Shown here one piece after another: positions 1 to 64,000 of a DNA stretch of 64,000 bases. The position numbers and the translations under genes are program-made. The notes beneath the pieces are model-generated. The model made no database searches and was not told the origin of the DNA. It was given only the letters and a program-made list of their open reading frames with translations. The stretch covers positions 1 to 64,000 of the forward strand of contig WHTH01000003.1 in the NCBI GenBank assembly GCA_009377865.1, written 5' to 3'. How positions within the stretch are numbered: position 1 is the first letter of the stretch; each line of letters starts with the position of its first letter. The DNA is from Pseudonocardiaceae bacterium. Lineage in GTDB: Bacteria > Actinomycetota > Actinomycetes > Mycobacteriales > Pseudonocardiaceae.

Positions 1-1210
1 GGTCGAGGCCGGCGAACGCTTCGGCGACGTCGACCTGACCGCCTTCGCGCTGCACGCGCAGGGCCGAGCGCTGGTCAAGCAGGGCAAGGTCCCCGACGGG
101 TTGACGCTGCTGGACGAGGCCATGGTGGCCGTGGTGGCCGGGGAGCTGTCCTCGCCAGTGTTCACCGGCCTGATCTACTGCAGCGTGATCGACGCGTGTC
201 GGGAGGTCTACGAATGGCGGCGCGGCCGCGAGTGGACCGGTGCGCTCGCGCAGTGGTGTGATGCGCAGCCCGAGCTGGTCAGATTCACCGGTCAGTGCCT
301 GGTGCACCGGTCGGAAGTCCTGCAGTTGACCGGCGCCTGGCCCGAGGCGATCGAGGAGGCGCGCCGGGCGGGGGAGCGGTTCGCGCAAGGACCCCCGCAC
401 CCGGCAGCCCCGGGGGCTTTCTACCAGCAAGGCGAGATGCACCGGCTGCTCGGCGGCTTCGCCGCGGCCGAGGAGGCCTACCGCACCGCGAGCCGGTCCG
501 GCGGCGAGCCGCAGCCGGGGCTCGCGCTGCTGCGGCTCGCGCAGGGCCGTACCGACGCGGCGGTCGCTGCGATCAGCCGGTCACTGGACGCGACCACGGA
601 CCCGCTCGAACGCGCCCGGCTACTGCCGGCCGACATCGAGATCATGCTGGCGACCGGCGACGTCGGGGCGGCCCGCACCGCCGTCGCCGAGCTGGTGGCC
701 ATCGCGGAACGCTTCCAGGGCGGCGCGCTGGTCGCGATCGCCGCATACGCACGGGCCGCCGTCGACCTCGCCGACGGCGACGCCCCGGCCGCCCTGATAG
801 CGCTGCGGCGCGCCCTTCCGGTGTGGCAGCAGGTGGAGGCCCCCTACGAGATCGCCCGGCTACGGGTGCTGGTGGGGTCGGCGTGCCGGGCGCTGGGCGA
901 CGACGACGGCGCCCAGTGGGAGTTCGAGGCCGCCCGTGCCACCTTCGAGCAGCTCGGCGCCGCCCCCGACCTCGCCCGGCTCGACTCGCTGACATCGCGC
1001 AGGACCGCCGACCGGCCGCACGGGCTGACGCCGCAGGAACTGCGGGTGCTGCGGCTGGTCTCGGCCGGCGGCACGAACAAGGCCATCGCCGCCGAGCTCG
1101 TGCTCAGCGAGCGCACCGTCGACCGGCACGTGAGCAACATCCTCACCAAGCTGGGCGTGCCGTCCCGCGCGGCGGCCACCGCCTACGCCTACTCCCACCA
1201 GCTCTTCTGA
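1..1210 (+). CDS. LuxR-family transcriptional regulator, 5'-truncated by the window edge
   Basis: The reading frame is open from base 2 and runs to the stop at 1210, so the gene begins outside the window. The last ~60 residues form a LuxR/GerE helix-turn-helix: 'LTPQELRVLRLVSAGGTNKA' followed by 'SERTVDRHVSNILTKLGV'. The ~340 residues before it are Ala-rich helical repeats with alternating Leu/Ala, like the TPR-type sensor region of large LuxR (LAL-like) activators. An N-terminal ATPase domain may lie upstream but cannot be seen. The ligand and targets are unknown. The family assignment is firm; the regulon is not inferable. Confidence 0.9.
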   Translation, partial: VEAGERFGDVDLTAFALHAQGRALVKQGKVPDGLTLLDEAMVAVVAGELSSPVFTGLIYCSVIDACREVYEWRRGREWTGALAQWCDAQPELVRFTGQCLVHRSEVLQLTGAWPEAIEEARRAGERFAQGPPHPAAPGAFYQQGEMHRLLGGFAAAEEAYRTASRSGGEPQPGLALLRLAQGRTDAAVAAISRSLDATTDPLERARLLPADIEIMLATGDVGAARTAVAELVAIAERFQGGALVAIAAYARAAVDLADGDAPAALIALRRALPVWQQVEAPYEIARLRVLVGSACRALGDDDGAQWEFEAARATFEQLGAAPDLARLDSLTSRRTADRPHGLTPQELRVLRLVSAGGTNKAIAAELVLSERTVDRHVSNILTKLGVPSRAAATAYAYSHQLF

Positions 1211-1334
1211 CCCGGCTGGGCGGAACCACCCATCTCGCCGCGGCGCCGGAGTTGGGTGATTGCACCGACGCGGCCACCGCAGGCCGGATCGCATCGTGAG
1301 TGCTCACGTATCAGCAGCGAGCGAGGAGCACGTC

Positions 1335-2024
1335 ATGACCACGATGGAACGAGGGCACGACGCCGATCGAACCCGGCGGCCGACTTCTGCCACGACAGCT
1401 GCCACCCGAGCGCGAACCGGAGCCGACATGGTGGCCTTCGCCCCGGTCTGGCTACTGGCCGCGCTGCTCTACCACCCATTCATCGCCGACCTCACCGACA
1501 AGGCGGCGGTCGCCGCGGCGCTGACCAGCGGCACGGGTCGCTGGGGCTTCGCACACCTGGCGGTCGGGGTGGGCTCCGCGCTGCTGGTGCTGGCCTTCCT
1601 CGCGGTGCGCCGCTACCTGCATGACGCCGGCGAGCAGCGGTGGAGCCGGTGGGGGCTGCCGTTCATCGTCGTCGGCAGCACGCTGTTCGCGTTCCTGCCC
1701 GCGATGGAGATCGCGATGCTGGGCGTGTCCGCCGCGGGTGCCGACGTGCGCGCGGTGCTCGTCGCGATGAACCCCTGGTTCGTCCCGATCCTGCTGGCCG
1801 GCTCGATCACCTTCGCGATCGGGATCCTCGGCTTCGCGGTCGGGATCGTGCGCAGCGGGGTGCTCGGGCGGTCGGCGGCCTGGGTCGTCGTCGCGATGCT
1901 CGTGCTGTCCGCCGCCGGGCGGTTCGTCCCCTCGACCACGGTGCTGCTCGTGGGGGCCGTGGCCTCCGTCGCGGCGCTGTGGCCGCTGGCCTACCGGATG
2001 TACAAGCGCCCGCAGCCAGCGTGA
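1335..2024 (+). CDS. Multi-pass membrane protein of unknown function
   Basis: A 229-residue protein. The start ATG at 1335 is preceded by the purine-rich GCGAGGAG, whereas an earlier in-frame start at 1260 has no ribosome site. After a ~30-residue basic/polar N-terminus there are about six hydrophobic segments, including 'VAFAPVWLLAALLYHPF', 'FAHLAVGVGSALLVLAFLAV' and a C-terminal pair ending in a short basic tail (YRMYKRPQPA). No catalytic motif was recognised. It ends 11 bases before the broken oxidoreductase gene, so the two may once have been co-transcribed. The function is not inferred. Confidence 0.8.
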   Translation: MTTMERGHDADRTRRPTSATTAATRARTGADMVAFAPVWLLAALLYHPFIADLTDKAAVAAALTSGTGRWGFAHLAVGVGSALLVLAFLAVRRYLHDAGEQRWSRWGLPFIVVGSTLFAFLPAMEIAMLGVSAAGADVRAVLVAMNPWFVPILLAGSITFAIGILGFAVGIVRSGVLGRSAAWVVVAMLVLSAAGRFVPSTTVLLVGAVASVAALWPLAYRMYKRPQPA

Positions 2025-2035
2025 ACGGATGAACG

Positions 2036-3026
2036 ATGACCATGGACAACAACACCGTCGAGGCGTTGCGCCGTCGGCTGAACGGCCCGCTGCTGCGCTC
2101 CGAGGACGCTGGCTTCGCCGAGGCGACGCGGCTGTGGAACGGGATGATCGACAAGACGCCCGCGCTCGTCGTCGCGGCGACCGGAACGGCCGACGTCGTG
2201 ACCGGGATCGAGTTCGCCCGCACCCACGACCTGCCGCTGTCGGTCCGGGGCGGCGGCCACAACATCGCCGGCAGCGCGCTCACCGACGGCGGCCTGACGA
2301 TCGACATGTCGGGACTGCGCGGGAGCTACGTGGACCCGGTGGCGCGCACCGCCCCCATGCAGGCCGGCTGCCTGCTCGGCGAGGTGGACCGCGAGACCCA
2401 GCGCCACGGGCTGTTGCGGGCGCCAACGTCGGTGCCGTCACCACGTTCACGTTCCGGCTGCACGAGGTCGGGCCGACCGTCTACGGCGGGCTGATCGCCT
2501 GGCCGTTCGACCGGGCCGACAAGATCCTGCGCGCGTACCGGGCGATCACCACCGACGCACCCCGCGAGCTTTCGGTGTGGCTGCTGCTCATCCATGCCCC
2601 GCCGGCGCCCTTCGTGCCCGAGAGCTGGCACGGCCAGAAGGTCTGCGCCATGGCCGTCTGCTACAGCGGCGACCTGGATCGCGTCGACGACGTACTCGCG
2701 CCGATGGGCATACACTACTACTGGAAGACCCAGTACTGCTCCGATCTCACCGACGACCTCCTGGCGACGGTTCGGCTCGTTCGCTTCCTGTCGTATCCCG
2801 GGAGCGGAGCTGGGATTCCTGCACCTCGGGGGCATGCTCAACGAGCACGCCGAGGACGACGGTGCGGTCGGAAACCGCGACGCCCGCTACGCGCTGGGAG
2901 CCAACGGCATGTGGGAGCCGGACGAGCCACGTGCGGCGGAGTTCCGGCAGTGGATCCGTGATGCGGCGACGCTTCGACCCGGACAACGTCTTGCGCTCAA
3001 ACCGCGTCCGTCCCCGGGTGTCGTGA
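2036..3026 (+). pseudogene. Degraded BBE-type FAD-dependent oxidoreductase
   Basis: Four pieces of one family occur in order but in changing frames. Residues from 2036 give the FAD-binding start, including 'LPLSVRGGGHNIAGSA' with the Gly-Gly-His-Asn that normally carries or contacts FAD. After about 2420 the frame changes and roughly 80 residues of the FAD domain are missing; 'FRLHEVGPTVYGGLIAWPFD' then resumes the substrate-side domain. The frame shifts again near 2805 ('LGFLHLGGMLNEH', 'RDARYALGANGMWE') and near 2975, giving the terminal berberine-bridge motif 'RFDPDNVLRSNR'. Intact relatives are about 460 residues. The deletion plus three shifts make a working enzyme very unlikely. Confidence 0.88.
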
Positions 3027-3047
3027 CCGCAGCGAGGGCACCGCGTG

Positions 3048-3116
3048 CCCACGCGCGCGCTTCATCGTCACGCGCGCGTTGCTTCGCGCGCGCCGCACAC
3101 ATGACGCGCGCGTGGG
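3048..3116. repeat. Nested inverted repeat of alternating CG
   Basis: The perfect 12-bp arms CCCACGCGCGCG (3048-3059) and CGCGCGCGTGGG (3105-3116) enclose a second hairpin with 8-bp CG arms at 3071-3078 and 3085-3092 and a 6-base loop. It lies just downstream of the broken oxidoreductase and could act as a terminator, or extrude as a cruciform. The alternating CG tracts are also of the type that can adopt Z-DNA. No T-run follows. Confidence 0.6.
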
Positions 3117-3183
3117 CTCGTCGAATGCATCGATGAGCGCGCACGGCGCCGACCCCGCCGCTCGCCCTGCTGCACAGGGCGGA

Positions 3184-3627
3184 TCATCGCCCGTCGGCCG
3201 CTCCGGCTACCCGGCGCATCCGGACCATCAGCGTCGCGGACGGGATGACCCGGCCGGAGCTGTAGGTCGAGAGTCGAGACGCCGAGGTCCCCAAGCGTCG
3301 GGCGAACTCCGCGGCGGTCAGCCCTGAGGAGCCGACCAGCGACCTGACCTCACGGGCGATCTGCGCGCGCTCGTCCTCCGCCGCGGCCTCCCGGGCGTGG
3401 GTGATCACGGTCTCCATCAGCGGAGCCACCCCGTAGGGCCGGCTGACGCGTACGGCCTCGCCGACCGTGTGCGCGACGGGGCCCCACGGGTCTGCCCTGA
3501 TAGCGGCGGCGAGTCGTCGGCGGTGTGCCAGGCCGCCGCGTTCCAGCGCGGTGATCACAGCCTCCAGCGGCCAGGTCTCGACCGGGTCGTCGGGGGTGGT
3601 GTCGAGATTGCGGAAGGCCAACGGCAC
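3184..3627 (-). CDS. Small XRE-type helix-turn-helix protein paired with the AbiEii-like gene
   Basis: A 147-residue protein with a GTG start at 3627, three bases after the stop of the AbiEii-like gene, so it is the second gene of a tight two-gene operon. The C-terminal third is an XRE-like helix-turn-helix: 'GLTAAEFARRLGTSASRLS' then 'TYSSGRVIPSATLMVRMRRV'. The N-terminal ~90 residues are helical and unassigned. In comparable modules the DNA-binding partner neutralises or represses the nucleotidyltransferase. Here that role, and binding to the palindrome upstream of the operon, are inferences. Confidence 0.75.
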   Translation of the reverse strand: MPLAFRNLDTTPDDPVETWPLEAVITALERGGLAHRRRLAAAIRADPWGPVAHTVGEAVRVSRPYGVAPLMETVITHAREAAAEDERAQIAREVRSLVGSSGLTAAEFARRLGTSASRLSTYSSGRVIPSATLMVRMRRVAGAADGR

Positions 3628-3630
3628 GGT

Positions 3631-4335
3631 TCAGCCCCCCAGCATCCGCAGGGCGAGCTGGTGGCAGACGGCCGTCACGGCGGCCCAGTCGTGCCAGCGT
3701 GGCGCGAGGTTCTTGTAGCGGGACAGCTGGCGGGTCGTGGAGCTGTCCGCGGGTCGCGGCTCCGCGAGCTGGACCTGCAGCTGCGAGGCCACTCCGTCAC
3801 CGGAGCCGTGCTGATCGGCGTAGTAGTCGTCGATCGATGCCAGCACCCCGGCGGCGCGGTCCAGCCCGAACCGGTCGGCGAGAGCGACGACGTCGAGATA
3901 GTCGCGCGTCCGGTTGCGCCGGACGACGAGGAACCCCTTGACCCGCAGTGTCTCGTCGGCCGTGGGGACGGTGAGCCCGTGCCCCGACGGCAGCGCAACC
4001 CGGCGCGTCTGCAGGGGACGCGTGCGGATGAGCTGGCGGATCCCGGTCTCGATACCGCCCAGCTCACCGAGCACGACCTTGCCCGGCGTCACGCGGTTGG
4101 TCACCCACCCCTCGGTGGACTCGACCGCCTCGAGGACGAGATCGAACCGCTGCGCCAGATCCCCGAGGACGTGATCGTGGTCGAAGGAGTCGCGGTGCCC
4201 CGCGTACAGCGCTGCCGCCGACCCGCCGACCAGTACAGCGTCCGGGATCAGCTCCTGGAGCCGCGCGGCCGAGTCGAGCACCTGCATCAGCGTGGGACTG
4301 GCAGACGCCAGTAAGGGGTCGTCGGACGCGTCCAT
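3631..4335 (-). CDS. AbiEii-like nucleotidyltransferase (putative toxin)
   Basis: A 234-residue protein. The ATG at 4335 is chosen because a perfect palindrome sits 8 bases upstream; longer starts would run through it. The N-terminal half has the nucleotidyltransferase signature: 'VLVGGSAAALYAGHRDSFDH' contains the Gly-Ser pair and the acidic D-x-D-type residues of the polymerase-beta fold. Further on, 'ETLRVKGFLVVRRNRTRDYL' carries the Lys and the Arg-Asp-Tyr-Leu-Asp element typical of AbiEii/DUF1814 proteins. Family members are type IV toxins or abortive-infection effectors. Unusually the toxin-like gene comes first and its partner is an XRE protein, not an AbiEi protein. Confidence 0.75.
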   Translation of the reverse strand: MDASDDPLLASASPTLMQVLDSAARLQELIPDAVLVGGSAAALYAGHRDSFDHDHVLGDLAQRFDLVLEAVESTEGWVTNRVTPGKVVLGELGGIETGIRQLIRTRPLQTRRVALPSGHGLTVPTADETLRVKGFLVVRRNRTRDYLDVVALADRFGLDRAAGVLASIDDYYADQHGSGDGVASQLQVQLAEPRPADSSTTRQLSRYKNLAPRWHDWAAVTAVCHQLALRMLGG

Positions 4336-4343
4336 ACTGCAGG

Positions 4344-4359
4344 TTATCAAAACTGATAA
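4344..4359. promoter_or_regulatory. Palindromic operator upstream of the AbiEii-like/XRE operon
   Basis: TTATCA-AAAC-TGATAA is a perfect inverted repeat with 6-bp arms (4344-4349 and 4354-4359), eight bases upstream of the ATG at 4335. The AT-rich arms also provide a -10-like hexamer on the minus strand, so a repressor bound here would block a nearly leaderless transcript. The likely ligand is the XRE protein encoded second in the operon. The remaining ~290 bases up to the gene at 4651 show no other gene or clear site. Confidence 0.55.
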
Positions 4360-4650
4360 TCTACCCGCCTCGACGGACCGCCTCCGTCTTGCGGCCAGCC
4401 CGGGGACGGCGGCCGAGCCGATGTGGTGGATCGGCGCGATCGGCAGCAACAGTGCACCGCCGCCCGCTGTCGACGACCTGATTCTGTTTTCGCTGCAACG
4501 TCGAGCGGCCCGATCGCGATGAAAGCGGTGGGACACCGGGCAGCTGCACTAGCAGGCTGCCGTTGGGACCCGGCAGGCTGATCGGTACCAGCCACTGGAG
4601 GCAAACGGCTGTTCCGAGCGGCGACCCTGACGACACGAGGGGCGGCTTCG

Positions 4651-5829
4651 ATGATGACGTTCGCAGGTGCGATACAGCGTGCGAGGCGGACACCCACACG
4701 GCGACCGCTCACCGCGCAGATCCCCCGATACACGCTCGACGGCGTCCGCGACGCCGAGGTCAGCACGCACTACCTCAGCACCGCGGACGGGCTCGGCCTG
4801 AGCATGCTGCGCTTCACCCGCCATGCCGGCGGCGACGCGGTGCTCGTCATCCACGGGCTGACGACCTCCACCGACATGTTCGTGATGCCCGAGCACCGCA
4901 ATCTCGTCAGCTACCTGCTCGACGAGGGCTACGACGTATGGTGCCTCGACTTCCGGATGAGCAACCGGCACAGCTACAACCTCGCCTACCACCGCTACAC
5001 CCTCGACGACTGCGCGCTGTTCGACTTCCCGCCCGCGGTCGCGGAGGTCCGGCGGCACATCGGCGACCGCCCGCTGCACGCCATCGCGCACTGCCTCGGC
5101 TCCACCTCGTTCACGATGAGCCTGTTCGGCGGTGCCGTCGACGGCATCACCAGCATGGTCGCCAACAGCGTGGCGCTGACGCCGAGAATCCCGTGGTGGT
5201 CGCGGGTCAAGCTCGCCGTGGCGCCGCGAGCGATCGAGCTCGCCGGGATGCAGTACATGAACCCGCGCTGGTGCGAGGACCCCTGGCTCACCCCGGGCAG
5301 GCTGTTCTCCCGCGCCGTGTCGCTGCTGCACCGCGAGTGCGACGAGCCGTCCTGCCACATGCTGAGCCTGATGTGGGGGACCGGCTGGCCCGCGCTCTAC
5401 AACCACGACAACCTGGATGAGCGGACCCACCGGCGTGTCGCCGACCTCTTCGGCCCGACCAGCATGCACTACTACCGACACCTCCGGCGAATGGTCCGGG
5501 CGAACAACACCGCAGTGCGGCATGGGCCGGGAAACCCGGCCCATGCCGCGCTGCCCGGCAACTACTTCGCCCGCGCCCGCGACGTCGACACGCCGATCCT
5601 GTTCACCACCGGAGCCGACAACCGGGTCTTCACCGACTCGAACATCGAATGCCACCGGCGACTGGCCGAGCTGGGGTGCACGCAGCACGAGCTTCACGTC
5701 TTTCCCGGCTACGGCCACCAGGACGTGTTCATGGGCCGCAACGCCGCCGTCGACGTCTTCCCGCACCTGCTCGATTTCATCCGCCGCCACGATGGCCGTA
5801 CCCCCACTCAGGACCGGATCAGCGGCTGA
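4651..5829 (+). CDS. Alpha/beta-fold hydrolase with a Cys nucleophile
   Basis: A 392-residue protein; the ATG at 4651 follows GAGGGG by eight bases. The canonical fold elements are visible: strand plus oxyanion turn 'AVLVIHGLTTSTDMF' (from about residue 63), nucleophile elbow 'AIAHCLGST' with Cys148 where most relatives have Ser, acid Asp323 in 'TTGADNRVF' and His356 in 'GYGHQDVF'. Cys-containing elbows of this type occur in hydrolase domains associated with actinobacterial cholesterol-oxidase-like proteins, so a lipid or sterol ester substrate is possible but not shown. No signal peptide is seen. It sits alone between the toxin-like operon and the SARP gene. Confidence 0.85.
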   Translation: MMTFAGAIQRARRTPTRRPLTAQIPRYTLDGVRDAEVSTHYLSTADGLGLSMLRFTRHAGGDAVLVIHGLTTSTDMFVMPEHRNLVSYLLDEGYDVWCLDFRMSNRHSYNLAYHRYTLDDCALFDFPPAVAEVRRHIGDRPLHAIAHCLGSTSFTMSLFGGAVDGITSMVANSVALTPRIPWWSRVKLAVAPRAIELAGMQYMNPRWCEDPWLTPGRLFSRAVSLLHRECDEPSCHMLSLMWGTGWPALYNHDNLDERTHRRVADLFGPTSMHYYRHLRRMVRANNTAVRHGPGNPAHAALPGNYFARARDVDTPILFTTGADNRVFTDSNIECHRRLAELGCTQHELHVFPGYGHQDVFMGRNAAVDVFPHLLDFIRRHDGRTPTQDRISG

Positions 5830-5895
5830 CGCGCTTGGTGACCTGCCCGCCGCTACTACACTGGTGCACTGCTGGCCGGCGGCAGGGGTATCCGC

Positions 5896-8769
5896 ATGGA
5901 GTTCGAGGTGCTTGGGCCGTTGCGGGTGCGCGCCGAAGGCCGACCCGCCCCGCTGAGCGCGACGATGCCCCGCACCCTGCTGGGGATGCTGCTGGCCAGG
6001 GCGAACACCCCGGTTTCGGTCGACGTGCTGGTCGACGCGCTCTGGGCGGGCCGGGCCGACCCGCGTGCCGCCAAGAAGCTGCAGCTGCACGTGCACCGGT
6101 TGCGCCGCGCGCTCGGCGATCCAGGCCGGATCCGGTTCGAGCACTCCGGCTACACGGTGCGGGTACACCACGACGAGCTCGATGCGCACCGCTTCGAGGC
6201 ACTGCTCGCCGAGGGCACCGACCCGGCCGTCGCCGATGACCCGGCACGGACGGTGACGCTGCTGCGCAAGGCCCTCGGCCTCTGGCGCGGCGAGCCGTTC
6301 GGCGACGTCGCCGACGTGCCGCTGCTGCGGTCCGAGGCCGACCGGCTGGCGGAGCTGCGGCTAACCGGTCTGGAGGCGCTCTACGCCGCCGAGCTGGCCA
6401 GCGGCCACGCCACGGCGATCGTCCCCGAGCTGGCCGAGCTGGCCGCGCGCCACCCGCTGCGGGAGCGATTGCAGGGGCTGCTGATGACCGCGCTCTATCG
6501 GGCGGGACGGCAGGTCGATGCGCTCGAGGTGTACCGGCGCACCCGCATCGCCCTCGTCGACGAGCTCGGCCTGGAACCCGGTGCGGAGCTGGCGCGGTTG
6601 CAACAGGCGATCCTGAGCGGAGACCTCGACCCGGACGTCCCGGCGACACCCACGGTGGTCGCGCCGGCGCAACTGCCCGCCGGCGTCGCCGACTTCACCG
6701 GGCGTGACGGGCAGCTCACCGCGATCCGCGCGCACCTGATCGAGAGTCCCGGGCCGGTCCCGATCTCGGCCGTCGCCGGCACGGCGGGTGTGGGCAAGAC
6801 GACGCTGGCGGTGCACGTGGCACACCAGCTCTCCGAGCAGTTCCCCGACGGCCAGCTCTACGTGAACCTGCGCGGCGCCGAGGCGCAGCCGCTGGATCCG
6901 GCAGGGGTGCTCGCCCGGTTCCTGCGCGCGTTGGGGGTCGACGGCACGGCGATCCCGGACGACATCGAGGAACGCGCCGCGCTGTACCGCAGCCGGCTCG
7001 CCGGCAGGCGCGTGCTCGTACTGCTCGACAACGCGTCCGGTGAGGCCCAGCTACGCCCGCTGCTGCCGGGCGCGCGCGGCTGCGCGGTGCTGGTCACCAG
7101 CCGGACCAGGCTGACCGGACTCGGTGCTCGGCAGGTCGACCTGGCGGTGCTGGACGGCGACCAGGCCGTCGAGCTGCTCGCCCGGGTGGCCGGGCCACCG
7201 CGGGTGGCCGCCGAACCCGCGGCTGCCGAGCAGATCGTGCGGCTGTGCGGGTGCCTGCCGCTCGCAGTCCGGGTGGCGGGCGCCCGCCTCGGCGCCCGGC
7301 CGCACTGGCAGCTGGCGCGGCTCGCGACCGACCTGGCCGATGAGCACCACCGGCTCGACGAGCTGCGGCTCGGTGACCTGGAGGTGCGGGCCAGCCTCGC
7401 GCTGAGCTACGACGGCCTGGACGAGCCGGGCCGCTGCGCGTTCCGCCGCCTCGGGCTGCTCGACGCCCCCGACTTCGCCGCCTGGGTCGCCGCGGCACTG
7501 GTCGGCGACGACGAGCACGGCGACCGGTCACAGGCCGACAAGCTGGTCGATGCCCTCGTCGATGCGCAGCTTCTCGACGTGGCCGGACGCGACGCCGCCG
7601 GGCAGATACGGTACCGCTTCCACGATCTGCTGCGAACCTACGCCAGAGAGCTCGTCGCGAAGGAACCGGAAGCCCACCGCCTCGCCGCGCAGCAGCGGGC
7701 ATTCGCGGGGTGGTTCGCGCTGGCCGACGGCGCCGCCCGGCGGGTGACGAGCTCGACATTCGGTGTCCCCTTCGACTCCATCTCCGGCTGGCAACCGGAC
7801 GGCGACGTCACCGCCGCCGGGCTCGCCGATCCGCTCGCGTGGTTCGAGGCCGAATGGGCGGCCCTGCTCAGCACCGTCGAACAGGCCCGCTCCGTCGGTG
7901 CCGACGGTCTGACCTGCGCGCTCGCCGAGCGGCTCGCCACCTTCTTCGTGGTGCGCGGTCGCTATGACGACTGGCGGTGGATCTGCGGAGTCATGCTCGC
8001 GGCCGCGCAGCACGCCGACGACACCCGGCAGCAGGGGATTGCACTGCGCGGCCTCGGCGAGCTGGACCTGCTACAGTACCGTCTCGACGACTCCATCGCC
8101 TGGTTCGGTCAGGCCCGCTGCGCTTTCGAGGAAGCCGGTGACCGGAATGGTCAGGCGCTCGCGACCTCGGGCCTCGGCGCCGCCCAGGTGGAGGCCGGCC
8201 GCTTCACCGACGCTGCGACCAACCTCTCGCAGGCGCTGGCCGAGCTGCGGGAGCTCGGGGACCGCCGAAGCGAGGCATGGGCGCTGCGCCGGCTCGGCAC
8301 GATGCACCAGATGCAGGGCCGCAACGAGCAGGCGGCGGTGTCCTTCGAGCAGGCACTGGCAGTGCTCGACGAGCTCGCCGACCCGCTCGGCCGGGCGAGC
8401 GTGCTCGAACGCCTCGGCGCCGTCCGGACGCAGCAAGGCCGCGGCCGTGAGGCGCACGCCCTCATCGAACGGGCACTGGCGCTGCGCCGCGAGCACGACG
8501 ACCGGTTCGGCCAGGCACGGGCGCTGCGCAGCCTGGGGGAGCTGTACCGCGCCGAAGCACGCTGGGATGAGGCGATGAACTGTCTGGGCGACTCGCTTCG
8601 GCTGTGGCGCGAGCTCGGTCTGGCGCGTGAGCTGGCCCGGACGCTGGCGAGTCTCGGCGCGGTACACGAGAAGGCCGGAAACGTCGCGGCGGCCAGGACC
8701 ACGCGCAGCGAGGCCCGGCGGCTGCTCACTGAGGCCGGCCTCCCCGTACCCGACGGCCTCACCCGGTAG
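5896..8769 (+). CDS. AfsR/SARP-type transcriptional regulator with NB-ARC and TPR domains
   Basis: A 957-residue protein. Residues ~1-90 are an OmpR-like winged helix ('LQLHVHRLRRALGDPGRI', 'HSGYTVRVHHDELD'), ~95-245 the bacterial transcriptional activation (BTAD) domain ('ALYRAGRQVDALEVYRRTRI'), and ~265-550 an NB-ARC ATPase with Walker A 'GTAGVGKTT' near residue 296 and a Walker B-like 'RRVLVLLDN'. The C-terminal third is tetratricopeptide repeats of the 'ALRSLGELYRAEARWDEAMN' type. AfsR-type SARPs activate secondary-metabolite or morphological genes. No biosynthetic cluster lies nearby, so the target is unknown. The gene is intact and monocistronic. Confidence 0.93.
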   Translation: MEFEVLGPLRVRAEGRPAPLSATMPRTLLGMLLARANTPVSVDVLVDALWAGRADPRAAKKLQLHVHRLRRALGDPGRIRFEHSGYTVRVHHDELDAHRFEALLAEGTDPAVADDPARTVTLLRKALGLWRGEPFGDVADVPLLRSEADRLAELRLTGLEALYAAELASGHATAIVPELAELAARHPLRERLQGLLMTALYRAGRQVDALEVYRRTRIALVDELGLEPGAELARLQQAILSGDLDPDVPATPTVVAPAQLPAGVADFTGRDGQLTAIRAHLIESPGPVPISAVAGTAGVGKTTLAVHVAHQLSEQFPDGQLYVNLRGAEAQPLDPAGVLARFLRALGVDGTAIPDDIEERAALYRSRLAGRRVLVLLDNASGEAQLRPLLPGARGCAVLVTSRTRLTGLGARQVDLAVLDGDQAVELLARVAGPPRVAAEPAAAEQIVRLCGCLPLAVRVAGARLGARPHWQLARLATDLADEHHRLDELRLGDLEVRASLALSYDGLDEPGRCAFRRLGLLDAPDFAAWVAAALVGDDEHGDRSQADKLVDALVDAQLLDVAGRDAAGQIRYRFHDLLRTYARELVAKEPEAHRLAAQQRAFAGWFALADGAARRVTSSTFGVPFDSISGWQPDGDVTAAGLADPLAWFEAEWAALLSTVEQARSVGADGLTCALAERLATFFVVRGRYDDWRWICGVMLAAAQHADDTRQQGIALRGLGELDLLQYRLDDSIAWFGQARCAFEEAGDRNGQALATSGLGAAQVEAGRFTDAATNLSQALAELRELGDRRSEAWALRRLGTMHQMQGRNEQAAVSFEQALAVLDELADPLGRASVLERLGAVRTQQGRGREAHALIERALALRREHDDRFGQARALRSLGELYRAEARWDEAMNCLGDSLRLWRELGLARELARTLASLGAVHEKAGNVAAARTTRSEARRLLTEAGLPVPDGLTR

Positions 8770-8897
8770 CCGAGCCCGGCAAGCAGTAGGAAACCGTGCG
8801 GAAAGTGGGCCACTGCACGATTTCTTCGGGGGCCGGGGGTGCGAGGCGCCAGCAGGGTACGGGTCGGGGGGAGACAGGGACCCGTAAGGCGCCGCGG

Positions 8898-8926
8898 TGC
8901 GGGGCGGAGGAACACTCCGCCCCGCA
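8898..8926 (+). terminator. Strong hairpin downstream of the SARP gene
   Basis: The perfect 11-bp arms TGCGGGGCGGA (8898-8908) and TCCGCCCCGCA (8916-8926) are separated by a 7-base loop. It lies between the convergent SARP gene and the methyltransferase gene, so it can end transcription from both sides. There is no T-run, as is common in high-GC actinobacteria. Confidence 0.65.
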
Positions 8927-9008
8927 TCTCCGGTCGGAGCCAACCAACGGGCCAGAGCTCCCGAATCCGGAGTGCCCAATCCGAATCGATCAATCAGCGA
9001 CGACCGGG

Positions 9009-9830
9009 TCAGGCTGTCAGCGGCTTGCGTCCCCAGGCTTGGAACAGCGTCCAGCCGAGGACGATCGTGTCCGGGCGGGCGAGGTGTTCTTCGAGCTCGC
9101 GCAGGTAGCCGTCCAGTTCGGACTCACCCAGTTCTTCCGCCGCGAGGATGCGGTGCCTGTTGGTGGTGGCGCAGCGCAGCAGCAGCGCGTGGGCAGGCTC
9201 GCCGGGCTGCGACAGTCCCGCGTGCACGTCCACCTCGATGTCAGCCAGGCCCGCGCTTCGGAGCAGGGCAGGCAGCCGCCGGCCGATGTGCGGATCGCCG
9301 GCCAAGCCGGCAACCAGCGCCCCCTGAAGCAGGTTCCATGCAGGGTGGGCAGGCTCGCAGGTCCAGGAGATCACATCCATGTCCTGCAGCGCGACGTAAC
9401 CCCCGGGCCGGGTGAGCCGGACCATCTCGGCTACGACGTCCTCGGGACGTGGGAGATCGACCAGCATCAGGCGCTCGTGCACCAAGTCGAACGAAGCGCC
9501 CGGCAGTCCGGTCGCGGTGGCCTCGCCGGGTACGAGCTCCACATTGCAGAGGCACTGTCCTGCCAGTGACGGCGCGGCCAGCTCCAGCACCCGGCGTTCG
9601 CGGTCCAGCCCCACGACCGATCCGGCCGTGCCGACCCGCTCGGCGAGGATGTCGAGCACGCCGGGTGGCCCGCAGCCCAGATCGAGGGCGCGCCACCCGA
9701 CGTCGACACCGATGCGGTCGAACAGCAGCTCGGCCTCCATGCGGTGCAGCTCGCACTGCTCGAGCAGCCGTGCCCGCTCCGCGTCAGCCTTATCGAGGAC
9801 ACGACCGGAATTGCGCATCATCGCATCCAC
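9009..9830 (-). CDS. Class I SAM-dependent methyltransferase
   Basis: A 273-residue protein. Motif I is 'ALDLGCGPPGVLDILAERVG' (about residues 48-67); the acidic residue of motif II is in 'GSVVGLDRERRVLELA', and 'FDLVHERLMLVDLP' is the following strand. The C-terminal half, with two Trp-containing stretches, would form the substrate cap. Its start overlaps the 3' end of the sigma-factor gene by 41 bases, so the two are translationally coupled. The substrate cannot be named. Small-molecule or natural-product methylation is the commonest role for this subclass. Confidence 0.85.
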   Translation of the reverse strand: MDAMMRNSGRVLDKADAERARLLEQCELHRMEAELLFDRIGVDVGWRALDLGCGPPGVLDILAERVGTAGSVVGLDRERRVLELAAPSLAGQCLCNVELVPGEATATGLPGASFDLVHERLMLVDLPRPEDVVAEMVRLTRPGGYVALQDMDVISWTCEPAHPAWNLLQGALVAGLAGDPHIGRRLPALLRSAGLADIEVDVHAGLSQPGEPAHALLLRCATTNRHRILAAEELGESELDGYLRELEEHLARPDTIVLGWTLFQAWGRKPLTA

Positions 9831-10356
9831 GCTCCTGGTCTGGTGAGAACCCGATCGTGCCGGTACCTGGTTTGCGATCGCTTTCCGGCCGGTTGCCCTC
9901 GCCGGGCTGTAGCGACGCTCGCAGCGTGTTCAGCGCATGGTGCTGCAGTACGCGCACCCGCGCGTCGGTGCAGCCGAGGATCGTCGCGGTCTCCACCGCG
10001 GACAACCCGATCACCGCTCGCAATACCAAAACCTCGCGCTGCTCGGGTGCCAGCGCTTCGTACGGGTTCGTGGTCGGTGCCGGTCCGCGGGTCGTCTGGT
10101 GCGCATCGGCCATCGCAGCGGCGATGCGGTACACGAAGCACAGGAACGATCCGTCCTGCTCGCGGTAGCCGGGCAGGGCACCGAGCACCGCCCGGCACAC
10201 CTCGCGCGCGACGCTGTCCGCCGTGCCGTCGTGGCACCCGATCCGCGCCCGGCAGTACCTCGTCACGAATGGCTGCATCGTCGCGAGCAGCCCGTGCAGT
10301 GCGGCCTGCTTGCCGGTGACGGCAGCGGCAACCGGTTCGTTCCGGTACGCACACAT
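9790..10356 (-). CDS. ECF-type RNA polymerase sigma factor
   Basis: A 188-residue protein starting at the ATG at 10356. Region 2 is recognisable in 'QPFVTRYCRARIGCHDGTAD' and 'VCRAVLGALPGYREQDGSFL', the pattern of actinobacterial SigD/ShbA-like ECF factors. Region 4 is 'LAPEQREVLVLRAVIGLSAV' followed by 'TATILGCTDARVRVLQHHAL'. A ~30-residue charged tail follows region 4. No anti-sigma gene is adjacent; instead the 3' end overlaps a methyltransferase gene. The promoter recognised is unknown. Confidence 0.85.
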   Translation of the reverse strand: MCAYRNEPVAAAVTGKQAALHGLLATMQPFVTRYCRARIGCHDGTADSVAREVCRAVLGALPGYREQDGSFLCFVYRIAAAMADAHQTTRGPAPTTNPYEALAPEQREVLVLRAVIGLSAVETATILGCTDARVRVLQHHALNTLRASLQPGEGNRPESDRKPGTGTIGFSPDQERGCDDAQFRSCPR

Positions 10357-10535
10357 GGGTGTCACTCTGTCGTGTCCCGGTTTCTGGCCGCTTTCCTCAC
10401 ACCCGGGTGGTGACCGGTCCTGAATCGTGGTCCTCAGTCCGGGACGCGCGGTACGGTCGGCGACGTCCAGCGGTTCCCTACCACTCATTCCGCTGATCGG
10501 GCGGATGCGGTGTATCGACAGTTCGCCGAGGAACG

Positions 10536-11138
10536 ATGAGTGACCCCTCCCCACCCGATTCAACCGAATCGCCACAGGTCGCCGCCGATCTGGCGGGCTT
10601 CGCCGCCGATCTGCCGGTCGGTCCGGACGCCACAAGCGCCGAGCATGGCGTCGAACTACACCCGCAGTGCTCGATGCTGGCGCCGTTGCCGGGTGTATGG
10701 CGCGGACAGGGCGAGGCCCAGTACCCATCGCTGCTCGGCGAGTTCCCGTACGGCCAGCAGATCACCTTCTCGCACGACGGCAGGCCGTTCCTGTTCTACG
10801 AGGCGCGGGCTTGGCTGCTCAACCAGTCCGGCGAGGTACTCGGCCCCGCGGCCCGCGAGGTCGGGTGGTGGCGGGTGGACCCCGACGAGACCATCGAGGT
10901 GATCCTCGCGCACGCATTCGGGATCTGTGAGATCTACTACGGTGGCGCCACCAGCGAGGTCTCGTGGGAGCTGCAGACCGACACCGTGGCGCGCAGCGAC
11001 TCGGCCAGGGAGACCGAAGCGGCCGCCCGCCTCTACGGCATCGTGGAGGGGGATCTGGCCTACGTCGAGGAACGGGCGCTGCGCGGCCTGCCGATGCAGC
11101 CGCATCTGTCTGCCCAGCTCCAGCGCATCTCCGACTGA
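10536..11138 (+). CDS. Nitrobindin-like heme-binding beta-barrel protein (FABP-like)
   Basis: A 200-residue protein. The lipocalin-like motif G-x-W-x-G-x-G occurs as 'LPGVWRGQGEAQYPSLLGEF' from residue ~51, followed by alternating hydrophobic/polar beta strands ('VGWWRVDPDETIEVILAHAF'). The C-terminal 'MQPHLSAQLQR' places His190 where nitrobindins have the proximal heme ligand. Characterised bacterial and plant nitrobindins bind ferric heme and isomerise peroxynitrite to nitrate, so a role in nitrogen-oxide detoxification is likely by family. Divergent from the sigma-factor gene across ~180 bases. Confidence 0.85.
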   Translation: MSDPSPPDSTESPQVAADLAGFAADLPVGPDATSAEHGVELHPQCSMLAPLPGVWRGQGEAQYPSLLGEFPYGQQITFSHDGRPFLFYEARAWLLNQSGEVLGPAAREVGWWRVDPDETIEVILAHAFGICEIYYGGATSEVSWELQTDTVARSDSARETEAAARLYGIVEGDLAYVEERALRGLPMQPHLSAQLQRISD

Positions 11139-11174
11139 CAACGGGGCTGAGCTGATTGGATCGAACAGTCCGGT

Positions 11175-11203
11175 GCCGCAGGCAACGGTGCGTTGCTTGC
11201 GGC
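11175..11203. terminator. Bidirectional terminator-like hairpin
   Basis: GCCGCAGGCAAC (11175-11186) and GTTGCTTGCGGC (11192-11203) pair over 12 positions with one G-T wobble and a 5-base loop. It lies between the stop of the nitrobindin-like gene and the end of the convergent small membrane-protein gene. Confidence 0.65.
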
Positions 11204-11228
11204 CCCGATCAACTCGTCTTGCCGACCT

Positions 11229-11459
11229 TCAGACTGCTGCAGTTCTCCGTCGCCGTGCTCCGTCACCGATGATCCCTACCACCAGCAGCAGCACGGCACT
11301 GAGGAAGTGCAGCACGTGGTCGAAGAGGTTCAGCGCGAGGACGTCCACCGCTGTGTCCACGTATGCCAGGCCGAACAGCCCGACGAGCAGGTAGACCGCA
11401 CCGAAGACGACTCCGACGGCCTTGTTCAGGGAACCACCGGCTCCAGAGCTACGTGCCAT
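11229..11459 (-). CDS. Small DUF4383-like membrane protein
   Basis: A 76-residue protein with ATG at 11459 after a good AGGGAGGGG ribosome site. Two hydrophobic helices are seen: 'VVFGAVYLLVGLFGLAY' and 'HVLHFLSAVLLLVVGIIG'. The intervening 'LNLFDHVLHF' resembles the Asn-x-x-His-x-x-x-His element between helices of DUF4383 proteins. Family members are about twice as long with four helices, so this is a half-length form. The N-terminal Met-Ala-Arg-Ser-Ser start looks intact, so it is probably a genuine short variant rather than a fragment. The role is unknown. Confidence 0.65.
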   Translation of the reverse strand: MARSSGAGGSLNKAVGVVFGAVYLLVGLFGLAYVDTAVDVLALNLFDHVLHFLSAVLLLVVGIIGDGARRRRTAAV

Positions 11460-11737
11460 GACGAACCCCTCCCTGAGATGATGGCAGGCGGCGCATGTGC
11501 TCACCGTCTGCTGATGTGCGGACCCGGACCGTATCGCAGCTGACAACGACATCATCCGCGATCTTCGTTCACACCTGAAGCCGTCACGAACCGCGTCATC
11601 CCAAACGTGACCTGCGGTCGCCGGTGACCGTTGACCGCCCAGTGTCACGCCGTCGATCTGCGGGCGACGCGTACGATCTTCGCCACACCCAGATGGGTGA
11701 TGTCGCTGATCAACTCTCGGAACCGCGGGAAGTCTCG

Positions 11738-11968
11738 ATGGTCGAGAACGTGATCTGGGAGGGAACGTTCGATGGTCGCTTCGAGGACCGGGACCATGCC
11801 ATAAGGATCTTCGCCGAGCACAACGAAGCGGTCCAACGAGCCGTACCCAGCGACCGGCTACTCGTCTACCAGGTGGAGGAGGGCTGGCCACCGCTGTGCG
11901 ACTTCCTCGGGGTCGACGGCCCCGCCGAGCCCTTCCCGCACATCAAACCACGGCAAGTCGATACGTGA
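11738..11968 (+). pseudogene. C-terminal remnant of a sulfotransferase-family protein
   Basis: The 77 residues from the ATG at 11738 match the C-terminal part of Sulfotransfer_4-type proteins: 'MVENVIWEGTFDGRF' and 'NEAVQRAVPSDRLLVYQVEE' followed by 'GWPPLCDFLGV', with the Pro-x-x-x-Phe-Pro end. The open frame extends upstream to 11624 but that part carries no family signal, and the N-terminal PAPS-binding P-loop region is absent. Relatives are ~210-250 residues. It is therefore a fragment, not a functional sulfotransferase. Confidence 0.65.
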
Positions 11969-12079
11969 ACTGGTGCAGACGGTGCTGGCCGGGGGCCGGT
12001 TGCCCACACCGTCCGATCCGGCGCACTGAGCAAGCACGACCCGCTGGGATCGGAGTGCCGCAACGGTCACGCCGGGAAG

Positions 12080-12100
12080 TAGAACAATCTGTTCTATACT
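12080..12100 (+). promoter_or_regulatory. Operator and -10 element of the VapBC operon
   Basis: TAGAACA-ATC-TGTTCTA is a perfect 7-3-7 palindrome (12080-12096). It overlaps the -10-like hexamer TATACT (12095-12100), which sits six bases upstream of the ATG at 12107. The transcript would start at or next to the ATG, giving a leaderless mRNA, and an antitoxin or toxin-antitoxin complex bound to the palindrome would occlude RNA polymerase. Confidence 0.65.
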
Positions 12101-12106
12101 CTGCCC

Positions 12107-12382
12107 ATGGCGCGGATCGGGGTACGGGAACTGAACCAGCACACCAGCAGCTACATCAGCAAGGTCAAGAACGGCGAGGCCGTGGAGGTAACCGAACACG
12201 GCCGCCTGGTCGCGCTCTTGGTGCCGGTGCCACGGACTGGCACCGGGCTCGATGATCTGGTCGAACAGGGACGGGTGCACCCGCCCACGGGCACTCAGCG
12301 GTCGTTTCCTGCCCGCCGCCCCGCGCCGGGGCCCAGCGCCGGCGAAGGGCTTGCCGCGATGCGGGACGAGGAACGCTATTGA
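12107..12382 (+). CDS. Phd/YefM (VapB-type) antitoxin
   Basis: A 91-residue protein. The N-terminal 55 residues are the Phd/YefM DNA-binding fold: 'IGVRELNQHTSSYISKVKNG' then 'EAVEVTEHGRLVALLVPV'. The remaining Pro/Arg-rich and acidic tail would be the toxin-binding region. No ribosome site precedes the ATG, consistent with leaderless translation. Its last four bases (TTGA) overlap the toxin start. It should neutralise the adjacent PIN toxin and autorepress through the palindrome upstream. Confidence 0.88.
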   Translation: MARIGVRELNQHTSSYISKVKNGEAVEVTEHGRLVALLVPVPRTGTGLDDLVEQGRVHPPTGTQRSFPARRPAPGPSAGEGLAAMRDEERY

Positions 12383-12771
12383 TCTATCTCGACTCGTCGG
12401 CAGTGGTCAAGCTGGTGCACGAGGAGCCGGAGTCCGTTGACCTGGAGTCATGGCTGAGCGGTGACGACCGGCCGCTCGTGACATCGGTGCTCACCGAGAT
12501 CGAGGTCGAACGCGCGCTCCGTCGCAGCGATCCCGATGCTCTGCCGCTGGTTGCCGAGGTCATCGACGGACTCTACCGGTTCGACATCGATCCCGCCGTG
12601 CGCCGGACGGCGGCCCGGTTCGCCGAACCGACGTTGCGCACGTTGGACGCCGTGCACCTCGCCACCGCGCTCGAGTTCGGCGCAGACCTGGATGCCTTCG
12701 TCTGCTACGATCGACGGCTGCTCGACGCAGCGATCGCGGAGGGGATCGCGGTGAGCAGCCCCGGCAGCTGA
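12379..12771 (+). CDS. PIN-domain (VapC-type) ribonuclease toxin
   Basis: A 130-residue protein with a TTG start overlapping the antitoxin stop. The acidic residues of the PIN active site are in place: Asp5 ('IYLDSSAVVKL'), Glu40 or Glu42 ('TEIEVERAL'), Asp90 ('TLDAVHLATAL') and Asp111 ('VCYDRRLLDAA'). Family members are Mg2+-dependent endoribonucleases that cut tRNA or rRNA. The gene looks intact. It converges with the DUF4389 gene, 16 bases away. Confidence 0.88.
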   Translation: MIYLDSSAVVKLVHEEPESVDLESWLSGDDRPLVTSVLTEIEVERALRRSDPDALPLVAEVIDGLYRFDIDPAVRRTAARFAEPTLRTLDAVHLATALEFGADLDAFVCYDRRLLDAAIAEGIAVSSPGS

Positions 12772-12787
12772 CCCTCAGCGGCGGCGG

Positions 12788-13441
12788 TCACGGCCCGAGC
12801 CGAAACGGTGGATAGACGTCGGCGACCATCAGGAAGGCGTAGCCGGTGACCCGGGTGCTCCACCGCAGGACGCCGACGACGAAATCGAACAGCGGCCGCG
12901 GATACCGGCCGGTGAACAGGATCGCGAACCAGGAGATGACGACGACGACGACGGCCGCGATGCCGAGGAAGAACAACACGACGTAGTGCGGGATCGCCAG
13001 CAGCCACTTCACCAGCGGCAACCACCGGTTCAGCTCCCGGTGCGCTTCCGGGTAGCGGATGTCGAGGTGCAGCGCTTGACGGTCGTCGGTCGACGGGTAC
13101 TCGTCGCGGAGCAACGCGATGTAGACGTTGATGCGGTTGCTGAACCTCAGCAGTTCGAGGTTCCAGTCGAACCACCAGCGCGGGTACTTGCGCCGGAACA
13201 GGATCAGCAGCAGCGGCGGCAGGAACAGCAGACCTCCCGCAGTGACAACGACGGCCTGGGTCTGCTCCGGCGTGACCGAGGTCGCCACGCCGCTGACGAG
13301 GGCTAGCACGATCCCGATCGGGATCACCAGCAGCAGCCGGAAGAACGTTGTGAGCCGGCTCAGCCCTCGATCCGGGAAGTCGACATCGAACTGCACCGGG
13401 TATGCCGTCGGACCTGCCGCACCGGAATCGACCGTTGACAT
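12788..13441 (-). CDS. DUF4389 membrane protein
   Basis: A 217-residue protein; the ATG at 13441 follows AAGGGGG by a few bases. The pattern fits DUF4389: 'YPVQFDVDFPDRGLSRLTTF' at the N-terminus, two helices (~35-60 and 70-85), the Trp/Tyr-rich 'RRKYPRWWFDWNLELLRFSN' and 'RINVYIALLRDEYPSTDD', then two more helices and the closing 'DVYPPFRLGP'. Four transmembrane segments are expected. The function of the family is unknown. It appears monocistronic. Confidence 0.82.
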   Translation of the reverse strand: MSTVDSGAAGPTAYPVQFDVDFPDRGLSRLTTFFRLLLVIPIGIVLALVSGVATSVTPEQTQAVVVTAGGLLFLPPLLLILFRRKYPRWWFDWNLELLRFSNRINVYIALLRDEYPSTDDRQALHLDIRYPEAHRELNRWLPLVKWLLAIPHYVVLFFLGIAAVVVVVISWFAILFTGRYPRPLFDFVVGVLRWSTRVTGYAFLMVADVYPPFRLGP

Positions 13442-13549
13442 TGCTACCCCCTTCACCCCTGGTACCGGCAAGGGCCTGACGACCCTGCTCGAGTACTGCA
13501 TACAGCATAAATGGCCGGGCAACGGCGCGGTGCCCGCAGCGTCGCCGCC

Positions 13550-13973
13550 TCCTGCAAGAGGCGCCTGCTTCCCAGTCGGTGTACTCACCGCCCGGTCGCT
13601 GGCCGAGCCGGTGCTGGCCGTCCCAGTCACCGGCATCGGCATAGATCACGTACTCGTCGGGGTCAGCCGGGTTGACCCGCACCCGGATCGTGGCCATCAC
13701 TGCCATTCCGGTAGCTCCAACAGCTCCGCCAGCACGTCCTCACAACGCCCGTGGCGCTGCCAGACGGTCTGCGACCCGGCCGGCGGCTCACCCGTGGGCG
13801 TCGCGGATCAGCTCGGCACGCCACCCGTTCGCCGGTGTGAGCCGCCGCAGGTACGGCGTGGCCGGGTAGGTGTGTCTCCCGTCATCGTCTGACCGTGGTG
13901 CGGCGTGCACATGGGCGGTGACAAGGCGGTGCCAACATGTTCGTCCGTGCTGTGCGTGGCAGGCTGGGGGCAT
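13550..13973 (-). pseudogene. Remnants of two small overlapping genes, unrecognised
   Basis: Reading the minus strand from an ATG at 13973, coding-like sequence ('YPATPYLRRLTPANGWRAEL') stops at 13788. In the next frame it continues as 'SQTVWQRHGRCEDVLAELLE' to a TGA at 13697-13699, suggesting one frameshifted gene. That TGA overlaps an ATG (TGATG) opening 'MATIRVRVNPADPDEYVIYA', which loses coding character after ~50 residues near 13550. The pattern looks like a decayed two-gene operon. No family is recognised and the boundaries are uncertain. 13442-13549 holds nothing clear beyond the ribosome site for the DUF4389 gene. Confidence 0.3.
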
Positions 13974-14056
13974 GGCGGCCAGCGGGTGTCGGTGGCCGGA
14001 TGGCCGAGGAGCGCAAGCTCGCCCGACCGACTGCCGCGCCCTGCGAGCCGTTGAGC

Positions 14057-15082
14057 TCACGGCGCACCCACTGCCCGCTCGTTCGCCGCTCGCAGCACCG
14101 CCGCGCCGGTCAGCCGGCCGGCGGCAAGGTCGTCCAGCGCACGGTCGGCATGCTCGAACGGGTAGGGCACGGCGCGCACCCGGATCGGTATGCGGGCGGC
14201 TATCTCGAGGAACTCGGTGCCGTCCGCACGGGTGTTGGCGGTGACACTGCACAGCTCCCGCTCGTGAAACAGGTGCTCGGTGTAGCGCAGCGACGGGATG
14301 TCGGACAGGTGGATACCGGCGACCGCCACGGTCGCGCCGGCGTCGCACGCGGCCAGCGCCAGCGGCACGGTCTCACCGGCCGGTGTGAAGACGATCGCGG
14401 CATCGAGGGGCTCTGGCGGGCCGTCCGTGGGGTCGGCGGCGGAGGCGGTGCCGAGCTCGAGGGCCAGTTGCCTGGCGTGCGCAGCGCGGGTCAGCACGTG
14501 CACTGTGGCGCCCTCGAAGATCGCTACCTGCGCCGCGAGGTGCGCCGAGCCGCCGAACCCGTAGATGCCGAGCCGGCCGCCGGGCGGCACGGCGGCGCGG
14601 CGCAGCGCCCGGTAGCCGATGATGCCGGCGCACAGCAGCGGCGCCGCCTGCTCGTCGTCGAAGACCTCCGGCAGCGGGTAGGCGTAGCACTCGTCGACGA
14701 CGGCGTACTCGGCGTAGCCGCCGTCGGCGTCCCAGCCGGTGAACCGCGGTGAGGTGCACAGGTTCTCCGAGCCGCGCAGGCAGAACCGGCATGCTCCGCA
14801 GGTGTGCCGCAGCCAGGCGATGCCGATCCGGTCGTCGATGGCGAACCGGGACGCACCGGGGCCGAGCTCGTCGACGACGCCGACAACCTCGTGACCCGGC
14901 ACGACCCCTGGCCGCCGGGGCGCCAGGTCGCCCTCGGCCAGGTGCAGGTCGGTGCGGCACACCCCGCACACCCGGACCCGCACCCGCACCTCGCCGGACC
15001 CGGGTCGCGGCGCAGGCAACTCGGTCCGCCGCAGCGGCCCGGAGCGCACCGGCCCCGGCTGCTCGACCGTCCACGCTTGCAC
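14057..15082 (-). CDS. Zinc-dependent alcohol dehydrogenase (MDR family)
   Basis: A 341-residue protein with the full medium-chain dehydrogenase layout. Catalytic zinc ligands are in 'CGVCRTDLH' and 'PGHEVVGVVDELG', the structural zinc cysteines in 'HTCGACRFCLRGSENLC', and the nucleotide-binding Rossmann turn is 'GIYGFGGSAHLAAQVA' (GxGGxx variant). The form resembles AdhA-type alcohol dehydrogenases that oxidise primary alcohols with NAD(P). The physiological substrate is unknown. It lies immediately downstream of dnaB with a ~130-base gap in which no gene is seen. Confidence 0.88.
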   Translation of the reverse strand: MQAWTVEQPGPVRSGPLRRTELPAPRPGSGEVRVRVRVCGVCRTDLHLAEGDLAPRRPGVVPGHEVVGVVDELGPGASRFAIDDRIGIAWLRHTCGACRFCLRGSENLCTSPRFTGWDADGGYAEYAVVDECYAYPLPEVFDDEQAAPLLCAGIIGYRALRRAAVPPGGRLGIYGFGGSAHLAAQVAIFEGATVHVLTRAAHARQLALELGTASAADPTDGPPEPLDAAIVFTPAGETVPLALAACDAGATVAVAGIHLSDIPSLRYTEHLFHERELCSVTANTRADGTEFLEIAARIPIRVRAVPYPFEHADRALDDLAAGRLTGAAVLRAANERAVGAP

Positions 15083-15211
15083 CGGAGCAGTATCCGCTGT
15101 CCCGGTGGACCTGCTCTCGGCGGGCGGCGTCGGGGTTCAGTGGCGGGGCGAGGCGCGGTGAAAGTACCAACTCCGGAATTGTCAATCTGGGTGCGGAACC
15201 TACAACCGAGC

Positions 15212-17002
15212 TCAGCCCTGGGCCATGTCGTAGAAGCGGCTGTAGTGCAGCTGGTGCGCGACGGTGACAGTGGTCGTCGGCCCGTTGCGGTGCTTGGCGA
15301 GGATCAGGTCGGCCTCCCCGGCCCTGGGGTCGTCGCGTTCGAACGCGTCCGGCCGGTGCAGCAGGATGACCATGTCACTGTCCTGCTCGATCGCTCCCGA
15401 TTCGCGCAGGTCGGCGAGCATCGGCTTCTTGTCCGTTCGCTGCTCGGGGCCCCTGTTGAGCTGGCTGATCGCCACCAGTGGAACCTCGAGTTCCTTGGCC
15501 AGCAGCTTGAGTTGCCGGGAGAACTCACTGACCTCCTGCTGCCGGGACTCGACCCGCTTGCCCGAGGTCATCAGCTGCAGGTAGTCGACGACGATGAGCC
15601 GAAGGTCGTTTCGCTGCTTGAGCCGCCGCGCCTTCGCCCGGATCTCCATCATCGTCATGTTGGGCGAGTCGTCGATGAACAGCGGTGCCTCGCTGATCTC
15701 TCCCATCCGTCGAGCCAGCCGGGTCCAGTCATCATCGCTCATCCGGCCCGATCGCATGTCGGACAACCGGATCCGGGCCTCCGCCGACAGCAGCCGCATC
15801 GTGATCTCTGTGCGGCTCATCTCCAGCGAGAAGATGACACTGCTCATGCCGTTGGCCACCGAACACGAGCGGGCGAAGTCCAATCCCAGTGTGGAGTTGT
15901 GTGTGGGGATCATGGAAGGGCCGGCGAGGTACATGTGGTCGTCGTTCGAGACCTGCACGCAGCGCACCGGCACGCTCGGCACCGGCCGGACATCGATCAC
16001 CTTCCACGACGACTGCCGCCCAGGTATGACATGCGGCTCGCCGCTGGGCAGTGCGCCAGCCAACTGCACAGTCGTGCGCACCCGCGAGGAGCCGTTGACG
16101 TCGGCCATCCACTGGTGCTGCGCGTCCGCGACGATCACCGAGCCGTCGGAGAACTCCACCTCGTAACAGGAGCGGTCGATCAGGATGTCGGTGGCGGCGA
16201 CGACTGTCGTGGGCAGCCCGTCCGCGCCGAGCAGCCGGTCTCCGGCCACGGCCTCGCCCATCGTCGTCCAGCCGTCCGGGGTGGGCAGCGGAGTGTCGAG
16301 CGCGAGCGCCTTCCCCAAGCCCGGTCTCGCAGCGACCACGCACATCTGGCCGGCGTGCAAGCCGTTGGTGACGGCGTCGAGATCGATGAACCCGGTCGGG
16401 ACCCCGGCTGAGCGGCCGCCGCGGGACGCGATCGCGTCGATCTCGTCCATGGTGGGCTGTAGCAGTTCCTCGAGGGCGATGTAGTCCTCGCTCATCCGCC
16501 GCTCGGTGACCTCGTAGACCGCTGCCTGCGCCCGGTCGACCACCTCGTCCACCTCGGCGCCCTCGGCACCGTGATAGCCGAGCTGCACGATGCGGGTGCC
16601 GGCCTCGACGAGCCGCCGCAGCACCGCCTTCTCGGCGACGATCTCGGCGTAGTAACCGGCGTTGGCCGCGGTGGGAACGGTGGCGATCAGGGTGTGCAGA
16701 TACGGCGCACCACCGACCCTGCCCAGCTCGCCGCGCCGCTCCAGCTCGGCGGAGACGGTGATCGGGTCGGCCGGCTCACCGCGGCCGTACAGGTCGAGGG
16801 TGCAGTCGTAGACGGCCTGGTGTGCGGGCCGGTAGAAGTCGGTGGCGCGTAGCACCTCCACCACGTCGGCGATGGCGTCCTTCGACAGCAGCATCCCGCC
16901 GAGCACGGACTGCTCGGCGGTGAGGTCCTGCGGTGGCTGCCGGTCGAATTGCTCGTTCCGGCGCTCCCCGACCTGGGCCCCGCGGTCGTCCACCAACGCC
17001 AC
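15212..17002 (-). CDS. dnaB: Replicative DNA helicase DnaB with an in-frame mini-intein
   Basis: A 596-residue precursor; removing the intein (residues 232-369) leaves a 458-residue helicase of normal length. The N-terminal primase-interacting domain is at ~28-125 ('QDLTAEQSVLGGMLLSKDAI'). The RecA-like motor begins with 'GFIDLDAVTNGLHAGQM'; Walker A is split as 'ARPGLGK' before and 'STLG' after the intein. Walker B is in 'LRLIVVDYLQLM' and the DnaB 'SQLNRGPEQR' motif follows. It unwinds DNA at the fork and is loaded at oriC with DciA (DUF721), encoded near 60.1-60.8 kb. It follows rplI after a 409-base gap. Confidence 0.97.
   Translation of the reverse strand: MALVDDRGAQVGERRNEQFDRQPPQDLTAEQSVLGGMLLSKDAIADVVEVLRATDFYRPAHQAVYDCTLDLYGRGEPADPITVSAELERRGELGRVGGAPYLHTLIATVPTAANAGYYAEIVAEKAVLRRLVEAGTRIVQLGYHGAEGAEVDEVVDRAQAAVYEVTERRMSEDYIALEELLQPTMDEIDAIASRGGRSAGVPTGFIDLDAVTNGLHAGQMCVVAARPGLGKALALDTPLPTPDGWTTMGEAVAGDRLLGADGLPTTVVAATDILIDRSCYEVEFSDGSVIVADAQHQWMADVNGSSRVRTTVQLAGALPSGEPHVIPGRQSSWKVIDVRPVPSVPVRCVQVSNDDHMYLAGPSMIPTHNSTLGLDFARSCSVANGMSSVIFSLEMSRTEITMRLLSAEARIRLSDMRSGRMSDDDWTRLARRMGEISEAPLFIDDSPNMTMMEIRAKARRLKQRNDLRLIVVDYLQLMTSGKRVESRQQEVSEFSRQLKLLAKELEVPLVAISQLNRGPEQRTDKKPMLADLRESGAIEQDSDMVILLHRPDAFERDDPRAGEADLILAKHRNGPTTTVTVAHQLHYSRFYDMAQG
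15896..16309 (-). mobile_element. Class 3 mini-intein in the DnaB Walker A motif
   Basis: It encodes residues 232-369 of the precursor (138 residues), between GLGK and the +1 Ser. It starts with Ala1 ('ALALDTPLPTPDGW') instead of Cys/Ser and ends 'IPTHN'. The class 3 triplet is present: Trp67 with His65 in block B ('ADAQHQW'), Cys117 in block F ('VRCVQVSNDDHMYLAG') and Thr136 next to His137-Asn138 in block G. No homing-endonuclease (LAGLIDADG) segment exists, so it cannot home by itself. Known class 3 inteins start splicing from the block F Cys. Helicase activity depends on excision because the nucleotide-binding loop is interrupted. Confidence 0.93.
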
Positions 17003-17159
17003 CGCGCCGTCACCTCCCGCTTCCCGACTGCGCTGTCCGGGCCAGATCTGCTCGAACAGCCGTTCTACATGGTGGCACCGACAGGCACCAGACGGCGCAC
17101 GTCGGGTTCGGCGCGCCGCGCGAGGTTAGGGTGCCCATGATCGGGTGAGCAAGTACCCC

Positions 17160-17312
17160 TGGGGACGCGCCTGGGGACGGCGTGGGGATGGCGTGAGAGT
17201 CCAGGCACGAGCCCGTCCACCAGGGCAGCACATTGTTGGGGACAACCTGGGGACAGCTTCCGAGGTTCGCGTCGTCGCTGCTGGTCAAACCCAGTTCACC
17301 GGCTGTGGACAG
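17160..17312. promoter_or_regulatory. Array of DnaA-box-like motifs upstream of dnaB
   Basis: The 409-base gap between dnaB and rplI carries six near-copies of the DnaA-box complement TGTGGACAA. TGGGGACGC (17160), TGGGGACGG (17172) and TGGGGATGG (17183) start 12 and 11 bases apart; TGGGGACAA (17237) and TGGGGACAG (17248) start 11 apart; TGTGGACAG lies at 17304. The ~11-base spacing puts boxes on one helix face. Regulation of dnaB or DnaA titration is an inference. A minus-strand frame across 17010-17288 has no protein-like features. Confidence 0.5.
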
Positions 17313-17411
17313 AATCGTCCGCGATCCGTCCGGCGTGTTCTCGGCCCCGCGCCCTCGGCGTGTCGCGGCAGGGGCCGCGGCAGGCCCTCGGCCGTGCCGG
17401 GCCCGGGGTTC

Positions 17412-17882
17412 TCAGCCGGCGGCGGCGACCTCCACCGGCAGGGTCACCGACACCTCGGGGTGCAGCCGGACGGTGACGTCGTAGTTGCCCGTGGACTTGA
17501 TGGTGCTGCCGAGCTCCACCGCGCGCTTGTCCAGCGACGGGCCACCGGCGGTGCGCACCGCGGCCACCACGTCGGCAGAGGTGACGGAGCCGAACAGCTT
17601 TCCGGCGCGCTGGTTCGACTTCTGCGGGGCTGCCTTCGCCGAGACCGTCACGGAGCCGAGCCCGGTCAGCTCGTTCGCGACCTCCCGAGCGTGGTCGAGG
17701 TCGCGGATCTGACGGGTCTGCTGCGCCCGGCGGATCGTCGCCACCTGCTTCTCGGCGCCGCGGGTTGCCACGATGGCGAGACCGCGGGGCAGCAGGTAGT
17801 TGCGGGCATAGCCGTCCTTGACCTCGACCATGTCACCGGGCCCACCGAGGTTGGTCACGTCGGCGTTGAGGATGATCTTCAC
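17412..17882 (-). CDS. rplI: 50S ribosomal protein L9
   Basis: A 156-residue protein with the diagnostic N-terminal RNA-binding domain '[20 protein letters not shown]' and a long connecting helix leading to a C-terminal domain ('[15 protein letters not shown]', '[20 protein letters not shown]'). L9 binds 23S rRNA domain V and stabilises the L1 stalk base. Third core gene of the rpsF-ssb-rpsR-rplI operon, 18 bases after rpsR. Confidence 0.98.
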
Positions 17883-17900
17883 GTCGTCGCTCCCTTCTGC

Positions 17901-18137
17901 TCAGCGGGCGGTCGAGGTGTAGGGCAGCAGGGCAACCTCACGCGAGTTCTTCACCGCGACGGCGACGTCTCGCTGGTGCTGACTGCAGTTGCCGGTGACC
18001 CGGCGGGCACGGATCTTGCCGCGGTCGGAGATGTACTTCCGCAGCAGCGCCGTGTCCTTGTAGTCGATCTCGAGTTCCTTGTCCTTGCAGAAGATGCAGA
18101 TCTTCTTCTTCGGCTTGCGCACGGGGGGCTTGGGCAT
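17901..18137 (-). CDS. rpsR: 30S ribosomal protein S18, zinc-binding form
   Basis: A 78-residue protein. Cys14-x-x-Cys17 ('KICIFCKDK') with Cys51 and His54 ('NCSQHQ') form the zinc ribbon of the C+ paralogue, which many actinobacteria replace with a cysteine-free S18 under zinc limitation. The core '[20 protein letters not shown]' is standard S18. It pairs with S6, encoded two genes upstream, on the small-subunit platform. The ssb-rpsR gap is 57 bases. Confidence 0.98.
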
Positions 18138-18194
18138 GTCTGGAAACTCCCGGAGTCGTGAAAATGCTCGCCAGTCGGACTGCGTCGGTGCAGG

Positions 18195-18707
18195 TCAGAA
18201 GGGAGGCTCGTCGTCGTCGCCGCCGGCACCGGAACCCGCTCCGGCGGGCTGCCCCGCCGGCGGTGCGGAACTCCAGGGGTCGTCGGACCCACCCGACGAA
18301 CCACCGCTGGCGCCGTAGCCACCCGAGGAACCACCCTGGCCACGGGTGACCTTGTTGACCTTGGCTGTGGCGTAACGCAGCGACGGGCCGACCTCGTCGA
18401 CCTCCATCTCCACGACGGTGCGCTTCTCGCCCTCGCGGGTCTCGAACGAGCGCTGGCGCAGCCGGCCCTGGACGACGACCCGCATACCGCGGGTCAGCGA
18501 CTCAGCCGCGTTCTCGGCGGCCTGCCGCCAGATGTTGCAGCGCAGGAACAGCGCCTCGCCGTCCTTCCACTCGCCACTCTGCCGGTCGAACATCCGCGGC
18601 GTGGAGGCCACCGTGAAGTTGGCAACGGCCGCTCCGGACGGCGTGAAGCGCAGCTCAGGGTCGGCGGTCAGATTGCCGACCACGGTGATGACCGTGTCGC
18701 CCGCCAT
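18195..18707 (-). CDS. ssb: Single-stranded DNA-binding protein
   Basis: A 170-residue protein. The OB fold spans residues 1-115 ('[20 protein letters not shown]', '[20 protein letters not shown]', '[13 protein letters not shown]'), followed by a Gly/Ser-rich linker and the acidic partner-binding tip 'DDDEPPF'. It coats single-stranded DNA at the fork and recruits repair proteins. Its ATG overlaps the rpsF stop by one base (TGATG), so it is translationally coupled to S6. Confidence 0.98.
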
Positions 18708-19021
18708 CAGGCCACGCCCCGGCGAACGGTGGTTCCCGGGTCACGCCGCATGACCTTGAGCCGCAGTACCGACTCGTTGAGGGAGAGCTGGCGATCCAGC
18801 TCGGCGATGGTCACCGGTTCGCAGATGACGTCGACGACCGCGTAGATGCCCTCGGTGTGCTTGTCGATCTCGTAGGCGAGCCGCCGCCTACCCCAGACCT
18901 CGACCTTCTCGACGCTGCCTTCTTGCTGCTTGACGACACCGAGCAGGCTGTCCAGCGACGGGGACACGGTGCGCTCGTCGAGCTGCGGATCGAGGATGAC
19001 CATCATCTCGTAATGACGCAT
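18707..19021 (-). CDS. rpsF: 30S ribosomal protein S6
   Basis: A 104-residue protein. The ATG at 19021 is preferred over the GTG at 19030 because AGGAGG lies 11 bases before the former and only two before the latter. '[19 protein letters not shown]' opens the ferredoxin-like fold, and '[20 protein letters not shown]' and '[11 protein letters not shown]' are the S18/rRNA contact strands. First gene of the operon with ssb, rpsR and rplI, a near-universal arrangement linking ribosome and fork proteins. Confidence 0.98.
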
Positions 19022-19053
19022 GAAGACCACTCACCTCCTATGGACTCGAATCG

Positions 19054-19126
19054 GCCGCGGACTCTCCGCGGCAGGAGGGGTCTCGGTCGCCCAGCACTCG
19101 AACTCGATCGAGAACAGCGGGCGACC
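19054..19126 (-). promoter_or_regulatory. Two hairpins in the rpsF leader
   Basis: On the minus strand the rpsF leader can form GGTCGCCC/GGGCGACC (19119-19126 with 19085-19092) and, closer to the gene, GCCGCGGA/TCCGCGGC (19065-19072 with 19054-19061, 3-base loop). Such leaders precede rpsF in many bacteria and can bind the S6:S18 pair. Whether the conserved bulged box of that motif is present is not clear, so regulation is a suggestion only. Confidence 0.35.
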
Positions 19127-19141
19127 TCTGCACGATACCAA

Positions 19142-19175
19142 CGTGCCCGTCCGCCGGAGTCGGCGGACGGGCACG
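19142..19175 (-). terminator. Strong terminator hairpin after the anchored secreted protein gene
   Basis: CGTGCCCGTCCGCCG (19142-19156) and its exact complement (19161-19175) form a 15-bp stem with a 4-base loop, 22 bases past the stop of the secreted-protein gene. It isolates that gene from the rpsF operon, which starts just downstream. Confidence 0.8.
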
Positions 19176-19196
19176 GTCGAGTTGTCCAGTGAGCTG

Positions 19197-20054
19197 TCAG
19201 CCCTTGCTCGGTCGCACCACCCAGCTGCGGACCAGTGCGGCGGTGACGCCCGCGAGCATCAACACCGCCACCAGCACCGGCAACGCGACACGGTCTGCAC
19301 CCTGGGCCGGCAGCGCTTCCGCACGGCCTGCGGCGGCGACGTCCTCGGCGGCCCCGCCGCGGTCCGAACCGAGGATGCCGAATCGGGGCGATTGGCCGAA
19401 CAGGTCGCTGCCACCGAACAGGTTCGAATTCGGCAGCGAGCCGAATTCGCCGGCGTTGGCGGAGAAGAGCTGACCGTAGTCGTACAACGACAGCGAGCTG
19501 AAGTCGTAGACGCCCTGCTGCATCGGGCCGACATCGAAGTTCGCGGGCATGAACGGTCCCAACTGCGGCGCCGGGGCCGGGACCGGCCGGTTCGCCGCGG
19601 GCCCGTTCGACTCGGCCGTGGGCCCGTTCGACCCCGGGGCCGGCCGCTCGGGCTGGGGCTCCGAACTGCCCGGCAGCGGGCCGGTGACACCTTCGGCGGC
19701 CTCGACCACCGGCTCGGCGGCCTTGGTCACCGGCTCGGTGACCTGCTCGACCGCCTCGAGCGTCAGGGTGCACGCCGGGGCGAGCGGACCGAGCACACCG
19801 CCCAGCGCGCTCGTCACGTTGATCGTGCTCGTACCACTGCTGGGAATCTGACCCACCGTCATGAGCGAGCTGGGACCCGTGCCGAGCAACGAGCGGGGAT
19901 TGACCGAGACGGATTCGCCTGGCTCACCCCGCACGGTGCCACCGCACTCCGTCCCGGTCGCAGCTGCGGCGGAAGCCGCTCCGAACGAGGCGCTCGCCCC
20001 GAACATGAGCGCCACCGTGCCCGCCACGACTGTCGCTCTACTGCGCCTGCCCAT
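19197..20054 (-). CDS. Secreted, C-terminally membrane-anchored protein, Pro/Asn-rich
   Basis: About 285 residues from the ATG at 20054 (a GTG at 20078 is possible). The N-terminus is a signal peptide: 'MGRRSRATVVAGTVALMF' followed by Ala/Ser-rich 'GAASAAAA'. A Pro/Glu/Asn/Ser-rich central region ('PAPAPQLGPFMPANFDVGPM') precedes an aromatic Phe/Tyr/Gly segment ('SSLSLYDYGQLFSANAGEF'). It ends with one hydrophobic helix ('LPVLVAVLMLAGVTAALV') and a short basic tail (RSWVVRPSKG), so the bulk is expected outside the cell. Two Cys in the mature N-terminal part may form a disulphide. No family is recognised. Confidence 0.75.
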   Translation of the reverse strand: MGRRSRATVVAGTVALMFGASASFGAASAAAATGTECGGTVRGEPGESVSVNPRSLLGTGPSSLMTVGQIPSSGTSTINVTSALGGVLGPLAPACTLTLEAVEQVTEPVTKAAEPVVEAAEGVTGPLPGSSEPQPERPAPGSNGPTAESNGPAANRPVPAPAPQLGPFMPANFDVGPMQQGVYDFSSLSLYDYGQLFSANAGEFGSLPNSNLFGGSDLFGQSPRFGILGSDRGGAAEDVAAAGRAEALPAQGADRVALPVLVAVLMLAGVTAALVRSWVVRPSKG

Positions 20055-20211
20055 GGTACCTCCGACCTTGACCGACACATGCACACGCGGTAACGGCCCC
20101 TGACGATAAAGGAAACTCTCGTGATCGCATACCCCTACGGCCGGGGAAATCACGAAAGGTGCCCGTCCGGGGCAGCCCGGAACCGTCTGGGCGACCTTCT
20201 AGGCTCTCGCC

Positions 20212-20994
20212 ATGCGTATCGGAGCCCACGTCGCCGACGACGATCCGGTAGCCGCCGCGGCCGAGGTCGGCGCCGACGTCGTGCAGTTCTTCCTGTCCGA
20301 TCCGCAGGGCTGGCGCAAGCCCACGGAGCACCCTCGTGCCGCCGCGCTGCGCAGCGCTACCGGGCAGGGCGACCTCGACGTCTTCGTGCACTCGCCCTAT
20401 GTCCTCAATGTCGCCTCGTGCAACAACCGCATCCGGATCCCGTCCCGCAAGGGCGTCACCCAGCAGGCCGATGCCGCGGCGGCGGTCGGGGCCAGCGGGC
20501 TGATCGTCCACGGTGGACACGTGCGCCATGGCGAGGATCCGGCCGAAGGCGTGGAGAACTGGCACAAGCTGTTCGCCCGGCAGGCAGCGCAGGGCGGGTT
20601 CGCCACCCGGGTGCTGGTCGAGAACACCGCGGGCGGCGACAACGCGATGGCCCGGCAGTTCGACACGCTGGCGCGGCTGTGGGACGCGATCGGCGAGTTC
20701 GACGTCGGGTTCTGCCTCGACACCTGCCACGCGCACGCCGCCGGCGAGGACCTGAGCGGCATCGTGGACCGGGTCCTGGCGATCACGGGGACGATCGATC
20801 TGGTGCACTGCAACAACTCCCGTGACGAGTTCGGCTCCTCGCGGGACCGCCACGCCCCGGTGCACGAGGGCACCATCGCCGCCGAGCAGCTCGTCGAGAT
20901 CTGCGCGGCGGCCGGCGCCCCGGTGGTGCTCGAGACTCGGCCGGACAGCCAGCCCCACGACATCGCCTTCCTGCGGGAGCGACTGGGTTCGTGA
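20212..20994 (+). CDS. nfo: Endonuclease IV (AP endonuclease, deoxyribonuclease IV)
   Basis: A 260-residue TIM-barrel protein with family-2 AP endonuclease motifs: 'MRIGAHVA' at the start, 'FVHSPYVLNVA', 'LIVHGGHVRHGED', 'VLVENTAGG', 'GFCLDTCHAHAAG', 'LVHCNNSRDEFGSSRDRHAP' and 'PVVLETRPD'. The His, Glu and Asp residues in these supply the trinuclear zinc site. It incises abasic sites in base-excision repair. It is transcribed divergently from the secreted-protein gene; the 157-base gap between them holds no other gene. Confidence 0.94.
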   Translation: MRIGAHVADDDPVAAAAEVGADVVQFFLSDPQGWRKPTEHPRAAALRSATGQGDLDVFVHSPYVLNVASCNNRIRIPSRKGVTQQADAAAAVGASGLIVHGGHVRHGEDPAEGVENWHKLFARQAAQGGFATRVLVENTAGGDNAMARQFDTLARLWDAIGEFDVGFCLDTCHAHAAGEDLSGIVDRVLAITGTIDLVHCNNSRDEFGSSRDRHAPVHEGTIAAEQLVEICAAAGAPVVLETRPDSQPHDIAFLRERLGS

Positions 20995-21010
20995 CCGGGT
21001 CGCCGCTGCG

Positions 21011-22597
21011 TCAGCCGGGTCTGCTGTGACTGCCAGGACCGAGGACCAGCGCATCGGGGGCGCGGTCGAGGACTCCACCGTGCGGGTCGTCGTCCGGAGG
21101 AGTGCCGATGCCGGGCGCCGTCGGGTGGCGCACCACGTCGAGTTCGGGACGCCAGATCTCGCGTAGCACCAGTACGCACAGCGCGACGACCACCGCGTCG
21201 CGCAACACGACGGCGCCCAGGAACCACTCCACCGGGAGCCCATCACGCTCGACACCGAGATAGAAGGACATCCGGGGGAACCAGACCAGCGCGTCGACGA
21301 CCATCCAGCCGAGCAGCAGCCGCCATCGAGGCAGCGCGAGCACCGCCAGCGCGACCAGCCACAGCGAGAACTGCGGGCTCCACACCTTGCTGGTGAGCAG
21401 GAACGCGCACACCACCAGAAAGCACAACTGCGCCAGCCGGGGGCGGCGGGGCGCGGCCAACGCGACCCAGCCGATGCCGGCGCAGGCCAGCCCGAACAGC
21501 AGGCCGGAGGCGGTGTTGAGCACCACCGGTTCCTGGCCCGGCGGCAACGCCCGGTCGAAGCCGGGCCACCCCGTCAACGTCGACACGACGTTGTAGAGCG
21601 AGTCGGGATCGGCGGCCCGCTCCCGGTTGAGCCGGAAGAACTCGCGCCATCCGTCCGGATACAGCACGGCGATCGGCGCGTTGATCGCAGCCCAGCTCAC
21701 CGCAGCGGCCGCAGCGGCGCGCAGCCCGTCGCGCAGCCGCCCGACACGTAGGCACAGCACGAGTATCGGACCGAGCAGGAACAGTGGATAGAACTTGGCC
21801 GCACCGCCGATCCCCAGCAACACCCCGGCCAGCACGGGGCGGCGCCGGGCCCAGGCGAGCAGCCCGGTGGTCGCCGCTGCAGTGGCCAGCGCGTCGAAGT
21901 TGGTGAACACGTGGACCACGACCAGCGGGGAGATCGCCGCGATGGCCGCATCCCAGGGCCTGCGCCGGCACAGCCGCACCAGCGCCCAGATGGTCACGAC
22001 CCACGCCAGTGCCAACCACCAGGCCGTCACGTCGAAGTAGACGGCGACGGGCGACGTGCCGGGCAACCAACCCGTCGCCGCCCACGCCTGCGCCGTCTGC
22101 GCGTTGACCCACTGGAACAGCCCGGTCAGGACCGGGTACTCCATGTAGCGGACCTGCTCGTCGGCTGCACCCTCGTCGACCGTCCAGGAGGTGGCGTAGG
22201 GAAAGCCCTGGAGGCCGGGCCGGTCGAGGCGCTCGGCGGCGAAGAGCGGGACCGTGTCCGAGTAGCAGAACGCCTGGTACTGGCGACCGTCCCGCCAGTC
22301 CAGCGCCGTCTCGCCGGCGTCGTCGGTGTAGGTCTGTAGGCACGGCGACTTGGCCAGCCAGCCCGCCGCGAGGGTGAGCACGGCGAGCAGCAACACCACA
22401 CGCAGCGGCGTCCAGAACCAGTGCCTGCCGATCACGGCGTGGCGCCCCAGCGGTCCACCGACTGTACGGCTGGCTTGCCGGGCGACGCCTTCGGTCCACG
22501 TCGGCACGACCCGGTCGGACGGCGACAGCGTGCGGTTGTCAGGGCGGGCGGCTACCTCCGGTTCTCCGCCCGCCGACTCGCGCTTGGACCGGGCCAC
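21011..22597 (-). CDS. GT87-type polytopic membrane glycosyltransferase
   Basis: A 528-residue protein. After a ~60-residue cytoplasmic N-terminus there are about ten to twelve transmembrane helices with the GT87/DUF2029 pattern: an acidic first loop ('[20 protein letters not shown]', '[19 protein letters not shown]'), '[16 protein letters not shown]', '[20 protein letters not shown]' and '[18 protein letters not shown]'. Relatives transfer sugars from polyprenyl-phosphate donors to envelope glycolipids or glycans. The same gene neighbours PBP1 in mycobacteria. It follows the PBP1 gene by 31 bases, so co-transcription is likely. The acceptor is unknown. Confidence 0.87.
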
Positions 22598-22628
22598 GCC
22601 GGAATGCTACGGAACCGGTACGCCGCGG

Positions 22629-25178
22629 CTACTCGTCGCCGGAATCGGCTTCGGGAGCCTGCGGGGGTGGTTCCGGCTCGTCCGCCTCCTCCTCCTCGTC
22701 CGAGCAGAACGGGAAGCAGTCATCGGCGGGCTCGGGCTCCGGGATCGGCTCCGGCTCCGGGATCGGCTCCGGTGTCGGGATCGGCTCCGGTGTCGGCTCC
22801 GGTGCGGCCTCGGTCGTCTCCGGTGCCGGTGGCTCCGGAGCGGTTTCTGCGACCAGCTGGTCCTGGGCCGGGCCGCCGGCGACACCGAGCAGCTCGAATG
22901 ACGGGAAGGACTCCTGCTCGGTGCCCTCGAGATAGTTGTTCATGAATCGCTGCCAGATGGGTCCCGGCAGGCTCCGGCCGACGATGTCGCCGCCACTGGA
23001 ATCGACGATCGCGGCATTGGCGGGATCGCCGACCCACACCGCAGCGGAGATCGACGGGGTGTATCCGACGGTCCATGCCGCGGAGTTGTTGCCGGTGTCG
23101 CCGAGCTGGTGGGTCCCGGTCTTGGCGGCGACCTGGCGGCCGTCGTCGAGCGGGAACTCCGAGGATTCGGCGACCCGGGTCAGCGTCTCGGTGACGTTGC
23201 GCGCCAGTTGCGTGTTGCGCTCGGCGTCGGCCGCGTCGAGTGCCTGCTCGGGATCGGCCGGGTGCTCGTAGACGGTGGCGCCCTCGGCGTTGACGTACTC
23301 CTGGACGAAGAACGGTTCGTTGCGCATCCCGTCGTTGGCGAACGTGCTGAAGGCGCCAGCCATGTCGATGACGCGCACCGGGTACTGGCCAAGCGTGATG
23401 CCGAGACCTGGCTGCCCGTTGCTCGCCTCGACCAGCGACTTCTTCCCGCCGATCTCTTCGGGGATACCTGCTTGCAGTGCCGCATCGCGCACCGCGCGCG
23501 GACCGACGTCGGCGGCGAGCTGCACGAAGGTGGTGTTGACCGACTCCGTCATCGCCTCGCGCAACGTGAGGGCGTTGTAGCTGGCGCTCTCGTTGTTCGA
23601 GAAGTCGATCCCGTTGATGGTCAGTGGGGAGTCGCCGTCGTAGACCGAGTTGATGCTGATGTCCTGCTGCAGCGCGGCCAGCATCGTGAATGGTTTGAAC
23701 GACGAGCCCGGGTTCCACGCCGGACCTCCCGCGAGGTCGTAGCCGGTCCCCTCCTCGCCGCCGAAGTATGCGGACACACCGCCGGTACTCGGGTCGGTCG
23801 CCACCAGCGCCGAGCGCAGGTTCTCCGGTTGCCCGTCGAGCTCGGTGAGCACCGCGTCGCGGGCCGCCTGCTGGGCACGCGAGTCGATCGTCGTCACGAC
23901 CTTGCCGCCGTTGCCGGCGAGCTGGTCGCGCGACAGGCCCTGCGCCTCGAGCTCCTCTAGCGCCTTGTTGATGATGTGCGCCCGGTCGTCGTCGGGCGAT
24001 CCGGGCACCGCCTCCTCGGGCGGGATGGTGGCCGGGAACGGCAGCTCCTGGCGCTCCGAAGCCGTGAGCCAGCCCTCCGCGACCATCCCGTCGAGCACGA
24101 AGTTCCAGCGGAACTGTGCCTGGCCCAGGTTCTTGGCCGGGTCCCAGCGCGACGGCGACTGGATCACGCCGGCCAGCAGTGCGCTCTCGGAGGGAGTGAT
24201 GTCCTGTACGTCCTTGCCGAAGTAGGCCTGCGAGGCGGCCTGCACGCCGTAGGCGCCCCGGCCGAAGTAGATCGTGTTGAGGTAATTCTGCAGGATCTGC
24301 TCCTTGGAGCTCTCCTTCGTCAGCTTCGCGGCGAGGATGACCTCGCGATACTTGCGCAGATAGCTGTACTCGTCCTCACCGGTGGCGACCTTGACGTACT
24401 GCTGGGTGATCGTCGAGCCGCCGCTGCTCCCGCCGGTGGTCTGGTCCCACACGGCGCGGCCGATACCCACCACGTCGAAGCCCGGGTTGGATCGAAAACT
24501 ACGGTCCTCGGCGGCGAGCGCGGCGTTGCGCAGGTGCATCGGGACCTCGCTGATCGGCACGACGACCCGGTTGCCCTCCTCGGGAACGTAGCGACCGATC
24601 TCGGTCTCGCCATCGGCGTAGTACAGCGTGGTGACCTGCTTGCGCTGCTCGGCCAGCGCAGCCGGTGATGGCACGTCGTAGACCAACCAACCGATGAAGA
24701 ACGCCGCGACCGGGGCCAGCACCGCCAGTAGGCATGCGACGAGCGCGAACCGGCGGATGCGCCCCCAGCGGCCTGGGCGCTCGTCCCCGTCGTCGTCCGG
24801 CGGCATCCCGTGACCTCCGTCATCCCCGCCACCACCCCTGCCACCACCACGGTCCACGGGGGGAGGCGGCGGAATGCGCTGGCCGTGCGTGAGCAGGTCG
24901 GGCGCATCCCGCCGCGGTGGTTTCGCTGCGCGCGCGGTGGCAGTGACGTCGGTGTCGCGATCGGAGAAGTCGGGCACGAAATGCCCGGTGGCATCCGGGT
25001 CGTGGGGCCGGCCGGCATTCGGTGGTGGACCGGCGTTCGGTGCCCGGCGGTCGTGCCGACGCGGGCCACCTGGCACGGGCGGGGGCGGGCCTGGTCGCCA
25101 ACCCGGCGGCGGAGCCGGCGCGCCCCGGCCGCCCGGCTCCCACGAGTGCCGACCACCGTCACGTCGCTCGTCGCTCAT
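22629..25178 (-). CDS. ponA: Bifunctional class A penicillin-binding protein (PBP1)
   Basis: An 849-residue protein. A long Pro/Gly/Asp-rich cytoplasmic segment precedes one transmembrane helix (~144-166). The GT51 transglycosylase domain follows, with 'NAALAAEDRSFRSNPGFDVV' and 'GGSTITQQYVK' and 'YLNTIYFGRGAYGVQAASQA'. The transpeptidase domain has S-x-x-K in 'PGSSFKPFTMLAAL', S-x-N in 'TESVNTTF' and K-T-G in 'AAKTGTHQLGDT'. The C-terminus lacks a PASTA domain and ends in Pro-Glu repeats (PEPIPEPEP) and an acidic cluster. It polymerises and cross-links peptidoglycan. Upstream of the GT87 gene. Confidence 0.96.
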   Translation of the reverse strand: MSDERRDGGRHSWEPGGRGAPAPPPGWRPGPPPPVPGGPRRHDRRAPNAGPPPNAGRPHDPDATGHFVPDFSDRDTDVTATARAAKPPRRDAPDLLTHGQRIPPPPPVDRGGGRGGGGDDGGHGMPPDDDGDERPGRWGRIRRFALVACLLAVLAPVAAFFIGWLVYDVPSPAALAEQRKQVTTLYYADGETEIGRYVPEEGNRVVVPISEVPMHLRNAALAAEDRSFRSNPGFDVVGIGRAVWDQTTGGSSGGSTITQQYVKVATGEDEYSYLRKYREVILAAKLTKESSKEQILQNYLNTIYFGRGAYGVQAASQAYFGKDVQDITPSESALLAGVIQSPSRWDPAKNLGQAQFRWNFVLDGMVAEGWLTASERQELPFPATIPPEEAVPGSPDDDRAHIINKALEELEAQGLSRDQLAGNGGKVVTTIDSRAQQAARDAVLTELDGQPENLRSALVATDPSTGGVSAYFGGEEGTGYDLAGGPAWNPGSSFKPFTMLAALQQDISINSVYDGDSPLTINGIDFSNNESASYNALTLREAMTESVNTTFVQLAADVGPRAVRDAALQAGIPEEIGGKKSLVEASNGQPGLGITLGQYPVRVIDMAGAFSTFANDGMRNEPFFVQEYVNAEGATVYEHPADPEQALDAADAERNTQLARNVTETLTRVAESSEFPLDDGRQVAAKTGTHQLGDTGNNSAAWTVGYTPSISAAVWVGDPANAAIVDSSGGDIVGRSLPGPIWQRFMNNYLEGTEQESFPSFELLGVAGGPAQDQLVAETAPEPPAPETTEAAPEPTPEPIPTPEPIPEPEPIPEPEPADDCFPFCSDEEEEADEPEPPPQAPEADSGDE

Positions 25179-25271
25179 GCGTTTGCCTCCCAGACCAGGT
25201 TGCGGAGTCTCGGGGGTGCTCGCTGGAGATAACGGCCGAAGGCCCCGGCAGGTGCGCTTGCAGGGGCCGAA

Positions 25272-25694
25272 TCACTCCGCCGCAGTCCTCCGGCGCGACC
25301 GGCGGCTACCGACACCCGGTGTCCCCAGGACGTACGACTGCACCAGATGGTTCCAGCTGCAACTGCGGCAGACCTCGACGACGTGCACGTTGAACTCCTC
25401 GAACAGTGTCGCCATCCTGCTCAGTTCCTCGCGGGTACGGGCGGACCCGGCGGCGTGCTTGAGCTCGTCACCATAGACCCACGAGACCAGCGTCAGCGGC
25501 TCCTTACGACAGACCGGGCAGGTGACCGAACTGGGCTCGCCGTGGAACTTCGCCGCCCGCAGCAGGTACGGATTGGCGTCGCAGACCTCCATCACGCCGA
25601 CGCGGCCGGAGTAGACCTCCGCGAGCAGCGCACGACGCTGCAACGCATAGTCCACCATCTGCCGTTGGGTCCGCACGCTCCACAGCGTACGCAA
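25272..25694 (-). CDS. DUF5318 zinc-ribbon-like protein
   Basis: A 140-residue protein beginning 'MRTLWSVRTQRQMVDYALQR'. Two Cys pairs, 'TCPVCRKEPLTLVSWVYGDE' and 'VVEVCRSCSWNHLVQSYVLG', could bind one zinc, and 'VCDANPYLLRAAKFHGEP' is the conserved family core. The last ~15 residues are basic. It sits upstream of the PBP1 gene as in mycobacteria, where its function is also unknown. The 93 bases before the PBP1 start hold no other gene. Confidence 0.85.
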   Translation of the reverse strand: MRTLWSVRTQRQMVDYALQRRALLAEVYSGRVGVMEVCDANPYLLRAAKFHGEPSSVTCPVCRKEPLTLVSWVYGDELKHAAGSARTREELSRMATLFEEFNVHVVEVCRSCSWNHLVQSYVLGTPGVGSRRSRRRTAAE

Positions 25695-25802
25695 CGCCGC
25701 TGCACGTCACCGCTGCGGAGTTCGAGCAACGGTCAGGCATGCTCGTGCCCGGTCAGCGGCCGGTGACGTACCTCACTTCCACTCGTCACGCTGCCATCGA
25801 TG

Positions 25803-25818
25803 TATCGGATCGATATAG
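25803..25818 (+). promoter_or_regulatory. Candidate promoter/operator of the padR-ino1 operon
   Basis: TATCG-GAT-CGATA (25803-25815) is an inverted repeat overlapping an AT-rich -10-like stretch (GATATAG), ~40 bases upstream of the PadR start. PadR proteins commonly bind such dyads upstream of their own genes. The arms are only five bases, so this is a weak prediction. Confidence 0.3.
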
Positions 25819-25854
25819 TGGCCGCAGGTTTATCGTGTCCCAGGAGGTGTGCCC

Positions 25855-26481
25855 GTGCTCGAGCTCGCCGTGCTCGGCCTGCTGCACGAGTCGCCCATGC
25901 ACGGCTACGAGCTGCGTAAACGCCTTACCTCCCTGCTGGGCGCGTTCCGCGCGTTCTCCTTCGGCTCGCTGTACCCGACGCTACGCCGGCTGCAGCGCAG
26001 CGGGCTCATCGTCGAGGAGGGCGACCAGAGCAACGGCTGGGGTCGTCGCGCCCGGCGGGTCTACGAGTTGACCGCCGAGGGCAAGGAGCGGTTCGCCGAC
26101 CTGCTCGCCGACGCCGGACCGCAGACCTGGGAGGACGACGGGTTCGGCGTGCACCTGGTCTTCTTCTCCCGGACCCCGGCGGAAGTCCGGATGCGGATCC
26201 TCGAGGGCCGTAGGCGCCGCGTCGAGGAACGCCGGGAGGGGCTGCGCTGCGCGCTGGCCCGTGCCGGCGGGCAGATCGACCGCTACACCCGTGAGCTGCA
26301 CCGGATGGGCCTCGACTCCACCGAGCGGGAAGTGCGCTGGCTCAACGAGCTCATCGCGCACGAGTGCACCGATCCGGAGCCGACGAAAGATCCACACAGC
26401 GCCGCCAACGAACACCATCGGGCCGCCAACGAGCACTACAGGGCTGACAACAATCACAGAGGAAGGGCCGACCATGAATGA
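25855..26481 (+). CDS. PadR-family transcriptional regulator
   Basis: A 208-residue protein. The GTG at 25855 is chosen because AGGAGG lies at a normal distance and it gives the usual PadR start '[20 protein letters not shown]'; the GTG at 25849 abuts the ribosome site. A winged helix spans ~1-85 ('[20 protein letters not shown]', '[12 protein letters not shown]'). A C-terminal helical dimerisation domain follows, then a His/Asn-rich tail with near-repeats ([18 protein letters not shown]). Its 3' end overlaps the ino1 start by eight bases, so it probably controls inositol synthesis. The same pair occurs in mycobacteria. Confidence 0.9.
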
Positions 26482-27592
26482 GGGCCGGGAGGAGCGGGGA
26501 CGTCGGGTCCCGGGTGCCGGCGTACGGGTGGCCGTCGTCGGCGTCGGCAACTGCGCGGCATCGCTCGTACAGGGTGTGCACTACTACCGCGACGCCGACC
26601 CCGGGACCCGGGTCCCGGGCCTGATGCACGTGCAGTTCGGCGACTACCACGTCGGCGACCTGCAGTTCGTCGCCGCATTCGACGTCGACGCGAAGAAGGT
26701 CGGTCGCGATCTGTCCGAGGCGATCGTTGCCAGCGAGAACAACACGATCTCGATCTGCGACGTACCGCCACTGGGACTCACGGTGCAGCGCGGCCACACG
26801 CTCGACGGTTTGGGCGAGTACTACCGCGAGACCATCTCGGAGGCCGACGACGAGCCGGTCGACGTCGTCGCGGCGCTGCGTGACAGCGGCACCGACGTGC
26901 TGGTCTGCTACCTGCCGGTCGGGTCCGAGCAGGCCGATCGCTTCTACGCGCAGTGCGCGCTCGACGCCGGGGTGGCCTTCGTCAACGCGCTTCCGGTGTT
27001 CATCGCCAGCGATCCGGAATGGGCGGCGAGGTTCACCGCGGCCGGGTTGCCGATCGTCGGCGACGACATCAAGTCGCAGGTCGGCGCGACGATCACGCAC
27101 CGGGTGCTGGCCAAGCTGTTCGAGGACCGCGGGGTCGAACTGCTTCGTACCTACCAGCTCAACTTCGGCGGCAACATGGACTTCCTGAACATGCTGGAGC
27201 GCAAGCGGCTGCAGTCGAAGAAGATCTCCAAGACGCAGTCGGTGACCTCCCAGATCCCGCACGAGATGCAGGGCGCCGACGTCCACATCGGACCATCGGA
27301 TCATGTGCCGTGGCTCGACGACCGCAAGTGGGCCTACGTCCGGCTGGAGGGGCGCTCGTTCGGTGACGCCCCGCTCAACATGGAGTACAAGCTCGAGGTG
27401 TGGGACTCGCCGAACTCCGCCGGCGTGATCATCGACGCGGTGCGCGCGGCCAAGATCGCGAAGGACCGCGGGATCGGTGGCCCAATCCTGTCCGCCTCCT
27501 CGTACTTCATGAAGTCGCCGCCGGAGCAGTACTCCGACTCCGATGCCTACGACGCGGTCGAGGCGTTCATCCGTGGCGAGCGCGACCGTTGA
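26474..27592 (+). CDS. ino1: Inositol-3-phosphate synthase
   Basis: A 372-residue protein of the short actinobacterial type. The Rossmann NAD site is '[20 protein letters not shown]'; '[13 protein letters not shown]', '[18 protein letters not shown]' and '[20 protein letters not shown]' include the catalytic Lys region, and '[20 protein letters not shown]' and '[20 protein letters not shown]' complete the fold. It converts glucose 6-phosphate to inositol 3-phosphate, feeding phosphatidylinositol and, in actinomycetes, mycothiol. The ATG at 26474 overlaps the PadR gene, and GGAAGG precedes it. Confidence 0.96.
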
Positions 27593-27603
27593 CCCCCCGG
27601 AGT

Positions 27604-27631
27604 GTCGGCGCGCCAGTGCCGGCGCGCCGGC
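27604..27631. terminator. Bidirectional terminator between ino1 and leuS
   Basis: Two copies of GGCGCGCC (27607-27614 and 27621-27628) pair with each other; flanking bases extend the stem to about 11 bp with a 6-base loop. It sits in the 48-base gap between the convergent ino1 and leuS genes. Confidence 0.65.
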
Positions 27632-27640
27632 TCCTGGGGA

Positions 27641-30538
27641 TCAGAGGACGACGTTGACCAGACGACCGGGGACGACGATCACCTTGCGCGGCTCGCCGCC
27701 GGCGACCAGCTCCGCGATCCGCTCCTCGGACAGGGCGGCCGAGCGCACCTCATCCTCCCCGGCCGAGGTGGCGACGACCACCCGGGAGCGCACCTTGCCG
27801 TTCACCTGGATCGGGTACTCGGTGGTCTCCTCGAGGAGGTACTCCGCATCGGCCTCGGGGAACGGGCCGTGAGCCAATGACCCCCGATTCTCGCCGACAC
27901 TGTGTCCCAGCCGCGACCACAGCTCCTCGGCGAGGTGCGGGCACAGCGGCGCCAGCATCAGCACCATCGGCTCCGCCACTGACCGCGGCGTCCCCGCACG
28001 GCCGCCGTAAGTCTTGGTGACGTGGTTGTTCAGCTCGATCAGCTTCGCGGCGCCGGTGTTGTAGCGCAGCCCGGCGAAGTCCTCGTGCACCCCGGCGATC
28101 GTGCGGTGCAGCGCGCGCAGCGTCTCGACGCCGGGCTCGTCGTCGACGACCCGTAGCTCGCCGGTGGACTCGTCGACGAGGTTGCGCCACAGCCGCTGCA
28201 GGAATCGGTGTGCCCCGACGACGTCCTTGGTCGCCCACGGCCGGGAGGCCTCCAGCGGGCCCATCGACATCTCGTAGAGCCGCAGCGTGTCCGCACCGTA
28301 GCGCTCGGACATGTCATCGGGGGAGACGGCGTTGCGCAGGCTCTTGCCCATCTTCCCGTATTCCCGGCGCACCGGCTGGCCCTGCCAGAAGTCACCGTCC
28401 TCGCGCTCCTCGACCTCTTCGGCGGGCACGTACATACCCCGCGAGTCGGTGTAGGCGAAGGCCTGGATGTAGCCCTGGTTGTACAGCCGACGATAGGGCT
28501 CCTCGGAGGAGACGTGCCCCAGGTCGTAGAGCACCTTGTGCCAGAAGCGGGAGTACAGCAGGTGCAGCACCGCGTGCTCGACACCGCCGACGTAGAGGTC
28601 CAGCCCGCCCGGGTCCTCGTCGCCGTGCAGCTCGGGTCGCGGGCCCATCCAGTACCGCTCGTTGGCCGGGTCACACATCGCCTCGTCATTGGCCGGGTCG
28701 ATGTAGCGCAGCTGATACCAGCAGGAACCGGCCCACTGCGGCATGACGTTGGTGTCGCGGTGATAGGTGCGCGGGCCGTCGCCCAGATCGAGTTCGACCT
28801 CGAGCCAGTCGGTCGCCTTGGCCAACGGCGGAGCGGGCTCGGTGCTCGCGTCGTCGGGGTCGAATGCGGCGGGCGCGTACTCCTCGACGTCGGGCAGCAC
28901 GACGGGCAGCTCCGACTCGGGCAGCGCGACCGGTTGGCCGGCAGTGTCGCCCTCGGTGGCATAGACGATGGGGAACGGCTCACCCCAGTAGCGCTGCCGG
29001 GCGAACAGCCAGTCACGCAGCTTGTACTGCACCGTGCCCTCGCCGTGCCCGGTCGCCTCCAGCCACTCGGTGATCGCCTTCTTCGCCTCGTCGACAGCCA
29101 GGCCGTCCAGGCTGATCTCCGAGTTCGCCGAGTTGATCGCCGGGCCCTCGCCGACGTAGGCCTGCCCGGCGAAGTCGTCGGGCGGGGCGACGGTACGGAC
29201 GATCGGCAGCCCGAAGGCCTCGGCGAAATCCCAGTCGCGCTGGTCCTGCCCCGGCACAGCCATGATCGCGCCGGTGCCGTAGCCCATCAGCACGTAGTCG
29301 GCGATGAACACCGGGATCGGCTCGCCGGTCGCCGGGTTCGTCGCGTGCACGCCGAGGAACACTCCGGTCTTGTCCCGGTTCTCCTGACGGTCCAGTTCGG
29401 ACTTCTGCGACGCCTGCCGCCGGTACTCGGCGACGGCCTCGGTTGGGGTGTCGCCGTCTCCTGTCCAGGTAGCGTCCACATCAGATGGCCAGTGGTGCGC
29501 GGTGATCGCCGAGACCAGCGGGTGCTCGGGTGCCAGCACCATGTAGGTCGCGCCGAAGGCCGTGTCCGGGCGGGTGGTGAAGACGTCGATACCGGCCGTC
29601 TCGCCGATGCCGGTCTGCACCGGGAACCGGATACGCGCACCGTGACTGCGGCCGATCCAGTTGCGCTGCATGGCCTTGATCTTGTCCGACCAGTCCAGCC
29701 GCTCCAGGTCGTCGACCAGCCGGTCGACATAGGCGGTGATCCGCATCATCCACTGCTTGAGGTTCTTGCGGAACACCGGGAAGTTGCCGCGGTCGCTGCG
29801 GCCTTCGGGGGTGACCTCCTCGTTGGCCAGCACGGTGCCGAGGCCGGGGCACCAGTTGACGGGTGCCTCGGACAGGTAGACGAGGCGGTACTCGTTGATG
29901 ACGGCTCGCTGCTCCGCTGTGGACAGTTGCGCCCACGGCTGCCCGTCCGGTGTGGATCGTTGTTCCGATGCGAACTGCTGTTCCAGTTCCGAGATCGGCC
30001 TCGCCCGGTCGGCGTCGGTGTCGTACCAGGAGTTGAAGATCTGCAAGAAGATCCACTGGGTCCACCGGTAGTACCCGATATCGGTGGTGGCGATCCGCCG
30101 CCGCTCGTCATGGCCCAGACCCAGCCGGCGGAGCTGCGCCAGGTACCGGACGATGTTGTCCTCGGTGGTCGTGCGCGGGTGGGTGCCGGTCTGCACGGCG
30201 TACTGCTCCGCGGGCAGTCCGAAGGCGTCGAAGCCCATGGTGTGCAGCACGTTGCGCCCGTTCATCCGGTGATATCGGGCGAAGACGTCGGTGGCGATGA
30301 AGCCGAGCGGGTGCCCGACGTGTAGCCCGGACCCGGACGGGTACGGGAACATGTCCTGCACGAACAGCTTGTCCTCGGGCACAGCAGCGCCGTCCGACGG
30401 CCGCATCGGCCCAGCGGGGTTGGGAGCGTGGAACGTGCCCCGCTCGGTCCAGCGGTCCTGCCAGCGCCGTTCGATCTCGCCGGCCATCGCCGCGGTGTAG
30501 CGGTACGGCGGTGCGGCTTCGGTGTCGCGCGTGCTCAT
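27641..30538 (-). CDS. leuS: Leucyl-tRNA synthetase
   Basis: 965 residues from the ATG at 30538, which follows CGGAGG. The class I signatures are '[20 protein letters not shown]' (HIGH) and '[17 protein letters not shown]' (KMSKS in the KMGKS variant seen in relatives). The CP1 editing domain is visible in '[20 protein letters not shown]', including the Thr-rich motif that hydrolyses misacylated tRNA. The C-terminal tRNA-binding domain ends '[17 protein letters not shown]', then '[19 protein letters not shown]'. It charges tRNA-Leu. The leader carries a Leu-codon peptide and hairpins. Confidence 0.98.
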
Positions 30539-30574
30539 CGTGGTCCTCCGGGTACCCGGCCCTGACAACAGCGA

Positions 30575-30651
30575 ACCCCTCCGGCGTGACCGTGAGGGGT
30601 CGCCGCGCTGACGTCGTCGGTTCGTCTGGTTCTCGACGATTCAGCGCGGCG
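30575..30651 (-). promoter_or_regulatory. Candidate transcription attenuator in the leuS leader
   Basis: On the minus strand two hairpins follow the leader peptide. Hairpin 1 pairs CGCCGCGCTGA (30651-30641, holding the end and stop of the leader peptide) with its exact complement at 30611-30601. Hairpin 2 pairs ACCCCTC (30600-30594) with GAGGGGT (30581-30575), extended by CGG/CCG around a bulged A. The tail of hairpin 1 (CGGCG, 30605-30601) can instead pair with CGCCG (30586-30582) inside hairpin 2, giving mutually exclusive folds as in classical attenuators. No clear U-run follows. Confidence 0.6.
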
Positions 30652-30679
30652 GAAGAAGGAGCCGGCGGGCCGTGCTCAT
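30641..30679 (-). CDS. Leader peptide of leuS (Met-Ser-Thr-Ala-Arg-Arg-Leu-Leu-Leu-Pro-Pro-Arg)
   Basis: A 12-codon open frame ends 102 bases before the leuS start and contains three consecutive Leu codons (CTC CTT CTT). CTT is a poor codon in such a GC-rich genome, which favours stalling when charged tRNA-Leu is short. The stop codon lies in the first arm of hairpin 1. A -10-like TAGCAT is seven bases upstream of its ATG, so it may be translated from a leaderless or nearly leaderless transcript. Too short for family recognition; the role is inferred from position and codons. Confidence 0.6.
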   Translation of the reverse strand: MSTARRLLLPPR

Positions 30680-30686
30680 GGCCGTG

Positions 30687-30692
30687 ATGCTA
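30687..30692 (-). promoter_or_regulatory. -10 element for the leuS leader transcript
   Basis: TAGCAT on the minus strand (30692 to 30687) fits the actinobacterial -10 pattern TAnnnT and ends seven bases before the leader-peptide ATG. No convincing -35 is seen. The divergent SdpI-like gene starts just beyond it, so the two promoters would be back to back. Confidence 0.45.
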
Positions 30693-30698
30693 CCGGGT

Positions 30699-31115
30699 AT
30701 GCCCACCACATATCCTGCTCGGGTGTCCGCACGCCTGCTGCTCGGAGCTGTGTTGACCGTTGCCGGGCTGGCGCTGGTGTCCGTCGCAGTGCTCGGGTGG
30801 CGCGGCCTGCTGCCCCGCAACCGCGTCGCCGGCGTACGGACCCCGGCATCACTGCGCTCCGACGCGGCCTTCCGGGTAGCGAACCGGGTCGCCGCACCAC
30901 CGCTTGGGGCGGCCGGCGTGGTCTGTGCAACCGGCGGGGCGCTGTGCTTCACCACGACGGGCGCTGTGCTCGCTGTCATCGCCGGTGTCACCGGCGCGGG
31001 CACGCTGACGCTCGTCGTCGCGGGCGGCGTGCTGGGCAACCGCGCCGCCGAGGCGGTGCACGATGGCGCCTCCTGTGCCGGCTGCCCCGCTTCGGGCTGC
31101 ACAGTCAGGGGCTGA
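30699..31115 (+). CDS. SdpI-family membrane protein
   Basis: About 138 residues from the ATG at 30699 (a GTG at 30723 is possible; neither has a clear ribosome site). Three hydrophobic helices flank the family hallmark 'GWRGLLPRNRVAGVRTPASL', which resembles the SdpI/YhfL loop 'RNxxxGxRTxxt' followed by the charged 'RSDAAFRVANRVAAPPLG'. SdpI gives immunity to a secreted killing factor in Bacillus; in actinobacteria such proteins are mostly uncharacterised. The C-terminus has four Cys/Gly-rich residues (CAGCPASGC). Divergent from leuS. Confidence 0.78.
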   Translation: MPTTYPARVSARLLLGAVLTVAGLALVSVAVLGWRGLLPRNRVAGVRTPASLRSDAAFRVANRVAAPPLGAAGVVCATGGALCFTTTGAVLAVIAGVTGAGTLTLVVAGGVLGNRAAEAVHDGASCAGCPASGCTVRG

Positions 31116-31129
31116 CAGGCCGGTAGCCA

Positions 31130-31154
31130 GGCCGTGAAGGGCACCCTCACGGCC
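31130..31154. terminator. Terminator hairpin between the SdpI-like and DUF427 genes
   Basis: GGCCGTGA (31130-31137) pairs with TCACGGCC (31147-31154), and the inner GGG pairs with CCC around a bulged A. It lies between two convergent genes and can serve both. Confidence 0.65.
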
Positions 31155-31216
31155 TCCGACGCAGTGAATGCGCCCTTGTCGGCGACTCGGCAACGTGGCG
31201 TGATCAAGGCAGGGCG

Positions 31217-31747
31217 TCACCAGCCCCAGCTGCCCGCGCCACCCTTGAACGGGCCGACCACGTCGGAGGTGATCCAGCCACCGTAGAAATCCCCCGGCTG
31301 CGAGGTCACCTGCTCGCCGTCGACGGTGATCTCGTCGAACCGGCCGGAGTAGACCGCCACCCGGTCGAGCAGCTGGGGGTAGCGCAGGTCCGGTTCCGGA
31401 TACCACCAGCCGACCTCGACCAGCGGGTCCGCACCGGGCACCAGCACGTCGATGTAGCGCGCCTCACCCTTGAACTCGCAGAAGGTCAGCCGCGCGGCGG
31501 TGCCCAGTGGGACCCGGAACTCGGAGCGGGGCAGGTAGTAGGTCGGCGGGTGCGACGTCTCCAGCACGCGGACCACGTCGTCAGTGTCGAGCACCAGCGT
31601 GTCGTGGTGCACGATGCGCACCCGCCGCCGTCCCCGCTCGGCCCGGGGCGGACGGGGGTAGTCCCACACCGATTCCTGTCCGGAGGAGCGTGGCTCCGGG
31701 TCGACGGGCTGAGATCGTCTCGGGCCAGCGCGTCTCCATCGCATCAT
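31217..31747 (-). CDS. DUF427 domain protein
   Basis: A 176-residue protein (start at either of two adjacent ATGs, 31747 or 31744). The core is DUF427: 'ESVWDYPRPPRAERGRRRVR', 'TYYLPRSEFRVPLGTAARLT' and 'TFCEFKGEARYIDVLVPG', with the Trp-rich 'VGWWYPEPDLRYPQLLDRVA' and closing 'DDFYGGWI'-like segment (read GDFYGGWITSDVVGPFKGG). The fold is a small beta-tent barrel; the function is unknown. A basic, disordered ~25-residue N-terminus precedes the domain. Confidence 0.85.
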   Translation of the reverse strand: MMRWRRAGPRRSQPVDPEPRSSGQESVWDYPRPPRAERGRRRVRIVHHDTLVLDTDDVVRVLETSHPPTYYLPRSEFRVPLGTAARLTFCEFKGEARYIDVLVPGADPLVEVGWWYPEPDLRYPQLLDRVAVYSGRFDEITVDGEQVTSQPGDFYGGWITSDVVGPFKGGAGSWGW

Positions 31748-31804
31748 CTGCCTACCTCTCGCATCGCCTGGGCGCCGCCCGGTGCCCTCGAGGTCGCTTC
31801 GTTC

Positions 31805-32316
31805 CTATCGTTCCTGCGGTTCCGGGGTGCCGTTGGGCCAGATGCAGGGCGAGACCGCGCCGATGTTCAACTGCCCGTCGACGCTGCTCGACAAGGACAT
31901 CCTGAAGCTATCCTCGCGGTTTTCCACCGACAAGAATGCGGCTTCGGAGTCGGTGTCGTCGGTCAGGATTCCCCAGCCGTTGTCGACCCAGTAGCGTTCG
32001 ACCGCGGCGAACACCTCCGCGTTACGCTCGGCGGGGATGTCCCTGAGCCAGTAGCCGTTACTGACCGTTATTCTCCCCAGCGGGCCATTGTCACCCGAGG
32101 GTCACACGGCCGTGAGCCCACGAATGACTGGCGCTCCAGACGCGGCGCGGGCTCGATGACCGCCACTGTGTCGTCGACGTGCTGCTGCACCCGATCGGTG
32201 GCTTGTTGCTCGTTCAATGTCGGCTCCATCCCCACTCCCCACGAACACCCACCGAGTAACACCAGCGCCACCAGCCCGGCGACCGCCGCCCGTGCCCACA
32301 GCCGCGACCTGGTCAT
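31805..32316 (-). pseudogene. Frameshifted lipoprotein gene of the WXG100/DUF1023 cassette
   Basis: The ATG at 32316 opens a lipoprotein signal: 'RAAVAGLVALVLLGGCSWG' with a lipobox Cys. The frame is protein-like to 'RQSFVGSRPCDP' near 32099, then needs a one-base shift to continue as 'GDNGPLGRITVSNGYWLRDI' and 'ERYWVDNGWGILTDDTDSEA', ending at 31805. Both halves together make ~170 residues, the size of small lipoproteins that accompany WXG100/DUF1023 pairs in actinobacteria. The start overlaps the DUF1023 stop (ATGA). A sequencing error cannot be excluded. Confidence 0.7.
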
Positions 32317-33945
32317 CGCGTGACGAGGTCCGGCCGGTCGGCGATGATGAACCCGAAGTTTCGCAACGATTTCGTATCTCTGCCCCAGTACTCCGAGTGC
32401 GCTGCTTGCGGATCCTGCGAGATCGGGGTGCCCGGATCCGACTCGAAAACCCGGGCACCGAAGTCGGGATCGGTGGGGTCGTTGCCGTGGGCCAGGTCCG
32501 GGTCGGGGTTGGGCCCCAAGGTGGGCACGAGCGGGTGCACGGGCTGGCGCAGGTCGGGTGGGATCGTAGGCGTGCTGGATGATGTCGTTGTCGGCCCTGG
32601 TGGCGAACACCGAGCCTTCCGGCAGCCCCAGCTCGCGGGCGTGATCGACCCCGACACCCGGACTGCCGACGAACACCGTGCTGTCGGCGGGCAGGCCGTG
32701 GTCACGGGCGGCGACCCCGGTGGTGGTGGAGCCGTAGCTGTGCGCGATGACGGTGTTGTGCGACGGCGGGCCTTCGTGGGTGGCGCGCAGCCCGTGCTGG
32801 AAGCGGTCGAGGTCGGCGCCGGCGTGGTGGGCGTAGCTGACGTCGCGGGCCTCGGGCAGCGACTGCGGCGCGTCGTAGCCGATCCACACCACCCCCGCGG
32901 TGCCGGCGCCGGGGTCGGCACGCTTAGCCGAGTCGACCATGTTGTCGACCTTCTCAAGGCCGCTGGCGGCGCCGCCCAGGTTGCTGAAGGTGCCGGGCAC
33001 GTAGGTGACGACGTTGTCGGCTTCGTCGGGGTTGCCGATGGCCACGATGGCCTGCCCGAAGTCGTCGGTGTTCAGCCCCAGCAGGTAGGCCCGCTGCTGG
33101 CCGGGCTGCGGCGTTCCCAGCCGCGCTCGATGGTCTTGATACCGTCCAGCTGGTCATTGATCACCCGAGTCTGCGACGACCGCTCGATCCTACTGCCGGG
33201 TCCGCCGGCCTTGAGTTCCTCGCGGCGGGCCAGCAACGTCGCGGTGGCGATACCGAGCACGATCTTGTTCGCGCCATGTCGCGCCACGACCGGCACACCG
33301 TCGAGCGCACCGATCCGTTCCGGGTAGGTCCCGATCAGCGACTGTCGCTGCGCCGGCGTCAGACCGTTCCACCACGCATGCACCTGCTGCGGCGACGTGC
33401 CCGCCGGCGGCACCGCCGGCGCGTCGTGGGAGTACTCGCCGGGCTGATGACGCCCATCGCCGTCGGGGGCGCGGTACTGCTGACCCCCATACAGCGCGTT
33501 GATCCCATTGGCACAGCGGCGCTGCGTCGAAATCGAGCATCGCCGCGTCCACGGCCCGCAGCAGCTCGCTGTTGCGCTCCACCTTGACCGGATCGTCGCC
33601 CCAGTCGTCGCCTTCGACAGCTGACTCGAACGCGGCGGCCTGCACCCGCAACGCATCCAACCGGTCCTGGATCTCGCGCACCTCGGCCGCGTAGACACCC
33701 AGCACCCGGCCCACGATCTCGTTGTCCTCGCCGACCGCGGCCGCCACGTGGGCCACCGGCGCGGTCGCGGCCAGCAACTGCGCCACCTCAGGTGCGCGAT
33801 AGAACGCCGCCAAGCCCTGCCAGGTCGCGTGCACCCGCCGGCCCGTGTCAGCGAACGCGACACCGAACTCGCCGATCGCCCGCGCATGCTCGGCCAGCGC
33901 ATCCATGTCACCCTCGATCCGCCGAATCGCCGCCGCGCTGATCAC
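32313..33945 (-). pseudogene. Frameshifted DUF1023 alpha/beta-hydrolase with WXG100-like N-terminus
   Basis: It starts with a GTG at 33945 overlapping the preceding stop. Residues 1-~140 form a helical WXG100-like region ('MISAAAIRRIEGDMDALAEH', 'VHATWQGLAAFYRAPEVAQL'). The frame then changes near 33510, again near 33105 and near 32550. The pieces in order give 'GLTPAQRQSLIGTYPERIGA', 'NVVTYVPGTFSNLGGAASGL', the nucleophile elbow 'TVIAHSYGSTTTG', 'ADNDIIQHAYDPT' and the C-terminal 'FGARVFESDPGTPISQDPQA'. All motifs of the family survive, so decay is recent; a natural ~540-residue protein is not encoded without correction. Confidence 0.8.
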
Positions 33946-34295
33946 CGAGGCCCCGCCCCACCACCGGGCATGGCAGCCCGCGGATCCGGCGCAGCCGACA
34001 CCGCCGCCTGCGCGTTGGCCGCCATCTCCAGATCACCCTCCACATAGGCGTTGGTCGCCTGCCCCGCCCCGTTGACAGCAGCCCCAGTGCGGGTGAACAC
34101 GAACCCGACACTGGCGGCCTGCGCCTCGGCGAAGCCCTCCAACGCGCCCGCCACAATGGTCGAACTCGACTGCCCCACCGCCTCCTGCCGCGCGGCGTTC
34201 CACCCCGCAAGCTGACCATCAAACTCCGAGGCAACCCCCTCGGTCTGCCCCAACACACCCCGCACGCCGGCAGGTTGGATATCCCAGCCCGGCAC
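33942..34295 (-). CDS. WXG100/ESX-like small secreted-type helical protein
   Basis: A 117-residue, almost wholly helical protein: 'MPGWDIQPAGVRGVLGQTEG' then 'EFDGQLAGWNAARQEAVGQS', with a Trp-x-x-Ala turn in the WXG position and 'GAGQATNAYVEGDLEMAANA' near the end. There is no signal peptide, as usual for WXG100-like proteins that leave by type VII secretion. It is the first gene of the three-gene cassette and the only intact one; GTGA couples it to the DUF1023 gene. No secretion ATPase is present in the window. Confidence 0.72.
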   Translation of the reverse strand: MPGWDIQPAGVRGVLGQTEGVASEFDGQLAGWNAARQEAVGQSSSTIVAGALEGFAEAQAASVGFVFTRTGAAVNGAGQATNAYVEGDLEMAANAQAAVSAAPDPRAAMPGGGAGPR

Positions 34296-34415
34296 CGCTG
34301 CCCCCTAACCGAACGATCCTCGTCGATCGGCAGAATAGCGCCGCACGCCAGCCCCCGGCACAGGCATTCGCGACTTCACCACCCTGGCGAGTGACCCCGG
34401 ACCTCCAGGCGGTGG

Positions 34416-35309
34416 TCAGGCGACCAGGTGCGCCTTGCGCCAGAGCGGCCTGGTGGACCCGATCATCCCGACCTCGTCGAGGAAGCTCGTGACCTTCTCG
34501 CCCATCCAGCGCCGCGTCTGCTGGTGATGCGGATTGCGCAGCGCCACCTTGCGCCCGAGGCGGGGATCGATGCCGACCGCGCGGTAGACCCGCGACTGGA
34601 TCAGGTTGTCGATGATCAGATACGCCGCGACCGACGTCAGGTACCGGTGCCACTCCAGCTCCGGTCGCCGCAACCTCGGCACCAACCGTGCGAGTTCCTC
34701 GCGGGCGTAGCGGACATGGCGCCCCTCCTCGATGACGTGGATGCGGCTGATCGTGCGGGTCAGCGGCTGCAGCGACTCGTCGTGCATCATCTCGCGCTGC
34801 AGCCGATCGGTGACCTCCTCGGCGACCAGCACGCTGGCGAACATCGATGCGCTGGCCACGGTGTGCGCGAACAACCGCCCCAACTGGTGCAGCGCCGGCC
34901 CCGGCCGGTAGTCCGGGCACTCCAGCTTGGCGACCGCGCGGGCGAACATCACCGAATGGCGCGTCTCGTCACCCAGCTCAGTCAGCGCGTACTGCGGGTG
35001 CGCGTCGCGAAGGTCCCGGTCGTAGACGTAGCGGCACAGCATCTGCATGAGGATGACCTCGAACCACAGGCCCACGCTCATCACGCTGGCGATCTCGTGC
35101 TTGGACAGCTCGACGCGCTGCTCAGGGGTCAGCTGCTCCCACAGCTGCGTGCCGTAGAGCGACACCCGCTGCAGCGGCATGAACGGTGTCGCGTCGAGCA
35201 GCGGCGCGTTCCAGTCGACCGCCACGTCCGGGTCGAAGGAGTGCCGTGCCGACGCCGCCAGCAACCGCTGGCCGGTGATCTCCCGCGACAAGAGCTCCCC
35301 GCGATCCAT
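34416..35309 (-). CDS. AurF-like diiron oxygenase
   Basis: 297 residues from the ATG at 35309, preceded by GAAGGAG. The ferritin-like four-helix pattern is clear: 'LSKHEIASVMSVGLWFEVIL', 'ALTELGDETRHSVMFARAVA' and 'ISRIHVIEEGRHVRYAREEL' provide Glu and E-x-x-H type ligands for two irons; 'LVAEEVTDRLQREMMHDESL' gives another Glu pair. AurF and relatives oxidise aryl-amines to nitro groups; many actinobacterial paralogues, annotated in this family, have unknown substrates. No biosynthetic partners are adjacent. Confidence 0.85.
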   Translation of the reverse strand: MDRGELLSREITGQRLLAASARHSFDPDVAVDWNAPLLDATPFMPLQRVSLYGTQLWEQLTPEQRVELSKHEIASVMSVGLWFEVILMQMLCRYVYDRDLRDAHPQYALTELGDETRHSVMFARAVAKLECPDYRPGPALHQLGRLFAHTVASASMFASVLVAEEVTDRLQREMMHDESLQPLTRTISRIHVIEEGRHVRYAREELARLVPRLRRPELEWHRYLTSVAAYLIIDNLIQSRVYRAVGIDPRLGRKVALRNPHHQQTRRWMGEKVTSFLDEVGMIGSTRPLWRKAHLVA

Positions 35310-35337
35310 GCCGGTGCTCCTTCCCGTGTGGCCGCCA

Positions 35338-35637
35338 CTATCGCACTTCAACCGGCTGCCCAGCGAGTACCGCTGCCAGTAGTGCCGGCCAGCCGGCCAG
35401 CCGGACCACGGCGGACTGGTCGGCGAACCAGTTCCCGACGAGCGCCCATTGCCGCTGCCAGGACAGCAGCGCGACCAGCCCGCCGACAACCACGATCGAT
35501 GCAACGGCCAGCGTGAAGATGCCCTTCGCTCCCCAGCGCAGGTAGACCGTGCTTGCGATCAGTTGTGCGACGGGTCGGCCGGGTAGGTGGCCAGCAACGC
35601 CAGCGGCATGCCCTGCCTGCGCAGCACCAGGCTCCAC
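35338..35637 (-). CDS. Small membrane protein, start uncertain
   Basis: The frame ends at 35338. The only standard start is the GTG at 35637, overlapping the yqgE-like gene by 79 bases, and the credible protein begins near its stop: 'LIASTVYLRWGAKGIFTLAV', one transmembrane helix ('FTLAVASIVVVGGLVALLSW') and 'VVRLAGWPALLAAVLAGQPV'. It may use a CTG or be read by coupling after the yqgE-like stop. The function is unknown and it may be a remnant. Confidence 0.42.
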   Translation of the reverse strand: MEPGAAQAGHAAGVAGHLPGRPVAQLIASTVYLRWGAKGIFTLAVASIVVVGGLVALLSWQRQWALVGNWFADQSAVVRLAGWPALLAAVLAGQPVEVR

Positions 35638-36149
35638 AGGTCCACCTCGGCCGGAGCGAGCAGATCGTCGGGCAGCGCGGGCACGACGACCCAGTCGCCG
35701 CGTTCGATCTCACCGGACAGCTGCCCACCGTCCCACCCGCAGTAGCCGGCGAACACCCGCAGACCGCGCACCTGTGGTGCGAGCAGGTCGGGATCAGAGT
35801 CCAGGTCGAGCAGTGCCAACGGGCCACGCAGGCCGATCACACCGGCCATCGCGCCGGCGTCGGTCCCGGCGGACAGCGCCGCCAGGCACAGTGCAGCCCG
35901 CTGTTCCATCGGTCCGCCGACGTAGAGCGACTGCGGACCGGTGGCGTGCCGTCCCCAAGAGGGCAGCACATCGTCGATCGGCACCTCGCTGGGCCGATTG
36001 AGCACGACACCCAGCGTTCCCGAGTCACGATGATCGATGATCAGGACGACGGTGCGCCGGAAGTTCGGATCAGTCAGCCCTGGTGCCGCGACCAGCGCCG
36101 AGCCGGCGGCCACCGCTTCGTACCCGCTCACCCGGCCATGGTCCCGCAC
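35559..36149 (-). CDS. YqgE/AlgH-family protein (UPF0301)
   Basis: About 196 residues from the GTG at 36149 (the GTG at 36131 is an alternative). The family core is 'GSALVAAPGLTDPNFRRTVV', 'GTLGVVLNRPSEVPIDDVLP', 'LYVGGPMEQRAALCL', 'GLRVFAGYCGWDGGQLSGEI' and 'LWSLVLRRQGMPLALLATYP'. The family is named for a proposed regulator of alginate in Pseudomonas, but its role in actinobacteria is unknown. A homologue lies near leuS in mycobacteria as here. Confidence 0.92.
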   Translation of the reverse strand: MRDHGRVSGYEAVAAGSALVAAPGLTDPNFRRTVVLIIDHRDSGTLGVVLNRPSEVPIDDVLPSWGRHATGPQSLYVGGPMEQRAALCLAALSAGTDAGAMAGVIGLRGPLALLDLDSDPDLLAPQVRGLRVFAGYCGWDGGQLSGEIERGDWVVVPALPDDLLAPAEVDLWSLVLRRQGMPLALLATYPADPSHN

Positions 36150-36186
36150 CCAGCTGCGGTCCGTCGAACAACGATACGGCTGCGTC

Positions 36187-36396
36187 TCATGCGGGGTCGA
36201 CAGTCGACGCCGCGCCACCGGCACTGTGGGAGGCGGCGCGGGTCCGTGCCGGGTCTCGCTCCCCGTTCGCCACTGCCAGCTTGTGCTCGCGCCAGCGCTC
36301 AATCATCCGGGTGGTCTCGACACGGGTGAACGCGAAGAACTCCTGTGTCTCCTGCAGTTTCCGGGCTGGACCTACGACCTGTCCCCGTTCAGCCAC
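36187..36396 (-). CDS. Unrecognised short ORF, possible C-terminal fragment
   Basis: A 69-codon frame whose middle reads like an amphipathic helix with good third-position GC ('LQETQEFFAFTRVETTRMIE', 'RWREHKLAVANGERDP'). Its first ~13 codons lie opposite the permease remnant on the plus strand, so the two probably abut near 36355 and this is the tail of a lost gene. No ribosome site precedes the ATG. No family recognised. Confidence 0.3.
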   Translation of the reverse strand: MAERGQVVGPARKLQETQEFFAFTRVETTRMIERWREHKLAVANGERDPARTRAASHSAGGAASTVDPA

Positions 36397-36519
36397 ACTC
36401 CGCAGCTGCCCGCCAACGATCTGGCGATCGCGCCGCTGCTGGTGCTCACGCTGATCGCCGCGGCCCTCGGGACCGTCGGGCTGGCCGGTCTGCGCCGCCG
36501 GGACGTCGCCGGACCCTGA
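36355..36519 (+). pseudogene. C-terminal remnant of an ABC-2 type permease
   Basis: About 50 residues match the end of polyketide-antibiotic exporter permeases: 'GWTYDLSPFSHTPQLPANDL', a final helix 'IAPLLVLTLIAAALGTVGLA' and the closing 'GLRRRDVAGP'. The frame upstream of ~36355 has no membrane helices or family signal, so the preceding ~450 residues are missing. A companion ATPase gene is also absent. Confidence 0.6.
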
Positions 36520-36547
36520 AGCCGACCGTTCCGGTTCCGAACTGCAC

Positions 36548-37105
36548 TCAATCCCGGTCGAGCATCGACCAGGGTTCGGGGCCGAGCGCGGCGAGCCGCG
36601 GCACCTGCAGCGCGGCCCACGGGCTGATTGCCCACGGCGCGCCTCGAGCGAGATCGGTCACTGCCGTCCAGGCCGCCCACCGGCATTCGAGCACCTCGGT
36701 GGGGTCGGGGTCCGGTTCGCCGTGCGCGGTGGCCACCAGCACTGGGCAGAACTCGTTCTCCACCACACCGTCGGGCGCCACCGCGCGGTAGTCGAACTCG
36801 GGCAGCGCCACCGCGACCCGATCCAGCCGCAGGCCCAGTTCCTCGTGCAGCCGGCGTGACGCGGCCTCGATGAGGTCCTCACCCGGCAGCGGGTGGCCGC
36901 AGCAGGAGTTGGTCCACACCCCCGGCCAGGCCCGCTTGGTCACCGCCCGCCGGGTCATCAACAACCGGCCGATATCGTCGAACACGTAGCAGGAGAACGC
37001 CAGGTGCAGCGGTGTGTCAGCGTGGTGGACCTGCGACTTCGGCAGCTCACCGACCGGGCGGCGCTGCGGGTCGAGCAGGACGACGGGGGCCTCGTCGGGA
37101 TGCAC
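36548..37105 (-). CDS. idi: Isopentenyl-diphosphate delta-isomerase type 1
   Basis: A 185-residue Nudix-fold protein. The metal and catalytic residues are in place: 'PLHLAFSCYVFDDIGRLLMT', 'WTNSCCGHPLPGEDLIEAAS' (Cys and His of the active site), 'RRLHEELGLRLDRVAVALPE' (Nudix helix) and 'VENEFCPVLVATAHGEPDPD' (second catalytic Glu). It interconverts isopentenyl and dimethylallyl diphosphate for isoprenoids such as menaquinone, carotenoids and the undecaprenyl/decaprenyl carriers used by MurJ-dependent wall synthesis. Confidence 0.95.
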   Translation of the reverse strand: MHPDEAPVVLLDPQRRPVGELPKSQVHHADTPLHLAFSCYVFDDIGRLLMTRRAVTKRAWPGVWTNSCCGHPLPGEDLIEAASRRLHEELGLRLDRVAVALPEFDYRAVAPDGVVENEFCPVLVATAHGEPDPDPTEVLECRWAAWTAVTDLARGAPWAISPWAALQVPRLAALGPEPWSMLDRD

Positions 37106-37115
37106 GGGACGAACG

Positions 37116-37505
37116 CTACGCGACGTCGTGCTGCGGCTGAGCCTCCCGGGAGCGCAGTGCCAGCCCGAGCAGGCCCGTCACCAGCGAGACGATGATGGCG
37201 CCCCAGAACGCAGGCCAGAACCCGTCGACGGCGAACGGCAACCCGAGCTGCTCGGCCAGCCATCCGGTCAACCAGTACAGCAGCCCGTTGACCACCAAGC
37301 CGAAGATGCCGAGGGTGAGGACGTAGAGCAGGCACCCCAGCGTCTTGGCGATGGGCTTGAGCACCACGTTGACCAGCCCGAAGATGACTGCGACGACGAG
37401 CAGCGTGCCACCGCGCTCGAGCAGCGACCCCTCGCCCAGGTCGATGCCGGGTATCAACAGGCTCGCCCACACAGCGAGTGCGGTGAACAGGATCTGCACG
37501 ATCAT
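37116..37505 (-). CDS. Phage-holin-family (DUF360/YvlD-like) membrane protein
   Basis: A 129-residue protein with four hydrophobic helices: 'MIVQILFTALAVWASLLIPG', 'TLLVVAVIFGLVNVVLKPIA', 'LLYVLTLGIFGLVVNGLLYW' and 'GAIIVSLVTGLLGLALRSRE'. The 'FGLVNVVLKPIAKTLGC' stretch is the family signature. Despite the name these proteins are widespread chromosomal envelope proteins, not phage genes. It starts upstream of idi and runs in the same direction, 10 bases apart, so the two are probably co-transcribed. Confidence 0.88.
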   Translation of the reverse strand: MIVQILFTALAVWASLLIPGIDLGEGSLLERGGTLLVVAVIFGLVNVVLKPIAKTLGCLLYVLTLGIFGLVVNGLLYWLTGWLAEQLGLPFAVDGFWPAFWGAIIVSLVTGLLGLALRSREAQPQHDVA

Positions 37506-37580
37506 CGCGCTGCATCCTCGCGCACCGCGGACCGGGCGGTCACACCGACCCTGCCACCACCGCGACCCTCGACCACACGG

Positions 37581-37976
37581 CTACCCAGGCAGTCCGATTC
37601 GGCGGACGCCGGGAATGCGATCGAAGTCGCCGTCGAGCGCCAGCACCTCGAGCCCACGGGCTACGGCGGTCGCCGCAATCCACAGGTCGTTCGCGTCCAC
37701 CGGCGTGCCGGCAGCTGCCAGCTCGGCACTGATCCGTGCGTAAGCCCTGGCGATTGTCAGGTCGAGCGGCACGGTTCCGAACCCGGCGAGCAGCCCTTCG
37801 ACGAAGGCCGAGCGGTCTTGCTCGCGTCGACCGCTCGCGCGGTGCACCCCATGGAGTAGCTCTGCCGCCGTCACGACCGAGAGCGCGTATCGCTGGTCCG
37901 GCCGGATGAACTCCGCCAGCGAGCATGATCCCCGTTCTACCGCCACGAAGACCGAGGTGTCGATCAGTACTGCCAC
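37581..37976 (-). CDS. PIN-domain (VapC-type) ribonuclease toxin
   Basis: A 131-residue protein with PIN acidic residues Asp6 ('VLIDTSVFVAVERG'), Glu39 ('TAAELLHGVHRA'), Asp97 with Asp94 ('PVDANDLWIAATA') and Asp115/Asp117 ('LALDGDFDRIPGV'). Its GTG/ATG start region overlaps the antitoxin 3' end by 13 bases. Predicted endoribonuclease held in check by the upstream-encoded antitoxin. Distinct in sequence from the VapC at 12.4 kb, so the two modules are independent acquisitions. Confidence 0.88.
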   Translation of the reverse strand: MAVLIDTSVFVAVERGSCSLAEFIRPDQRYALSVVTAAELLHGVHRASGRREQDRSAFVEGLLAGFGTVPLDLTIARAYARISAELAAAGTPVDANDLWIAATAVARGLEVLALDGDFDRIPGVRRIGLPG

Positions 37977-38218
37977 GGGTCGACCGGCGCGACGAGTGTT
38001 TCGGCGAGGCGGGTGATGTCGTCGCCGAAACCGGCGTCGGGTGCTGGCAGGTGATCGAGCAGCTCGAGTACCGCTGCGCCGGAGAGGTAGCCGCGCTGCG
38101 GAGGGACGAGCACCGCCACCGTCTGGCCGTGCCGCTCGATCTCGACAGACTCGCCCTCGCCCACCCGCGACAGCAGGTTCGAGAACCCCTTGCTCGCTGC
38201 GGTGGCGTTCAGTCGCAT
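37964..38218 (-). CDS. Phd/YefM (VapB-type) antitoxin
   Basis: An 84-residue protein. The N-terminal DNA-binding fold is 'NATAASKGFSNLLSRVGEGE' and 'SVEIERHGQTVAVLVPPQ'; the C-terminal 'FGDDITRLAETLVAPVDPWQ' would wrap the PIN toxin. No ribosome site precedes the ATG at 38218, suggesting a leaderless transcript as with the other TA module in this window. Confidence 0.86.
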   Translation of the reverse strand: MRLNATAASKGFSNLLSRVGEGESVEIERHGQTVAVLVPPQRGYLSGAAVLELLDHLPAPDAGFGDDITRLAETLVAPVDPWQY

Positions 38219-38225
38219 GGCCCGA

Positions 38226-38243
38226 GGTTATCAGATTAATCAG
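38226..38243 (-). promoter_or_regulatory. Promoter/operator of the second VapBC operon
   Basis: The only AT-rich tract nearby holds the 8-bp palindrome GATTAATC (38232-38239) and, on the minus strand, -10-like sequences (TAATCT, GATAAC) 8-20 bases upstream of the antitoxin ATG. The layout matches the operator-over-promoter arrangement of the other TA modules here, but the dyad is short. Confidence 0.4.
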
Positions 38244-38276
38244 ACCCGGCCAGCCTCCGCTCAGCGCAGGACGTTG

Positions 38277-39743
38277 TCATCGGCCCAGATCGTTTTCAGC
38301 AGCCCAGCGCAGCAGCTCCGCTTCGGCCTCCTCCCGGTCCAGCGGGCCGCGTTCGAGCCGCACCTCCTTGAGATGGCGCCACGCGCGGCCGACGACCGGT
38401 CCCGGCGCAACACCGAGCAGCTCCATGATCGCGTTGCCGTCGAGGTCGGGCCGGACGCGCGCGAGATCCTCCTCGGCGCGGATCCGCTCGATCCGCTGCT
38501 CGAGGTCGTCGTAGCTTCGTTGCAGCGCCGCGGCCTTGCGACGGTTGCGGGTGGTCGAGTCAGCGCGGACCAGCTTGTGCAGCCGGTCCAGCAGCTCCCC
38601 GGCATCGGTGACGTAGCGGCGCACCGCGGAATCGGTCCACTCGCCGCGGCCGTAGCCGTGGAAGCGAAGGTGCAGGAACACCAACTGCGCGACGTCTTCG
38701 ATCACGTCATTCGAATAGCGCAGTGCACGCAGCCGCTTGCGGCTGAGCTTGGCACCGACCACCTCATGATGGTGAAAGCTCACCCCGCCGCCGGGCTCGT
38801 GCCGACGGGTCGCCGGCTTGCCGATATCGTGCAGCAGCGCGGCGAGCCGCAGCACGAGATCCGGGCCGCCAGCAGGGTCATCACGAGTCTCGAGCGCGAT
38901 CGCCTGGTCCAGCACGGTCAGCGAGTGCACGTAGACGTCCTTGTGCTGGTGGTGCTCGTCGATCTCCAACCGCATCGCGGCCACCTCGGGCAGCACGTGC
39001 TCCGCCAACACGGTCTCGACCAGCAACTCCACACCCCGTCGGGGGTGGGCACCGGTCATCAACTTCGACAGTTCGGCCTGCACCCGTTCGGCGCTGATCC
39101 GGCCGATCTCGCCGGCCATGTCTGTCATGGCGTGGTGCACCCGGGGCGCGAGGGTGAAGCCGAGCTGCGAGACGAATCGGGCGGCACGCAGCATCCGCAA
39201 CGGATCGTCGGCGAAGGACTCCTGCGGGGTGGCAGGGGTGTCGAGTTCCCGGCTGGCCAACGCGTCCATCCCGCCGTATGGATCGACGAGTCCTCCCACG
39301 TCGCTGCCGTGCCGCGCCGACACCGGCAGCGCGACGGCCATCGCGTTGACGGTGAAGTCACGGCGCACCAGGTCGCCCTCGAGGGTGTCGCCGTAGACGA
39401 CCTCGGGCTTGCGCCCGACCCGGTCATAGGCGTCGGCGCGGAACGTCGTGATCTCACAGCTGGTGGTCCGTTTGACCGCTCCGACCGTGCCGAATGCGAT
39501 GCCGGTGTCCCAGACGGTGTCGGCCCAGCCGGCCAGCAGCCGCTGTATCTGCTGCGGCCGGGCGTCGGTCGTGAAGTCGAGGTCGGTGCCGAGCCGTCCG
39601 AGCAGCGCGTCCCGCACGCTGCCGCCGACCAGATACAGCTGGTGACCCGCCGCAGCGAACCGGGTCGCCAGCTCGTCGGCCACAGGTGCAGCACGCAGCA
39701 GTTCCACGACAGCGGTGCGCTGCGCGGGAGTCTGCGACGGCAC
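38277..39743 (-). CDS. pcnA: CCA tRNA nucleotidyltransferase / poly(A) polymerase family (PcnA)
   Basis: 488 residues from the GTG at 39743. Head domain: '[20 protein letters not shown]' then '[10 protein letters not shown]' (the G-S and D-x-D of class II nucleotidyltransferases), '[20 protein letters not shown]' and '[12 protein letters not shown]'. An HD domain follows ('[20 protein letters not shown]', '[17 protein letters not shown]'), typical of the actinobacterial form. It adds or repairs the CCA end of tRNAs. Divergent from the Nudix gene, as in mycobacteria. Confidence 0.95.
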
Positions 39744-39903
39744 GGTGTTCCGAACGGTGGACGACACGGGTATCGACTGTAGCCAACGGCGCTGCGTCAA
39801 GACTGTCGACCAGCGCGTCCAACGCCGCCGCTCCGGGTGTGACGGTAACCGGCCACGCCTGGCTTCCGAACCGACGCACCGCACCCGCCGATATCATCGG
39901 TCC

Positions 39904-40482
39904 GTGCCCACGTCATCCGGCAGGTCCCGCCGAGACAAAGCTGCCCGCGACCCGGGTGGTCAGGGCAAGGGTGAGCGACGACGCCGCAGCAAGAACACGG
40001 CGAAGGAAGCCGCTGCTACCGGCGACAGCCGCCCACGACCCCGGCCGATGCGGATACGTACGGTTGACGAGACCTCGGCGGGCGGACTGGTGGTGGACAC
40101 CGTGACCGGGCGAGCGGCGCTGATCGGCCGGCTGGACCGGCGGGGACGGCTGCTGTGGTCGCTGCCCAAGGGCCACATCGAATCCGGTGAGACGGCCGAG
40201 CAGGCGGCGGTACGCGAAGTGGCGGAGGAGACCGGCATTGTCGGTGAGTTGATCGCCCAGCTGGGGGTGATCGACTACTGGTTCGTCGCGGAGGAGCGCC
40301 GAATCCACAAGACGGTGCACCATTTCCTGCTACGGCAGGTCGGCGGCGAGCTGTCCGACGCCGACGTGGAGGTCACGGAGGTCGGCTGGGTGCCGCTGGC
40401 CGAGCTCGAGACGCGGCTGGCCTACGCCGATGAGCGCAAGCTCGCCCGTAGGGCCGGTGAGCTGCTCTCGGAGCCGGCGTGA
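39904..40482 (+). CDS. Nudix hydrolase (MutT-like)
   Basis: 192 residues from the GTG at 39904. A ~45-residue Arg/Lys-rich N-terminal extension precedes the domain. The Nudix box is complete: '[20 protein letters not shown]' followed by Thr-Gly. The domain begins '[20 protein letters not shown]'. This is the positional equivalent of mutT4 of mycobacteria. The substrate is unproven; candidates are oxidised nucleotides or capped RNA. It ends with ATG-type overlap (4 bases) into the DUF6049 gene. Confidence 0.92.
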
Positions 40483-42686
40483 GCCGGCTGGTCGCGGCGC
40501 TGTCCGTGCCGGTGCTGGTACTGCTCACCGCGATGCTGGCACCGCCCATCCAGACAGCCGCCACCCCGACAGCCGCCGCGCAGCAGCAAGGGTCACCGCT
40601 GGTACGGCTGCAACTGGAGTCGCTGAGTCCCCGGGTGGTCACCGCGGCCGCTCCCGACCGGCTGACCGTCACCGGCCGGGTGTTCAACATCGGCGACCGG
40701 GAGATATCCGACCTGAGCGTGCGGGTCCAGCGCGACGGTCCACTGGACGACGAGGACGCCGCCCGCAGCGCGCTGACCAGCACCCCGGATGCGCCGTTCA
40801 TCACCGAGTTCACCCCGCTCGATGCCGAACTGCAGCCGGGACAGAGCACCGCCTTCCGTATCGAGGTCCCGCTCGGTCCCGGTCCGGAGCTGCAGGCACT
40901 GCAGATCTCCGAGCCCGGGGTCTACCCGCTGCTCGTCAACCTCAACGGCACCCCCGACTTCGGCGGGCCGGCCCGGCTGGGCTCGATGCCGCTACTGCTG
41001 CCGGTGCTGGATCTGCCCGCAACCGAGGATCCCGCCGCCGAGGGCCCGCCGCCCACACCGGTGCCGCCGCCCACACCGGTGCCGCTGTCGATCGTCTGGC
41101 CGCTGGTCGCCGAGCCGGCGCGCCGGCTGTCCGCACCGGGTGAAACGTTGCTGCTCGCAGGCGGAACCCGCGGCTCCGACCCGATGGCCGCGCAGCTGAG
41201 GCCGGGCGGCCGGCTCGACGGCCTGGTCCGGGCGCTGGAGCAGGTCGTCACGCCCGGCTCGCCGCTGGCGAGCGGCCTGTGCGTCGCGGTCGATCCCGCG
41301 CTGCTCGACACGGTGTCCGGGATGACCCGTGGCTACCGCGTCACCACCCCGACCGGGATCCGGGATGGCACCGGCGCAGCGGCGGCACGGCAGTGGCTGG
41401 ACCGGCTGCGCACCGCGATCGCCAGCCGCTGCGTCCTGCCGCTGCCCTACGGCGACCCCGACGTCGTCGCGTTGTCGCGGGCCGGCCTGATCGATCTCGA
41501 GGCGCTGGCCGCAAGCACCGGAACCCAGGTCGTTCGTGACGTCCTCGAAACGGCACCGCTGGTGGGCGTGAGCTGGCCGGCAGACGGTGTGCTCGACGAG
41601 CGGACGCTGTCCGATCTCGCGGCGCTCGACACCCGCGCCGTGCTGCTGCAGCCGCAGGGTGTGTCGAGGGCACCGGAGGGCGGGGACGTCGTGACGCTCG
41701 CCTCGGGCGCCGTCAGCGGCGGCCGGCCCGCCCCACATGGGCTGCTCGGCGACCCGCTGCTGTCCGCCGCGCTCCCACCGACACCACAGCCGCTCGCCGC
41801 CCAGAACGCCATCGGCGCGCTGGCGTTCCGGGCCAACGCAGCGGACCGCCGACCGGTGCTGCTGCTACCCCCACGTCGCTGGCAGCTCGGGCGGGCCGAA
41901 GCCACCGAACTGCTGCGCAACGCCGCCCGGCTGCTCGAACGAGGCCTGTTCACACCCCGCACACTGCCTGAGATGGCCGGCGGTGAGCCGCTGCCGGGAC
42001 CGCAGACCTCGCTGGCCTACCCGTCGCGGGCGGGTGCACGGGAGATCCCGGCCGCGGTGACCGCCGACGTGGCCGCGGCCCGCGACGTACTGCGGGACCT
42101 GCAAGTGGCCACTGAGCGTGACCCGACGGCCCGCCTCAAACCACCCGAGCTACTCGATCCGATACGGCTCGCGATGTTGCGATCTGTGTCGACCGCGTGG
42201 CGGGGTGACGGCGATCGTGCCACCGCCCTGGTGGACGACGTCACCGACCGGCTCGACGAGCTCCGCGGCGACGTCCGTATCGTCCCGCCGCCGGGCCCGT
42301 ACACGCTGGCCTCCTCCGACTCACCGTTACTGGTCACGGTGCGCAACGAGCTGCCGGTGTCGATGGAGGTGACGCTGTCCCTCGAGCAGACGCCGGGGCT
42401 GCGCACCGGGGCTGTCGGAGTGCAGCTCGTCCCGGCGCGCAGCAGCCGGCAGTTCGTGATCCCGGCAGAGGCGGTCCGGGCCGGTCAGTTCAGCGTCGAC
42501 GCCCGGCTGACCACCCCCGGGGGCACGCCGCTGGGGCAGCGCAGCACGCTGCACCTGCAGTCCTCGGCCTTCGACGCGGTCACCGTGGCGCTGACCGCCG
42601 GGGCGGGCGGCCTGCTGGTGCTGCTGGTGGGTCGCCGCTTCGTGCGGCGCGCCCGGCAACGGCGGGACGAGGCGGGAACGGAATGA
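40479..42686 (+). CDS. DUF6049 secreted/membrane-anchored protein
   Basis: A 735-residue protein with a signal peptide ('[20 protein letters not shown]'), a beta-rich domain ('[20 protein letters not shown]'), a central alpha/beta region ('[20 protein letters not shown]', '[20 protein letters not shown]'), a C-terminal Ig-like part ('[20 protein letters not shown]') and a single final helix '[20 protein letters not shown]'. It always lies between the Nudix gene and murJ in actinobacteria, implying a role in export or activation of wall precursors, but no activity is known. ATGA links it to murJ. Confidence 0.88.
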
Positions 42687-44308
42687 ACGTGACGGACAGC
42701 GCGCACGCCCGGCAGCGGGGCCGTACCGCACCTGACGGCCCGACGCTTGCCGGCGCAGCCGGATCGATGGCGGTCGCCACGCTGGTCAGCCGACTCACCG
42801 GGTTCGGCAGCAAGCTGGTGCTCGTCTACGTCATCGGCCTCGGTGTGCTCAACGACTCCTACACGGTGGCCAACACGCTCCCCAACATCGTCTACGAGCT
42901 GCTGCTCGGCGGCGTGCTGACCAGCGTCGTCGTGCCGCTGCTGGTCCGGGCTGCCCGCGACGACGATGACGGCGGGCTGGCCTACACCCAACGACTGGTC
43001 ACCATCGCCGCCGTGGTGCTGGGCGCCGCGACGGTCGTCGCCGTGCTCGCCGCACCACTGCTGGCCTGGATCTACCTCGGGGAGGACAACAACGCCAACC
43101 CGGTGCTGGCCACCGCGTTCGCCTACCTGCTGCTGCCACAGATCCTCTTCTACGGCCTGGGCGCGCTGTTCGGTGCGATCCTTAACGCCCGCAGCGTCTT
43201 CGGTCCCTGGGCGTGGGCGCCGGTGGCCAACAATGTCGTCATCGTGGCAACGCTCGGGGTGTACTGGCTGGTCCCCGGCGAGATCAGCATCGACCCGGTA
43301 CGGATGGGAGACGCGAAGCTGCTGGTGCTGGGGATCGGCACGACGCTGGGCATCGCGGTGCAGGCCGCGGTCATGCTGCCCGCACTACGACGGGTGGGCT
43401 TCCGGTTCCGCTGGCGCTGGGGATGGGACCCACGGCTGTCGCAGGCTGGCACGCTGGTCGCCTGGGTCGTCGGCTACGTGCTGATCAGCCAGCTGGGTTA
43501 CATCGCCACCACCCGCTCCGCCGCCGAGGGCGATGAGGGCGGTATCGCGATCTACGCCTACGCCTGGATGCTGTTCCAGCTGCCCTACGGAGTACTGGGC
43601 GTCTCGCTGCTCACCGCGATCATGCCGAGGATGAGCCGGGCCGCCGCCGAGGGCGACACCGACGGGGTGGTGGCAGACCTGTCGCTGGGCAGCCGGTACT
43701 CGACGTTGCTGTTGCTGCCGATCGCGGTCGTGATGACCGTCGCCGGCAGCAGCCTCGGGGTTGCGCTGTTCTCCTTCGGCCAGTCCGACACCGACGACGC
43801 CCGGCGGCTCGGGCTGGCACTGGCGTTCTCCGCCTTCGGGCTGCTGCCCTTCGCGGTGACCATGCTGCAGCTGCGGGTGTTCTACGCCATGACCGACGCC
43901 CGCACCCCCACCATGATCATGCTGATCATGACGGCGGTGAAGGTACCACTGCTGCTGGCCTGCCCCGTGCTGCTCGACGACGCCGACATCGTGCTCGGGC
44001 TCACGGCCGTCAACGCGGGCAGCTTCGTGCTCGGTGCGATGGTCGGACAGCTGTGGCTGCGGCTGCGGCTCGGCCGGCTACAGACAGCTCGGGTGCTGGT
44101 CACCGTTGCCAAGGCACTGCTGGCCGCCGTCCCGGCGGTCGCGGCCGCGCTGGCTGTCCGGTCGCTGACCGTGCCCTCGGGAATCGCCGGTGCGTGGCTC
44201 GACCTGGTGGCCACGACCGTCGTCGTCGGCGTGGTCATGGCGGGCATGCTGCTGGCGCTGCGCACCCGGGAACTGCGTCCGGTGCTCGCGCGGTTCGCCC
44301 GCCGATGA
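42683..44308 (+). CDS. murJ: Lipid II flippase MurJ (MviN), without fused kinase domain
   Basis: A 541-residue polytopic MOP-family protein of ~14 helices. Early motif 'SMAVATLVSRLTGFGSKLVL', then 'NTLPNIVYELLLGGVLTSVV', 'LPQILFYGLGALFGAILNAR', 'YAWMLFQLPYGVLGVSLLTA' and 'RVFYAMTDARTPTMIM'. It moves undecaprenyl-linked lipid II across the membrane. Mycobacterial MviN carries a C-terminal pseudokinase in the same chain; here the protein ends after the last helix ('LRTRELRPVLARFARR') and the pseudokinase is a separate downstream gene. Confidence 0.96.
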   Translation: MNVTDSAHARQRGRTAPDGPTLAGAAGSMAVATLVSRLTGFGSKLVLVYVIGLGVLNDSYTVANTLPNIVYELLLGGVLTSVVVPLLVRAARDDDDGGLAYTQRLVTIAAVVLGAATVVAVLAAPLLAWIYLGEDNNANPVLATAFAYLLLPQILFYGLGALFGAILNARSVFGPWAWAPVANNVVIVATLGVYWLVPGEISIDPVRMGDAKLLVLGIGTTLGIAVQAAVMLPALRRVGFRFRWRWGWDPRLSQAGTLVAWVVGYVLISQLGYIATTRSAAEGDEGGIAIYAYAWMLFQLPYGVLGVSLLTAIMPRMSRAAAEGDTDGVVADLSLGSRYSTLLLLPIAVVMTVAGSSLGVALFSFGQSDTDDARRLGLALAFSAFGLLPFAVTMLQLRVFYAMTDARTPTMIMLIMTAVKVPLLLACPVLLDDADIVLGLTAVNAGSFVLGAMVGQLWLRLRLGRLQTARVLVTVAKALLAAVPAVAAALAVRSLTVPSGIAGAWLDLVATTVVVGVVMAGMLLALRTRELRPVLARFARR

Positions 44309-44460
44309 GACCCGCCGGCGCGATCCGTCCCGTACCCTTGAGGGTGGTTCGCCGCGGTGTCGCGTCGGCGGCGCGGCACCGTGTCCCAGGGCGGTAGGAC
44401 AGCGGCCGAATCAGTAGACAGCGCCTGATCAGCAAGACAGGAGCGAGAGGGTGACCTGCG

Positions 44461-45996
44461 GTGAGCGTGGACTCGACGGGACGCCAGGGCGGCCGGGCGG
44501 CGCCCGCCTGGCCCGCTCCCGGTGCTGTCCTGGGCCGGGGGCGCTACCGGCTGCTCGCCGAGGTCGGGCGTGACGACCGGTGCGGGGCCCGGTTGTGGCG
44601 CGGTCGCGATTCGGTCCTCGAACGCGACGTCGCGCTGACCCTGTTCATCTCCGCTCCCGGTGACACCGAGGCCGCGGAGCGCACCCGCGCCGCGGTCACC
44701 CGGGCGATGCGGTCTGCCCGGCTGGAGACGTCGGGCGCTGCCCGGGTGCTCGACGTGCTGGAACCCGAGCCTGGCCCGGGCGCGGCGGTGGCCGTGGTGG
44801 TCGCCGAGTGGACCCCGGGAACCGACCTCGTCGAGTTGGTGCACAACGGGCTGCCGCAGCCGTCGGTGGTGGCCAGCATGCTCGCCCCGCTGGCCGGGGC
44901 GGTCGACGACGCGCACCGTGCCGGGCTGGTGCTGGGCTGCGACCACCCCGAACGGGTCCGGGTCACCCCCGAGCGGCACGCCCGACTCGCTTTTCCCGGC
45001 CCGCCGCCGGACAGCACGGCTGCCGACGATGTGCGGGGGCTGGGGGCAGTGCTGTACCTGCTGCTGACCGGGCACTGGCCGCTCGACAACGGCTCGACGG
45101 CGCTGCCCGTCGCACCACGCGGACCGGACGGCGCGCTGATCAACCCGCGCGCGCTGCGCCCGTCGGTGCCGCAGGACCTGTCCACGCTGGCAGTCCGCAG
45201 CCTCGCCGGCTCCGGTACGGGTGGGGTGCACACCGGAGCGGCGGTGGCGCTGGTGCTCGAACGCAGCGTGGCCGGAGCCGACGAATTGCAACCGGACGAG
45301 GGTGGACGAACTGCGGTCTGGCACGGGCCGGACGAGGACCCATCGCAACCGCCGGAGCAGCGCACTAAGCTGCGGATCGGCGTCGCCACGCTGGTGATGA
45401 TGAGCTTGGTGATTTTCGGGTGGTTCGGGGTGCAGGTCGCGACCATCTTCACCGGCGACACCGGCAGCGGGCCGCCTCCGGTGGTCGTGGGCGGAGAGGA
45501 ACCCCCCCGCCAGGCGGCTCCGGGAGCGGGCCCGGCCCCCGCGGCGGCCGGGCCGGTGCGTGTCGACGCTGTGGAGGTCTACGACATCTCCGGCAGCGGA
45601 GACGCCGACAACTCCGACGACATTGACCGCGTGGCCGACGGCGACCCCGATACCGGGTGGTCGACCGACAACTATTTCGAGCCCTTCCCGGCGTTCAAGG
45701 AAGGGCTGGGGGTCATGCTCGGCTTCGAGCAGCCAGTGGTGGTGGGCTCGCTGGTCGTCGACTCGCCCAGCGAGGGCACCGTGGTCGAGATACGTTCGGC
45801 GCCGTCGACCGACGCCGACCTCGACGAGACGACCGTCGTGGGCAGCATGACGCTCAGCGAGGGCCGGACCACGGTCCCGCTTGAGGTCGACGAGCCCACG
45901 CAGCACCTGCTGGTGTGGATCACCGATCTCGCCGAGACCGACGGCAACAACAACCAGTCCGAGATCGACGAGGTCACGGTGCTTCGCGCCCAGTGA
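44461..45996 (+). CDS. Membrane-anchored pseudokinase with discoidin-like ectodomain
   Basis: A 511-residue protein with a GTG start. The kinase-like domain (~25-275) begins 'GRGRYRLLAEVGRDDRCGAR', but the VAIK Lys is lost ('DVALTLFISA'), and the catalytic loop reads 'AHRAGLVLGCDHPERVRVTP' without HRD or DFG, so catalysis is unlikely. A transmembrane helix follows ('VATLVMMSLVIFGWFGVQV'), then a Pro-rich linker and a domain 'DGDPDTGWSTDNYFEPFPAF' resembling F5/8-type sugar-binding modules. This is the counterpart of the C-terminal half of mycobacterial MviN, which recruits FhaA after PknB phosphorylation. It lies 152 bases after murJ. Confidence 0.87.
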   Translation: MSVDSTGRQGGRAAPAWPAPGAVLGRGRYRLLAEVGRDDRCGARLWRGRDSVLERDVALTLFISAPGDTEAAERTRAAVTRAMRSARLETSGAARVLDVLEPEPGPGAAVAVVVAEWTPGTDLVELVHNGLPQPSVVASMLAPLAGAVDDAHRAGLVLGCDHPERVRVTPERHARLAFPGPPPDSTAADDVRGLGAVLYLLLTGHWPLDNGSTALPVAPRGPDGALINPRALRPSVPQDLSTLAVRSLAGSGTGGVHTGAAVALVLERSVAGADELQPDEGGRTAVWHGPDEDPSQPPEQRTKLRIGVATLVMMSLVIFGWFGVQVATIFTGDTGSGPPPVVVGGEEPPRQAAPGAGPAPAAAGPVRVDAVEVYDISGSGDADNSDDIDRVADGDPDTGWSTDNYFEPFPAFKEGLGVMLGFEQPVVVGSLVVDSPSEGTVVEIRSAPSTDADLDETTVVGSMTLSEGRTTVPLEVDEPTQHLLVWITDLAETDGNNNQSEIDEVTVLRAQ

Positions 45997-46065
45997 CGGC
46001 ACTGTGCCATCGCTGCGTAACGCCGTGCTGCGGGCGTCGGGAACACCTGTCTCTAGGATCGTGTT

Positions 46066-47055
46066 GTGTCCGACGTGAGTGAGACGACCCATGACCTGGT
46101 GATCATCGGCTCGGGACCTGCCGGGTACACTGCTGCGGTGTACGCCGCGCGTGCCCAGCTGGAACCGCTGGTCTTCGAGGGGAGCCAGTACGGCGGCGCC
46201 CTGATGACCACCACCGATGTCGAGAACTACCCGGGCTTCCGCGACGGGATCATGGGACCCGAGCTGATGGAGCAGTTCCGCGCCCAGGCCGAGCGTTTCG
46301 GCGCCGACATCCGCGCCAAGGACGTCGAGGCCATCGACCTGTCCGGTGACGTCAAGACGGTCACCGTCGACGGCGAGACCTACCGCGCGCGGGCGGTGAT
46401 CCTCGCGATGGGCGCGCAGCCGCGCTACCTGGGCGTCCCCGGCGAGGCGGAGCTGCTCGGGCGCGGCGTGAGCTCCTGCGCCACCTGCGACGGGTTCTTC
46501 TTCCGCGACCAAGACATCGCCGTCGTCGGCGGCGGGGACTCGGCCATGGAGGAGGCCACCTTCCTCACCCGGTTCGCCCGGTCCGTCACGATCGTGCACC
46601 GGCGCGACGAGTTCCGCGCCTCGCGCATCATGCTCGAGCGTGCCCAATCGAACGAGCAGATCCGCTGGCGCACCGGCGTCACAGTCGAGCGAGTGCTCGG
46701 GGAGACGTCGACCACCGGTCTGCAACTGTCCGACGGTTCGACGCTCGACGTCACCGGCATGTTCGTCGCGATCGGGCACGATCCGCGCAGCGAACTGGTC
46801 CGCGACCAGGTCGATGCCGACGATGAAGGGTACGTGCACGTCGCATTCCCGGGGACGTCGACCAGCGTCGCCGGAGTGTTCGCCGCAGGCGACCTCGTCG
46901 ACCACATCTACCGGCAGGCCGTCACCGCCGCGGGCACCGGCTGCTCCGCAGCCATCGACGCCGAGCGCTGGCTGGCTGAGCAGGTCGCCGAGCCGCAGGC
47001 GGACAAGGCGCCCGAACTCGTCGGCGGTGGCTATGGACCCAGCGGACCAGGCTGA
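46066..47055 (+). CDS. trxB: Thioredoxin reductase
   Basis: A 329-residue protein with a GTG start. FAD site '[20 protein letters not shown]'; redox pair '[14 protein letters not shown]' (C-A-T-C); NADPH site '[20 protein letters not shown]' and '[13 protein letters not shown]'; second FAD site '[20 protein letters not shown]'. It reduces thioredoxin with NADPH and is followed 53 bases on by trxA. The sigM gene that usually sits between the pseudokinase and trxB in Streptomyces and mycobacteria is absent. Confidence 0.97.
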
Positions 47056-47108
47056 CCAGGCATCGACTGCCCTGCTCACCGACCTCAATACCCACAGGAG
47101 ACGAGATC

Positions 47109-47438
47109 ATGGCCGACAAGCCCACCGTCGAAGTGACCGACCAGACATTCCGCGACGATGTGCTGGGCAGCGACAAGCCCGTGCTGGTCGACTTCTGGGC
47201 CACCTGGTGCGGCCCGTGCAAGATGGTTGCTCCGGTGCTGGAGGAGATCGCCTCCGAGCACAACGGGAAGCTCACCGTCGCCAAGCTGGACATCGACGCC
47301 AACCCGAGCACACCGCGTGACTACCAGGTCATGTCGATCCCGACCATGATTCTGTTCAGTGGCGGCGAGCCGGTCAAGCAGATCGTGGGAGCCAAGCCGA
47401 AGGCTGCGCTGCTCGACGACCTGGCCGACTATCTCTGA
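47109..47438 (+). CDS. trxA: Thioredoxin
   Basis: A 109-residue protein. The active site is 'WATWCGPCKMVAPVLEEIAS' (Trp33-Cys34-Gly-Pro-Cys37), the cis-Pro lies in 'YQVMSIPTMILFSGG', and 'AKLDIDANPSTPRDY' is the usual third strand. ATG follows GGAG in CACAGGAGACGAGATC. Substrate of the TrxB encoded just upstream. Confidence 0.98.
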   Translation: MADKPTVEVTDQTFRDDVLGSDKPVLVDFWATWCGPCKMVAPVLEEIASEHNGKLTVAKLDIDANPSTPRDYQVMSIPTMILFSGGEPVKQIVGAKPKAALLDDLADYL

Positions 47439-47476
47439 ACACGCCGGGCGGGGCCGGTCCCGCACGGAGCAGCCGG

Positions 47477-47520
47477 TCTTGTGTCTGCGTCCGTGTAGCT
47501 GTGTCGTGTATCTGTGTCCG
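47477..47520 (+). repeat. Short irregular TGTGTC repeat
   Basis: Between trxA and cwlM the sequence repeats TGTGTCTG, CCGTGTAG, TGTGTCGTG and CTGTGTCC with a ~10-12 base period. It is unlike the surrounding GC-rich DNA. It could come from slippage, or mark a promoter region for cwlM; no further signal is seen in the 198-base gap. Confidence 0.35.
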
Positions 47521-47636
47521 CCCCGCCATGCGTTACCCGCCGTGCCCTGACAGGATGGCCGCCCGCGACGGAAACAAACCGGAGCATCGCCTCCGCGCGC
47601 CGGTTCCGACCGACGCACGACGGAAGTGAGGGGTGC

Positions 47637-48824
47637 ATGCATCTGCTGCGCCGCAGCGACGTCGGGCCGGCGGTGGTCGAGGTCCGGACGATGCTGAGAT
47701 CGCTGGGACTGCTCCCGTCGCGATCCGCACCGACCGATGGCGCCGCCCCGTCAGATGGAACGGCTTCGACGGCGGGCGATGACAGCGTCTTCGACATCGC
47801 CCTCGAGCACGCGGTACGCGCATTCCAGCAGCGCCGTGGACTCACCGTCGACGGAATCGTCGGGGCCGCCACTTACCAGGCACTGTGTGATGCCAGGCTG
47901 CGGTTGGGTGACCGCAGCCTCACCCACTCGGTGACCAGACCGATGCGCGGCGACGACGTGTTCGCGCTGCAGGAGCGGATGCTCGAGCTCGGCTACGATG
48001 CCGGCCGCGCCGACGGCGTCTTCGGTCCGCAGACCGAGTATGCGCTGGCCAGCTTCCAGCGGGACTACGGGCTGCTGGCCGACGGTGTGTGCGGGCCAGG
48101 GACGATGCGCGCGCTGCGCCAGCTGCAGCCCAAGGTGCGCGGCGGACGCCCGGTCTATCTGCGCGAGCAGGAGCAGGTGCGCAATGCGGGGCCGCAGTTG
48201 CGGGGCAAGCGCATCGTCATCGATCCGTGCCACGGCGGGCCGGACCGCGGTGTGATGGTCGACGGTGCCGCCGAGGCTGACCTGATGTGGGACCTCGCGC
48301 ACCGGCTCGAGGGCAGGATGGCCGCGACCGGGATGGAGACACTGCTGTCCCGCGGCCCGTACAACAGCCCCTCGGAGGCCGACCGCGCCTCGTTCGCCAA
48401 CAACGCCGGCGCCGACCTCGTGCTGTCACTGCACACCGACGGGCACCATTCGCCGTCAGCCCAGGGTGTCGCGACGTTTCACTTCGGTACCGGTAACGGC
48501 ACAACCTCGACCGTCGGCGAGGCGCTCGCCGGGTTCATCCAGCGCGAGCTGGTCGCCCGCACCGGGATGCTTGACTGTGGCACCCACCCCAAGACGTGGG
48601 ACGTGCTGCGGATGACCAGAATGCCTGCCGTCCGGATCGAGCTCGGCTACCTCACCAACGCGCTCGACCGCCAGAAGCTGCTCGATCCCGCGTTCCGCGA
48701 CCTGATCGCCGAGCGTGTGCTGGTCGCCGTCAAGCGGCTGTACCTGCTCGGCGAGGACGACCAGCCGACCGGCACCTTCACCTTCGCCGACCTGCTGCGC
48801 CGCGAAGTGGCCCGCGCCGAATAG
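47637..48824 (+). CDS. cwlM: CwlM-like N-acetylmuramoyl-L-alanine amidase homologue
   Basis: 395 residues from the ATG at 47637. Two peptidoglycan-binding domains ('HAVRAFQQRRGLTVDGIVGA' and 'YALASFQRDYGLLADGVCGP') precede an Amidase_3 fold whose zinc ligands and catalytic acid are visible: 'VIDPCHGGPDRGVM', 'AAEADLMWDLAHRL', 'DLVLSLHTDGHHSP' and 'VRIELGYLTNALDRQ'. There is no signal peptide. Mycobacterial CwlM is cytoplasmic and, when phosphorylated, activates MurA and binds MurJ partners, so a regulatory role is likelier than wall hydrolysis. Confidence 0.92.
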   Translation: MHLLRRSDVGPAVVEVRTMLRSLGLLPSRSAPTDGAAPSDGTASTAGDDSVFDIALEHAVRAFQQRRGLTVDGIVGAATYQALCDARLRLGDRSLTHSVTRPMRGDDVFALQERMLELGYDAGRADGVFGPQTEYALASFQRDYGLLADGVCGPGTMRALRQLQPKVRGGRPVYLREQEQVRNAGPQLRGKRIVIDPCHGGPDRGVMVDGAAEADLMWDLAHRLEGRMAATGMETLLSRGPYNSPSEADRASFANNAGADLVLSLHTDGHHSPSAQGVATFHFGTGNGTTSTVGEALAGFIQRELVARTGMLDCGTHPKTWDVLRMTRMPAVRIELGYLTNALDRQKLLDPAFRDLIAERVLVAVKRLYLLGEDDQPTGTFTFADLLRREVARAE

Positions 48825-48838
48825 TTCCCCGCACGAGG

Positions 48839-49468
48839 TCAGGCCGGGCGCAGCACCGGCTCGGAGCTGGGGATCGTCACCGAGCCGAGCAACTGCTCCA
48901 GTGCCGCTTCGACGTCTTCCTTCCAGGTCAGCGCGGTGCGCATCTCGAGGCGCAGCCGTGGCCATCGCGGGTGCGGGTGCACTGTCTTGAAGCCCACCCG
49001 CTGCAGGAATGCCGCCGGGATCACGCAGCTCGACTGCTCGTCGGGCCGGGCATCGCCGAACGCCTCCACCGCCTTCACGCCGCGACGGGTCAGATCCTTG
49101 GCCACCGCCTGCACCAGCATCCGCCCGAGCCCGCCGCCGGCGAACTCCGGGAGCACCCGCAACGCGGTCAGCAGCACGGCGTCCGCGCTCACCGGCGAGC
49201 TGGGAAAGGCCGCCCCGCGCGGCACCGCCGCCGGTGGCGCGTAGAGCGCATACCCGGCCGGGACGTCGCCCACCATCACGATCCGGCCGCAGGATCCCCA
49301 CTCCAGCAGCACGCTGGAGACCCACGCCTCCTTCTCGAGATCAGTCTGACCGAAGTCCTCCGCCTGCTCCCTGATGTGCGGCGCGAGTTCCCAGAACACG
49401 CAGCTACGGCACCGCTTCGGGAGCTGGTCGAGATTATCCAACGTGACGCCGACGACCCGACGTGCCAC
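48839..49468 (-). CDS. GNAT-family N-acetyltransferase
   Basis: 209 residues from the GTG at 49468, preceded by AAGGGGG. An unusual Cys-containing N-terminus ('NLDQLPKRCRSCVFWELAPH') precedes the GNAT fold; the acetyl-CoA loop is 'FAGGGLGRMLVQAVAKDLTR' and 'CVIPAAFLQRVGFKTVHPHP' the following strand. A homologue occupies this place next to parB in other actinomycetes. The substrate is unknown. It converges with cwlM at a 14-base gap. Confidence 0.86.
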   Translation of the reverse strand: MARRVVGVTLDNLDQLPKRCRSCVFWELAPHIREQAEDFGQTDLEKEAWVSSVLLEWGSCGRIVMVGDVPAGYALYAPPAAVPRGAAFPSSPVSADAVLLTALRVLPEFAGGGLGRMLVQAVAKDLTRRGVKAVEAFGDARPDEQSSCVIPAAFLQRVGFKTVHPHPRWPRLRLEMRTALTWKEDVEAALEQLLGSVTIPSSEPVLRPA

Positions 49469-49619
49469 CCGTCCCCCTTCGTGACGACGAAACCGACGCA
49501 AGCCCACACCTCGACGGTCACAGCCGACGAGCCCGCCTGCGATCATAAGCCGATTGCGGCCCCGGTGCGAGGCCTCCCGGGCGCCGGACCACCGCTAGCA
49601 GATCTGCGAGGTGATGGAA

Positions 49620-49991
49620 GCTCGTGCTGGCCGCCGAGTCCGCCACGCTGTGCCCGCCGACGTTCACCCAGACCGTCGTGTCGAGCTATCTGCAGCGGCG
49701 CGATGTCATGCTCGCCGCGCTCGAGCAGCACCTGCCACCGGGTTGCCGGTGGACCCATCCCAGCGGGTCGCCTACGTGCCGGGCACCGCCTTGTACGCCG
49801 ACTCCGCTGCCGGACTGGGACGCCGGCAGCTGCGGCTGTCGTTCTGCTATCCGACCCCGGAGCGGATCCGGGAGGGAGTACGTCGGCTGGCCACGGTACT
49901 CAAGGGCGAGCTAGAGGTGCTGGGGACGTTCGGTACCGTCAGCCCCCGCCCCGCGACCGGTCCACAGTCACCGTCACCGGGCACCACCTGA
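49620..49991 (+). pseudogene. Remnant of a PLP-dependent aminotransferase
   Basis: Only the C-terminal third remains and it is shifted. From 49624 'SATLCPPTFTQTVVSSYL' and 'RRDVMLAALEQHLPPGCRWT' are in one frame. After ~49760 the frame changes and ~20 residues are missing, continuing 'QRVAYVPGTALYADSAAG' and 'RQLRLSFCYPTPERIREGVR'. The Lys-bearing N-terminal domain is gone. Class I/II aminotransferases occur beside parB in several actinomycetes, so this looks like local decay of an ancestral neighbour. Confidence 0.75.
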
Positions 49992-50085
49992 CCCCGCAAC
50001 GCATCCGGCACTGTCTACAGTGGTGTTCCAGGGACTGTCTACATGCGACGATCCAGCGAGGAGATCCCGGTGAGCGAGCGCGGCG

Positions 50086-51114
50086 TCAGCCCGCTCCTGG
50101 GTGGTCGCGGGCGACCTGGGGGGCCATCAGCCCCACGATGCGTTCCAGATCGTCCACCGATCCGAACTCGAGCACGACACGGCCCTTTCGCTGCCCCAGT
50201 TCCACCTTGACCCGGGTGTCGAAGGCGTTGGAGAGGCTGTCCGCCAGTTCCTGCAGGCCCGGCGCCTGCATCGGACGGCGAGCAGCCGGCTTCGTCCTGG
50301 CAGGGCAGGACGGCTCGTTGCGGGCGAGCGTGACGGCCTCCTCCGTCGCTCGCACCGACATGCCCTCGGCCACGATGCGGCCGGCGAGATCCTCCTGGGC
50401 ACCGGGCTCCTCAACGCTCAGCAAGGCGCGGGCGTGGCCGGCCGACAACACCCCGGCAGCGACCCGACGCTGCACCGCCACCGGCAGCCGGAGCAGCCGG
50501 ATGGTGTTGGTGATGACCGGTCGGCTGCGCCCGATCCGCGATGCCAACTGGTCGTGTGTCACGTCGAACTCCTCGAGCAGCTGCTGGTAGGCCGCAGCCT
50601 CTTCCAACGGATTGAGCTGCACCCGGTGGATGTTCTCCAGCAGCGCATCGCGCAGCATCGCGTCGTCGGCGGTCTGCCGCACGATGGCCGGGATGTGCTC
50701 GAGCCCGGCCTGCTGCGCCGCGCGCCACCGGCGCTCACCCATCACCAACTCGTAGGAGCCGCTGTCCAGCAGGCGGACGACGATCGGCTGCATCAGCCCG
50801 AACTCGCGGATCGAGTGCTCGAGCTCGGCGAGCGACTCCTCATCGAACACCTGCCGCGGCTGCCGCGGGTTGGGCACGAGCGCCTCGACCGGCACTTCCT
50901 GGTACACCGCTCCGGCGACACTGCCCACGGGTTCACCGGCACCGCGGTCACCGGCACCGGCCTCCGCGGGTGCCGGGTCCTCGTACCGCCCGTCGATGAC
51001 CATGTCGCCCGGCGAGTCGCCGGTCCGCTTTACAGCTTGCTCCGCCGGGACTGCGGGCCCGCTCGGGATCAGTGCCGCCAGCCCACGACCGAGGCCACCC
51101 TTGCGCTCGTTCAC
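50086..51114 (-). CDS. parB: Chromosome-partitioning protein ParB (CTPase)
   Basis: A 342-residue protein. '[13 protein letters not shown]' at the N-terminus is the ParA-interacting motif. The CTP-binding region includes '[20 protein letters not shown]' and '[20 protein letters not shown]'. The helix-turn-helix that reads parS is '[20 protein letters not shown]', and a dimerisation domain ends the chain ('[20 protein letters not shown]'). It loads at parS, spreads as a clamp and recruits SMC. Overlaps the parA stop by four bases. Confidence 0.97.
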
Positions 51115-52139
51115 CAGCCGTCCTCCTCACGACCCCGCTGCGCGATCTCCCGCGCCGCGTCGAGATAACTCATCGAGCCGCGCGAGCCCGGGTCATACAC
51201 CAGCACTGTCTGCCCGAAGCCCGGCGCCTCGGAGATCTTCACGCTGCGCGGGATCACCGTACTGAGCACCTGACTCCGGAAGTGCTCCCGCACGTCCGCC
51301 GTAACCTGATCGGCGAGCTTCGTACGACCGTCGTACATGGTGAGCAAGATGGTGGAGACGGTCAGTCCAGGGTTGAGGTGCGCCTGTACCAACTCGATGC
51401 TGCTCAACAGCTGACCCAGGCCCTCCAGCGCGTAGTACTCACACTGGATCGGGATCAGCACCTCCGGAGCCGCCACGAGCGCGTTCACCGTGAGCAGCCC
51501 GAGCGACGGCGGGCAGTCGATGAAGACGTAGTCGACACCCACCTCGTCCAGCGCAGCACCGGACAGCGCTTCTTTGAGGCGTGACTCGCGAGCGACCATC
51601 GTGACGAGCTCGATCTCCGAGCCAGCCAGGTCGATCGTCGCAGGGACACACATCAGGTTCGGGGACTGTGGGCTCATCGCCACCGCGTCCGCCACACTGA
51701 TCTCGCCGAGCAGTAGCTCGTAGACCGACGGGGTACCGGAACGGTGCTCGATGCCCAGGGCGGTGCTGGCGTTGCCCTGCGGGTCCAGGTCCACGACCAG
51801 CGTGCGCAACCCGTGCAGCGCCAGACCAGCCGCGAGGTTGACGGTGGTCGTCGTCTTGCCCACGCCGCCCTTCTGGTTGGCGACGGTCAGAACGCGCCGG
51901 CGCAGCGGGCGAGGTAGCTGGTCCCCGGGGTGCAGCAGCTTGGTTGCGCGTTCGGCTTCCTCGGCGATCGGGGTCAGGCCACCACTCTCGCCGGAACTCT
52001 CGTTCGGGTAGCAGACCTCCCCAGCCCCGACGGCTCCGACGGGCGCGCTCGCGGTACCACCGACCAGCCGCAGGGTTGCTGTTTCACGTGAAACGGGCTC
52101 GGAATCCGACTGTGCCTGCCGTTCCGGGTTCACGCTCAC
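51111..52139 (-). CDS. parA: Chromosome-partitioning ATPase ParA (Soj)
   Basis: A 342-residue protein with a GTG start overlapping the rsmG stop (GTGA). The deviant Walker A is '[20 protein letters not shown]' (Lys90 to Thr96), Walker A' is '[18 protein letters not shown]' and Walker B '[20 protein letters not shown]'. The ~75-residue N-terminal extension is less conserved, and part of it (Val-Ser-Arg-Glu-Thr) is encoded by a parS site. It forms ATP-bound dimers on the nucleoid that pull ParB-parS complexes apart. Confidence 0.97.
52080..52095. promoter_or_regulatory. parS centromere site inside parA
   Basis: TGTTTCACGTGAAACG matches the 16-bp bacterial parS consensus at all but the last base; the 14-bp core GTTTCACGTGAAAC is a perfect palindrome. 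It lies in the 5' coding part of parA, where it encodes Val-Ser-Arg-Glu-Thr. Confidence 0.93.
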
Positions 52140-52822
52140 CGATCCTTCCTCCTACGCGCCGGCCTGTCGGCGTCGCCACGCCGTCGCGACACGATGACCA
52201 CTGTCGCCGGCGGATCCACCAGCGACGCCCCGCACTCCACGATCTCAATGCCACAGCCACCCGCACGGTAGACCTCCTCACGGTCCCGCGACGCCTCTTC
52301 ACGAGCGCTGGCCCCCTTCACCGCGAGGAGCTGACCGCCCGGACGCAGCAGCGGCATGCACCAGCCTGCCAACCGTCCCAGCGGCGCCACCGCGCGGCCG
52401 GTGACGACATCCCAATCCGTGCTCACCGTGTGGTCCTCGGCCCGCCCACGATGCACCTCGACCGGAAGATCGAGGACCGTCGCCACCTCCTGCAACCAGG
52501 TGGTCCGCCGCGCCATCGGTTCCAGTAGCGCGATCGTCAGATCCGGCCGCGCCAGCGCCAGCGCGACTCCCGGTAGTCCGGCTCCGGAGCCGACGTCCAG
52601 GACGCGGCAACCGGGGGCGATCAGTTCACCGAGAGCTGCGGAGTTGAGCACGTGCCGATCCCAGAGCCGGCTCACCTCCCGCGGGCCGATGAGCCCGCGC
52701 TGCATTCCCTCGCCGGCCAGCATGTCGACAAACCGCGCGGCATCGCCCGCCCGGTTCCCGAACAACCCCGCTGCCACTTCCGGCGCCGGTGGAGGCATCG
52801 CGGTGCGGTCCCGACCGTTCAC
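52136..52822 (-). CDS. rsmG: 16S rRNA (guanine-N7)-methyltransferase RsmG (GidB)
   Basis: A 228-residue protein (GTG start at 52822; an ATG at 52798 is possible). SAM motif 'RVLDVGSGAGLPGVALALAR', followed by 'ALLEPMARRTTWLQEVATVL' and 'DVVTGRAVAPLGRLAGW'. 'EVSRLWDRHVLNSAALGE' is the conserved helix before motif I. It methylates G527 of 16S rRNA; loss gives low-level streptomycin resistance. The last residues are basic. Confidence 0.95.
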   Translation of the reverse strand: MNGRDRTAMPPPAPEVAAGLFGNRAGDAARFVDMLAGEGMQRGLIGPREVSRLWDRHVLNSAALGELIAPGCRVLDVGSGAGLPGVALALARPDLTIALLEPMARRTTWLQEVATVLDLPVEVHRGRAEDHTVSTDWDVVTGRAVAPLGRLAGWCMPLLRPGGQLLAVKGASAREEASRDREEVYRAGGCGIEIVECGASLVDPPATVVIVSRRRGDADRPARRRKDR

Positions 52823-52834
52823 TCGCGATCGACC

Positions 52835-52850
52835 AGTTTCACGTGAAACG
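52835..52850. promoter_or_regulatory. parS centromere site between rsmG and jag
   Basis: The 14-bp core GTTTCACGTGAAAC (52836-52849) is perfect; the flanking bases depart from the 16-bp consensus. It is in the short rsmG leader, 756 bases from the other parS and ~3.1 kb from dnaA. Confidence 0.93.
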
Positions 52851-52912
52851 CTCCAGTCATGCGTCGGCCCCGCGGACAGACACTCGGTCCGCGGGGCCGT
52901 ACCGGGCAGCGG

Positions 52913-53494
52913 TCAGGTCGAGCGGAACACCACGACCCGGCGTCGCGGCTCTTCGCCTTCGCTCTCGCTGTAGACGCCGTCCACGGACGCGACCGCGTCG
53001 TGCACGATTTTGCGCTCGAACGGCGTCATCACCTGCAGCCGGGCCGGCTCTCCGTCGTGCCGCACCTGCTCTGCTGTTGACCGACCCAGCTCATCGAGTT
53101 CCTTGCGACGGTCCTCCCGCCACTGCGCGACGTCGAGCATCAGCCGGCTTCGCGTTCCGGTCACCTGCTGCACGGCCAGCCTGGTCAATTCCTGCAACGC
53201 ATCGAGCACGGCACCGCGCGACCCCACGAGCCGCTCCAGGTCCTCGCCGCCCTCGACGCTCACCACTGCGCGACCACCGTCGACGTCAAGGTCGATGTCG
53301 CCGTCATAGTCGATGAGGTCGAGTAACCGTTCCAGATAGTCGCCGGCGACGTCGCCCTCTTGTACGAGCAGTTCCTCGGCCGGACTCTCGGGCCGGCGGT
53401 CGCACACTCGTGCCTGCTCTCCGTCCGCGGTCCCCAGGTCCTGTGGCGTGTCGCTCTGCCTCGGCACATCCTGGGTGGTCAGCGCTTCCGACAC
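52913..53494 (-). CDS. jag: Jag/KhpB single-stranded RNA-binding protein (KH and R3H domains)
   Basis: 193 residues from the GTG at 53494, preceded by GGAGGAG. An acidic N-terminus leads to a KH domain ('DLDVDGGRAVVSVEGGEDLE' then 'RLVGSRGAVLDALQELTRLA') and an R3H domain ('EPARLQVMTPFERKIVHDAV') closing with 'SESEGEEPRRRVVVF'. It is encoded next to yidC throughout bacteria; KhpB proteins bind RNA and affect division and elongation. Confidence 0.93.
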   Translation of the reverse strand: MSEALTTQDVPRQSDTPQDLGTADGEQARVCDRRPESPAEELLVQEGDVAGDYLERLLDLIDYDGDIDLDVDGGRAVVSVEGGEDLERLVGSRGAVLDALQELTRLAVQQVTGTRSRLMLDVAQWREDRRKELDELGRSTAEQVRHDGEPARLQVMTPFERKIVHDAVASVDGVYSESEGEEPRRRVVVFRST

Positions 53495-53516
53495 AGCTTT
53501 CTCCTCCTCCGGGCCG

Positions 53517-54665
53517 TCACCGGCGCTTCCGGTTCTTCTTCTTGCTCCGGTTGCGTTGCTGGACCGCACGTGGGGCCGCCCCACCCTCCGCTCCGTCCTT
53601 CGACGCTGGAGTCGTCCCGGCAGCCCCGGACGACCTCGACGCACCGTCACCGTCAGCTGCATCCTCATCAGACGGGTCCCGATCAGAGGCACTCACCCTG
53701 CCATCGGATGCAGCCGCCGTCGCGCCGTCGGCCGGCCCATCGCCGTTGGCCGGCCCATCGCGGTTGGACGACAGCGTGGTGTCTTTCTTGGACCGGTCCG
53801 GCTTCTGGCCCGGGCGCGGTCCGAGTGACTGCCGCTGAGCGACCGCGACCTCCTTCTTCTCCGCCTCCTCGGCGTCGATCTTGCGGTAGATCACGTACTG
53901 CTGGCCGAGCGTCCACGCGTTGTTGGACAGCCAGTAGAGCAGGATCGCGAGCGGGAAGAACGGGCCACCGATCACGACACCGATCGGGAACAGGTACAGC
54001 ATGACCTTGTTCATGATCGCGGACTGTGGGTTCGCCGCCTGCGCCTCGGTCTGCCGGGCCACCGAGTGCCGCGACGTGAAATGGGTGAGGACTCCGGCCA
54101 AGATCATCAGTGGGACCGCGACCAACCCGATGTCCACCCGGCTCACCTCGGCGAACGCCGCCAGCTGATCGCCGGGCATCGTGATCCACCCCGATATCGG
54201 AGCTCCGAGCAGCCGAGCGTCGAGGAAGGACTCCACGTCGGCCGGACTGAAGATGTAGTTCGGGATCTGGATGTTCTGCTCGTAGGTCAGGCCCGGCCGG
54301 TTGAACATCCGCAGCACGTGGAACAGGCCGAAGAACACCGGGAGCTGCACGAGGATCGGCAGACAGCCACCGAGCGGGTTGAACCCGTGCTCGGATTGCA
54401 GCTTCTGCATCGCTTCCGCCTGCTTCTGGCGGTCGTTGCCGTGCTTCTCCTTGATCTTCTTGATCTCCGGCGCGAACTCGGCCATCTTGCGCATCGAGCG
54501 CATCTGGCTGATGAACGGCTTGATCAGCAGCGTCCGCAGGGTGAACACCAGGAACACCACCGACAGCGCCCATGCGACACCGCTGTCCGGGCTCAGCACG
54601 TAACCGAACACCTTGTGCCAGAACCACATGATGGCCGACACAGGCCAGTAGATGAAATCTAGCAA
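53517..54665 (-). CDS. yidC: Membrane protein insertase YidC
   Basis: 382 residues, TTG start. Helices: '[20 protein letters not shown]', '[20 protein letters not shown]', a pair around '[20 protein letters not shown]', '[13 protein letters not shown]' and '[20 protein letters not shown]'. The cytoplasmic Arg in the groove region is in '[10 protein letters not shown]'. The last ~110 residues are disordered and end in a Lys/Arg-rich ribosome-binding tail (KKKNRKRR). The gene overlaps yidD by seven bases. Confidence 0.96.
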
Positions 54666-54937
54666 GATCGCTCACTCTCGGCAGGCGGGCACACGTCCGT
54701 CGCGCAGTCACGGGCGGGGGGCACCGGGTCCAGACCTCCAGGATGCCAGGGCCCGCAGCGCAGCAGGCGGCGCAGGGTCAGCCAGCCTCCTCGCAGCACA
54801 CCGTGCACCCCCAGCGCGTCGACGGCGTAGGCGCTGCAGCTCGGGTAGAAGCGACACGTCGGTGGCAACGCCGACGAGATCCACTGTTGGTAGAACCGCA
54901 GCGCACTGATCAGCATCCGGGCGAGCCAGCTCGTCAC
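54659..54937 (-). CDS. yidD: Membrane protein insertion efficiency factor YidD
   Basis: 92 residues from the GTG at 54937, preceded by AGGAG; longer frames add unrelated residues. The family core is '[20 protein letters not shown]' and '[20 protein letters not shown]' with '[16 protein letters not shown]'. It overlaps yidC and cooperates with it in inserting inner-membrane proteins. Confidence 0.95.
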
Positions 54938-54978
54938 CCCCGAACTCCTGCCCCGCTGTGCCGAGGCAGCCGTACGGG

Positions 54979-55341
54979 TCACCTCCGGCCGTCCCGACCA
55001 TGCGGCGGGCACAGTAGTCGGCGCAGTGCCGCATCGAGGTCACGACCCAGTGCTGCACTCGGCGCCATGACCGATGTGGGCAGTGCCCGCACCACCAGCA
55101 GCGTGTCGGCAGGCAGGTCGACGAGCCGGTCCCGCATCAGATGGCGCAGCCTCCGTTGTACCCGATGGCGCACCACGGACCCACCCACAGCACGGCTGAC
55201 CACGAAGCCCACCCGAGCTCCGGTCGCCTCTGCCGCCCGAGCGAGATGCACCACCACCGCACCACGGGCAGCTCTCCGACCCCGGCGCACCGCCGTCGCG
55301 AAATGCTCGCGACGGGTCAGCCGGGCGGCTGGGGGCAGCAC
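54979..55341 (-). CDS. rnpA: Ribonuclease P protein component
   Basis: 120 residues, GTG start. '[20 protein letters not shown]' and '[20 protein letters not shown]' then 'RLRHLMR' match the RNR motif region, here Arg-His-Arg instead of the common Arg-Asn-Arg. It binds the RNase P RNA and helps mature tRNA 5' ends. 18 bases after rpmH. Confidence 0.94.
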
Positions 55342-55359
55342 CGCAGTAATCCTCGCCCG

Positions 55360-55503
55360 TCAGGCGGACAGCTGCGAGCGGCCCTTGCGGCGGCGCGCGG
55401 TGAGAATCGCGCGACCGGCACGCGTCCGCATCCGCAGCCGGAACCCGTGGGTCTTGGCCCGCCGGCGGTTGTTCGGCTGGAAGGTGCGCTTGCCCTTGCT
55501 CAC
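55360..55503 (-). CDS. rpmH: 50S ribosomal protein L34
   Basis: 47 residues from the GTG at 55503: '[20 protein letters not shown]' then '[20 protein letters not shown]'. Size and sequence are standard. First gene of the rpmH-rnpA-yidD-yidC-jag-rsmG-parA-parB series, divergent from dnaA. Confidence 0.97.
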
Positions 55504-55947
55504 GGCTGTCCCATCTCGCTGTGCTGAAGCGACGCACGACGTAGACCGGCACAAACCGAACAGTTTGACGGGGTACGGCGCGCGACTACACCCGCCGGTC
55601 GGCGGGAGACCCAATCGAGAATATGCGGCAGTCCTCGGCGGCGTCAAAGCGAGGACCGCAGGTCGGGCGTGGCACCGGTCGGTTCGCCACGCCCGGCGCG
55701 GTAACGACACGCCGGACAACGGCAGTGCTTGCCCGGTCCAGGATCTTGTGGCATGCGGGGAAGCTTGTTAGGTTGCCAACTTCGTGATTCGGGGTGCCGG
55801 GGGAGGGCCGCTCCGAGGCGTGACGGGAGCGTCGGGACCCTTGGGGTAAGCCGACGGTCTCGTTGTACCTGCATGCACAGCTGTGGACAAACTTGTGGAC
55901 GCATGATGCGGCCGCTGTCCACCACCGCCGGTGAGGGGAGGCAGCGG
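55504..55947. promoter_or_regulatory. Divergent rpmH-dnaA intergenic region with DnaA boxes
   Basis: The 444-base gap holds no gene. Near dnaA lie a perfect DnaA box TGTGGACAA (55882-55890), a close copy TGTGGACGC (55894-55902) and an opposed CTGTCCACC (55915-55923). Their position fits DnaA autoregulation of its own gene. A good ribosome site (GAGGGGAGG) precedes the dnaA GTG. Promoters for rpmH and dnaA must be here but no unambiguous -35/-10 pair was found. Confidence 0.7.
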
Positions 55948-57447
55948 GTGACAGAGCGTCCGACCGACCTCCGACACGTGTGGCAGGAGGTCGTCGCCGA
56001 GCTCTCCGCCGGAGCGATGTCCGCACAGCAGCGGGCTTGGATGCGGGTGACCCGGCCGATCGGACTGCTCGACGGCACTGCACTGCTGGCCGCACCGAGC
56101 GACTTCGCCAAGGACGCCATCGAACGCGCACTGCGCGAGCCCATCAGCCAGGCGCTGTCCCGGCGACTGGGGCGCGACGTCTCGCTGGCGGTGAAGGTCG
56201 ACCACCCACTGCCCCCACCGCCCATCCTGCCGCCGCCCAGTACCGGCCCAGCTCCGGACGCGACCACAGCAGCCACGGACGGCCCCGACGGCGAGGACGA
56301 CACGGAGGACGACCACAGCGACGAGCAGGAGGACGCGCTCGCGACTGTCGCCGAGATCTGGCCGACCTTCCGGAGCAAGGCCGCGGCGCAGCCGGCCCGC
56401 GCGCCCAACTCCCAGACCAAGCTCAACGAGAAGTACATCTTCGACACCTTCGTCATCGGGGCGTCCAACCGCTTCGCCCACGCGGCCTCGGTCGCCGTCT
56501 CCGAGGCACCGGCCCGCGCGTACAACCCACTGTTCGTCTGGGGCGAGTCGGGGTTGGGCAAGACGCACCTGCTGCACGCCGTCGGCCACTACGCGCAGCG
56601 GTTGTTCCCCGGGATGCGGGTGCGCTACGTGTCGACCGAGGAGTTCACCAACGACTTCATCAACTCGCTGCGCGACGACCGCAAGGTGGCCTTCCAGCGC
56701 CGCTACCGCGACGTCGACGTGCTGCTGGTCGATGACATCCAGTTCCTCGAGGGCAAGGAAGGAACCCAGGAGGAGTTCTTCCACACCTTCAACACGCTGC
56801 ACAACGCGAACAAGCAAATCGTGGTCTCCTCTGACCGCCCACCCAAGGGACTCGCCACCCTCGAGGACCGGCTACGCACTCGCTTCGAGTGGGGGCTGAT
56901 CACCGACATCCAGCCGCCGGAGCTCGAGACCCGGATCGCCATCCTGCGCAAGAAGGCCGCCGGCGACCGGCTCGCCGCACCCGACGAGGTGCTCGAGTTC
57001 ATCGCCGCCCGCATCGAGCGCAACATTCGCGAGCTCGAGGGCGCCCTGATCCGCGTCACCGCGTTCGCCTCACTGAACCGGCAGGCCGTCGACACCCAGC
57101 TCGCCGAGATCGTGCTGCGCGATCTCATTCCCGACGCCCAGGCGCACGAGATCGGCGCCCCAACGATCATGGCCGTCACCGCGGAGTTCTACGGCGTGAC
57201 GATCGATGACCTGTGCGGGCCCGGCAAAACCAAGCAGCTCGCACTGGCCCGGCAGATCTCGATGTACCTGTGCCGTGAGCTCACCGACCTCTCGCTACCG
57301 CGCATCGGGCAGACCTTCGGCGGCCGCGACCACACCACGGTGATGCACGCCGACAAGAAGATCCGCAACGAGATGGCCGAGCGGCGCCGCACCTACGATC
57401 AGGTGCAGGAGCTCACCTCGCGGATCAAGCAGCGCGCCCGCACCTGA
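55948..57447 (+). CDS. dnaA: Chromosomal replication initiator DnaA
   Basis: 499 residues from the GTG at 55948. Domain I '[20 protein letters not shown]'; a Pro/Asp/Glu-rich domain II linker (~90-140); AAA+ domain III with Walker A '[20 protein letters not shown]' near 198 and Walker B '[18 protein letters not shown]', sensor II region '[15 protein letters not shown]'; domain IV DNA-binding signature '[20 protein letters not shown]'. It binds DnaA boxes and opens oriC. Unusually the next gene is not dnaN. Confidence 0.98.
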
Positions 57448-58020
57448 CTTCCCCACGCTCGCACGCCCGTCCCGCCCGTCCCGCCCACGTGCCGACTGGC
57501 CGACCGGCACGCACGTTCCGGCAGCCCCTCGTCCATGAACTCGACACCGCGCGGGTTCGCCGTCCCCACGACCCCCAACCACGTCGAGTTCATGGACACC
57601 GGGGTCATGTCGGGTGGGGCTCTTCCCGGCCACGCGATGTGGACAAAACGGCCAACCAGTTGGGGACAAGCTGTGGATAGTTGCGGAATCGGTGTGGACG
57701 GACGACTCATCGCGCAGCTCCGTCCACCACCATGAGAACCCGCCCACCGATCCCCGCACCGAGGGTCCACACCGCGCCGCACCGGTGGACCTGCGCCGAC
57801 GGACACAATCCACACCGCCCACAGGTCCTACTACTGTTACTGCTCTTCTCTCTTGAGAAGTAACTCTCCTAAAGAAGCCGGTGGACCAAACCTCGCGAAG
57901 ACGCCTGGATCCTGCCCAGGCCTGTGATGGCGCCACCCCGCCGTAAGTCCTACGGTGACGCAATCGCGCGGGCTCTGGGACTGCCGCGCGCAGCCACCGC
58001 TCCCGAGAAAGGACAGCCCA
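57448..58020. other. oriC: Putative replication origin oriC
   Basis: The 573-base gap after dnaA has a perfect DnaA box TGTGGACAA (57638-57646) and clustered variants TGGGGACAA (57661-57669), TGTGGATAG (57672-57680), TGTGGACGG (57693-57701), with opposed GGGTCCACA (57763-57771) and CAATCCACA (57806-57814). These are followed by the only AT-rich tract in the region (~57825-57880), a likely unwinding element. The place between dnaA and the next gene is where oriC lies in Streptomyces and mycobacteria. Fewer perfect boxes are seen than in Streptomyces. Confidence 0.75.
57531..57597. repeat. Perfect 15-bp inverted repeat in the oriC region
   Basis: GTCCATGAACTCGAC (57531-57545) is repeated in exact inverted form at 57583-57597, with a 37-base spacer. 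It sits between the dnaA stop and the first DnaA box. It could be a dnaA terminator, a protein-binding dyad or a copy of a dispersed palindromic repeat. The minus strand across it can be read as a short peptide, but without coding features. Confidence 0.75.
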
Positions 58021-58986
58021 GTGCAGAGCGACCCAGTGCAAAGCAGCGCAGTGCAACTGGGACTCGTCGGCCTCGGCCGGATGGGGGCCAACATGCGCGA
58101 CCGGCTGCGCGCCGCCGGGCATCGAGTGATCGGCTTCGCCCGCACCGCGGAGATGGCCGACGTGCACTCGCTCGACGAACTTGTCAGGGCGCTCGAGCCG
58201 CCGCGGGCGGTGTGGGTCATGGTACCTGCCGGGGAGCCGACCAAGCAGACCGTTCGCGACCTCGCCGAGTTGCTCGAGCCCGGCGATGTCGTCGTCGATG
58301 GCGGCAACTCGCAGTACACCGACGACCAGGAGCACGCCGAGCTGCTCGCCGGTAACGGCATCGGTTACGTCGACTGCGGCGTCTCCGGCGGAGTGTGGGG
58401 CCGCGACAACGGGTATGGGCTGATGGCGGGTGGCGCCACCGCCGATATCGAGCGGCTGCTGCCGATCTTCGACGCGCTGCGCCCGGGCGGGCCACGCGAG
58501 GAGGGATTCGCCCACGCCGGCGGGGTCGGGGCGGGCCACTACGCGAAGATGGTGCACAACGGCGTCGAGTACGGCCTGATGCAGGCTTACGGCGAGGGGT
58601 TCGAGCTGCTCGACAGCGCCGAGGTCGTCACCGACGTCGCGGCGGTCATCAAGGCCTGGCAGCGGGGCACTGTGGTGCGCTCCTGGCTGCTCGACCTGCT
58701 CGTCCGGGCGATGGACGCCGACCCGGGGCTCGACGAGCTGCGCGGCTACGCCGAGGACTCCGGGGAGGGCCGATGGGCGGTGCAGGAAGCGGTCGAGCAC
58801 GCCGTCCCGGCGCCGGTGATCTCCGCGGCGCTCTTCGCGCGGTTCAGCTCTCGGCAGCAGAACTCCCCGGCGATGCGCGCGGTTGCCGCGCTGCGCCAGC
58901 AGTTCGGCGGGCACGACGTGCAGCAGCCGGCACCGACAGTGCCAGCCGAGCCTGCAGCGCCGTTGTCGGGGTCCGGCACGGAGTAG
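58021..58986 (+). CDS. gnd: 6-phosphogluconate dehydrogenase, short NAD-type
   Basis: 321 residues from the GTG at 58021, preceded by AAAGGA. Rossmann motif '[20 protein letters not shown]', '[20 protein letters not shown]', substrate motif '[20 protein letters not shown]' and '[20 protein letters not shown]', catalytic Lys in '[20 protein letters not shown]'. The short form lacks the long C-terminal helix pair of the ~470-residue enzyme. It decarboxylates 6-phosphogluconate in the pentose phosphate route. gnd before recF is typical of Streptomyces and Pseudonocardiaceae. Its TAG overlaps the recF GTG. Confidence 0.93.
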
Positions 58987-60128
58987 TGCACGTTCGGACG
59001 CTCGCCCTCGACAACTTCCGCTGCTGGCAGCATGTCGAGCTCACCCTCGAACCCGGCGTGACCGTGCTCGTCGGTGCCAACGGGCAGGGTAAGACCAACC
59101 TCCTCGAGGCACTCGGATATCTCGCCACACTGGGATCGCACCGGGTGGCCACCGACGCGCCGCTGGTCCGGCAGGGAGCCGAGCGAGCGATCGTGCGCGG
59201 GACCGTGGTGCACGACGCCCGGGAGCTGACCGTCGAACTCGAGATCGCCCCCGGCCGGGCCAATCGTGCCCGGATCAACCGCTCCCCGGTACCGCGCCCC
59301 CGCGAGGCGCTCGGCATCCTGCGATGCGTGCTGTTCGCGCCGGAGGACCTCGCGCTCGTTCGGGGTGATCCCGGGGAGCGTCGGCATTTCCTCGACGAGC
59401 TGCTGGTGACGCGCGCGCCGCGGCTGGCGGGCGTCCGCGCCGACTACGACAAGGTACTCCGGCAGCGTTCGGCACTGCTCAAAACGGCAGGCGCGGCGCG
59501 CCGGGCCGGCCGGGGCAGCGTGGATCTGAGCACGCTCGATGTGTGGGACGGCCACCTCGCCCGGCACGGGGCGCAGCTGCTCGCCGCCCGGCTCGACCTA
59601 CTCGCCGCGCTCGCTCCGTACGTCGTCGCGGGCTACGCCGGGGTGGCACCCGAATCGCGCCCGATCGGGCTGCGGTACCGCTCCGGTCTGGGTGATGGGC
59701 AGCCCGCCGAAGGCGAGCCCGCCGACGCCGGGGAACTGGAGGCCGCGTTGCTGTCCGAACTCGGTCGGCTGCGTGACCAGGAGGTCGAGCGAGGGGTGTG
59801 CCTGGTCGGGCCGCACCGCGACGACGTGGAGCTCTCGCTGGGCGGGACACCCGCCAAGGGTTACGCCAGCCAGGGCGAGTTGTGGTCGTTCGCGCTGGCG
59901 CTGCGGCTGGGCAGCTACGAGTTGTTGTGCGCCGATGGCGCCGAGCCGGTGCTGCTGCTCGACGACGTCTTCGCAGAGCTGGACCGCAGGCGGCGGGGCC
60001 GGCTCGCGGAGGTTGCGCTGGGCGCGGAGCAGGTTGTGGTCACGGCGGCAGTTGCCGAGGATGTACCCGAGGAGCTCGTCGGACGACGGTTCGACATCGG
60101 GAACGGGGAGGTGAGCCTTGTCTGGTGA
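58986..60128 (+). CDS. recF: DNA replication and repair protein RecF
   Basis: 380 residues from the GTG at 58986. Walker A '[20 protein letters not shown]', '[20 protein letters not shown]' as the conserved helix, signature '[20 protein letters not shown]' and Walker B '[20 protein letters not shown]'. SMC-like ATPase that helps load RecA at single-stranded gaps. Overlaps the DUF721 gene by 11 bases. Confidence 0.97.
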
Positions 60129-60849
60129 TGACCCTGCTGCACAGCGTGACGACGCTGACCCGTTCAGCGCCGCTTTGGCTGGGGACAACCCTGTGGACGG
60201 TGTGGACAACTCGATCAGTGGCGGCGACGATATCGCAGGTCACACCGGGATGGAGCAGCCCCAGCCACCTCGCATGGAGCAACCGACGATCGAGGGTGGT
60301 GGCCGGCCCGGCGCGCCCGATGACCGCACCGGCGAGCAGCCGCGTGGCGCAGATCTGGCGCGGTCCGCGCTGCAGGCGGCGCAGTCGGCCGCTCGTGACG
60401 CCGGCAGGGCGGCACCAGGGTCACGGCAGCGGCGGGTGACCCGCCGTGGCGCGCCGCGGCGGCGCCGCGGCTGGTCGGGCTCACGCGGCGACGACCGTGA
60501 CCCGCAGCCGCTGGGACGGCTGGCATCCCGGCTGGTCGCCGACCGTGGCTGGACCACCAGAGTCTCCGGTGGACAGGTGTTCGGCCGCTGGGAGCGGCTG
60601 GTCGGCGAGGAAATCGCCGAGCACGCCCGGCCGGTCGCACTGCGCGAGGGTGAACTGACCGTGCAGGCCAGTTCCACGGCCTGGGCCACGCAGCTGCGGT
60701 TGCTGCAACGCCAGCTGCTGGGCCGGATCACCGCCGGGGTCGGGCGTGGTGTCGTGACCCGACTGCGGGTGCTGGGCCCGGCCGGGCCGAGCTGGCAGTA
60801 CGGCCCCCGTCACGTGCGGGGTCGCGGCCCCCGCGACACCTACGGCTGA
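60118..60849 (+). CDS. dciA: DUF721 protein, DciA-type helicase loader/operator
   Basis: 243 residues with a TTG start inside the recF end. A long Asp/Gly/Gln-rich disordered N-terminus and a basic patch ('[20 protein letters not shown]') precede the KH-like DUF721 domain ('[20 protein letters not shown]', '[20 protein letters not shown]', '[20 protein letters not shown]'). DciA replaces DnaC-type loaders and interacts with DnaB; mycobacterial Rv0004 is the example. Its first ~30 codons contain three DnaA-box-like sequences. Confidence 0.9.
60180..60209. promoter_or_regulatory. Tandem DnaA-box-like cluster in the 5' coding part of dciA
   Basis: TGGGGACAA (60180-60188), TGTGGACGG (60192-60200) and the perfect box TGTGGACAA (60201-60209) lie within 30 bases, the last two exactly abutting. 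They fall inside the disordered N-terminal coding region, which relaxes protein constraint. DnaA binding could regulate downstream gyrB or extend the origin; this is inference. Confidence 0.55.
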
Positions 60850-63133
<2,284 letters not shown>

Positions 63134-63337
63134 TGCTTGTCCATAGTGGACCAGCGAAGGGACCTCAGCTGTGCGCAGTACAGGCTGTGGCCCTCGCCTG
63201 ATCCCAGAGCCATCCAGGCCTGGCTCCGGTTTGGCGCTCTCGACGAAGCCGATCGTTCGCTACCTACTCGGCCGTAGTGGCGTGTGGTTGCCAGCGCGCG
63301 CCGACCGAGCGGCTCCCGCCGACGTCGATGAGGTCGC

Positions 63338-63574
63338 TCAGTCGAAGTCGCCGGCTTGGACGCCGCTGAGAAATGCGCGCCACTCGGGGCGGGTGAACGC
63401 CAGCACCGGCCCGGTGGGATCCTTGGAGTCGCGCATGGCGATCTGGTCGCGTAGCTCGGCGACCTCGACGCAATCGGTCTGTTCACTGCCGCCGTTGCTG
63501 CGGCTGCTCTTGTGCCACCTCACGCCGGTGAGGTCGGACGAACGCATGGTGCTCGCCTCGTTTCCGCTGGTCAC
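63338..63574 (-). CDS. DUF397 protein
   Basis: 78 residues from a GTG at 63574 that overlaps the preceding stop (GTGA); an internal ATG at 63547 gives the usual shorter form. 'LTGVRWHKSSRSNGGSEQTD' followed by 'CVEVAEL' and 'VAFTRPEWRAFLSGV'-like end (read VLAFTRPEWRAFLSGVQAG) are the DUF397 signature. DUF397 proteins accompany XRE/DUF5753 regulators by the dozen in actinomycetes and are thought to act as their partners in development. 204 bases separate it from gyrB. Confidence 0.92.
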   Translation of the reverse strand: MTSGNEASTMRSSDLTGVRWHKSSRSNGGSEQTDCVEVAELRDQIAMRDSKDPTGPVLAFTRPEWRAFLSGVQAGDFD

Positions 63575-64000
63575 GGGTCATCGGCCAGCCACTGGACGAG
63601 GTCTATGGAGTCGTGCGGGCTCAGTGCCTCGGATCGTAGCCGGTCGAACACCAGTTTATACGCCCGCACCTCGGACTCTTTCTCCAGGTGCGACGCGTTC
63701 ACGGCGTTCTCCAGGTAGGCGACGCCGGGTTCGTCAGGGTCATCGAAACCGAGCACGGTAAACGAACCGTTCATGCCCTGGTGTATGCCGACCGAGACCG
63801 GCACCACCTGGAAGCACACTGCGGGCAGCGCGGCCTGGGTTACAAGGTGTCGGAGCTGTGCGCGCATCACCTCCGCACCGCCGATCGGGCGACGCAGCGC
63901 GGTCTCGTCCACGATCGCGACCAGCTCCAGCGAAGGGTCCTCGGTGAGCCGGCGCTGCCGATGGACCCGGACCTGCGCGAGACGGTCGAGTTCTGCGTCG
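63571..64000 (-). CDS. XRE-family regulator with DUF5753 domain, cut by the window edge
   Basis: The frame is open from base 64000 on the minus strand, so the N-terminal helix-turn-helix is outside. The visible ~142 residues are the DUF5753 sensor-like domain: 'VRVHRQRRLTEDPSLELVAI', 'RRPIGGAEVMRAQLRHLVTQ', 'VCFQVVPVSVGIHQGMNGSF' and 'FDDPDEPGVAYLENAVNASH'. It couples to the DUF397 gene by GTGA. Such pairs influence morphological differentiation or antibiotic production in Streptomyces; targets here are unknown. Confidence 0.9.
   Translation of the reverse strand, partial: DAELDRLAQVRVHRQRRLTEDPSLELVAIVDETALRRPIGGAEVMRAQLRHLVTQAALPAVCFQVVPVSVGIHQGMNGSFTVLGFDDPDEPGVAYLENAVNASHLEKESEVRAYKLVFDRLRSEALSPHDSIDLVQWLADDP

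Follow-up and report, generated by a model that had tools for sequence, protein, structure and literature searches.

In Actinomycetes the chromosomal origin is described as part of a gene cluster, dnaA-oriC-dnaN-gnd-recF-dciA-gyrB, and in M. smegmatis oriC is reported with dnaN, the 6-phosphogluconate dehydrogenase gene, recF and dciA adjoining it (PMC5720831). Such cluster orders are not universal: several Helicobacter species are said to depart from the ruvC-dnaA-dnaN-gyrB order (PMC5043019). A dnaN gene can also occupy a second site in actinomycetes, as in the accounts of the self-resistance clamps GriR and MypR, where MypR appears as an additional dnaN within a peptide-antibiotic cluster, close to transposase genes, and GriR likewise lies near transposases (PMC10817943). 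Within the titles and abstract openings of the open-access literature searched, no announcement of the present relocation was found. We report here an uncultured lineage of Pseudonocardiaceae in which dnaN is missing from the origin and the clamp, encoded elsewhere, is highly divergent, a property absent from the first-pass annotation of this DNA; it is probably not the native gene.

The window, by which we mean the whole stretch of 64,000 nucleotides analyzed (C39:1-64000), belongs to a Pseudonocardiaceae genome of 4.0 Mb in 121 contigs with 4.45% estimated contamination (G000). It shares with the Actinomycetes origin cluster, as outlined for M. smegmatis, the gene order, the orientation and an origin-like gap after dnaA, with gnd, recF, a dciA-like gene and gyrB following dnaA on the same strand, and it differs from that cluster in being without dnaN (PMC5720831; Table 1). 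The first-pass annotation had noted this absence, both between dnaA and gnd and in the rest of the window, against a normal order of dnaA-dnaN-gnd-recF, and each of these points is borne out. No clamp reading frame is present between dnaA and gnd on either strand among ORFs of at least 60 aa, a tblastn search of the gap with 36 DnaN proteins returned no match (E up to 1), a Pfam PF00712 search of the genome matches only contig C113, and the normal order holds in relatives. The same 36 proteins, searched against the corresponding gaps of seven lineage relatives, gave a best E of only 0.038. DnaA-box-like nonamers with at most one mismatch number three in the 573-base gap versus a median of five in 31 family gaps (median 1041 bases), a comparison that is not decisive, and across the whole window there are 16 such matches versus 8.05 expected.

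Table 1. Features of the origin region in the window, and the single dnaN found in the genome
Feature	Position	Strand	Basis and remarks
dnaA	55921..57447	+	ORF from 55729, start inferred; Bac_DnaA_C match C39:57163-57363
dnaA-gnd gap, origin-like	57448..58020	.	573 bases; dnaN site in relatives; no dnaN or remnant found
DnaA-box-like TTGTCCACA, exact	57638..57646	-	
DnaA-box-like, 1 mismatch	57661..57669	-	
DnaA-box-like, 1 mismatch	57672..57680	-	
gnd, 6-phosphogluconate dehydrogenase-like	58021..58986	+	ORF from 57955, start inferred; name from the first-pass annotation
recF	58986..60128	+	Name from the first-pass annotation and synteny
dciA-like gene	60118..60849	+	Name from the first-pass annotation and synteny
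gyrB	61166..63133	+	Name from the first-pass annotation and synteny
Single dnaN of the genome	G000:C113:100428-101585		Pfam PF00712 search

The PF00712 profile, run against the whole genome, identified a sole locus (C113:100452-101105, matched in two stretches of one ORF), which corresponds to a 399-codon open frame at 100.4 kb of a 126.8 kb contig, well away from its ends. This genome-wide search upholds one half of the earlier proposal that dnaN had moved, or had been deleted with a second copy elsewhere: the only copy found is indeed elsewhere, while the clamp that it encodes is probably not the native one. The relocated gene is native-like in GC and GC3, and the C113 slice and the window have a G+C content of 0.709 and 0.697, respectively. 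Profiles PF00712, PF02767 and PF02768 all score far above cut-off in both proteins scanned, and these three clamp domains are shared with solved mycobacterial and related actinobacterial DnaN, whose best eight chains (8dj6, 4tr7, 3p16 and 3rb9 among them) are full-length homologs with E values of 1e-103 to 1e-111. What the lineage has in common with GriR and MypR is an actinomycete dnaN placed at a second site; unlike MypR, which is described as a second copy, the lineage dnaN is the only one found, and the neighboring genes that were read suggest no peptide-antibiotic cluster (PMC10817943). An NRPS on C113 is likewise not suggested by the 54 of 165 ORFs of at least 250 aa that passed a base-composition filter and were judged by eye on their length and first residues.

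To place this arrangement among relatives, the positions of dnaN and dnaA were compared in 59 genomes (60 including G000). The distance between dnaN and dnaA is at most about 4 kb in 32/32 other Pseudonocardiaceae genomes, each from its own genus, and in 23/23 other genomes of the order, and dnaN is therefore found beside dnaA in all 55 assessable relatives outside the lineage. These counts need both genes to be found and cover 32 of 33 family genomes (G012 has no dnaA match) and 23 of 24 genomes of the order (G059 has neither gene); in G028 the two genes adjoin across the record start. The exceptions are G001, from the same genus, and G003, from the same family, in which dnaN and dnaA are on different contigs. 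An alignment of three lineage proteins was used to scan named genomes for this type of dnaN and gave ten MAG loci with 78-92% identity, the other 54 loci reaching at most 51%; nine of the MAGs are titled Pseudonocardiaceae or Pseudonocardiales bacterium and one Actinobacteria bacterium. The ten MAGs, G001 and G003 among them, constitute with G000 a lineage set of 11 genomes, in every one of which exactly one dnaN was found, of a single divergent type (cut by a contig end in G470).

In all eight lineage genomes whose dnaA and gnd share a contig, no dnaN lies between the two; in G001 each of these two genes sits at a contig end, and G464 and G470 yielded only remote relatives of gnd. The size of the gap ranges from 0.57 to 7.0 kb in these eight genomes (measured between alignment or ORF ends in the seven other than G000), which suggests a variable insertion site. 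In G003 the gap (L037:10005-17025) holds 7 kb of unrelated genes, by eye of AbrB, PIN, MFS and XRE type. The loss of dnaN from the origin is a lineage-wide relocation and not an artifact. The first-pass annotation had allowed that the assembly lost the gene, and an assembly in 121 contigs with its estimated contamination might lend itself to the view that dnaN was dropped from positions 57448-58020 or that the C113 copy is a contaminant. Assembly loss is wrong because comparison of the interval in close relatives shows the same dnaN-less gap in eight of eight genomes. The same single dnaN with the same neighbors recurs in separately assembled MAGs, and C113 and the window are alike in G+C; the lineage MAGs lead us to reject both assembly loss and contamination, the probability of which we consider very low. 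The Helicobacter exceptions, as reported, concern another phylum, whereas the departure seen here is lineage-wide, within a family that keeps the order, and comes with a divergent clamp (PMC5043019).

The new neighborhood, in which genes are named from a reading of their proteins, is common to the lineage. In 10/11 genomes dnaN is preceded by a histidine kinase gene, and in 10/11 it is followed by an amidohydrolase gene, the miss being a contig end in both cases; NYN and then trmB follow in 9/11 (not found in L182, cut in L188), with a CDP-alcohol phosphatidyltransferase-like gene in between in 7/11. The response-regulator gene beside the relocated dnaN (L033:8913-9520) looks decayed in G000, where its start is missing and an internal gap of ~110 bases appears relative to relatives; it has a full frame in G003.

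We searched 12 relatives with 19.9 kb around the new dnaN and used ten single-contig genomes (G015 having two contigs). The matches listed for nine of these ten relatives include a kinase or regulator gene ~34-58 kb from dnaA, while for G004, the tenth, the AI-2E-type gene alone is listed, at 34 kb, giving about 34-60 kb for the kinase, regulator and AI-2E-type genes taken together. On the other flank, pckG and trmB are listed in 10/10 relatives and the amidohydrolase gene in 9/10, at 69-163 kb from dnaA. All listed flank matches are on the upstream side of dnaA; four of the distances cross the record start on the assumption of a circle, and an additional, distant pckG copy is present in both G015 and G023. 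With flanks at 34-163 kb from dnaA in relatives, both direct flanks are therefore origin-region genes. A search of 20 relatives with the NYN protein gave no match and, lacking a positive control, carries no weight. Mapping by these nearer flanks conflicts with that by fadB, which is located ~8 kb from the new dnaN and roughly 0.9-3.3 Mb from dnaA in eight relatives; the neighborhood has therefore been rearranged in the lineage. Such rearrangement speaks for the earlier inference that relocation deprived clamp supply of origin-proximal dosage, but the direct flanks on both sides map close to dnaA in the ten relatives among the matches listed, and we judge this inference very unlikely to be right. 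By this mapping in relatives, the new dnaN site of the lineage is probably still origin-proximal, and dosage would therefore be little changed.

The divergent clamp is of more interest than the inference on dosage, which is weak. Against 33 family clamps, those of G000, G001 and G003 reach an identity of 47.0-55.4%, compared with 64.4-93.6% among the family clamps themselves; against eight clamps of other families they reach 46.0-55.8%. For gnd, recF and gyrB the lineage is just 4 to 7 points under the family mean: lineage-to-family means are 70.6% versus 77.1% within the family for gnd and 69.5% versus 73.8% for recF (two lineage genomes in both cases), and 75.7% versus 81.3% for gyrB (G000 alone). 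The corresponding values for dnaA are 76.3 and 73.9, in a set that holds badly predicted rows (minimum 20%). Inside the trio of G000, G001 and G003, dnaN (80.5-91.8%) and dnaA (80.4-91.9%) have diverged to a similar degree.

DnaN binds many partners through one conserved pocket. Compared with solved actinobacterial DnaN, the C-terminal MPVRL has become MSMRL in the lineage, and the lineage (10 rows, without the partial G470) departs from 113 canonical clamps at 13 of the 91 columns that are at least 95% conserved among them, versus 0 to 6 for five single control rows. Pro380, the equivalent of E. coli Pro363, is Ser in 10/10 lineage rows (partial G470 left out) and Pro in 113/113 canonical, 20/20 other-class and 17/18 paralog rows; the E. 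coli Pro242 site is Val in 10/10 lineage rows, as it is in 12/79 order and class rows. Most pocket residues agree with other Actinomycetes. Pro363 is assigned to subsite II of the partner pocket in the account from which our residue list is drawn (PMC11139829). On the polymerase side, the motif QFDLF is present in 15/15 DnaE1-type rows translated on the correct strand, eight from lineage genomes (G000, G001, G003, G462, G463, G466, G468 and G469) and seven from outside, and no co-change with the clamp was seen. The count, for which 27/30 HHH_6 loci were translated, leaves out G022, G005, G014, G037, G467, one G469 and one G013 row, as well as the DnaE2 rows of G014, G004 and G466 and two other DnaE2 rows. 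Since the motif is present in 8/8 readable lineage genomes, the polymerase contact seems, at the level of sequence, to be kept.

A quick tree of concatenated DnaA-RecF-GyrB (eight lineage and 32 family genomes, with an outgroup of eight without families f4 and f8) places the lineage inside the family, with an SH-aLRT of 100 for family plus lineage, a grouping with G005 at 94 and a lineage stem of 0.10. In DnaN trees, built from 161 extracted sequences, the lineage is one clade (100) standing outside the family, on a stem of 0.87 (quick tree, 100 rows), 1.12 (57 rows) or 1.23 (55 rows); its sister varies with sampling, being G037 (82/79) or, without two long rows, family f9 (87/74). Constraining lineage and family to one DnaN clade costs 19.8 log units (AU p 0.081), or 16.7 log units without the two long rows (AU p 0.044), and a constraint joining the lineage to G005 gives a p of 0.0023. 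The tree tests are borderline, and the AU test does not firmly reject lineage and family as a single DnaN clade. DnaN has 28 sites at which the family differs from other Actinomycetes; scored as family state, outside state or neither, these family-diagnostic sites come out as 6/15/7 in the lineage, with 7/17/10 and 1/9/4 under other cut-offs and 11/17/7 with a smaller outside set, for which G005 gives 26/6/4. On the 28 sites G005, which adjoins the lineage in the concatenated tree, scores 21/4/3; the scores of nine control rows from outside the family extend from 2/24/2 to 20/5/3, and the two f8 rows among them still keep 18 and 20 family states. The control genes of the lineage score 28/2/0 (dnaA), 11/0/1 (gnd) and 18/3/4 (gyrB), while recF offers just five diagnostic sites (1/2/2). 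Searching for a donor in 296 class genomes (seven without a match) gave, among the matches listed, a best identity outside the lineage of 54% (G305, a family member) and of 53% beyond the family. The best match was 39% in other classes, 47% in phages and 49% in plasmids, and a scan of viral contigs for close relatives gave none, such that no phage, plasmid or viral donor comes nearer than 49%.

We lean toward an explanation in which the lineage gained a divergent clamp that did not originate in the family and lost the dnaN linked to the origin. The common ancestor of this uncultured Pseudonocardiaceae lineage would have lost dnaN from the dnaA-oriC-dnaN-gnd-recF-dciA-gyrB cluster, oriC remaining between dnaA and gnd, and its replacement would be the divergent dnaN now flanked by a two-component gene pair on one side and an amidohydrolase-NYN-trmB-pckG block on the other. 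The family's own origin-linked dnaN would not be the ancestor of the new gene, which may instead derive from a different clamp within the order, either by acquisition or as an old duplicate; because dnaN is essential, gain presumably preceded loss. As the only copy found, and with all three clamp domains, the new gene would encode the working replicative clamp, presumably serving all replication and repair. The change would lie in the clamp itself, its partner-binding pocket included, rather than in dosage. Because no donor was found and long-branch effects are possible, we hold with only moderate confidence that the clamp was replaced from outside the family and within the same order.

The native dnaN might instead have been translocated and then have changed in a single adaptive or relaxed burst on the lineage stem, with a normal rate afterward, a course we consider rather unlikely. 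It would require a roughly tenfold excess on a single stem followed by ordinary divergence, 15 of the 28 diagnostic sites would have reverted to the outside residue versus six kept, and the grouping with G005 in the concatenated tree is rejected for DnaN (p 0.0023); long-branch attraction could, however, account for part of these points. The AU p of 0.081 leaves a clade of lineage and family DnaN standing, both direct flanks are origin-region genes in relatives, base composition is native-like, and no donor appeared among the class matches listed or in other classes, phages, plasmids and viral contigs, all of which agree with a native gene. The clamp could also be a second, divergent paralog that took over once the origin-linked copy was lost, since many family genomes have a second dnaN (20 fetched). 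Identity, tree and neighborhood lead us to reject this as very improbable: lineage clamps are 26-37% identical to 18 of the 20 paralogs (two short frames dropped) versus 47-55% to canonical clamps, the paralogs cluster on their own (SH-aLRT 100, 8 rows) with a branch length of 3.52, and no protein of the new neighborhood was matched at 1e-5 in 20 paralog loci of 19.9 kb. The second, very divergent dnaN is located ~259-383 kb from dnaA in G013, G022, G023, G028, G035, G017, G024, G008 and G031, and 575 kb from it in G019; other family genomes carry one on another contig.

If a foreign clamp did displace the native gene, an essential replisome hub has been swapped in nature. Lineage-wide loss combined with an apparently non-native clamp makes this lineage a natural test of the exchangeability of such a hub, and of whether origin linkage of dnaN matters, and the pocket change is relevant to clamp-directed antibiotics. 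More speculatively, and with little credence on our part, the lineage chromosome may depend on a clamp of foreign origin whose altered partner pocket, with Ser and Val where E. coli has Pro363 and Pro242, was favored by selection; such a clamp could, for instance, descend from one that gave resistance to griselimycin-like peptides of neighbors and have then displaced the native origin-linked gene. A resistance origin is possible by analogy with GriR and MypR as these are described (PMC10817943).

Clamp genes in unusual settings were also seen outside the lineage. A 7 kb faecal record labeled 'Bacteriophage sp.' (MT837359.1) carries a chromosome-like actinobacterial dnaN with 47% identity and is perhaps a mislabeled bacterial fragment. 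In family f31, which by an identical row includes Nocardiopsis, four genomes (G177, G166, G227 and G236) have two dnaN genes each, ~50-53% identical to the query. An annotated dnaN, 38-41% identical to the lineage dnaN, is present on at least 13 Streptomyces plasmids of about 54-388 kb, and such plasmid-borne clamps are a possible route of clamp exchange.
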